NCBI GenBank assembly: GCA_023379385.1
Contig: JAMCUS010000004.1
Span: forward strand, 1-32,882
Reading direction: 5' to 3'
Source: Thermoplasmatota archaeon
Lineage (GTDB): Archaea; Thermoplasmatota; Thermoplasmata; Lutacidiplasmatales; JAMCUS01
Length of the DNA: 32,882 nt
Below are positions 1 through 32,882 of the stretch, piece by piece. Positions within the stretch are counted from its first letter, which is position 1. The number at the start of each line of letters is the position of its first letter. A model generated the notes under the pieces. That model saw nothing but the letters and a program-made list of their open reading frames with translations, searched no databases and was not told the origin of the DNA. Position numbers and translations under genes: made by a program.

Positions 1-2
1 AT

Positions 3-173
3 TCACCGAAAGATGTATTAACACATTTATCAAGGATACACGGATTGAAGATAGGAAACGGATGGATATTATCAGAGGTACCGAGGAAATCGAGGGTTGT
101 AATGGAAAAACTAAAAATACCACTTGTAGAGTACTTTAATAGCTTTACCAATAAACCTACGGATATATTATAA
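3..173 (+). CDS. C-terminal end of a probable transposase, cut by the left edge
   Basis: An open frame enters from the left edge and ends at TAA 171-173, giving 56 residues. The text reads like the C-terminal tail of an IS1634/IS4-type DDE transposase: a short basic helix, a 'NGWILSEVP' strand, then a basic helix ending 'MEKLKIPL'. That assignment rests on the feel of the sequence, not on a catalytic motif, since the DDE residues would lie outside the window. The setting agrees: the next 900 bases hold only repeats and a broken TnpB gene. Whether the whole gene is intact cannot be judged. Confidence 0.4.
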   Translation, partial: SPKDVLTHLSRIHGLKIGNGWILSEVPRKSRVVMEKLKIPLVEYFNSFTNKPTDIL

Positions 174-267
174 CAAGAATAATATATTAAGGTATATCAT
201 GCAAAATATGCGGAGTTAGGGGTTGAAGTATTATATATGAATGTGCAGGATCATTTCAACATTACAT

Positions 268-286
268 GAGTTTCGCAAGAAAGCTC
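268..286 (+). other. Hairpin with a GCAA tetraloop in the mobile-element region
   Basis: GAGTTTC (268-274) pairs with GAAA-G-CTC (279-286) around a GCAA loop, with one bulged G at 283. It lies about 95 bases after the transposase stop and just before CCAACCTTCAGGG. A small stem near the end of an element suits an IS terminus or an element-encoded RNA. No second end was found to prove it. The rest of 174-354 is AT-rich and holds no convincing gene. Confidence 0.3.
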
Positions 287-354
287 CAACCTTCAGGGAA
301 CAGATAAATTGCGATAATTATATATAATAAAGTATATAATGTTTTTCATACAGA

Positions 355-562
355 CTATGTTGATTATATGTGGTTGTATGGATAATAATTTCTTGTATTA
401 TTTTACATCGAACCCACGAAGCACTGAAAAGTTTATATCTGTATTACCCACGTGGGTATTATGAAATGATACTTTATTACTATTGTAGTGAGAAAACAAG
501 ATAGTATAACAGAACTGTATCATCCAAAAATTTATTCTAGTAACGGTATATAATCAGCATAG
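355..562 (+). repeat. Dispersed repeat, copy A (promoter-bearing, with 54-nt extra segment)
   Basis: Positions 355-443 match 19268-19356 with few differences and no gaps, and 498-562 match 19356-19420. The 54 bases at 444-497 have no counterpart in the other copy. The shared part contains GAAAAGTTTATAT (427-438), a good archaeal BRE plus TATA element. Copy A precedes only the TnpB remnant, whereas copy B precedes the H+-ATPase gene. The repeat could be the end of a mobile element, a small non-autonomous element or a duplicated promoter. No coding frame is shared between the copies. Confidence 0.75.
445..458. promoter_or_regulatory. Perfect 14-bp palindrome downstream of the copy A TATA box
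   Basis: TACCCACGTGGGTA is its own reverse complement. It is far more GC-rich than its surroundings. It begins at the left junction of the 54-nt segment unique to repeat copy A, and its centre lies about 17 bases after the TATA-like box at 432-438, close to where transcription would start. That position suits a repressor operator. It could equally be the end of a small insertion. Confidence 0.4.
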
Positions 563-578
563 CGTACAGAGATAATAA

Positions 579-893
579 ATGATACTAACTAGTTATAAAG
601 TAAAACATGGCAGGAATTTCTCCATTGAACTGAATAAAGCAAGGCAGATTGTTGAATTTGCTATAAAAACAAAAACATTAACATCAAAAGAGTGTTCAAG
701 GTATGGACTGATAGGTAACCGTTCTTGGAAGTGTATTAAGTGTCCAAATTGCGTACACGTTGATCATGCCAATGCCAGTGCTTCGTACAACATAGCATTG
801 CGTCCGATATATGTAAAAGGCATGGATCAATTGCATACAGACAGGGATGTATGCAAAGGGAACACTGATATCCCTAAAGAGGCAATGTTATGA
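579..893 (+). pseudogene. tnpB: Degenerate C-terminal fragment of IS200/IS605-family TnpB (OrfB)
   Basis: Of 104 residues, the middle (about 33-75) matches the C-terminal zinc ribbon and last RuvC segment of TnpB: 'TSKECSRYGLIGNR' then 'CPNCVHVDHANASASYNIA'. In intact relatives the first half reads C-x-x-C; here the second Cys is Tyr. The usual D-x-N-A catalytic segment reads N-A-S-A. The guide-RNA-binding N-terminal domains and most of RuvC are absent, against a normal length of about 400. The fragment is therefore most likely dead. The ATG at 579 is only the first in frame and need not be used. Confidence 0.7.
831..875 (+). other. Two tandem hairpins at the 3' end of the TnpB remnant
   Basis: TTGCATACA (831-839) pairs perfectly with TGTATGCAA (848-856) around an 8-base loop. 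At once AGGGA (857-861) pairs with TCCCT (871-875). Living TnpB genes carry their guide (omega) RNA overlapping the 3' end of the reading frame and continuing past it, so these stems may be relics of that RNA scaffold. No element right end or guide is visible, and the protein is broken, so activity is unlikely. Confidence 0.35.
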
Positions 894-957
894 GCGATAA
901 CGACCTTAGAACTTTCGATGATTTAGCACGGAGAGTATGTCAGTTTAGCGTAATAAC

Positions 958-966
958 TTTATATTT
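958..966 (+). promoter_or_regulatory. TATA box for the phosphodiesterase gene (leaderless spacing)
   Basis: TTTATATTT is centred 26 bases before the ATG at 988, so the predicted transcription start falls on the start codon itself. Confidence 0.6.
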
Positions 967-987
967 GTGTATGTTATGCTGATTTGA

Positions 988-2514
988 ATGAATAATAATC
1001 TTATTTTTGGTCTAGATGGTGCTACCTTCAGGGTACTGTCTAAATTAATGGAAAAAGGCATTATGCCATATATGAACAATTTCAAAAAGGATGGTGCTGT
1101 ATCCATACTTGATGCAACTTTTCCACCTATAACAGTACCTGGCTGGTTATGCATAGCAACTGGATCTGATCCTGGAACATTGGGGATTTTTGATTTTGGA
1201 GAATATGCACCTTATCCAGAACTTAACAAGCCTGCTATACATAATGTAGAAAAAAAAAAAATATGGGATTACTTTTCTAGATTGGGGTACAGATCTGCAG
1301 TAATAAATTTTCCATATTATACAACTTTCAGAATTAATGGCGTTTATATTGGTGGTCTGCTTGTTACAAATGAGCATTATACCTATCCTGAACAATTTAA
1401 AGAAGAGATAAAAAATATAGTAAAAGATTATCAAACAGAGGTAGATTTAAAGAATGCATCTGTAAATGATATACTGAATAGATGCATATATACTATCAAA
1501 CAGAAGGTAGATCTCACAAAATATATAATAAAAAAGTATGATCCCAAATTTTTATTTGTAATTTTCTCAGAGGTAGATAGAATTGAACATAAGTTATGGC
1601 CCTATATTGATCCCCTATATAAGTTACCAAAAATGGGCATTGAAAACATAGATCATGATTTATTAAACAAATTCTGGAATACAATTGATTCATCCATGAT
1701 GGAAATTGAAAAATCGTATATTGGAAATACTGATGGTAACGTTTTTATTGTATCGGATCATGGAGCTGGTCCTATATACAGAACCTTCTACATTAACGAG
1801 TGGTTATTAAAAAATGGTTATCTCTATATGAAAAATAATGCACAAAGTAAAGGGTCTACCAGGATTCCTTTAATACAAAAAATATATGCAATAGTCAGAA
1901 AACATCCTTTTTTAGATAAACACTTAACAATTACGAAATCTAAGTGGCTTTTTGATCTTATTATGAAATTTACCAAAAATGTAGGATTTGAAAAAAAATT
2001 TGAAGATGTTAAAGAATATATTGACTGGGAAAAGACTATTGCATATGAGTTTCCTATCTATGGTGCAATATTCCTTAATAAAAAAAACAAAAGAATTATG
2101 GATGACATAAGTTATAAAAAGGAAATTATTAATAAGCTAAGAAAAGAGCTTGAAAATATGAATGAGATTAAATTGAAAACATATATTCCAGAGGAACTTT
2201 ACATTGGTAAAAATTTGGATCTATCTCCTGACTTATTTATTGTTGGTGATGATTTTGAAGCCATGATCTCTTCCGGCTTTTCAGATGGAAAAATTATTCT
2301 GGATTATCCACCCAAGATGCTAACGGGAACCCATAGAATGGATGGAATATTTTTGGCAAAGGGCACATCTATAATAAAAAATTATCATGATTTTAAGATA
2401 AGGATGATAGATATTGCACCAACAATTCTTTCATTGAATGGTATTGTTTTTGATAAAATGGATGGGTTACCTGTTAGAGATATTTTTTATAATAAATCAA
2501 AAGATATTAATTAA
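988..2514 (+). CDS. Type I phosphodiesterase / alkaline phosphatase superfamily hydrolase
   Basis: A 508-residue metal-dependent hydrolase of the phosphodiesterase/nucleotide pyrophosphatase branch, probably acting on a phosphate ester of a nucleotide sugar, lipid or glycan. The metal site is visible: 'FGLDGATF' (metal ligand Asp10, nucleophile Thr13), 'SEVDRIEH' near residue 195, 'SDHGAG' near 257 and 'GTHRMDGIF' near 450. No signal peptide or membrane segment is evident, so it probably acts in the cytoplasm. The start is the ATG placed 26 bases after a TATA box. A run of 12 A (1250-1261) lies inside the frame. It leads a cassette with a sugar epimerase and a glycosyltransferase, which suggests surface glycan work. 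The exact substrate is unknown. Confidence 0.85.
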   Translation: MNNNLIFGLDGATFRVLSKLMEKGIMPYMNNFKKDGAVSILDATFPPITVPGWLCIATGSDPGTLGIFDFGEYAPYPELNKPAIHNVEKKKIWDYFSRLGYRSAVINFPYYTTFRINGVYIGGLLVTNEHYTYPEQFKEEIKNIVKDYQTEVDLKNASVNDILNRCIYTIKQKVDLTKYIIKKYDPKFLFVIFSEVDRIEHKLWPYIDPLYKLPKMGIENIDHDLLNKFWNTIDSSMMEIEKSYIGNTDGNVFIVSDHGAGPIYRTFYINEWLLKNGYLYMKNNAQSKGSTRIPLIQKIYAIVRKHPFLDKHLTITKSKWLFDLIMKFTKNVGFEKKFEDVKEYIDWEKTIAYEFPIYGAIFLNKKNKRIMDDISYKKEIINKLRKELENMNEIKLKTYIPEELYIGKNLDLSPDLFIVGDDFEAMISSGFSDGKIILDYPPKMLTGTHRMDGIFLAKGTSIIKNYHDFKIRMIDIAPTILSLNGIVFDKMDGLPVRDIFYNKSKDIN

Positions 2515-2553
2515 ATTTATATTGTTTAAGGTAATTAAAATTTGTGTGAAAAT

Positions 2554-3462
2554 ATGAAAATATTGATTACAGGTGGAGCTGGATTTATAGGTAGTTTTCT
2601 GGTTAACAGGTTAGCTGACTCCAAACATGATATTGTTGTAGTTGATGATCTCAGTAGAGGAAAATTTGATAATATAGATAAAATTAAAAAAGTATCTTTT
2701 ATAAAAAGTGATATTTGTGATACTGTTGTAATGGATAAATTAATTAAAAAAAATGATGTTGTATTTCACTTAGCAGCTCTTGCAAGAGTAATGCCGTCAA
2801 TAGATGATCCTGAACTTACCTTTCATTCAAATATAAATGGTACTGAGATTGTTGCAAGATTATGTTCTAAATACGAAAAAAAATTAATATTCACGTCATC
2901 GAGAGAAATATACGGTGAACCTTTAACACTTCCTGTGGCTGAAGACGCCTCTTATTCGGCTAGAAATCCGTATAGTGCATCTAAAATTGCATCAGAAAAA
3001 ATTATAGAAAGTTATTCATTCAGCTATCATCTTAATTACACAATAATTCGGCTTACCAATGTTTATGGAGCCAACGACTATGAACGGGTAATTCCCCTCT
3101 TCATAAATGCGATGAATAACAATAAAAAAATTTATTTATATGGAAAAAAGAAGTTGATAGATTTTGTATATATTGACGATGTAGTTGATTCATTAATTAA
3201 AATAATGAATTCAGATATTGAGAATGAGGTTTTTAATATTGGTAGTGGAAAAGGGTATTCTCTGATGGATTTAATAAATCTTTTGGATAAGATAATAAAA
3301 CCATCAAAAACAGATATTCATATAGAATCTGAACGAACGGGTGAAATTCAAAGATTCATTGCAGATATAAGCAAAGCAAAAAAGATACTTGGCTGGAGTC
3401 CAAAAACCTCATTAGAAAATGGATTAAAAAAAACAGTTAAATGGTATGATCATATATGTTAA
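2554..3462 (+). CDS. NAD-dependent nucleotide-sugar epimerase/dehydratase (GalE-like)
   Basis: A 302-residue extended short-chain dehydrogenase/reductase that should epimerise or dehydrate a nucleotide sugar using bound NAD. The N-terminus shows the Rossmann signature 'TGGAGFIGS' (6-14), an acidic end of strand 2 (D31-D32) that selects NAD, 'FHLAA' (71-75), and the catalytic Y140-x-x-x-K144 in 'YSASK'. The C-terminal half has the usual substrate-binding text ('VYIDDV', 'FNIGSG'). The ATG at 2554 is preferred over a TTG four codons upstream because the Rossmann strand begins directly after it. It sits 39 bases after the phosphodiesterase and 33 before the glycosyltransferase, so co-transcription is likely. 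UDP-glucose 4-epimerase is the nearest familiar activity, but the sugar is not determined. Confidence 0.88.
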   Translation: MKILITGGAGFIGSFLVNRLADSKHDIVVVDDLSRGKFDNIDKIKKVSFIKSDICDTVVMDKLIKKNDVVFHLAALARVMPSIDDPELTFHSNINGTEIVARLCSKYEKKLIFTSSREIYGEPLTLPVAEDASYSARNPYSASKIASEKIIESYSFSYHLNYTIIRLTNVYGANDYERVIPLFINAMNNNKKIYLYGKKKLIDFVYIDDVVDSLIKIMNSDIENEVFNIGSGKGYSLMDLINLLDKIIKPSKTDIHIESERTGEIQRFIADISKAKKILGWSPKTSLENGLKKTVKWYDHIC

Positions 3463-3495
3463 AGCAGAATGATCACATAGTTATATGGTGTGTAC

Positions 3496-4590
3496 ATGCA
3501 AAATAATATGGTATCATACAGAAATGACCAGATTGAAAAAATTAAAAAATTAATTTTAAATTATTCTAAAGACACTGACATAAAAATTTTACACATAAAT
3601 AAATTAAAAAGTATAGATACAATAAGTATACTTGTAAGGGCATACAATTCTGAAAAATATATTAGGGATGCCCTTGAATCCATAATTAAAGTGCCAATAC
3701 CTGGATACGAACTGGAGATATTGATATGTTATGATAGAGAATCAACGGATAATACCCTTGCAATAATTACAGAATTCATTGAAAAAATATATGATATGGG
3801 TATTGCCATTAAAATAATATTTACAGGTCATCTTTTTATGTTCAGGGCACAGGAAATTCTTCTAAGAAATGCAGAAGGTAGCTACATAACACTTCTTGAT
3901 TCAGATAACCTTCTTTATACAGATAAACTTAAAAATAAAATTGAATATATGAAAAAACACGGAATGCATTTTGCTTTTTCCATACCTGAACTAATAGATG
4001 ATACAGGAAAAAAAATCAACCGATCATTCACACATGTACCTAAACAATATAAATTGTTCAAAAATTTGGTTGGTGGGAACTATGTTGATAGTAATACTAT
4101 TCTCTTTGATAAATATTTTAATAATTCTGTATTAATTAAATCTCTGGATTTAATTAAGGATAAATATTTTGATATGCTGTTTGATGATTACCTTATTGCC
4201 TTGCTGGCGTCTATAACAGATAGCATGAATTTCTTCGGTGAAATAACGTGTGGTTACAGAATACATTCATCCAACAGTACCAGTGTTGATGATGCATATA
4301 TATCTGATAAATCACAGATATTCATCAGTCATGCTTTTTCATATGAACGAAGATATAAAACTTTTACCGCATTAATCTACATAAATAGCATATTACATTT
4401 TACTGATAAATTGACAATAAGTTATCTTACATATTTAGAAGAAAATAATTTTAAAGAATACCAGATAAGTGTTGGTATTAACAGCAATAGCGGTTCTTTA
4501 TACAAAAATATTATCAGAATTGCTTTAAGATACTTTACCGTTGTTATTAAAGGTGCAATAAAGCGTTCTGTAACTAAAAGAAAAGGTTAA
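3496..4590 (+). CDS. Family 2 glycosyltransferase
   Basis: A 364-residue GT-A enzyme that transfers a sugar from a nucleotide donor. After about 40 residues of variable N-terminus come the first strand 'ISILVRAYNSEKYI' (44-57), 'EILICYDRESTDNT' (74-87) and the metal-binding D-x-D in 'LLDSDN' (D135, D137). The C-terminal 100 residues are basic, with a hydrophobic stretch near 335-350 that may sit on the membrane. The start is the ATG at 3496; a GTG two codons upstream is possible. It is the last gene of the glycan cassette. Acceptor and sugar cannot be told. Thermoplasmatales carry heavily glycosylated surface proteins and lipids, which is the likely destination. Confidence 0.85.
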   Translation: MQNNMVSYRNDQIEKIKKLILNYSKDTDIKILHINKLKSIDTISILVRAYNSEKYIRDALESIIKVPIPGYELEILICYDRESTDNTLAIITEFIEKIYDMGIAIKIIFTGHLFMFRAQEILLRNAEGSYITLLDSDNLLYTDKLKNKIEYMKKHGMHFAFSIPELIDDTGKKINRSFTHVPKQYKLFKNLVGGNYVDSNTILFDKYFNNSVLIKSLDLIKDKYFDMLFDDYLIALLASITDSMNFFGEITCGYRIHSSNSTSVDDAYISDKSQIFISHAFSYERRYKTFTALIYINSILHFTDKLTISYLTYLEENNFKEYQISVGINSNSGSLYKNIIRIALRYFTVVIKGAIKRSVTKRKG

Positions 4591-4600
4591 GGAATTGTTT

Positions 4601-5719
4601 TTAAAGCACTGTTATATGAAATAAAATTCTTGCAATTGATCCTATTATATAGGTTATGGTAGCCGCTCCTAATCCAAGAATAATAAATTCAAAAATCTTT
4701 TTGAATTTATTTGTACCACCGGCAATAGCAATCAAACTTCCAACAAATGAAAGGGCAATAGCAGAAATTATGAAAGAGGCTATTATTCCATAAACACCAT
4801 CTATACCCAACAAATATGGTATTATCGGTATGACCATTCCTATAATGTATGATATGCCTGTATTTTTTGCACTTTTAACAGGGTTTTCTGTTTTTTTCTC
4901 TGAAAAATTTAAATATTCTTTTGACAGAATTCGCACCATATCACTTTCATTACTGGATACAACATCTGAAATCCTTGTGGCATCATTCTCTGGCAATCCA
5001 TTGTTAAGAAAAAGATCTTTTAATTTATCTTTCATTTCGTCCTTGGCTACATTGACCTGTTTACGAAGTTGATCAACGTCATATCTTTCAACTTCATATT
5101 GTGATTTTGACGATATATATGCACCCACAGACATAGAGAGTGTACCTGCAATACCCACGATAAGACCTCCTATAGCAACAAGAAATGGGTCTACAATAAT
5201 GGCTGCAAATCCAGAAACAGCTGCAAGCACTTCAACAAGTCCATCACTCATACCATATATACCGTCCTTAACATTGTCTATATTCATTTTATCTTCGTTC
5301 CAGACAAAAAAAGTTTCATGTACAAGTTCATCAACAACAATTTTTTTTAATTCTATTTTATCCGTTTCATTAAGATTGCCAGTCAATAAATAGTTATAGT
5401 ACTTTATCACTGCTTTATCTTCATTTCCTTCAAGTGCTTTTAGAGCAAATCCCAATCCAAACAACTTTCGTATAGTAATTATATAAAAAATTTTTAAAAA
5501 AGATGGATTTTCTGTTGTTAATCTTATTCCCATCTTTTCAGATAATGTTTTCCAGAAAATAGAATGTTTTTTTTCTATTTCAGAAAGGGTAATAAATACC
5601 TTTTTCATATTTTCGTCTTTTTCAATTTCACTGAATTTGCTATACATCAGGGAATCTAAAATTTCTCCTTTATAAAATTGTTCTATTTCATGCATCTTAC
5701 TTATCATTGTTCTTTCCAT
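4601..5719 (-). CDS. Ferritin-like (rubrerythrin) domain fused to VIT1/CCC1 metal transporter
   Basis: A 372-residue fusion. Residues 1-145 form a four-helix ferritin-like domain with repeated Glu and E-x-x-H patterns ('EIEKKHSIFW' near 47-56) that can bind two iron atoms. Residues about 150-372 are a VIT1-family transporter: 'GIYGMSDGLVEVLAAVSGFA', a helix pair rich in small residues ('GGLIVGIAGTLSMSVGAYIS'), a cytoplasmic helical stretch, then three more membrane segments. VIT1/CCC1 proteins move Fe2+ or Mn2+ against protons out of the cytoplasm. The architecture is known in microbes as membrane-bound ferritin. Here it most likely exports or detoxifies iron, which suits an acidophile in iron-rich water. 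ATG 5719 or 5707 could be the start; a TATA-like stretch is near 5738. It converges on the glycosyltransferase. Confidence 0.87.
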   Translation of the reverse strand: MERTMISKMHEIEQFYKGEILDSLMYSKFSEIEKDENMKKVFITLSEIEKKHSIFWKTLSEKMGIRLTTENPSFLKIFYIITIRKLFGLGFALKALEGNEDKAVIKYYNYLLTGNLNETDKIELKKIVVDELVHETFFVWNEDKMNIDNVKDGIYGMSDGLVEVLAAVSGFAAIIVDPFLVAIGGLIVGIAGTLSMSVGAYISSKSQYEVERYDVDQLRKQVNVAKDEMKDKLKDLFLNNGLPENDATRISDVVSSNESDMVRILSKEYLNFSEKKTENPVKSAKNTGISYIIGMVIPIIPYLLGIDGVYGIIASFIISAIALSFVGSLIAIAGGTNKFKKIFEFIILGLGAATITYIIGSIARILFHITVL

Positions 5720-5786
5720 AGCAGTGCTGATTTTATAATATTTTCTATAACTTTAAATAATTGTGATATGCGCCATGACTTTACAT

Positions 5787-5999
5787 TCATTTATCATTCG
5801 TTGCTCGTAGAGTAATCTTTTTCCTACCTTTCGTTATCACCTCTGATGTTCTTGACTTACATTTCAATTTCTTTGTTACTCTCTTCCCCTTTGCTGCATA
5901 TATGCCATATGTGAAAAGAACATATGTGCTTTTATCTTCTATATTTGTGATGATCCAAACATAGTGGTCTTCTCGTTCACAGAGGTAAATGATAAACGT
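5787..5999 (-). pseudogene. Startless 70-codon open frame, probable gene remnant
   Basis: The 347 bases between the VIT1-like gene and the PAC2 gene hold one open frame of 70 codons on the minus strand. It opens right after a TAA, has no methionine at all, and ends in TGA at 5787-5789. The translation looks protein-like ('DHYVWIITNIEDKSTYVLF' followed by a Lys-rich tail), not like random AT-rich DNA. The aromatic strand followed by 'NIEDKSTYV' resembles the core strand of a DDE transposase, but no catalytic triad can be shown. I do not recognise the family. The remaining gap sequence is AT-rich promoter DNA. Confidence 0.3.
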
Positions 6000-6067
6000 T
6001 TAAAGCCTACACTACATATAATGAACCTATTCTTTAAAACCATCTTGATATAAATCACAATAAATGG

Positions 6068-6835
6068 TTATGCGAAATAATTCAATATATCCTTATCCTC
6101 TTTATTTTCGTCCTCTATGTCTTGAAATTTTTGTGTTATTTTATCAATTTCTTTTGCCTTTTTCTGTAGATTTTCAAATTTTAAGTTAATACCCAATATT
6201 TTAATGAATACTTTTAACAGAGTTTCTGCACTTTTGGGGTCTATAAAATAGCCCGAGGTTTCACCCATTAAGCATACTGCATCAATACCATATTGCAACC
6301 CAATTCCAAGGAGAAGCCCACTCGCACCTACCAAGCTTCCTGTATAATCATCACGCTTAAAAATTACCCCATGTTTCTCCATCTCTTTTATAAGTGTTTT
6401 GTTATTAGTCGCACCCCATATTTTAATAATGTTTTTATTAATGTCGTTATGGGCATAGCCAGCCAAAGTATATATCCTTTTAACATTCATATTCTTTGCA
6501 ATTCGTATAATCCTGTCTGCCAGTTCATATTGTCCTTCCGGAGTAAGGCTTTGATAGTCACCTACAACCATAATCAGATCATTACCTTTACCAGAACCAG
6601 AATGTTTATAATAATACAATTCATTATTTACCAACCGTATTGTTCCGTCGTGATCAATCAGCACTTGCGGAGGAAAATATTTGGAAATAATATCTGCAAA
6701 TTTGATAGATTTTAATTCATCTTTCATATAGTCTACTGCAAGTTTTCCTACATTTCCTACACCTGGTAATCCCTGTATCAAAATAGGATTTCTTAACTTT
6801 ACATCTTTCAAAAAATTAATAATAACATCTTCCAT
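6068..6835 (-). CDS. PAC2-family protein (proteasome assembly chaperone-like)
   Basis: A 255-residue member of the archaeal PAC2 family (COG2047 type), related to eukaryotic proteasome assembly chaperone 2. Diagnostic text: 'PILIQGLPGVGNVGKLAVDY' near 16-35, 'VVGDYQSLTPEGQYELADRI' near 110, 'YTLAGYAH', and 'GASGLLLGIGLQYGIDAVCL' followed by 'GETSGY'. The C-terminus is a charged coiled coil. Archaeal members are proposed to help proteasome assembly, but this is not firmly shown. ATG 6835 is chosen over an ATG 48 bases upstream because AAAGGGA lies at the right distance before it and the conserved region begins soon after. No functional partner is adjacent. Confidence 0.82.
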   Translation of the reverse strand: MEDVIINFLKDVKLRNPILIQGLPGVGNVGKLAVDYMKDELKSIKFADIISKYFPPQVLIDHDGTIRLVNNELYYYKHSGSGKGNDLIMVVGDYQSLTPEGQYELADRIIRIAKNMNVKRIYTLAGYAHNDINKNIIKIWGATNNKTLIKEMEKHGVIFKRDDYTGSLVGASGLLLGIGLQYGIDAVCLMGETSGYFIDPKSAETLLKVFIKILGINLKFENLQKKAKEIDKITQKFQDIEDENKEDKDILNYFA

Positions 6836-7069
6836 TTTAATCCCTTTGCTAATAATGAAAAGGTACTGTATCTTATTTAACACTTTTTATGTGGTTTTAT
6901 ATGTTTTAGATTATAACATGCATTCATATTGCTTTCATTCTATAGTTAGGGATTGTGTAATAATAACATATCCAAGTCAGATGTTTGAAAGTGCTGCTAT
7001 CAGGCAGTAATCTTTGCTATCTTAATATCCGGTAATCCCTTAGGTGATTTATCAATCCAGTAACTGTTG

Positions 7070-8710
7070 CTAGAATATACCTGTAATATTGCCTTCATCA
7101 TCAATATCTATATTGAAAGCGGCAGGTGTTTTACCTAAACCAGGCATAGTTAATATATTTCCCATAACAGGAACTACAAAACCCCCTCCCGAAAAAATTC
7201 TTATTTCATTTACAGTTACCTTAAAGTTGTTGGGTCTACCTATCTTGTTAGGATCATCTGAGATTGAATTCGGTGTCTTGGCTATTATTACATGAAGCTT
7301 GTCCATACCAAGTGATTTTATGGTCCTGAGATCTTCAATAGCCTTTTTAGAAAAAATAACCCCTTCTGCATTATATATTTTATTCGTTATTTTATCTATT
7401 TTCATTTCTATATCATCATTTATATCATATGTGTATTTGAATTGACTGACATTTTCTTTTTTTATTTTATCAATTACTTTTTTAGCTAGATCTAGGCTTC
7501 CTTCAGAACCCTTTTCATAACCTTCATTTATTGAGTATTCTATGTTATCTTTTTCAAGTAAATTCATTAAAACTTTTAGCTCATTATTGGTATCGTTTTT
7601 GAACTTATTAATGGAAACAACAACAGGAACACCAAAACAATTTATTATATCTAAATGCTTTTTTAGATTGTCATATCCTTTTACAAGTGCTTCAATATTT
7701 TCAATATGGATCGCCTCTTTCTTTACACCCCCATGATGCTTAAGTGTTTTTATTGATACTACAAGCACAGCAAGGTTTACATTCAGAGAACCAATTCTGC
7801 TTATCATATCCATAAATTTTTGGAATCCCATATCGCTTCCGAAACCTGTTTCAGTAATAAGGTAATCTGCCAATTTTATTCCTATATTATCTGCTATCAG
7901 GCTATTTGTACCGTATGCAAGGTTAGCAAAAGGTCCTATATGTACAAAGGCTGGTACATGTTCTGTGGTCTGAACCAAATTGGGGAGTATAGCATATTTA
8001 AGAAGTGCTCCCATTGAACCTGTTGCTCTAATATCTTTCGCAAATACAGGCTCTTTTTTATTATTCAGACCTATAAGAATATTGGATAGCCTGCTTTTTA
8101 AATCGGAATAATTCAGTGAAAGTCCAGCAATAGCCATTATTTCAGAAGCAGGTAATATATCAAATTTATCTTCTATTAACAAACCATTTTCATCACCTAA
8201 CCCTACCACCACACTTCTGAGTGACCTGTCGTTCATGTCTATAGCCCTGTGCCAAAACATTTTTTTTGGATCAATTGAAATGGTTTTGAAATAGAGTGAA
8301 CTGTTTACCATTGCAGAAAGTAGATTGTGCGCAGAATTTATTGCATGAAAATCTCCTGTAAAATGCAGATTTATATCCTCCATGGGCTCTACACTGCATT
8401 TACCACCTCCTGTAGCACCTCCTTTTATACCAAAAACAGGTCCAAGTGAAGGTTGTCTCAATGCAACCATAACTTTTTCATTCAAAGAGGCTAATCCCTG
8501 TGCCAGTCCTATTGAGGTAGTTGTTTTTCCTTCTCCGTCATCCGTAGGTGTAATTGCAGTCACCACTATAAGTTTACCATTTCTGTTATTTTTAATCTTA
8601 TTTATGATATTAAGAGAAATTTTTGCTTTGTATTTGTCATATGTTATTAAATCCTCCTCATCAATACCTATTTTTTCTGCTATATTGATTATCGGTTGTA
8701 GATTTTTCAT
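7070..8710 (-). CDS. fhs: Formate-tetrahydrofolate ligase
   Basis: A 546-residue enzyme, close to the usual length of about 555. It joins formate to tetrahydrofolate with ATP, giving 10-formyl-tetrahydrofolate for one-carbon metabolism. Clear signatures are the P-loop region 'TPTDDGEGKTTTSIGLAQGL' (54-73), 'RQPSLGPVFGIKGGATGGG' (about 84-102) and 'GGGFVVPVMGNILTMPGLG' near the C-terminus. The ATG at 8710 has a good Shine-Dalgarno, GGGTGAT, six bases upstream. The gene stands alone and is divergent from the YchF-like GTPase across a 152-base AT-rich promoter region. Its presence shows that this archaeon uses folate rather than only methanopterin, as in other Thermoplasmatales. Confidence 0.96.
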   Translation of the reverse strand: MKNLQPIINIAEKIGIDEEDLITYDKYKAKISLNIINKIKNNRNGKLIVVTAITPTDDGEGKTTTSIGLAQGLASLNEKVMVALRQPSLGPVFGIKGGATGGGKCSVEPMEDINLHFTGDFHAINSAHNLLSAMVNSSLYFKTISIDPKKMFWHRAIDMNDRSLRSVVVGLGDENGLLIEDKFDILPASEIMAIAGLSLNYSDLKSRLSNILIGLNNKKEPVFAKDIRATGSMGALLKYAILPNLVQTTEHVPAFVHIGPFANLAYGTNSLIADNIGIKLADYLITETGFGSDMGFQKFMDMISRIGSLNVNLAVLVVSIKTLKHHGGVKKEAIHIENIEALVKGYDNLKKHLDIINCFGVPVVVSINKFKNDTNNELKVLMNLLEKDNIEYSINEGYEKGSEGSLDLAKKVIDKIKKENVSQFKYTYDINDDIEMKIDKITNKIYNAEGVIFSKKAIEDLRTIKSLGMDKLHVIIAKTPNSISDDPNKIGRPNNFKVTVNEIRIFSGGGFVVPVMGNILTMPGLGKTPAAFNIDIDDEGNITGIF

Positions 8711-8833
8711 TTTAAATCACCCGTTAGTATATTGCATTATAATTAGTATAATTTTGTGTTGCATCTGTAAGTATTTGAAGCAGAGGTATTTCTCTGTATT
8801 GTCAATCTGTTTCTGTTGTCATAATAGATATTG

Positions 8834-8842
8834 ATAAATATT
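8834..8842 (+). promoter_or_regulatory. TATA box of the YchF-like gene (leaderless spacing)
   Basis: ATAAATATT is centred about 25 bases before the ATG at 8863. It shares the 152-base divergent promoter region with formate-tetrahydrofolate ligase. Confidence 0.5.
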
Positions 8843-8862
8843 AATAATCAATTAATGGTTAT

Positions 8863-10050
8863 ATGGAAATTGGAATTGTTGGAAAACCTAATGCTGGCAA
8901 AAGTACGTTTTTTTCAGCATTGACAGAGGTTCCTGTAGAAATAGCTAGTTATCCATTCACAACAATTGAACCTAATAGAGGTGTTGGTTATATTCCAATA
9001 AAATGTCCTCACATAGATGTATCGGATCACTGCAATCCACGTGCAGGATATTGTAAAAATGGAATACGGTATGTGCCTGTTGAAATTATTGATGTTGCAG
9101 GCCTAGTTCCCGGAGCACATGAGGGCAAAGGTCTCGGCAATAAATTCTTAGATGACCTAAGGAAAGCGGATGGACTCATACATGTGATAGACCTGTCCGG
9201 AAGCAGTTCTCTTACGGGAGAAATCAAGTCACCAGGTACGTATGATCCTGATAAAGAAGTCCAATATCTCATAGATGAATTGGCATACTGGGTAGAAGGC
9301 ATCATAGAACGGGGATGGAAACGGAGTAGCAGGGGAATAGCACTAGAGGGGAAGAAGATAGAAGATTTTATTGCAGAAAAGGTTGCAGGTCTTGGAATCA
9401 GCAGAGAAGAAGTAATTTCAGCACTTAGAGAATCTTCAGTGGACCTGAATAACATAGATAACTGGAGCAAGGAAATGTTTTTTATATTTTCAAGAACGTT
9501 ATTGGAGAAATCCAAACCGATAATAATCGCTGGAAATAAAGCAGATATATCTTCAGAAAAAAATATTGATTTTATAAAATCCAAGTACGGTAACAAAGTA
9601 GTTATTACATCCGGTGATTATGAACTTACCCTGAAAAAAGCTGCAAAGCATAATCTTATTGATTATTCTGCTGGAGCATCTGTATTTCAATACGTAAAAG
9701 AGATGAATCCATCACAGAAAATGGCTTTGGAAAAGATTGAGAAGTATCTGGGAATCCATAAAAGTACCGGCATAGAAAAAGCTCTGACAAAATTGGTATT
9801 TGATCTGCTGCATTATGTTGTTATTTTTCCTGTACAGGATGAAGGCAAATATACAGATGGTTCTGGCAATATTTTGCCTGACGCAATACTTGTAAAACAG
9901 GGAGCAACACCCAGGGATATTGCGTATAAGGTACATACAGACCTGGGAGATAATTTTATAAAAGCTATCAATGCAAAGACAGGAATGGTTATAGGTCATA
10001 ATTATACTGCTACAATGGGTGACGTAATAAAAATTGTATCAAAAAATTAA
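8863..10050 (+). CDS. ychF: YchF/OBG-family GTP-binding protein with TGS domain
   Basis: A 395-residue translation-associated P-loop NTPase. The G domain begins at residue 1: G1 'GKPNAGKST' (7-15), switch region 'YPFTTIEPNRGVGY' (30-43), G3 'DVAGLVPGAHEGKGLG' (77-92) and G4 'NKAD' near 226. A helical insert (about 140-215) and a C-terminal TGS domain (about 315-395) follow. Bacterial YchF/OLA1 proteins prefer ATP because their G4 motif is altered; here G4 reads canonical NKxD, so GTP is a reasonable guess. A Cys/His cluster at 48-64 ('CPH...HCNPRAGYC') is typical of the archaeal branch. The function is probably ribosome-linked. The start is the leaderless-spaced ATG. Confidence 0.9.
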   Translation: MEIGIVGKPNAGKSTFFSALTEVPVEIASYPFTTIEPNRGVGYIPIKCPHIDVSDHCNPRAGYCKNGIRYVPVEIIDVAGLVPGAHEGKGLGNKFLDDLRKADGLIHVIDLSGSSSLTGEIKSPGTYDPDKEVQYLIDELAYWVEGIIERGWKRSSRGIALEGKKIEDFIAEKVAGLGISREEVISALRESSVDLNNIDNWSKEMFFIFSRTLLEKSKPIIIAGNKADISSEKNIDFIKSKYGNKVVITSGDYELTLKKAAKHNLIDYSAGASVFQYVKEMNPSQKMALEKIEKYLGIHKSTGIEKALTKLVFDLLHYVVIFPVQDEGKYTDGSGNILPDAILVKQGATPRDIAYKVHTDLGDNFIKAINAKTGMVIGHNYTATMGDVIKIVSKN

Positions 10051-10058
10051 ATTGGAAA

Positions 10059-10070
10059 AGAATATATTCT
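10059..10070 (+). promoter_or_regulatory. Palindromic TATA element upstream of the propeller/DUF835 gene
   Basis: AGAATATATTCT is a perfect 12-bp palindrome containing the TATA core. It is preceded by GGAAAAG, a plausible BRE, and lies about 33 bases before the ATG at 10098. Confidence 0.4.
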
Positions 10071-10097
10071 ATAAGTAACAATATAATATTAGGATAA

Positions 10098-12839
10098 ATG
10101 AGATATATGAAAAATACAAAATTATATGGAACAGCGGTTATAATTTTTTTTATTCTTATATCTTTATTCTCACAATATGGGCTATCGTTGAAATCTGTAC
10201 AGGAATCTGTACAGAATCCTTCGATTTCATGGGTATCGCAGTATCATATTAATATTGCAGAATCAGCTTCAATACCGTATAGTTCATCGTCCATTACCAT
10301 ATATCATGACACAATCTACGTAGGTGGTAATGGATCCGTATACGCATTTAATCAGTTCAATGGTGCTTTGATATGGTCCTTTGACTCAAATATTTTGTCA
10401 ATTATGTTCAATACTACACCCCTTGTTTATGGAAACGTAGTTGTTATTGCAGGAAATGATCCAGTACTTCAGCATTCCGGGACATCAGTTTATAACTCTG
10501 CCTTGTACTGGTTAAATAGCAGTACAGGTGCTATTTTGGGCACATACAACTTTACATATCCTGGAGCAAAAAATCAATATGTATATGCTACCTCTCCATT
10601 GGGGGGAGTCAAACCCTATTTTTACGTAGTTATTGATGGGAACAATGCAGGCATAAAAAATATATATGAGTTTAGTACACAGAGCTATTCAAATTATGTA
10701 CTACAGGATCAGCATGGAACTGGAAGCGTAAGCAGAAAGGGGTTATGGTACAATAATTCTCTCTATCTTTCATTCAACTATGAGAGTGTTGGCAACAGTT
10801 CAATATTTTACAGCCTAAACGGCAGCAGTTTATCAAATAATAACTATTCTCCATCTGCGTATCAATCAAAAAATGTTAATTTTTTTGCCTCTCCTTCAAT
10901 TATATCCAGTACTGCAAACACTACCGTTAGGTTTTATTCATCAAATTACAGTTCATCACATTATACGCCATATGTGGATATTTTTACATATAATCTTACA
11001 CCAGTAAAAATGATAAAACTTGCAGAATATGGATATATTAATGTTAATCCCTATATTTATAAAAATAATACATATGTCATAGTTAATAACTACACTTCAT
11101 CCGCAATTTATAATGTAACGACAAATAAATCTGTTTTTATAACGCATATTGGTGGTACTGTAAAGTCAATATGTGGTACTGGAAATATTTTGTATTTGTC
11201 CTTATCCAATGGGTCGTTAAGTTCTTATAATTTGACAGATAAGAAATTTTTATGGAGTTATAACATATCCATAAGTTCTTCAACAATAAGATATTTTAAT
11301 GGCACCATATACGGCATACTTCAAAATGGATCTCTATTTGCCGTAAAAAATGGCATTGCCAATATAAGTATAAATGCACCATCCTATGTTAATAGCAATA
11401 GCAATGTATCCATTATCTTCCACGTCTACTGGAAAAATCTCTATGGAAATTTTATCAATGCCTCGCATTATCCAGTATTGATATCATCTTCCAGCAACAG
11501 GTCATTTGCAAATGGAAGTGATAAAATAACTGTTTTCACGGATCAATACGGTAATGGCGCAATTTCGTTACACGCACCGTATACAAAATCTGGAATGATC
11601 ATTGTATTGCAATTCTCCACCAATATGTCATATAATGAAACATATCTCTATCCATTCACCAATACAACAGAGATTATACATGTCAATCCGGCTCAATATC
11701 TATCGAAAATATCCATTAAGTATAACCTTTCTGCTGATAATATTACGGGTGATGGTAATATCTCTCTTTCTTTATCTGGCTTTAATAATACAACGCATTT
11801 GAATAACGTTAATTTTTCAGTAAAATCATCTAATCAAAATTTTTCAGTATTATTTATTGGTAAAAATGGTAACGATACAATATCTTATTATAATATTTCA
11901 TATACGGGAAATAGCAGTACATTTGCACTTACATTGCTAACGATAAATGCATCAAAGAATGGTTACATAAACAGCTCCATTATTCTGCCAATATACGAAG
12001 TTCCATTAAAACCATCCAAAAGTACATCAAAAAATAATACCAACAGTTCCATGCTTATCGGTACCTCAAATAATGACTATCTTTACATCCTTATCATTGC
12101 ACTGATATCTGCCATGGTTATTATCGTTGTGTTAGTTGCTGCACTTATAGAATCAACCAAAAGAGTTTATGTAAAAAACAATACCTCTGATCTTTCTATG
12201 ATCTCCAGTTTATTTGAAGGAAAGAGTGAAATGCCATATCAGGAATTCAAGAAAAAGGTTATTTTACACAAACTTACGGATAAAAAAAATTTTGTAATGA
12301 TGTTTAATGCAGCTGTTGCAGAAGGGTTAATAACTAACGAGAATAATACCGTAAAATTGGAGATAAGCAATAAAATAAAAAAGATTGAAAAAGGATATGT
12401 TTACCTGATAGCATCTAAGAAAATGACAAAGGCATACTCCATCCTTTCATGGTTAATTTACAATAACATGGATGCTTTATGCATATCCAGAATGCCTGCT
12501 GTAAAACTTTTTTCTAAATATAAATTACCTATAGAACGTATAAAAGTATTATGGCTTACCAATGAAGATGGTATCAATAATATAAAGCCAAAGGAACTTG
12601 AAAAATTATCATTGACTATGACCCAGTTTATTAAATCCATTGATAACGGCGTTGTTTTATTAGATAATCTGGAATATCTTATAACCAACAATAATTTTTT
12701 ATCTATACTTAAACTTATTCAGGGCATTAAGGATCAGATAGCTACCAAAAACATTGTCGTTCTTATATCCATTGATCCTGATAGTGTAGATAAACAGAGC
12801 TACGCACTCCTGGAGAGAGAAGTGGAAGAGGTTATATAA
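10098..12839 (+). CDS. Membrane sensor-like protein: beta-propeller, transmembrane helix, winged helix, DUF835
   Basis: A 913-residue protein with a clear topology. Residues 8-30 are a signal or anchor helix. Residues about 35-420 look like a PQQ-type beta-propeller, with repeated 'Y-N-G-x-L' and 'W-S-x-D' blades and many N-x-S/T glycosylation sites. Residues about 425-640 are Ser/Asn-rich immunoglobulin-like segments. A strong membrane helix lies at about 660-682. Inside the cell come a short helical, winged-helix-like region (about 695-760) and a C-terminal DUF835 domain (about 763-913: 'YLIASKKMTKAYSIL', 'CISR', 'VLWLTNEDG', 'GVVLLDNLEYLI'). DUF835 is an archaeal domain of unknown function often attached to sensory parts. 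I infer extracellular ligand or stress sensing with cytoplasmic output. The ligand is unknown. ATG 10107 is an alternative start. Confidence 0.82.
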   Translation: MRYMKNTKLYGTAVIIFFILISLFSQYGLSLKSVQESVQNPSISWVSQYHINIAESASIPYSSSSITIYHDTIYVGGNGSVYAFNQFNGALIWSFDSNILSIMFNTTPLVYGNVVVIAGNDPVLQHSGTSVYNSALYWLNSSTGAILGTYNFTYPGAKNQYVYATSPLGGVKPYFYVVIDGNNAGIKNIYEFSTQSYSNYVLQDQHGTGSVSRKGLWYNNSLYLSFNYESVGNSSIFYSLNGSSLSNNNYSPSAYQSKNVNFFASPSIISSTANTTVRFYSSNYSSSHYTPYVDIFTYNLTPVKMIKLAEYGYINVNPYIYKNNTYVIVNNYTSSAIYNVTTNKSVFITHIGGTVKSICGTGNILYLSLSNGSLSSYNLTDKKFLWSYNISISSSTIRYFNGTIYGILQNGSLFAVKNGIANISINAPSYVNSNSNVSIIFHVYWKNLYGNFINASHYPVLISSSSNRSFANGSDKITVFTDQYGNGAISLHAPYTKSGMIIVLQFSTNMSYNETYLYPFTNTTEIIHVNPAQYLSKISIKYNLSADNITGDGNISLSLSGFNNTTHLNNVNFSVKSSNQNFSVLFIGKNGNDTISYYNISYTGNSSTFALTLLTINASKNGYINSSIILPIYEVPLKPSKSTSKNNTNSSMLIGTSNNDYLYILIIALISAMVIIVVLVAALIESTKRVYVKNNTSDLSMISSLFEGKSEMPYQEFKKKVILHKLTDKKNFVMMFNAAVAEGLITNENNTVKLEISNKIKKIEKGYVYLIASKKMTKAYSILSWLIYNNMDALCISRMPAVKLFSKYKLPIERIKVLWLTNEDGINNIKPKELEKLSLTMTQFIKSIDNGVVLLDNLEYLITNNNFLSILKLIQGIKDQIATKNIVVLISIDPDSVDKQSYALLEREVEEVI

Positions 12840-12922
12840 TTTTATTTTAAAATTTAAATACAATATTTATGTTATTAATAATATTTAAATTCATGATTAG
12901 CATGACTCTCCTAAAGAGAAGG

Positions 12923-12930
12923 TTTTTATA
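12923..12930 (+). promoter_or_regulatory. TATA box of the small membrane protein gene
   Basis: TTTTTATA, preceded by GAGAAGG as a BRE-like stretch, is centred about 25 bases before a GTG start at 12952. This supports a leaderless mRNA. Confidence 0.55.
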
Positions 12931-12951
12931 ATATCAAATCTATAATCTATC

Positions 12952-13344
12952 GTGTCTAATAAAATTATTAGAACAATTGGTAGTGTTATTGTAATTACAT
13001 CTATTATAATAATTGTTGTTACATCCACAATGTCATTATTTTTTAGTATTGTATATAACAATGCTATGTATTTTATAATGCTCTCACTATTTTTATTTCC
13101 AATCGGATCTATAATTTATGCAATTTATTCATATCATAAAACATTTTCTGTTGTAGTATCTATGTTCGGAGCAATTTTTTTCTCTATTATTGATCTATTA
13201 CTAGCATTTGATGTGTTCATTATTATATTTTTTCATTCTTTTATAACAGCATACATAGGATTTCCTGTTGCTATAGAGTTTATTACATGGTTATTTATTG
13301 TGTCATGTTTGCTATATTTACGTCATGCAAACGTAGCAGATTGA
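12952..13344 (+). CDS. Small four-helix membrane protein of unknown function
   Basis: A 130-residue protein made almost entirely of four membrane helices (about 8-30, 36-56, 65-87 and 97-122), separated by short polar turns, with a few charged residues at the ends. I do not recognise the family. It starts with GTG, supported by a TATA box at the leaderless distance and by the absence of an in-frame ATG before the first helix. It lies 112 bases after the propeller/DUF835 gene and has its own promoter, so a joint role is possible but not shown. Confidence 0.65.
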   Translation: MSNKIIRTIGSVIVITSIIIIVVTSTMSLFFSIVYNNAMYFIMLSLFLFPIGSIIYAIYSYHKTFSVVVSMFGAIFFSIIDLLLAFDVFIIIFFHSFITAYIGFPVAIEFITWLFIVSCLLYLRHANVAD

Positions 13345-13435
13345 ATAACAAAACCTGCTCAAAATGAAATATATTCTCAGGATGATTAGTTATTATAATG
13401 ATTTGCTCTATATATTTGTACTAAAACAGAATACC

Positions 13436-13444
13436 TTTATATTT
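13436..13444 (+). promoter_or_regulatory. TATA box of the thioredoxin-NHL gene
   Basis: TTTATATTT is centred 26 bases before ATG 13466. It supports that start over the upstream ATG at 13364. Confidence 0.5.
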
Positions 13445-13465
13445 TTTAAATATTTATTGTATCTT

Positions 13466-14992
13466 ATGTTTAATACTGATTATAACATGACAGGTGAAAC
13501 AGCACCTGAATTTCCAGAGGGATATATTTGGCTAAATACGACGTATCCTTTATCGCTTCGCTCATTGAGGGGAAATGTGGTACTTCTAGATTTCTGGACG
13601 TATTGCTGCATTAATTGCATGCACATGTTACCTATACTATCAAATCTTGAAGAGAAATATAAAAATAAAAACTTTATTGTTATTGGAGTACATTCAGCTA
13701 AATTTATCAATGAGGAAGAACCTGCAAATATAAAGGAAGCTATTGATCGATATGATATACAACATCCAGTAATTGTAGATGAATCAATGCATATCTGGGA
13801 ACAATATGAGGTAAAGGCATGGCCAACCTTCGTCATAATTGATCCTGAACAAAAAATTTTATATAGATTTGAAGAAGAGATACCTCAAATGTATCTTGAA
13901 AAGATCATTGACAAAATCATAGAAAAAGGCAGAATTGATAAGGTATTGAGCAGCAAACCTCCTACCATAAAAAAAGGTAAAAATGGTGATAAGCCCACGC
14001 TATTTTATTATCCTGGCAAATTATCTTTTTCACGTTCAAAAAATGATGACAGAGTTGCTATATCTGATTCAAATCATAACAAAATTATTATAGCTTCAAT
14101 AGACAATGGCAATATACTTGATATAATCGGTAATGGCCAAAAAGGATTTTTGGATGGAAGATTTAATGAATCCTCTTTCTTTAGGCCACAGGGAATTCTG
14201 TGGATTGATGAAGATACAATATTTGTTGCAGATACTGAAAATCATGCAATAAGGAAAATTGATCTCAAAAAAAAGGAGGTAACTACAATAGCTGGTACAG
14301 GTACTCAGGGTGGCTATATCAGGTATGGCGCAGAGGTAGCCGGCAGAACATGTAGCTTAAGTTCGCCATGGGACCTAGCCATGTATAAGGATAGAGTTTT
14401 TATAGCTATGGCGGGATTACATCAAATTTGGTATCTTGATATAAACAGCCAGAAGGTATCACCCTATGCAGGAGATGGAACTGAAAATCTTGTGAATGGT
14501 GCTTTAATGGAGTCCAGATTTGCACAGCCCAGTGGCTTGTCAATGGAAAAGGATATGCTGTATGTCGCGGATAGTGAATCCTCGTCTATACGATTCATAG
14601 ATCTTAAAAAGCATTACACAGGTACCATTGTAGGCAAAGGACTGTTTGAATTTGGTTATGAAGATGGCGCACTAAATAATGCAAAACTTCAGCATCCTAT
14701 TGGTATTGATTCCAATAATCGCAATATTTATGTTGCAGATACATATAATAATGCTATAAGATTTATAGACATTGAAAAAAGAGAGATGAAGACAATTATT
14801 GGAACGAAAGATGTACATTCTGTATGCAGATTTGATGATCCACATTGCGATATACTCGGGTTATATGAACCCTCTGACGTCAAGATCCACGTAAACAAGT
14901 TGTATATCGCTGATACAAATAATCACTTGATAAGGTCATTTGATATGAGAACATCCCTTCTAAAAACTGTAAAACTTAAATTTCCAATCTAA
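13466..14992 (+). CDS. Thioredoxin-like domain fused to NHL-repeat propeller (NHLRC2-like)
   Basis: A 508-residue protein. Residues about 10-150 are a TlpA/thioredoxin-like fold: 'VVLLDFWTYCCINCMH' with the redox pair C48-I-N-C51 (and an extra C47), and the cis-Pro segment 'AWPTFVIID'. Residues about 190-508 carry at least five NHL blades, each with 'ADxxNHxIRxID' or a close variant ('VADTENHAIRKID', 'VADSESSSIRFID', 'VADTYNNAIRFID', 'IADTNNHLIRSFD'). The same order is found in animal and bacterial NHLRC2. The longer frame from 13364 would add 34 hydrophobic residues; the TATA box position argues for 13466, hence a cytoplasmic protein. The role is likely thiol-disulfide chemistry on a partner bound by the propeller. 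The substrate is unknown. Confidence 0.88.
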   Translation: MFNTDYNMTGETAPEFPEGYIWLNTTYPLSLRSLRGNVVLLDFWTYCCINCMHMLPILSNLEEKYKNKNFIVIGVHSAKFINEEEPANIKEAIDRYDIQHPVIVDESMHIWEQYEVKAWPTFVIIDPEQKILYRFEEEIPQMYLEKIIDKIIEKGRIDKVLSSKPPTIKKGKNGDKPTLFYYPGKLSFSRSKNDDRVAISDSNHNKIIIASIDNGNILDIIGNGQKGFLDGRFNESSFFRPQGILWIDEDTIFVADTENHAIRKIDLKKKEVTTIAGTGTQGGYIRYGAEVAGRTCSLSSPWDLAMYKDRVFIAMAGLHQIWYLDINSQKVSPYAGDGTENLVNGALMESRFAQPSGLSMEKDMLYVADSESSSIRFIDLKKHYTGTIVGKGLFEFGYEDGALNNAKLQHPIGIDSNNRNIYVADTYNNAIRFIDIEKREMKTIIGTKDVHSVCRFDDPHCDILGLYEPSDVKIHVNKLYIADTNNHLIRSFDMRTSLLKTVKLKFPI

Positions 14993-15038
14993 CCTGTATG
15001 TATCAATTATTCAATTTTTATATGTATGGCTACTGACA

Positions 15039-15137
15039 ATGCCCTGTATATGTCCGTTTCTTACTGAAAACAGTGGAGGAACTGTGGATTGTAAAACTCC
15101 GATGGTTTGGCCTGGTAGAGTATGTGTCACAAGTTAA
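15039..15137 (+). CDS. Possible 32-residue Cys-rich mini-protein
   Basis: A short frame from ATG 15039 to TAA 15135-15137 encodes 32 residues with four cysteines (C3, C5, C18, C29). The start is 'MPCICPFLTENSGGTVDCK' and the end is 'WPGRVCVTS'. The C-x-C-P-F-L start and the spaced later Cys look like a small zinc or Fe-S site. It sits 41 bases before the E1-rhodanese gene in a sulfur-transfer cluster. A TATA-like TTTTTATA at 15015-15022 is slightly too close for ideal leaderless spacing. I do not recognise a family, and a chance frame cannot be excluded. Confidence 0.35.
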   Translation: MPCICPFLTENSGGTVDCKTPMVWPGRVCVTS

Positions 15138-15178
15138 TTGTAAATATCAAATATACGGATTATATATTGTCTTAACGT

Positions 15179-16246
15179 ATGATTAAAGATATTGATCGTT
15201 ACACATCGCATATAAACATTGAAGAAATTGGTATTGAAGGCCAAAAAAAAATAAAAAAGGGATCTGTAGTTATTATTGGAATTGGTGCCCTTGGGTCTGT
15301 AGCACTGCAGTATCTAACTGCAGCAGGCGTTGGGTCCATTGGAATAGTAGATGGTGATATTATTGAACTTTCTAATCTTACAAGACAGACAATTTATTCA
15401 GAAATGGATGTAGGCATGTCTAAGGTAGCTGTTTCCAAAAACAGGATGATGGCCCTCAACAATGATGTGAAAATTACACCGTACAATACATATATTGATC
15501 CTAAAAATGGTTATGACATCATAAAAAATTATGATATTATCATAGATGGCACTGATAATAGCAAATCCAAAAACATCATTAATAAATTATCTGTATCTCT
15601 GAGAAAACCATTAATTTTTGCCTCTGTAAATAATTTCAACGCAATGATATCAACATTCTGGCACGGACATGGACCATGTTATCATTGCATTTTTGGTGAA
15701 AAAAATCAGGATTATAAAGGATGTGATGAAGGGGTCCTTGCACCGTCTGCATCTATTGCTGGTTCGTTACAGGCACTAGAAGCCATAAAGATTATAACAG
15801 GTAGTAATAACTTATTGATAGGTAAGCTGCTGCTTTTTAATGGCACTAACTACCATATGAATATCATCAGTATCAGAAAAAATCCTGCATGTAATGTATG
15901 CAGCAAAAGTGGAAACAATAACATTTCAAAAATTGATTATGGTAACTATTTCATTACGTGCAAAATGTTATCAGAATGGAAAAAAATAGACAGTAATAAT
16001 ATAATAATATATGATGTCAGAGACAAATACTCTTATTCAATGTCGCATATAGAGAACGCTATCAATGTATCTGCAGAAGAGGTTATGTCTGGAAATGCTA
16101 TGGTTGATCGCAGTAAAAATGTGATCATATATTGTCATAACGGTATGAAAAGTGGTTTTATTGCATATCTTTTAAGAGAAAAGGGATATAGCAATGTATA
16201 TAGTCTTGAGAATGGATTCAAGGAATGGAAAAAGAGTGAATTATAA
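15179..16246 (+). CDS. E1-like ThiF/MoeB/UbaA protein with C-terminal rhodanese domain
   Basis: A 355-residue enzyme that should adenylate the C-terminal glycine of a ubiquitin-like sulfur carrier and help convert it to a thiocarboxylate. The E1 domain (about 1-245) shows the ATP loop 'VVIIGIGALGS' (30-40), 'DGTDN' (123-127), the catalytic-type C182 in 'GCDEGVLAPS', and zinc ligands C167/C170 and C238/C241. The rhodanese domain (about 258-355) has the persulfide Cys C319 in 'CHNGMKS'. The E1-rhodanese order matches eukaryotic MOCS3/Uba4. The stop shares one base with the start of TtuA (TAATG), so the two are translationally coupled. A TATA-like stretch at 15148-15154 fits a leaderless ATG at 15179. 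Molybdopterin or thiamine synthesis are alternatives, but the TtuA partner favours tRNA thiolation. Confidence 0.9.
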   Translation: MIKDIDRYTSHINIEEIGIEGQKKIKKGSVVIIGIGALGSVALQYLTAAGVGSIGIVDGDIIELSNLTRQTIYSEMDVGMSKVAVSKNRMMALNNDVKITPYNTYIDPKNGYDIIKNYDIIIDGTDNSKSKNIINKLSVSLRKPLIFASVNNFNAMISTFWHGHGPCYHCIFGEKNQDYKGCDEGVLAPSASIAGSLQALEAIKIITGSNNLLIGKLLLFNGTNYHMNIISIRKNPACNVCSKSGNNNISKIDYGNYFITCKMLSEWKKIDSNNIIIYDVRDKYSYSMSHIENAINVSAEEVMSGNAMVDRSKNVIIYCHNGMKSGFIAYLLREKGYSNVYSLENGFKEWKKSEL

Positions 16247-17220
16247 TGGATAAGCCTGCATGCAGTTTATGTAAAAGAGATTCTATCATATACATACGAT
16301 ACAGTGGAAGTAACTACTGTGAAATGCATTTTATCGATTTTATAAAAAAACGGGTTAGAGAAAACCTCAGAAATCAGGTGCTGTTTAAGAAAGGAGATAG
16401 AATTGCGGTAGCCGTTTCAGGTGGCAAGGATTCTATGGGTATGTTAAAACTTCTAAAAGAGGTAGTACCGCCCATACCTGATCTGAAACTTATTGCTATT
16501 ACCATTGATGAAGGAATTGCTGGTTATAGAGACATAACAGTACCAAAAGTCAAAAAATTTGCAGAAATGCTTAATATTGAACACAGGGTGATATCCTTTT
16601 CAGATATATATGGTATCACCATGGATGATACTGTAATTAAAAAAAAGGATTACACACCATGCACATATTGCGGTGTATGGAGACGAAAAGCTATGAATAT
16701 CATATCCAGAGAATTTGACGCAGATTACCTGGCAGTGGGCATGAATCTTGATGATATCTCCCAGAGTATTCTCATGAATTTTACAAAAGCAGATATTGCC
16801 CGTCTATCAAGGCTGGGACCGCACAACATAAGACAGGAAAATCTTATACCCAGATTATTGCCTTTAGTCACAATACCTGAAAAAGAGATGTATATGTACG
16901 CCTATATAACTGGAATAGAATTCCATAAATCATCATGTCCCTATTACAGCACGGCTATGAGAAATATATACAGAGAGGTAGTGAATAAATTGGAGGAAAG
17001 AATGCCCGGTACCAGGCACTCCATACTTCAGGCACATAGAACTATTTTACCTATGCTTCAGGAAAGATATCCAATGGAATCTATAAATACGTGCAAAATA
17101 TGTGGAGAACCATCTGTAAAAGAGATATGTAAATCATGCGAACTGTATATTGAATTGGAACAATCTTCATCAGTCGGTTCTGATGATTTACCTGGTAAAA
17201 GTAATGCAAAAGTTGATTAA
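16246..17220 (+). CDS. ttuA: tRNA 2-thiouridine synthetase TtuA/Ncs6 family
   Basis: A 324-residue ATP-pyrophosphatase that adenylates and thiolates a uridine of tRNA (U54 in thermophiles via TtuA, or U34 for the Ncs6/CTU1 relatives). The N-terminal zinc finger has C6, C9, C25 and H28. The PP-loop is 'AVSGGKDS' (56-63). The Fe-S cysteines are C139 and C142 ('PCTYC') and C231 ('SSCPYY'). A C-terminal zinc knuckle has C283, C286, C295 and C298. All functional Cys are present. It follows the E1-rhodanese gene with a one-base overlap, a natural pair because TtuA takes sulfur from a thiocarboxylated ubiquitin-like protein. No carrier gene with a Gly-Gly tail is visible in the window. Confidence 0.92.
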   Translation: MDKPACSLCKRDSIIYIRYSGSNYCEMHFIDFIKKRVRENLRNQVLFKKGDRIAVAVSGGKDSMGMLKLLKEVVPPIPDLKLIAITIDEGIAGYRDITVPKVKKFAEMLNIEHRVISFSDIYGITMDDTVIKKKDYTPCTYCGVWRRKAMNIISREFDADYLAVGMNLDDISQSILMNFTKADIARLSRLGPHNIRQENLIPRLLPLVTIPEKEMYMYAYITGIEFHKSSCPYYSTAMRNIYREVVNKLEERMPGTRHSILQAHRTILPMLQERYPMESINTCKICGEPSVKEICKSCELYIELEQSSSVGSDDLPGKSNAKVD

Positions 17221-17380
17221 ACAGGATTAAAAATATAATAAAACATGAAATAAATGCATACGTTAAACTGGACAAGTGAATGCCATTGAAAGCAGGAGGA
17301 GCTGGGAAGGCTATAAAACCCTGTTGCTTTATCCATGGAGAGGATGTCACTAAAACAATCCTTATAAGTAAGATGATCTC

Positions 17381-17476
17381 GCCCGTGTGGGGTAGTTATA
17401 ACAGAAATGTTACTACAATGGATTATCCTAGAAGCCTGCGGAGCTTTAGACCCGGGTTCAAATCCCGGCACGGGCA
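17381..17476 (+). tRNA. tRNA-Arg (anticodon GCG) with 23-nt insertion in the D-loop
   Basis: Acceptor GCCCGTG (17381-17387) pairs perfectly with CACGGGC (17469-17475), with discriminator A 17476. The T-arm is CCGGG-TTCAAAT-CCCGG (17452-17468). The anticodon stem GAAGC/GCTTT encloses loop CTGCGGA (17436-17442), with anticodon GCG at 17438-17440 reading CGC/CGU. CCA is not encoded. The D-arm is canonical only if 23 bases (about 17397-17419) are removed: GGGTAGT then joins GGATTATCCT, restoring A14, G15, G18 and G19. The gene lies between ttuA and a convergent hydrolase. A TATA-like CTTATAAG is at 17361-17368. Confidence 0.88.
17397..17419 (+). other. Probable non-canonical tRNA intron in the D-loop
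   Basis: These 23 bases interrupt an otherwise normal tRNA between G15/U16 and G18. Exon bases GTAGT (17392-17396) can pair with ACTAC (17412-17416) inside the insertion, and AAC (17400-17402) with GTT (17409-17411) around loop AGAAAT, leaving a three-base bulge TAT. I could not fold a full bulge-helix-bulge with both cuts at the exon borders. It is either a relaxed-motif intron or an insertion that stays. Exact ends are uncertain by one base because of a T at both junctions. Confidence 0.5.
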
Positions 17477-17521
17477 TGTTACGCTACATATGTTACAAGT
17501 TCTAAAAAATTGATCACCAAT

Positions 17522-18886
17522 TTACGGTAATTGAAATCGCTCATTACCCCTGAAATTGTATAGTTCATTTACAAGATCATCGAAAATTTCTTTATGATTT
17601 TTTATATCTATTCTATTATTTTTGAATGTAAATTCATCAACGTTTCCATCAATGCCATTGATTACAAGTTTATAATTTTTTTTGTAAACAGCTTTTTTAG
17701 GATAAAACATCTCTCTAATAAGTTCTTTATAGTCCAATTCCTCAGGCAATACTCTGTTTTTTATCAGTGCATCTATATCATGTACTGGCCCAAAAGACTC
17801 ACTGAAAGAAACATCGTTAGTTAATGTATCTTCAAAATTCTTTTCTACAGCATTTTTTATAATATCTGGAATACCTGTCAAACTTTGATACCCCTCTTTT
17901 TGTTCTATTTTTCTATTTTCAGGAAATTTTATTATCAATGGCACCTCTATGATTTCATTATACAGAAAATTACCGTGTCCATAATACGGGAATCGGTATG
18001 GTTCTTTTAATGCCTGTCCATGATCTGAGGTAAGAATGATCAACGTATTTTCGTATTTATTCGTGTTTTTTAGAAAATTCATAAGTTTGCCAAATTCCAG
18101 GTCTACGGCATTTAAAGACTTTTTATAACCCATTCTTATTTCATCTATAATTTTTTCTGGAATCGTTTTTTTCTTTAAAATATCCATGTATGTTAGCACT
18201 CTGCTGTCTTTATTAAGTTCCCATTTAGAAACAGGGTCATGAACTTCCATAAAATTGATAAACATGAAAAAAGGTTCTCTGTATGAGCTATCCATTATTG
18301 AATTAACAATTAAATCTGCTCCTTTTCTGTATGGATGATCCTTATTCATTATTTTTTTATAAATATTATAATATTTTTTAAGTTCCTTAATATTTCCTTT
18401 CAGCATCAAATTAATTGCTGTTTTTTTTCTGTTTTTTCCATATTTTTTTCTATAATCATTAACCATGGCAATTTCGTCTGCAGACAGGTATTCCGGAGAA
18501 TAAAATGTGAATGAATTGAAATTTTTGATAAAGCCAATGTTTGGAGAAAGCCATGGATTGGCGGAAAATCCAACTGTGTTGTATCCACGCCCTTTTAAAT
18601 CATCTACAATTGTTTTACCTCTGTATTTATACATCTTATCCAGTGTATTTTTATCACCGTAATAAAAATCTTCATGAACGTTATGTTTTCCCGCATATAA
18701 CCCTGTAAATATGGACATATGCGATGGTACGGTCCAGGGAGATGGCGATACCGGGTTTTTGAAGATCACGGCATCCTTTGAAAAATTATCAATACATGGT
18801 GTTACTGCAGTTCCATTATATTTTGCTAATACATCCTTGCGTAGTGTATCAACGATGATCAAAAGGATGTTCGGGGTATCTTTCAT
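17522..18886 (-). CDS. Sulfatase-like hydrolase with Thr in the nucleophile position
   Basis: A 454-residue member of the sulfatase/phosphoglycerol-transferase group of the alkaline phosphatase superfamily. Metal ligands are visible in 'IIVDTLRKD' (D13), 'TSDHGQA' near 293 and 'GHGNFLYNEIIEVPLIIKFP' near 310. The segment that holds the C-x-P-S-R formylglycine motif in true sulfatases reads T52-V-P-S-H56, so no formylglycine can form. A Thr nucleophile suggests a phosphodiester or phosphoglycerol-type substrate. No signal peptide is seen. ATG 18886 is chosen because AAAGGTGAT lies upstream at good spacing; an ATG 45 bases further up lacks this. It stands alone, convergent with the tRNA-Arg gene. 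A role in surface glycan or lipid modification is a guess. Confidence 0.82.
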   Translation of the reverse strand: MKDTPNILLIIVDTLRKDVLAKYNGTAVTPCIDNFSKDAVIFKNPVSPSPWTVPSHMSIFTGLYAGKHNVHEDFYYGDKNTLDKMYKYRGKTIVDDLKGRGYNTVGFSANPWLSPNIGFIKNFNSFTFYSPEYLSADEIAMVNDYRKKYGKNRKKTAINLMLKGNIKELKKYYNIYKKIMNKDHPYRKGADLIVNSIMDSSYREPFFMFINFMEVHDPVSKWELNKDSRVLTYMDILKKKTIPEKIIDEIRMGYKKSLNAVDLEFGKLMNFLKNTNKYENTLIILTSDHGQALKEPYRFPYYGHGNFLYNEIIEVPLIIKFPENRKIEQKEGYQSLTGIPDIIKNAVEKNFEDTLTNDVSFSESFGPVHDIDALIKNRVLPEELDYKELIREMFYPKKAVYKKNYKLVINGIDGNVDEFTFKNNRIDIKNHKEIFDDLVNELYNFRGNERFQLP

Positions 18887-19465
18887 GCAAATCACCTTTA
18901 ACATTGACAGCAGTATTGTAATCCGTTCCATTTATGCTTCAAAAATTCTTTTTCACAGCTGCACATGATTGTATTACGCATTTAGCATACACTTCAGTGA
19001 GCAAATACAATATTCTTACTAATAAATGTTGTGAATTAATGATGCATAATTTACATTCACACAATTATTTTGGAAATGAGTATTATGACGTTGTACATCA
19101 TGAGGACATATGCTAATTACTGCCCTCTGGTTGAATTACTACCATATGCCTATTATTTATTATAATGTATAAAATATGTAGATGATTATTATGGTTTCTT
19201 GGGTGAAATATACAAATAAAAAATCTCATATTGAAATGTATAAATGTTGAAGCAAAGTAGAGCAGAGCTATGTTGATTATATACAGTTATATGGATAATA
19301 ATTTCTTGTATTATTTTACGTCGAACCCACTAAGCACTGAAAAGTTTATATTTGTAAGACAGTATAATAGAACTGTATCATCTAAAAATTTATTCCAGTA
19401 ACGGTATATAATAGGCATAGGAATAGAGAAAATATAATTAACCATTTATGCATTAGCATACCACT
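18887..19465. other. Long intergenic region between the hydrolase and the H+-ATPase
   Basis: About 580 AT-rich bases. 18887-19267 shows promoter-like DNA for the hydrolase but no convincing gene on either strand; a 60-codon frame at 18934-19116 has no protein-like pattern. 19268-19420 is repeat copy B. GAAAATATAATT (19428-19439) is a second TATA candidate, about 32 bases before the ATPase ATG. Confidence 0.6.
19268..19420 (+). repeat. Dispersed repeat, copy B, upstream of the H+-ATPase
   Basis: This 153-base copy matches 355-562 except that the 54 bases 444-497 are missing. It keeps CTGAAAAGTTTATAT (19337-19351), a strong BRE/TATA pair, about 115 bases before the ATPase start. It may therefore act as an upstream promoter giving a leadered ATPase transcript, alongside the nearer TATA at 19428. 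Confidence 0.75.
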
Positions 19466-21910
19466 ATGAAACAACCCAACGAAAAGAAGGATACACTGAA
19501 AAGTTATGAAAAACTATCTGCAGAGGAAACAATTAAAAAATTAAATACTGATGCAAAATCAGGATTAACCACAGAAGAAGTACAGAAACGTGTAAAGGTA
19601 TACGGTCTAAACGAAATAGAGGAAAAAAAGGTTAACCCAGTTGTTAAATTGATCAAAAAATTCTGGGGGCCCACGCCATGGATGCTGGAAATTACAATTA
19701 TTATATCCTATTTTCTTCAAAAGTATGTGGATCTGTATGTAATTTTTGCCTTATTAATGCTGAATGCCATCATAAGTTTTGTACAGGAATTAAAAGCTCA
19801 AAATGCATTGCAACTGCTAAAAAAACAGCTTCAGGTAAACAGCAGGGTTGTCAGAAATGGAAAATGGGGGCTGTATCATGCAAGAGAGCTTGTACCCGGT
19901 GACGTAGTGAGAGTTAGACAGGGTGATTTTGTACCCGCCGATATAAAGATAATTGAAGGAAAGGTAGAGGTAGACCAGTCCGCCCTTACCGGTGAATCAC
20001 AGGCCGTGATCAAAGAGGATAATAACATATTATATTCAGGTTCTACCATAAAACATGGTGAGGTGTCCGGTGTTGTTCTATTTACAGGTGTTGATACCTT
20101 TTTTGGAAAGACCACAGAGCTTGTACAAACGGCAAGTCCCAAACTGCACATGCAGGATGTGATATCCAACGTAGTAAAATGGTTAATAGCCATTGTAGGA
20201 GTAACGTTATCTATTGTAGTGGTTGTTTCTGTAATAAGAGGAATAAACATAATAAACGTTCTACCATTGATACTGGTGTTGCTTGTATCAGCCATTCCAG
20301 TAGCGTTACCTGCTATGTTTACAATAACAATGGCACTTGGCTCTTTAGAAATGGCTAAAAAGGGAATTTTGATTACACGTCTGAGCGCTTCTGAGGATGC
20401 CGCCTCCATGGATACAGTATGTTCTGACAAAACAGGTACCATAACCATGAATAAGTTAATCGTCAGTACCGTAATACCAGTTGGTGATTACAGGGATGTG
20501 GATGTAATAAGATACGGCAGTCTGGCATCCAATGAATCCACACAGGATTCCATAGATATTGCCTTTTTGAACTATGCAGCGGAAAAAAAGGTTACCTGTG
20601 AAGAATACACACAGAAAAAATACATACCTTTTGATCCTGCCAAGAGGTCTACCGAAGCATTGATTGAATATAAAGGCAAAATTATCAAGGTATCCAAAGG
20701 TGCTGTAAACGAACTATCAAAACGTTGTGCAAACCCTCCAGATGTGCATAAAAACATAATGGATAATGTAACCAACCTGGCTGTGAAAGGATTCAGAACA
20801 CTGGCTGTAGCCATCGAGGAGGATAACGTATCCAAATTTGTGGGTATTGCAGCTTTATACGACGCACCCAGAAAGGATTCTAAACAGATGGTAACAGAAC
20901 TAAATAATCTTGGAATATCAGTCAAAATGCTTACGGGCGATTCGGAACCGGTAGCTAAGGAGATAGCCAGTGAAGTTGGAATCGGTGACAGGGTACTGCG
21001 TGTTTCATCAATCAGGGATGATTTAAATAAAGGAACCCCTGGAGTGGTAGAAAGCGTTAAACATGCCGATATATTTGCAGAAATTTATCCGGAGGATAAG
21101 TATACACTGGTTAAAACGTTACAGGCGAGCGGGCATCTGGTAGGCATGACTGGAGATGGTGTCAATGACGCTCCTGCACTTAAACAGGCAGAGGTTGGCA
21201 TTGCAGTAAGCAGTGCAACAGATGTTGCAAAAGGTGCTGCAAGTGTGGTATTGACGACAGAAGGATTGGCAAAAATTGTTGACTTTATCAAGACAGGTAG
21301 GAAAATCTATCAGAGAATTGTAACCTGGACGTTAAATAAAATTATTAAGACATTTCAGATTGTACTTTTTGTTTCTCTTGCATTTTTAATAACAGGCATG
21401 TACATAGCATCCGCATTTGATATTGTCCTCATACTGTTTGCAGTAGATTTTGTAACTTTATCGTTATCCACGGATAACGTTAGATGGTCCAGAAAACCTG
21501 ATAAATGGGATATAACTGGACTTACAAAAATTGCAATTATAATTGGTATACTGGTAGTTATAGAATCCTTCGTAATACTCTACGCCGGATTCGATTTACT
21601 GCATCTGCACAACATTAATAAAATCAATACATATACATTTGAAATTCTGTTTTATTCAGGCATGTTTACCTTATTAATTGTGCGTGAAAGAGGCCATTTC
21701 TGGAAATCTGTACCGAGCACACCTCTGCTTGTCACGATCCTGATTGATATGGCCGTAATTGCGATCATTTCAACGGTGGGATTTTCTGAATTAACAGGTA
21801 TTCCATTGATAGATACAATTACAGTAATCGGGTTATCGCTACTGTTCTCATTATTACTAAATGACATCATAAAATATGAACTTACAAAAAAACTGAATCT
21901 CAGCTGGTGA
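19466..21910 (+). CDS. Plasma-membrane-type (P-III) proton-translocating P-type ATPase
   Basis: An 814-residue pump that uses ATP to export protons. All core motifs are present: 'PGDVVRVRQGDFVPAD' in the actuator domain, TGES at 175-178, membrane segment 4 'SAIPVALPAM', phosphorylated D321 in 'CSDKTGT', 'MLTGD', and hinge 'TGDGVNDAPAL' with D564 and D568. The M6 segment carries an Asp ('FAVDFVTLSLSTDN') where plant and fungal H+-ATPases have the proton-binding Asp. Ten membrane segments are expected. The regulatory C-terminal tail of plant and yeast pumps is missing, since the protein ends soon after M10. It probably keeps the cytoplasm near neutral in acid. A K+ or Mg2+ role is less likely from the P-III pattern. 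Confidence 0.92.
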   Translation: MKQPNEKKDTLKSYEKLSAEETIKKLNTDAKSGLTTEEVQKRVKVYGLNEIEEKKVNPVVKLIKKFWGPTPWMLEITIIISYFLQKYVDLYVIFALLMLNAIISFVQELKAQNALQLLKKQLQVNSRVVRNGKWGLYHARELVPGDVVRVRQGDFVPADIKIIEGKVEVDQSALTGESQAVIKEDNNILYSGSTIKHGEVSGVVLFTGVDTFFGKTTELVQTASPKLHMQDVISNVVKWLIAIVGVTLSIVVVVSVIRGINIINVLPLILVLLVSAIPVALPAMFTITMALGSLEMAKKGILITRLSASEDAASMDTVCSDKTGTITMNKLIVSTVIPVGDYRDVDVIRYGSLASNESTQDSIDIAFLNYAAEKKVTCEEYTQKKYIPFDPAKRSTEALIEYKGKIIKVSKGAVNELSKRCANPPDVHKNIMDNVTNLAVKGFRTLAVAIEEDNVSKFVGIAALYDAPRKDSKQMVTELNNLGISVKMLTGDSEPVAKEIASEVGIGDRVLRVSSIRDDLNKGTPGVVESVKHADIFAEIYPEDKYTLVKTLQASGHLVGMTGDGVNDAPALKQAEVGIAVSSATDVAKGAASVVLTTEGLAKIVDFIKTGRKIYQRIVTWTLNKIIKTFQIVLFVSLAFLITGMYIASAFDIVLILFAVDFVTLSLSTDNVRWSRKPDKWDITGLTKIAIIIGILVVIESFVILYAGFDLLHLHNINKINTYTFEILFYSGMFTLLIVRERGHFWKSVPSTPLLVTILIDMAVIAIISTVGFSELTGIPLIDTITVIGLSLLFSLLLNDIIKYELTKKLNLSW

Positions 21911-21981
21911 TCCTGAAAATGGTCTGAATAAAGAGCAACGGGCATTACACTAACATTTTTCTCATAATCTTTTCAGAAATA

Positions 21982-21991
21982 TTTTAATATA
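21982..21991 (+). promoter_or_regulatory. TATA box of the adenylate kinase gene
   Basis: TTTTAATATA is centred 25-26 bases before ATG 22012. This supports a leaderless mRNA and that start over the GTG at 21994. Confidence 0.55.
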
Positions 21992-22011
21992 ATGTGTTAC
22001 TGATTCCCATT

Positions 22012-22647
22012 ATGAATTTAATTTTGTTGGGATCACCGGGCAGTGGCAAAGGCACCCAATCCAAAATGCTTGCAGAGAAGCTAGGAATAGAACAATTATC
22101 AACAGGTGATATTCTCAGAGATGCAGTCAAGAATGGAACTGAAGAGGGTAAAAAAGCGGAATCCTATATGAAACAGGGTGTTCTGGTTCCGGATGACCTT
22201 ATAACCTCCATTGTTATAAAGAAAATAAGCAATGCAAAAAATGGGTTTATACTTGACGGATTTCCAAGAAATATACATCAGGCGGAATCTCTTGATAAGG
22301 TTTTAACCGTTGATCATGTCTTTTTCATAAAGGTAGATGATGACGTAATAATTGATAGACTCAGCAATAGATTAACGTGCAGAGCATGTCATAATACATT
22401 TAGAAAATCTGAGGTAATGGATAACACCTGCCCTGTATGTCACAGTGATAAGCTGTATATCAGAGAGGATGATAGAGAAGCAGTCATTAAAAAACGACTG
22501 GAGATCTATTATAAAGAGACCTATCCCCTTGTAGAATATTACAGAAAAAAAGCTATTTTAATAACGATAGATGGCAATGATGATATATTTACAATTAATA
22601 CAAATATTAATAACAAAATTAAAATAACTCCTGTTAATAAGAAATAA
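22012..22647 (+). CDS. adk: Adenylate kinase with zinc-binding LID
   Basis: A 211-residue enzyme for ATP + AMP to 2 ADP, of the bacterial-style long form rather than the short archaeal AdkA. The P-loop is 'GSPGSGKGT' (7-15); the AMP site is 'STGDILRDAV' (30-39) and 'LDGFPRN' (81-87); the LID (about 118-155) carries C123-x-x-C126 and C140-x-x-C143, a structural zinc site. The ATG at 22012 fits both the TATA spacing and the family start; an upstream GTG would add six hydrophobic residues. The Trp-repeat solenoid gene follows 59 bases later and may share the transcript. Confidence 0.94.
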   Translation: MNLILLGSPGSGKGTQSKMLAEKLGIEQLSTGDILRDAVKNGTEEGKKAESYMKQGVLVPDDLITSIVIKKISNAKNGFILDGFPRNIHQAESLDKVLTVDHVFFIKVDDDVIIDRLSNRLTCRACHNTFRKSEVMDNTCPVCHSDKLYIREDDREAVIKKRLEIYYKETYPLVEYYRKKAILITIDGNDDIFTINTNINNKIKITPVNKK

Positions 22648-22706
22648 ATCATGTTGTTCAAGAAATGCGAAAAACCATTACGCACCAAAATTAAAAGAGG
22701 TAAAAT

Positions 22707-25301
22707 ATGAGTGAAACCGTATCAGCAGGCGATGCACCATATGACAGATCTGCGTTGCATATAAACGGAAAAAAGGATCTGATAAATTTACTGACCAGTG
22801 AAAATGAATCATTACGATTAACAGGCTGGGAATCTGTGGTAGAGGATGATCTAACCGATATAATTTATTTAAACGATTTAACTGCCATTAAAAAATTTTA
22901 TTTATCTCTGCTCAAAAGTAACAGGCACGACACATTAATAAAAGCATGGAATTTAGCTGATGTATTAATTGATCAGGAAGTTATCCATATAAACGAACTG
23001 AATGAATATACGGAATCTTACAAAATTTTTATTGAAGATAATGATATGTCAGAGAGATTGCGGGCATGGGGTGATATCTCTGAATATACCATACAGATCA
23101 TGATGAAATTGAAAATTTTTACAGAACATAATAAAAATATTCTGTTTGATATGATCAAAAATGAGGATGAAAATACAAGGAACCGTGCCTTAACTTTTAT
23201 ATCGGGTTTTGTAAATGCAGGTTTTATTACATCTGAAGATAAATCTTTTTTTATCAACCTGCTCAGAAATAATAATTTATACATGAGAAATGAGGCGTGG
23301 CAATTGTTCTCTGAAAATGAATATTTTATTCCCCATCACATAATTGAAAAGAATGAACTGAAGGATAATCTGAATTTTTTCACAGATCTATTAAAGTCTG
23401 ATGACTTTAAACTGAGATCGGATTGCTGGGAATTCACCTTACAAAGTTTATTGGAAATTGAGCTATTAGGTAGTGCAGAACTTGAAGAAATCAAAAAATT
23501 AAAGGAATATTATCTATCCATCCTTGCATATAAAGAGAATTATGAGGTAGCAGCAGACGGATGGTCTGCACTGGAAGATTTACTTGTTTCTGATATTATA
23601 ACTGAAAGTGATACCGTCTATTTTATGGATCTGCTCAGGCATCCTGATGAAACCATACGGTCTTATGCATGGTCATCATTTTCAAATATGTTCTCATTTG
23701 GAATTATAAGAGATAATGATACTGGCTCCCTTTTACCCTTTTTTTACGAATTGCTTAAAACAGCTGATATGGACTTACGGTTAGAATGCTGGAACCTTTT
23801 ATTGAAAATTATTGAGATAGAAGATCTGTATATTGATGAGAATGAATACACGAAGTATATACCTGATTTTATTGAACTGCTTAAAATAGATAATCCAGTA
23901 AACAGAGCACTGGCATGGTTGTATCTAACTGTTCTCATAGATTATGAAATAATTGACACGACTGAAGCATTGCCATACATAGAGGACTTTCTGGTACTGC
24001 TTAAGGAGGGTGAAAAAAAGATACAGATACATGCATGGGAACTCGTGGGTGATCTTATTGATTGTGACCTTTTGAAAATCGAAAATGTTCAACCGTATAA
24101 AAAGTACGCCATAAACTTATTGAAAAATGATAAATCGTTTACGGATGGTGATTACACACTGTTCATAACTGCATGGCATGTGGCGAATGACCTGTTTGAT
24201 CTGAAAGTATTGACAAAAACAGATGTTATTTCAAATGTAAAATATTATATAGATATTCTGAAACATGATGATAACTACATAAGAAATATGGGGTGGATTA
24301 ATGTTATCGAACTTATGGATGGTAAAATAATAACACCTGATGATATAAAGCCTTATAATAATCAATACATACAGCTTTTAGAAAGTTATAGAAATGATTA
24401 TTCAGAGGATTATTCGCCATGGAAGCAGCTACCAGATCTTATAAAGTACGACATAATTACAAAAAAGGATAAGGAGCATTTTCTTGATATGCTTGTGGAT
24501 ATAAACCTGTATGTTATGCACAATGCATGGACCAATATTTTTACACTGCTAGATACCGGTATAATCACAAGGGTTGACAGACACTTTATCATTTCTCTAC
24601 TTAACAGTAAAAGAAATAGAGTAGCAATAAGGATATGGACCAATGTTATTGATCTCATCAAGTATAAAATAATCACAGGTGCGGAAAAGGAATACATCAT
24701 AGAACTGCTCAGATCAGAGGTAATGACTAACCGGTTATATGCATGGTTATACGCCAGCACATTTGTTTCCAGCAACATCATAAAGCAAAATGATCTGAAG
24801 CCACTAACAGGTCAACTGATAAGTGCATTAAAAATAGATAACCTGGCTATGCGAAAAATATTCTGGGATATATCCATCAAATACATGAATGAGAAGCTTG
24901 TTAAGAAAGAGGATCTGGTTGACAGGGTTGACTCTTACATTGACATATTGCAGGCGGATAATCTTAAGGTTCGATACATTGGATGGGCATATTTAAAAAC
25001 TTTAATCGCACATAATATAGTGGAAAAAGGAATCATTATTAAATACATTACCTATCTGAAGGATCTGCTTAAAAAAGAAAATTACGGTGTTATCATAAGA
25101 TACGATAACCCAAACATTGATAACGTAAATTTATGGGTAGGTTCGTGGAATATAGTGGAAAATTTCATCAAAAAACATTATCTGGATAACGAGGTTGCAT
25201 CCGATCTGCTGAATAAAAACCTCAATGAACTGAATAATGAGATGGATAAAGCAATGATAGAGGAGCTCAAGAAGATATCCGGGATCATGAATGGTAGCTG
25301 A
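22707..25301 (+). CDS. Large alpha-solenoid of about 20 Trp-containing HEAT-like repeats, function unknown
   Basis: An 864-residue acidic protein made almost wholly of repeats of 36-46 residues. Each unit has a helix ending in a 'LL+xD' pattern, a turn, then 'R-x-x-A/G-W' opening a second helix, a 'LI-x-x-x-I-I' stretch and an acidic 'xxxD/E' linker. Examples: 'LRHPDETIRSYAWSSFSNMF', 'LKIDNPVNRALAWLYLTVLI', 'LKHDDNYIRNMGWINVIELM'. I count about 20 units from residue 23 to 840, most with the Trp. There is no signal peptide, membrane helix or enzyme motif. The layout resembles HEAT/ARM scaffolds that bind proteins or nucleic acids, but I do not recognise the family. ATG 22707 has a Shine-Dalgarno, GAGGT, 8 bases upstream. 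The next gene converges and ends 18 bases downstream. Confidence 0.8.
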   Translation: MSETVSAGDAPYDRSALHINGKKDLINLLTSENESLRLTGWESVVEDDLTDIIYLNDLTAIKKFYLSLLKSNRHDTLIKAWNLADVLIDQEVIHINELNEYTESYKIFIEDNDMSERLRAWGDISEYTIQIMMKLKIFTEHNKNILFDMIKNEDENTRNRALTFISGFVNAGFITSEDKSFFINLLRNNNLYMRNEAWQLFSENEYFIPHHIIEKNELKDNLNFFTDLLKSDDFKLRSDCWEFTLQSLLEIELLGSAELEEIKKLKEYYLSILAYKENYEVAADGWSALEDLLVSDIITESDTVYFMDLLRHPDETIRSYAWSSFSNMFSFGIIRDNDTGSLLPFFYELLKTADMDLRLECWNLLLKIIEIEDLYIDENEYTKYIPDFIELLKIDNPVNRALAWLYLTVLIDYEIIDTTEALPYIEDFLVLLKEGEKKIQIHAWELVGDLIDCDLLKIENVQPYKKYAINLLKNDKSFTDGDYTLFITAWHVANDLFDLKVLTKTDVISNVKYYIDILKHDDNYIRNMGWINVIELMDGKIITPDDIKPYNNQYIQLLESYRNDYSEDYSPWKQLPDLIKYDIITKKDKEHFLDMLVDINLYVMHNAWTNIFTLLDTGIITRVDRHFIISLLNSKRNRVAIRIWTNVIDLIKYKIITGAEKEYIIELLRSEVMTNRLYAWLYASTFVSSNIIKQNDLKPLTGQLISALKIDNLAMRKIFWDISIKYMNEKLVKKEDLVDRVDSYIDILQADNLKVRYIGWAYLKTLIAHNIVEKGIIIKYITYLKDLLKKENYGVIIRYDNPNIDNVNLWVGSWNIVENFIKKHYLDNEVASDLLNKNLNELNNEMDKAMIEELKKISGIMNGS

Positions 25302-25318
25302 GCACCCAACCATTTTCA

Positions 25319-25960
25319 TCATGAATATTTTATTTTTGTTACACAGTGATTATTCTCTTTGCCTGTACCACTTATAATCCTGAATCTACCATCTCCAAAA
25401 TATCTGTTTATAAGCTCCTTTTCAAAAATATGACAGATGATTTCCGGTCTTTTTTTAGCTACCTGCCTCAGAATGCAGTTCTTCCTTGTTATTGTAATTT
25501 CGTGATTTTTATTATCTATTGAACCCTCCGCATAAAATCCTATATCGTTGAGATATCCAACAACCTCATTCATCATTATCTCTTTATCTTCATTGTGTAT
25601 ATCTTTATTGGCAGTTATTGTACTGACAATCTCTTTTATGTAATGCTTGAGAGACTCAATTCCCTCATTCTTTATTATAGCCGAGATCATGGCATCAAAC
25701 AGCATTTCGTATCTTTTAGGAAAGAGATCATAACCTGCATCTGTCAAAACATAATATTTTTTAGGTCTGCCTACAGGACTAGGTCTGTTATATGAAGTGA
25801 CAAATCCATCATTCTCCAGTTTATCTAAATGCGATCTCATGGCTGTCTGATTTATTTTTAATTTTCTGGTTAAATCCACTATTGAACTATCACCGTCTAA
25901 AAGTATACGCATAATCCTTCCCTTTGTATCACCCAGCAGTATCTCCAATCCATTCTTCAT
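25319..25960 (-). CDS. SufR-like winged-helix regulator with C-terminal Cys residues
   Basis: A 213-residue regulator. Residues about 5-75 form a winged helix: 'RIMRILLDGDSSIVDLTRKL', recognition helix 'NQTAMRSHLDKLENDGFV' and wing 'GRPKKYYVLTDAG'. The C-terminal domain has C162 ('RKNCILRQVAKKRPEI'), C176 and C206, arranged as in SufR/COG2345 proteins, which bind an Fe-S cluster and repress the suf operon when the cluster is present. The gene is divergent from sufCBDSU with about 110 bases between the starts, the classic arrangement. ATG 25960 is preferred over 25972 because a TATA box is centred 28 bases upstream of it. Cluster binding is inferred, not shown. Confidence 0.83.
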   Translation of the reverse strand: MKNGLEILLGDTKGRIMRILLDGDSSIVDLTRKLKINQTAMRSHLDKLENDGFVTSYNRPSPVGRPKKYYVLTDAGYDLFPKRYEMLFDAMISAIIKNEGIESLKHYIKEIVSTITANKDIHNEDKEIMMNEVVGYLNDIGFYAEGSIDNKNHEITITRKNCILRQVAKKRPEIICHIFEKELINRYFGDGRFRIISGTGKENNHCVTKIKYS

Positions 25961-25983
25961 CAACAATAACAACGTATTTTAAC

Positions 25984-25994
25984 TATATATATTT
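25984..25994 (-). promoter_or_regulatory. TATA box of the sufR-like gene in the divergent suf promoter region
   Basis: On the minus strand the run ATATATATAG is centred at about 25988, 28 bases before ATG 25960. The same 110-base region must hold the sufC promoter (TATTAAATAC near 26036-26045) and any SufR operator. Confidence 0.5.
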
Positions 25995-26071
25995 TATCTA
26001 TTTAAACACATTAAACAGAAAAAACATGTAAAAAATATTAAATACTCTATTTTGTTATTAAAATAACGAGG

Positions 26072-26833
26072 ATGGTAAAAATGGATGACAATGACCTTAA
26101 ATTTGCTGTAAATAATCTGAAGGTATGCATTGATAACCATACAATTCTGAATGGTATTGATCTGATGGTAAATAAAGGGGAGCTGCACATAATCATGGGG
26201 CCAAATGGTTCTGGAAAGAGCACTCTTGCCAACAGTATCATGGGTGATTCCAGATACAGAATAGAGGATGGAACTATACGTATTGATGATGTTGAACTTA
26301 ACAATATCAGTGTGGATGAAAGGGCCAGAAAAGGCATATTCCTTGCGTTTCAATATCCTGTAGAGATACCCGGTGTTAGCCTGAGTAAATTTATATGGTC
26401 TGCACAGTCCTCACTTGGGAAAAATACAACCCTGAAGGAATTTCAGGTTATGCTTGAGAACGGTATGAAGATGGTGGCTTTAGACAGCAGTTTTTCCAAA
26501 AGATCATTGAATGAAGGGTTATCAGGTGGGGAAAAGAAGAGATCCGAAATGCTTCAGGCTTATATGCTGAAACCCAGACTTATTATACTGGATGAAATCG
26601 ATTCCGGGCTTGATGTAGATGCATTAAGGCAGGTATCAGATATGATAAATCATCTTTTGAAAAATAACAGCGCTGTTATTTTAATAACGCATTACCAGAG
26701 AATTATTGAAAACCTTACCCCACCATACAGGGTGCATATACTTGTAAACGGAAAAATTGTGCAGAGCGGTGGTTACGAACTTGTCAAGAAAATTGAGGCA
26801 GACGGCTATGAGAGTTTTAAAGAGGTGAACTGA
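26072..26833 (+). CDS. sufC: Fe-S assembly ATPase SufC
   Basis: A 253-residue ABC-type ATPase, the soluble motor of the SufBCD scaffold. Walker A is 'GPNGSGKST' (43-51), the signature is 'LSGGEKKR' (near 150), Walker B is 'LIILDEIDSGLD' and the H-loop is 'LITH'. Length and text match SufC, not a transporter subunit. The start is either ATG 26072 (leaderless spacing from a weak TATA) or ATG 26081, which has GAGG about nine bases upstream. It leads the suf operon; only one base separates its stop from the TTG start of sufB, whose Shine-Dalgarno lies inside the sufC 3' end. Confidence 0.95.
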   Translation: MVKMDDNDLKFAVNNLKVCIDNHTILNGIDLMVNKGELHIIMGPNGSGKSTLANSIMGDSRYRIEDGTIRIDDVELNNISVDERARKGIFLAFQYPVEIPGVSLSKFIWSAQSSLGKNTTLKEFQVMLENGMKMVALDSSFSKRSLNEGLSGGEKKRSEMLQAYMLKPRLIILDEIDSGLDVDALRQVSDMINHLLKNNSAVILITHYQRIIENLTPPYRVHILVNGKIVQSGGYELVKKIEADGYESFKEVN

Positions 26834-26834
26834 A

Positions 26835-28220
26835 TTGATAGAGGAGATGGATACCAGCTTCAAAACTGTTGAAAAATATGCATATAGCTCCGGTAGAGGG
26901 TTATCAAAAAAATTGATAGAAGAGATAAGCAGAATGAAAAAGGAACCTGAATGGATGCTAAAATTCAGATTGCGTTCCTATGAGATCTTTTTATCAAAGC
27001 CAATGCCTGCATGGGGACCTGATCTGAGCAAGCTGAATTTTGATGATATAATTTATTACATAAAACCTGATGAATACAAAGCCAGTAACTGGAATGACGT
27101 TCCAACTGAAATAAAGGATACCTTTGAAAAACTTGGCATACCTGAAATAGAACGTAAATATCTGGCTGGTAGCATAGCCCAGTATGAATCTGAAGGGGTA
27201 TACGCAAAATTAAAAAAAGAATGGGAGGATAAAGGGATCATATTCATGGATATGGATTCTGCCCTGCAACAGTATCCAGATATTATAAAAGAATATTTTA
27301 TGAAATGCGTTCCAAATACAGATAACAAATTCAGTGCATTGCATGGTGCTGTATGGAGTGGCGGTAGCTTTGCCTATATACCTGCTGGTGTTAAGATGGA
27401 TATGCCTCTGCAGACCTATTTCAGAATGAATGCCAATAATGAAGGACAGTTTGAGCATACACTGATAATTGCCGAACCAGATTCCTCAGTACATTATATA
27501 GAGGGTTGTACCGCTCCAGTATATACTACCAATTCACTGCACAGTGCGGTTGTAGAGATTTATGTAAAGGAGAATGCGAAGGCAAGGTATACCACTGTTC
27601 AGAACTGGAGCAATAACGTTTATAACCTGAATACCAAAAGGGCGTGGGTTGAGAGAAACGGCAAGATGGAGTGGGTAGGTGGCAGCCTGGGGTCCTACAT
27701 TACAATGTTGTATCCCTCATCTGTTCTCAGGGGTGAATATGCAACAGCATCACATCTCAATATTGCGTTTGGTAAGGGTAATACATGGAAGGACGGTGGT
27801 GCCAAGGTCATACACAACGCTCCGTACACCTCATCAAAGGTTATAGCGAAAAGCATAAGCATGGGTGGTGGTACCTCTGTTTACAGAGGCCTCATAAGAA
27901 TAAATAAGGGTGCATATATGGCCAAATCACATGTCCAGTGTGATGCTCTCATAATGGATGAAAAGTCAAGATCGGATACATATCCGCACAATGAAATATA
28001 TGAACCTACGGCCACTCTCAGCCATGAGGCAAGTGTGGGAAAGATCAGTGAAGAGCAGATCTATTACCTCACCTCAAGAGGATTGAGGGAGGAGGAGGCG
28101 AAATCCATGATTGTACTGGGATTTCTGGATGATGTTATGCGGGAGATACCATTTGAGTTTTCCATTGAGCTGAACAGGCTTATAAAACTTGAGATGTCAA
28201 AAATGGGTGCGGTGGGGTAA
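26835..28220 (+). CDS. sufB: Fe-S cluster scaffold protein SufB
   Basis: A 461-residue scaffold on which Fe-S clusters are built with SufC and SufD. Family text is clear: 'FSALHGAVWSGGSFAYIPAGV', 'EGCTAPVYTTNSLHSAVVEI', 'GGTSVYRGLIRI', 'SHVQCDALIMDEKSRSDTYP' (with the conserved Cys near residue 375) and 'LTSRGLREEEA'. The start is read as TTG because a strong Shine-Dalgarno, GAGGTGA (26822-26828), lies six bases before it. The ATG at 26847 has GAGGAG directly abutting it, which is too close. The stop TAA touches the sufD ATG. Confidence 0.95.
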   Translation: MIEEMDTSFKTVEKYAYSSGRGLSKKLIEEISRMKKEPEWMLKFRLRSYEIFLSKPMPAWGPDLSKLNFDDIIYYIKPDEYKASNWNDVPTEIKDTFEKLGIPEIERKYLAGSIAQYESEGVYAKLKKEWEDKGIIFMDMDSALQQYPDIIKEYFMKCVPNTDNKFSALHGAVWSGGSFAYIPAGVKMDMPLQTYFRMNANNEGQFEHTLIIAEPDSSVHYIEGCTAPVYTTNSLHSAVVEIYVKENAKARYTTVQNWSNNVYNLNTKRAWVERNGKMEWVGGSLGSYITMLYPSSVLRGEYATASHLNIAFGKGNTWKDGGAKVIHNAPYTSSKVIAKSISMGGGTSVYRGLIRINKGAYMAKSHVQCDALIMDEKSRSDTYPHNEIYEPTATLSHEASVGKISEEQIYYLTSRGLREEEAKSMIVLGFLDDVMREIPFEFSIELNRLIKLEMSKMGAVG

Positions 28221-29411
28221 ATGATATCTGAAAAGCTACCAGGCTCTGATGTTGTTATTGATCATCTTAAAGCAGTGGTTAAAGCGGGATGGAAAGAACT
28301 GGCGGATTCCCCGACCTCAAAAAGATACACCAGGCATATAGCATATCCGGATAAAGAAGGCAAATTTGATAATTCCATAAGTATTAAGCAATCCACCGTA
28401 TATCCTACAACAGATACTTACTGCAGTTACGTTATAGGATCTGGTAAGATCATCATAGATAACGGTATCAGCACGATTATGCCAGTAGCTGAGGCGATGA
28501 AAAAAAATCTCTATGATTCACCATACCCTGATGAGGAATCTGTGGAGACTGCTATGAACAGAATCTATCTATCTGACGGTGTATTTATAAATATTGATAA
28601 AAATGCAGAGATTAAAGAACCTGTTGAAATAATAGGGTATGCAGATCCAGGCGAGGCCGTAACCTCTGGAAGGCATTTGATAAATGTGAATGAAAATGGA
28701 CATGTCAACATAACCTGTAAATTGGTCAATAATGGAATCGGACTGTTATCCAATATAATTGACGTCCATTTATACAGGGATGCAGTCCTCAATCTGTCCA
28801 TAATATATGAAGGGTCTGAAAGAAGCAGGGATGTTATTCTAATCAGAATTGTGGCTGAAGATGGCTCTACGATAAATCTATTTAACGGTATTAAAAGAAG
28901 CTTCAGGGTGCACAGTAAAATTGATGCATCACTCATGAACGGGGCCTCCATATCATACGGTAACATGCTCATAAATGATGTGGATAGTGAATCCGAACTT
29001 ATTGCTGACATTGCCCATAAAGGACATGACAGCAAAAGTGAAACCACAATGAAATCCGTAACAGGAGCCAGCTCCATAACCGTTTTAAGGGGGAATATAG
29101 AAATAGAGAGATCTGCTGTGAGATCCGTAGCGGATTTAAAGGATCAATCCCTTCTGTTATCTGATAATGCCATAGCCAACGCCTTACCAACTCTGTCTAT
29201 AAAGACCAGTGAGGTAAAGGCAAAACATAAGGCGGCAGTTGAAAAAATAGACAATAATAAACTCTTCTATATGAATTCAAGAGGCATTGACAATACCCTC
29301 GCTTATGAACTTTTCAAAGAGGCGTTTATATATGATCTTGTCAATATGATAAAGGATGCAGGTACGAAAAAGTATATAGAAGATAAATGGTATAGATATG
29401 CAGGTCATTGA
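28221..29411 (+). CDS. sufD: Fe-S cluster assembly protein SufD
   Basis: A 396-residue partner of SufB, sharing its C-terminal beta-helix core but with a divergent N-terminus. SufD-like text includes 'VFINIDKNAEIKEPVEII', 'HKGHDSKSETTMKSV', 'LRGNIEIERSAV' and 'LLLSDNAIANALPTLSIKT' before 'KAKHKAAVEKID' (the conserved His of the SufB-SufD interface). It begins directly at the sufB stop. The conserved 'YMNSRGI' stretch near the C-terminus is typical of the family. Confidence 0.93.
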   Translation: MISEKLPGSDVVIDHLKAVVKAGWKELADSPTSKRYTRHIAYPDKEGKFDNSISIKQSTVYPTTDTYCSYVIGSGKIIIDNGISTIMPVAEAMKKNLYDSPYPDEESVETAMNRIYLSDGVFINIDKNAEIKEPVEIIGYADPGEAVTSGRHLINVNENGHVNITCKLVNNGIGLLSNIIDVHLYRDAVLNLSIIYEGSERSRDVILIRIVAEDGSTINLFNGIKRSFRVHSKIDASLMNGASISYGNMLINDVDSESELIADIAHKGHDSKSETTMKSVTGASSITVLRGNIEIERSAVRSVADLKDQSLLLSDNAIANALPTLSIKTSEVKAKHKAAVEKIDNNKLFYMNSRGIDNTLAYELFKEAFIYDLVNMIKDAGTKKYIEDKWYRYAGH

Positions 29412-29422
29412 GGTATATGTTT

Positions 29423-30643
29423 ATGTCTGATATCTGGGAATCTATAAGAAACGATTTTCCAATTCTGAACAGAAGGTTTAATGGAAACAGATTGATCTAT
29501 CTGGATAATGCAGCCACAACCCAGATTCCTGAATATGTATTGGATGGCCTGATGGAATTCTACAAAAACAGCAATGCCAACGTGCACAGAGGAGTATACG
29601 CCTTGAGTGAAGAGGCAACAGACAGGTATGAAAAAGCACGTGAAACAGTAAGGTCATTTATAGGTGCCAACAGGCCAGAGGAGATTCTGTTCGTCAGGGG
29701 GTCTACAGAGGGTCTCAATCTGATCGCCTCCTCTCTAGGGAAGTATCTCTTTAACGGTAAAAAAGGAGGTATAATTACAACGATAATGGAGCATCATTCC
29801 AACATCGTTCCGTGGCAGTTTCTTCAGGAGAGTGGTGCAGAACTTATATTTGCAGATATACATGACGACGGTACGCTAGATTATTCGTTTCTAGATATGA
29901 TTGATGAAAATACAAAAATTGTAACAGTAACCGGCACATCCAATGTACTTGGCGTAATACCTGATATAAAAAAAATAGCAAGAAAGGTGCATGATGCAGG
30001 TGCATATCTGGTTGTGGATGGAGCACAGCTTGTACCTCATAAGGAGGTAAATGTTAATGACCTAGAGTGTGATTTTCTTGTATTTTCGGGTCATAAAATG
30101 GTTGCTCCAACAGGTATAGGCGTTGTGTGGGGAAAATACGATCTTCTTGAGAAAATACCGCCCTACATGGGTGGTGGGGATATGATAAAGGAGGTGCATA
30201 AATATAACGCTACATGGAATGATCTACCCCAGAAATTTGAGGCAGGCACTACCAATATAGCAGGTGCGATTGCTTTAGAGAAGGCAATTCAATATTTGAA
30301 GAAAATCGGTATGAATAAAATAGAGGAGAGGGAACATACTCTCACAAAAATGGGTATGGAGATCTTTGATAGAATGAAAAACGTGACGTTGTACGGACCA
30401 CATGAAAACAGAGCCTCTCTTTTTTCATTCAATATAGGCAGGGCACATGCACATGACGTAGCCTCTATTTTTGATAGCCTGGGCATCGCTATAAGAGCAG
30501 GGCATCACTGTGCACAGCCATTGATGGAACGGTACAATGTCACAGCAATGGCAAGGGCAAGTCTCTATTTTTATAACAGTGAAGAGGATGTTGCAATGAT
30601 TGAGAAAGGTATTGAGAAGGTTAAACAGGTGTTCAGAACATGA
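29423..30643 (+). CDS. sufS: Cysteine desulfurase SufS
   Basis: A 406-residue PLP enzyme that removes sulfur from cysteine as a persulfide for Fe-S building and tRNA thiolation. 'YLDNAATTQIP' (26-36), the PLP-contacting H124 in 'MEHHSN', PLP lysine K225 in 'FSGHKMVAPTG' and active-site C363 in 'RAGHHCAQP' are all present, and the last motif marks the SufS (group II) type. ATG 29423 is preferred: GAGGTA (29410-29415) lies seven bases before it, while ATG 29417 and TTG 29408 are too close. Its 3' end overlaps the sufU start by four bases (ATGA). Confidence 0.95.
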   Translation: MSDIWESIRNDFPILNRRFNGNRLIYLDNAATTQIPEYVLDGLMEFYKNSNANVHRGVYALSEEATDRYEKARETVRSFIGANRPEEILFVRGSTEGLNLIASSLGKYLFNGKKGGIITTIMEHHSNIVPWQFLQESGAELIFADIHDDGTLDYSFLDMIDENTKIVTVTGTSNVLGVIPDIKKIARKVHDAGAYLVVDGAQLVPHKEVNVNDLECDFLVFSGHKMVAPTGIGVVWGKYDLLEKIPPYMGGGDMIKEVHKYNATWNDLPQKFEAGTTNIAGAIALEKAIQYLKKIGMNKIEEREHTLTKMGMEIFDRMKNVTLYGPHENRASLFSFNIGRAHAHDVASIFDSLGIAIRAGHHCAQPLMERYNVTAMARASLYFYNSEEDVAMIEKGIEKVKQVFRT

Positions 30644-31017
30644 GTTTTGACGAACTTTATTCGGAAATTTTTATGGAGATATATGACCATCCACACAATT
30701 TTGGAACAATTGAGTCAGCAGATCTGAAATCTGAGGATTCAAATCCATTATGCGGTGATAAAATAAATATATATATTAAAATTGATGAAAACAGGCGAAT
30801 AACTGATGTCAAGTTCACAGGCAAAGGGTGTGCTATAAGCATGGTATCGGCCTCCATGCTGACAGACAAAATCAAAGGTATGCGAATAGAGGAGGTTCTT
30901 GCTATAAAACCGGAAGAGGTTATAGAGCTGCTCAAGGTCCCTGTCGGATCCACTAGGGTAAAATGTGCACTGTTGCCGTTAGCAGTAATAAGAAAAGCAA
31001 CCGGGATCAATCCCTAA
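30640..31017 (+). CDS. sufU: Fe-S assembly/sulfur acceptor protein SufU (IscU-like)
   Basis: A 125-residue NifU-N-type protein. The conserved ligands are C38 and D40 ('PLCGD'), C64 ('GKGCAIS') and C109 ('VKCALLPL'). With SufS it takes persulfide sulfur, and in Gram-positive bacteria it is a zinc-dependent sulfur acceptor. It overlaps sufS by four bases, so translation is coupled. No SufE is present, consistent with SufU filling that place. Its last 11 bases overlap the end of the convergent TrpRS gene. Confidence 0.93.
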   Translation: MSFDELYSEIFMEIYDHPHNFGTIESADLKSEDSNPLCGDKINIYIKIDENRRITDVKFTGKGCAISMVSASMLTDKIKGMRIEEVLAIKPEEVIELLKVPVGSTRVKCALLPLAVIRKATGINP

Positions 31018-32125
31018 CAAGAACCCTGTCAACCTCTTTTTTTGCAATTTCCCTTTTTTTTCTGTGATCGTTGAGGTATGTCTGTACCCTTTTAATGAGA
31101 TCATTTTTGCAATCCCCGCATAACAGCGAACCTTTTTTGCAAATTTCTTCTCTATCAGCAAGTAACCTGTCATCCGGTTCAAATATATACTGATACATGT
31201 AGAAGACAGGGCAGATATACGGGTCCGCCCCCAGCCTGCGCTGCTCAGCAACCGTTGCCCTACCTCCTGTAAATGCATTTTTAATCTTTTTTTCTATGGT
31301 TTTGTCATTGTCTGTAGTGTATATAACAGATGAGGGATCTGAAGAGGACATTTTCCCCTCTGAGGTGAGGCCAGGAAGCATTTTGTTGTGTATTATAGCT
31401 GGTTTATAAAATCCAAGAGAGGGTGCCACATCCCTTGTTACCCTGAAATGGGGATCCTGATCTATACCGCATGGTATAAGGCATGGGATATTCCTTTTCT
31501 GCAAGACAGATGGCAGAAAGGCAAGTACAGATTGAAGTGATGTATAAAAGATCTTTCCTATGTTATCCTCATTTTTAAATCCAAAAACAGCTTTTGCGGT
31601 GGAGAAATTTATTTTTTTTGATACTTTCAGCGCAATGGGGTACAGTGATTTTATATTAACGGTATCAACATACACATGGACCTTATCTATATCAAATCCT
31701 ATTGCCAGCAGATCCAGAAGATTATCATACGCAAGAGTTCTGTAATGCTCAAGATCATTGCCTTCCTTCAGCAGGTATTTTTCATCATCTGTAAACTGAA
31801 AATATAGTTCCGCATTGCCTTTTTTCTGCAGATAGGACGCAAAGATCCATGGAAGAAGATGGCCTAAATGAACATCACCTGATGGCCCCCTGCCTGTATA
31901 TATAAAAAATTTTTCACCTGCGTCATATTTATCCAGTAACCAGTCAAGATCCCTATAGCTATAGAATATACCCCTTGCAAGAAACGGATGCAGTTCTCCA
32001 AACGATTTTTTTAATCTATCACGCATCGCCTGATCTATAATTGTTGTTCCGAATTTTTTGGTGAGTTTTTCATAATCTATCTTTCCCTTTACCTCCCATG
32101 GAGTTACTATCATCTCTTCCTGCAT
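31007..32125 (-). CDS. trpS: Tryptophan-tRNA ligase
   Basis: A 372-residue class I synthetase of the archaeal/eukaryotic type. After the N-terminal 'VTPWEVKG' comes 'YTGRGPSGDVHLGHLLPW' with the HIGH-like motif HLGH (86-89); the KMSKS-like loop is KMSSS (258-262); 'IDQDPHFRVTRD' (221-232) recognises tryptophan/ATP. The C-terminal anticodon-binding part includes 'GGRATVAEQRRLGADP' and a Cys pair in 'LLCGDC'. The long open frame upstream (to 32479) is AT-rich non-coding sequence overlapping the protease gene. ATG 32125, or 32113 with GGAAGAG just before it, is the real start. The 3' end converges on sufU with an 11-base overlap. Confidence 0.93.
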   Translation of the reverse strand: MQEEMIVTPWEVKGKIDYEKLTKKFGTTIIDQAMRDRLKKSFGELHPFLARGIFYSYRDLDWLLDKYDAGEKFFIYTGRGPSGDVHLGHLLPWIFASYLQKKGNAELYFQFTDDEKYLLKEGNDLEHYRTLAYDNLLDLLAIGFDIDKVHVYVDTVNIKSLYPIALKVSKKINFSTAKAVFGFKNEDNIGKIFYTSLQSVLAFLPSVLQKRNIPCLIPCGIDQDPHFRVTRDVAPSLGFYKPAIIHNKMLPGLTSEGKMSSSDPSSVIYTTDNDKTIEKKIKNAFTGGRATVAEQRRLGADPYICPVFYMYQYIFEPDDRLLADREEICKKGSLLCGDCKNDLIKRVQTYLNDHRKKREIAKKEVDRVLVRD

Positions 32126-32313
32126 AGTGCTATAAATGAAGTTTATACTAATTAATATTATGTAATCATCCATACCTAACAACCATTTATGCATCTGTTT
32201 TTCAAAGAAGAACCAGCATACAACTAATTGATTCTGTGCATTGATAATATGTAACATTTTAATTAACACAATGTTATTTTTATATCTGACGTTCATGGCA
32301 CAATCTATTACAA

Positions 32314-32327
32314 AAATATATATATTT
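32314..32327 (+). promoter_or_regulatory. TATA box of the sedolisin gene
   Basis: AAATATATATATTT lies about 60 bases before ATG 32379, which predicts transcription starting near 32345 and a leader of about 35 bases. That differs from the leaderless genes nearby. Confidence 0.5.
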
Positions 32328-32329
32328 AC

Positions 32330-32356
32330 TACAGCTATATATTGGTGATAGCTGTA
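32330..32356. promoter_or_regulatory. Operator-like perfect inverted repeat over the sedolisin transcription start
   Basis: TACAGCTAT (32330-32338) and ATAGCTGTA (32348-32356) are perfect inverted copies with a nine-base spacer. The centre (32343) falls about 24 bases after the TATA centre, on the expected transcription start. A bound dimeric repressor there would block the polymerase. The same bases could form an RNA hairpin in the leader. Confidence 0.5.
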
Positions 32357-32378
32357 ATTACTATCATTGGTAGATCGT

Positions 32379-32882
32379 ATGAAAATCAAAGTAATACTGA
32401 TTTTTTTGCTAATGTTTTTGGCTAGTTCCGTTATAACTGGTAACATTGCTGGTGCATCTGTTCCTGTCAACCCTTCCAATGTATATATTTATAGTAAATA
32501 TGTAAATGTTACCGGTGGTAAAATAATATCCTCAAATAATATCAACATGGAGCTTGTTTTAGCTGAGCATGGAAATTATAAAGGATTTCTGCATGATCTG
32601 TACACACCTGGAAATCCATTATATCGTCATTTTATAAATTCATCGGAGTTTTACAGAATGTTTGGTCCAACGCAGTCCGCAAAAAGGTTTATTGAAAATT
32701 GGCTGATTGCAAAAGGATTTGTAATTGCAAACTCTCCCTCACCGTTTGTAATAAAGTTTTCAGGCAGCCCCAGTACGGTATATGACACGTTTCATGCAAT
32801 GGCTGTTATGGTAAATGGGTACTCTACCTTTAATAAAAATCCGGAGATACCGATGGAAATATCTCAATTTGTATCCGGTTTA
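32379..32882 (+). CDS. Sedolisin (S53) acid protease precursor, N-terminal part, cut by the right edge
   Basis: 168 codons are open to the window end. Residues 1-25 are a classic signal peptide: 'MKIKVILIFLLMFLASS', then small residues ending near 'AGA' (25-27). Residues about 40-155 match the pro-kumamolisin activation domain: 'FLHDLYTPGNPLYRHFINSS', 'EFYRMFGPTQ', then a helix and 'WLIAKGF'. The propeptide folds the enzyme and is removed at low pH. The Ser-Glu-Asp catalytic domain would lie beyond the window. A secreted acid protease suits a peptide-eating acidophile. The gene is divergent from trpS and has an operator-like inverted repeat at its promoter. Confidence 0.88.
   Translation, partial: MKIKVILIFLLMFLASSVITGNIAGASVPVNPSNVYIYSKYVNVTGGKIISSNNINMELVLAEHGNYKGFLHDLYTPGNPLYRHFINSSEFYRMFGPTQSAKRFIENWLIAKGFVIANSPSPFVIKFSGSPSTVYDTFHAMAVMVNGYSTFNKNPEIPMEISQFVSGL

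Follow-up and report, generated by a model that had tools for sequence, protein, structure and literature searches.

The window, the whole stretch of 32,882 nucleotides of DNA that was analysed, derives from an uncultured organism that its relatives place in the class Thermoplasmata and holds a tRNA-Arg(GCG) gene with an interrupted D-loop (Table 1). The gene starts 160 nt downstream of a TtuA-like gene, and a sulfatase-like gene on the opposite strand has its 3' end 45 nt past it; among genomes of f2, a family of the same order other than that of the window, we found no conserved neighbourhood around it. The acceptor (GCCCGTG/CACGGGC), the anticodon arm (GAAGC-CTGCGGA-GCTTT), the T-arm (CCGGG-TTCAAAT-CCCGG) and the discriminator A are present, and the acceptor, anticodon and T stems are all intact, in agreement with the initial annotation, which had called every arm but the D-arm perfect. 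The locus scored 25 bits against the Rfam tRNA model (cut-off 29) and ARAGORN made no call there, in both cases because some 20 nt interrupt the D-loop; as such genes escape both the Rfam cut-off and ARAGORN, the tRNA sets of genomes that carry them will look falsely incomplete. Full-length or partial matches to the gene occurred in 59 of the 61 genomes of the order, and CGU and CGC codons are in use in the window (27 of 9,642 codons).

Just upstream of the tRNA gene, in the stretch 15179-17220, the TtuA-like (tRNA thiolation) gene is overlapped by 1 base by a gene for a ThiF-like protein with a rhodanese-like C-terminal part. Further along, 22707-25301 encodes an 864-residue protein with many short α-helical repeats that look HEAT-like by eye.

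Table 1. Features of the interrupted tRNA-Arg(GCG) gene, in window coordinates, and loci of other introns in the same genome.
Feature	Position or locus	Strand	Basis
tRNA-Arg(GCG), 96 nt with intron and discriminator A	17381..17476	+	sequence; weak Rfam tRNA match
5' exon, 3' end GGGGTAGTT	17381..17397	+	junction set by uninterrupted D-arms GGGTAGTTTGGATTATCC (own tRNA-Arg(TCG)) and GGGGTAGTTTGGATATCC (f3)
Central helix, exon strand GTAG	17392..17395	+	pairs with CTAC/CTGC in 39/39 strict-pattern introns (CTRC fixed by the pattern)
5' bulge TT^A, predicted 5' splice site inside	17396..17398	+	[CT]T[AT] in 39/39 introns
D-loop intron, 21 nt, ATAACAGAAATGTTACTACAA	17398..17418	+	BHB/cloverleaf script; alignment with 19 relatives; sequence re-read
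Intron hairpin TAACA-GAAA-TGTTA, 5 bp	17399..17412	+	pairing in relatives compared with shuffles
Central helix, intron strand CTAC	17413..17416	+	script and relatives
3' bulge AA^T, predicted 3' splice site inside	17417..17419	+	A-N-T in relatives (A and T fixed by the pattern)
3' exon: D-arm remainder, anticodon arm, variable loop, T-arm, acceptor 3' strand	17419..17476	+	
Anticodon GCG	17438..17440	+	sequence; invariant across alignment with 19 relatives
D-loop introns in Arg(CCT), Arg(TCT), Thr(TGT), Thr(CGT), Lys(TTT)	L027, L178, L026, L009, L129		
T-loop introns (14 genes)	L162-L165, L167, L169, L171, L177, L178, L128, L129, L132, L023, L025		

Intron boundaries and splice motif

The boundaries were set with a script that looked for junction pairs with a 4-bp central helix and 3-nt bulges whose excision restores the cloverleaf. 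With the 21 nt excised, GTAGTT is followed directly by TGGATTATCC, the arrangement seen in the genome's own tRNA-Arg(TCG) and in the tRNA-Arg(GCG) of family f3. These boundaries place the intron in the D-loop between U17 and the base preceding G18-G19, not at position 37/38. The initial annotation, which had described an insert of 23 nt at about 17397-17419, was right as to its location and slightly off at both of its ends.

A strict bulge-helix-bulge (hBHBh') motif was rejected, as the outer exon-exon helix has 0 bp. The central helix has 4 bp and the inner helix 5 bp, and with the outer helix absent the motif is therefore a relaxed hBH. That no motif could be folded here, as was noted initially, thus holds for the strict form; the relaxed form does fold, and it is conserved in 55 genomes. 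When the 21 intron letters were permuted with the junctions held fixed, 77 of 2,000,000 shuffles reached a 4-bp central helix together with an inner helix of at least 4 bp. In thermodynamic folding of the window sequence, a competing fold came out 1.8 kcal/mol better than the motif fold (–36.8 versus –35.0 kcal/mol), and the probability of the central helix was about 0.3, with values from 0.01 to 0.96 among relatives. These folding energies do not prove the hBH motif.

Conservation of the intron and uninterrupted alleles

Two sets of comparisons bear on whether the insert is an intron. First, among the f2 genomes whose gene was read, 55 carry an insert at the same place and 0 lack it. The exons are nearly frozen across this family, the intron letters are free to vary, and intron length ranges from 21 to 35 nt. 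The helix beside the 5' bulge is nonetheless retained: in 39 distinct introns it averages 5.2 consecutive pairs, compared with 0.75 after shuffling (the highest mean in 2,000 shuffles was 1.44) and with no more than about 1 when the frame was shifted along the sequence, and its third pair is G-C, A-U, G-U or C-G depending on the genome, as expected of compensatory changes. The strict pattern that collected these 39 introns itself demanded CTRC and ANT, so the set is biased for both. Listed without that requirement and read by eye, nearly all f2 introns still end in CTRC, the exceptions being three with CTAT, where a G-U pair closes the helix, and one with CTAA, which makes one mismatch.

Second, uninterrupted counterparts have the sequence that splicing would produce. 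The D-arm of tRNA-Arg(TCG) in the same genome (locus L025), GGGTAGTTTGGATTATCCT, is uninterrupted and equals the predicted spliced product in every letter. The tRNA-Arg(GCG) genes of two f3 genomes from the same order (L260 and L264) read GGGGTAGTTTGGATATCC and lack the D-loop intron, but carry an anticodon-loop intron instead, so that one gene is interrupted at different sites in sister families: the D-loop in f1 and f2, the anticodon loop in f3. These three families form a natural comparison set. In 19 further families of the class, the D-loop of tRNA-Arg(GCG) is normal and uninterrupted (for example GTAGCTTGGATATCC), which brings to 20 the other Thermoplasmata families without the insert. 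Together with the conservation in f2, these empty alleles bear out the D-loop intron that had been proposed for the locus from its sequence.

They also make two other accounts of the locus unlikely, since the insert is conserved in f2, D-arms are empty elsewhere and the D-arm of tRNA-Arg(TCG) in the same genome is identical to the spliced form. According to one, which the initial annotation had left standing, the insert is retained and the mature tRNA-Arg(GCG) has a giant D-loop that contains a stem. The insert does form a stable hairpin on its own, the minimum-free-energy structure lengthens the D-stem around it, and relaxed motifs lie outside the expected range of the known endonuclease subtype. 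Nevertheless, insert-free relatives show exactly the spliced D-arm; the CTRC at the 3' end of the intron is maintained and can pair with exon GTAG, a match for which a passively extended D-loop would have no use; the introns differ in length; and the many T-loop inserts of the same genome, described below, could stay in no ordinary tRNA. We consider retention very improbable. According to the other, the interrupted copy arose by misassembly or has decayed to a pseudogene, and tRNA-Arg(GCG) comes from a different gene. A second, intact copy had been named at the outset as one observation that would speak against an intron here, and one could be missing from an assembly of 45 contigs that is 93.8% complete. 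No other Arg(GCG) copy was found in that assembly, however, every stem of the interrupted gene is intact, and the same interrupted gene, usually the sole copy found, recurs in the 55 f2 genomes, which leaves this account with next to no probability.

Introns in other tRNA genes of the genome

The intron of tRNA-Arg(GCG) is no isolated case: introns in the D-loop and the T-loop are numerous in this genome. We located tRNA genes by their T-arms, searched next for interrupted T-arms and read the matches individually. This yielded about 37 introns among about 42 tRNA genes (approximately 0.9 per gene). The D-loop accounts for 8 of the introns, the anticodon loop for 15 and the T-loop for 14; they are spread over about 24 genes, some 11 of which hold at least two. 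The T-arm searches did not recover about five of the tRNAs that would be expected (Gln TTG, His GTG, Thr GGT, Val TAC and Pro GGG). D-loop introns occur in the genes for Arg (GCG, CCT, TCT and CCG), Thr (TGT and CGT), Lys (TTT) and Leu (TAA), with ambiguous boundaries in the case of Arg(CCT). By the script, Leu(TAA) (L165) has three introns, one each in the D-loop, anticodon loop and T-loop; Arg(CCG) (L169), read by eye, probably has the same three, its D-loop and anticodon parts being tentative, as is the anticodon part of Asn.

Most T-loop introns span 13-14 nt, and many of their host genes additionally hold a D-loop or anticodon-loop intron. Their central helix is formed by exon TTCA and intron TGAA, and the T-stem takes the place of the outer helix, giving GGG-TTCA-AA^A...TGAA-AA^T-CCC. 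Confirmation by the script was obtained for 12 of the 14; those of Gln(CTG) and Ser(TGA) were recognized by eye. Within the genome this pattern matched 13 places, 12 of them in the tRNA genes counted above, and a reversed control gave 0. The pattern is usable for this genome only: a class-wide count of T-loop introns was dropped because coding sequence in GC-rich genomes yields many chance matches. Separately, the tRNA-Ala(CGC) genes of f3 (L270 and L271) have a T-loop intron with a hairpin, and similar motif matches in f9 and f17 suggest that T-loop introns may be spread more widely in Thermoplasmata.

The splicing endonuclease

One EndA gene was detected in the genome (contig 19, about 103.5-104.6 kb, minus strand), a single frame of 364 codons with two PF01974 matches. 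The encoded protein of 363 residues is longer than its counterparts in Archaeoglobus (305), Thermoplasma (289) and Ferroplasma (288), and its nearest named relatives, EndAs of Thermoplasmata MAGs, are about 42% identical. The catalytic Tyr, His and Lys are invariant and belong to the second unit. Ahead of the LxLSLxE helix in this catalytic unit, where Crenarchaeota have the CSL, the protein (YGKVMNEYLVLSLLE) aligns gaplessly with that of M. jannaschii (YGNVEGNFLSLSLVE). An extra loop of the crenarchaeal CSL or ARMAN ASL type, to which relaxed specificity has been linked, is absent there; in the chimera 3p1y, which bears a CSL, this position holds 10 additional residues. Among 80 related Thermoplasmata EndAs sampled, the loop is short as well, as far as the pattern reads. 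An AlphaFold2 model of the protein (mean pLDDT 89) matched 5x89 and Archaeoglobus 2gjw in a fold search (TM-scores by target of 0.90 and 0.87), ahead of Thermoplasma 2ohc (0.78) and ARMAN-2 4fz2/9w2k (0.58-0.60). On the strength of these modelled fold matches, to 5x89 and 2gjw over ARMAN-2, and of the lack of an extra loop in the sequence, the enzyme is classified as α'-like, a fused two-unit protein with a catalytic second unit, and as neither ε2 nor CSL-bearing. The two-domain endonuclease that the initial annotation had expected is thus what typing of endA returned, as a single fused α'-type enzyme.

Two further lines were set aside. An insertion in the first unit, PRGGxxxKTPxxxW, was rejected as a marker that might stand in for a CSL or ASL because it is found across the sampled Thermoplasmata EndAs, including those of Methanomassiliicoccales. 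The EndA tree was dropped as an arbiter of intron gain versus loss because the branch of this enzyme (L032 925-2016) is very long and the forks are weak. At 1.98 changes per site it is the longest branch among 38 Thermoplasmata EndAs, a length that may stem from base composition or from a changed constraint.

Proposed splicing route

We conclude that the 21 nt at 17398-17418 are very probably a genuine intron in a functional tRNA-Arg(GCG) gene, cut out by the α'-type EndA and followed by joining of the exons. The gene, its conservation, the empty alleles, the motif and the enzyme type are established, and the cutting, the joining and the specificity of the enzyme are inferred. In the precursor, exon G12-U13-A14-G15 would pair with the CUAC at the 3' end of the intron to form the 4-bp central helix. 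On one side of this helix the 5' bulge UU^A would adjoin the hairpin of the intron; on the other, the 3' bulge AA^U would open into a loop (bulge-helix-loop). The fused two-unit EndA, acting as a dimer, would cut each bulge behind its second base, and the exon halves would be joined, presumably by RtcB. G12 and U13 would thereby be released to form a normal D-stem. Two observations speak against this route. The competing window fold is slightly preferred thermodynamically, and published descriptions confine α'2 enzymes to strict motifs, with the EndA of this genome lacking a CSL- or ASL-type loop.

In published classifications, α'2 enzymes are rated as narrow and restricted to strict motifs (PMC6379350, PMC12397907), Euryarchaeota with α4 or α'2 enzymes have single canonical introns, and relaxed, non-canonical or multiple tRNA introns are tied to (αβ)2 or ε2 endonucleases (PMC4090602). 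Removal of the intron with the help of a second endonuclease subunit or an accessory factor that escaped detection and relaxes specificity would fit the link of relaxed motifs to (αβ)2 or ε2 enzymes (PMC6379350), and the one EndA gene is what can be seen in a genome that is only 93.8% covered. Yet a PF01974 gene is present in all but one of the 61 genomes of the order and no genome has more than two domain matches, both of which, among the matches listed, lie within one open frame. Moreover, the α'2 EndA of Archaeoglobus can cleave a bulge-helix-loop in full-length pre-tRNA at 37/38 (PMC6379350), so the mismatch between enzyme and substrate may be one of degree. We regard such a helper as unlikely, if somewhat less so than retention of the insert. 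For cleavage by the α'-type EndA itself, the broader proposition is that this Thermoplasmata lineage combines a non-canonical intron load of crenarchaeal scale with one α'-type EndA devoid of a CSL or ASL, its specificity having been gained by a new route or the loop not being required; we hold the chances of this to be about even. If it is true, the view that the intron repertoire follows from the type of enzyme would be incomplete, and the lineage is an apparent counterexample to that view as given in reviews (PMC4090602).

Comparison with known systems

Non-canonical tRNA introns are known from Crenarchaeota, Thaumarchaeota, Nanoarchaeota, ARMAN, a few Euryarchaeota and some Asgard archaea (PMC4033280, PMC8450103, PMC11291895). 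A search confined to the open-access literature returned no report of such introns for Thermoplasmata. The kind of intron is already known; what is new, as far as we searched, is its occurrence in this lineage, the number of introns carried and their combination with an α'-type enzyme.

Thermoproteales and other Crenarchaeota likewise have short introns in the D-arm, the anticodon arm and the T-arm, with as many as three in one gene and with cleavage at motifs of the BHB, hBH or HBh' type (PMC4090602, PMC4033280), and the load in Thermoproteales, 0.84 introns per gene (PMC8450103), is close to the value of about 0.9 here; the crenarchaeal enzyme, by contrast, is of the (αβ)2 type, whereas this member of Thermoplasmata has a single fused α'-type EndA with no CSL. 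ARMAN-1 and ARMAN-2, whose enzyme is ε2, resemble the present case in combining multiple relaxed-motif introns with a non-crenarchaeal, acidophilic host (PMC4033280), but the EndA described here has neither the αN/α/βC order nor the ASL of the ε2 enzyme. The α'2 enzymes of Archaeoglobus and Thermoplasma share with it two units in one chain, a catalytic second unit and the absence of CSL and ASL; they differ in being rated as narrow (PMC6379350), whereas here the putative substrates are relaxed D-loop motifs and the chain is longer. Finally, Atabeyarchaeia and Freyarchaeia, Asgard archaea and thus of a different phylum, have introns in a large proportion of their tRNA genes, often at non-canonical positions and over half of them with several (PMC11291895), a likeness drawn from the introns.
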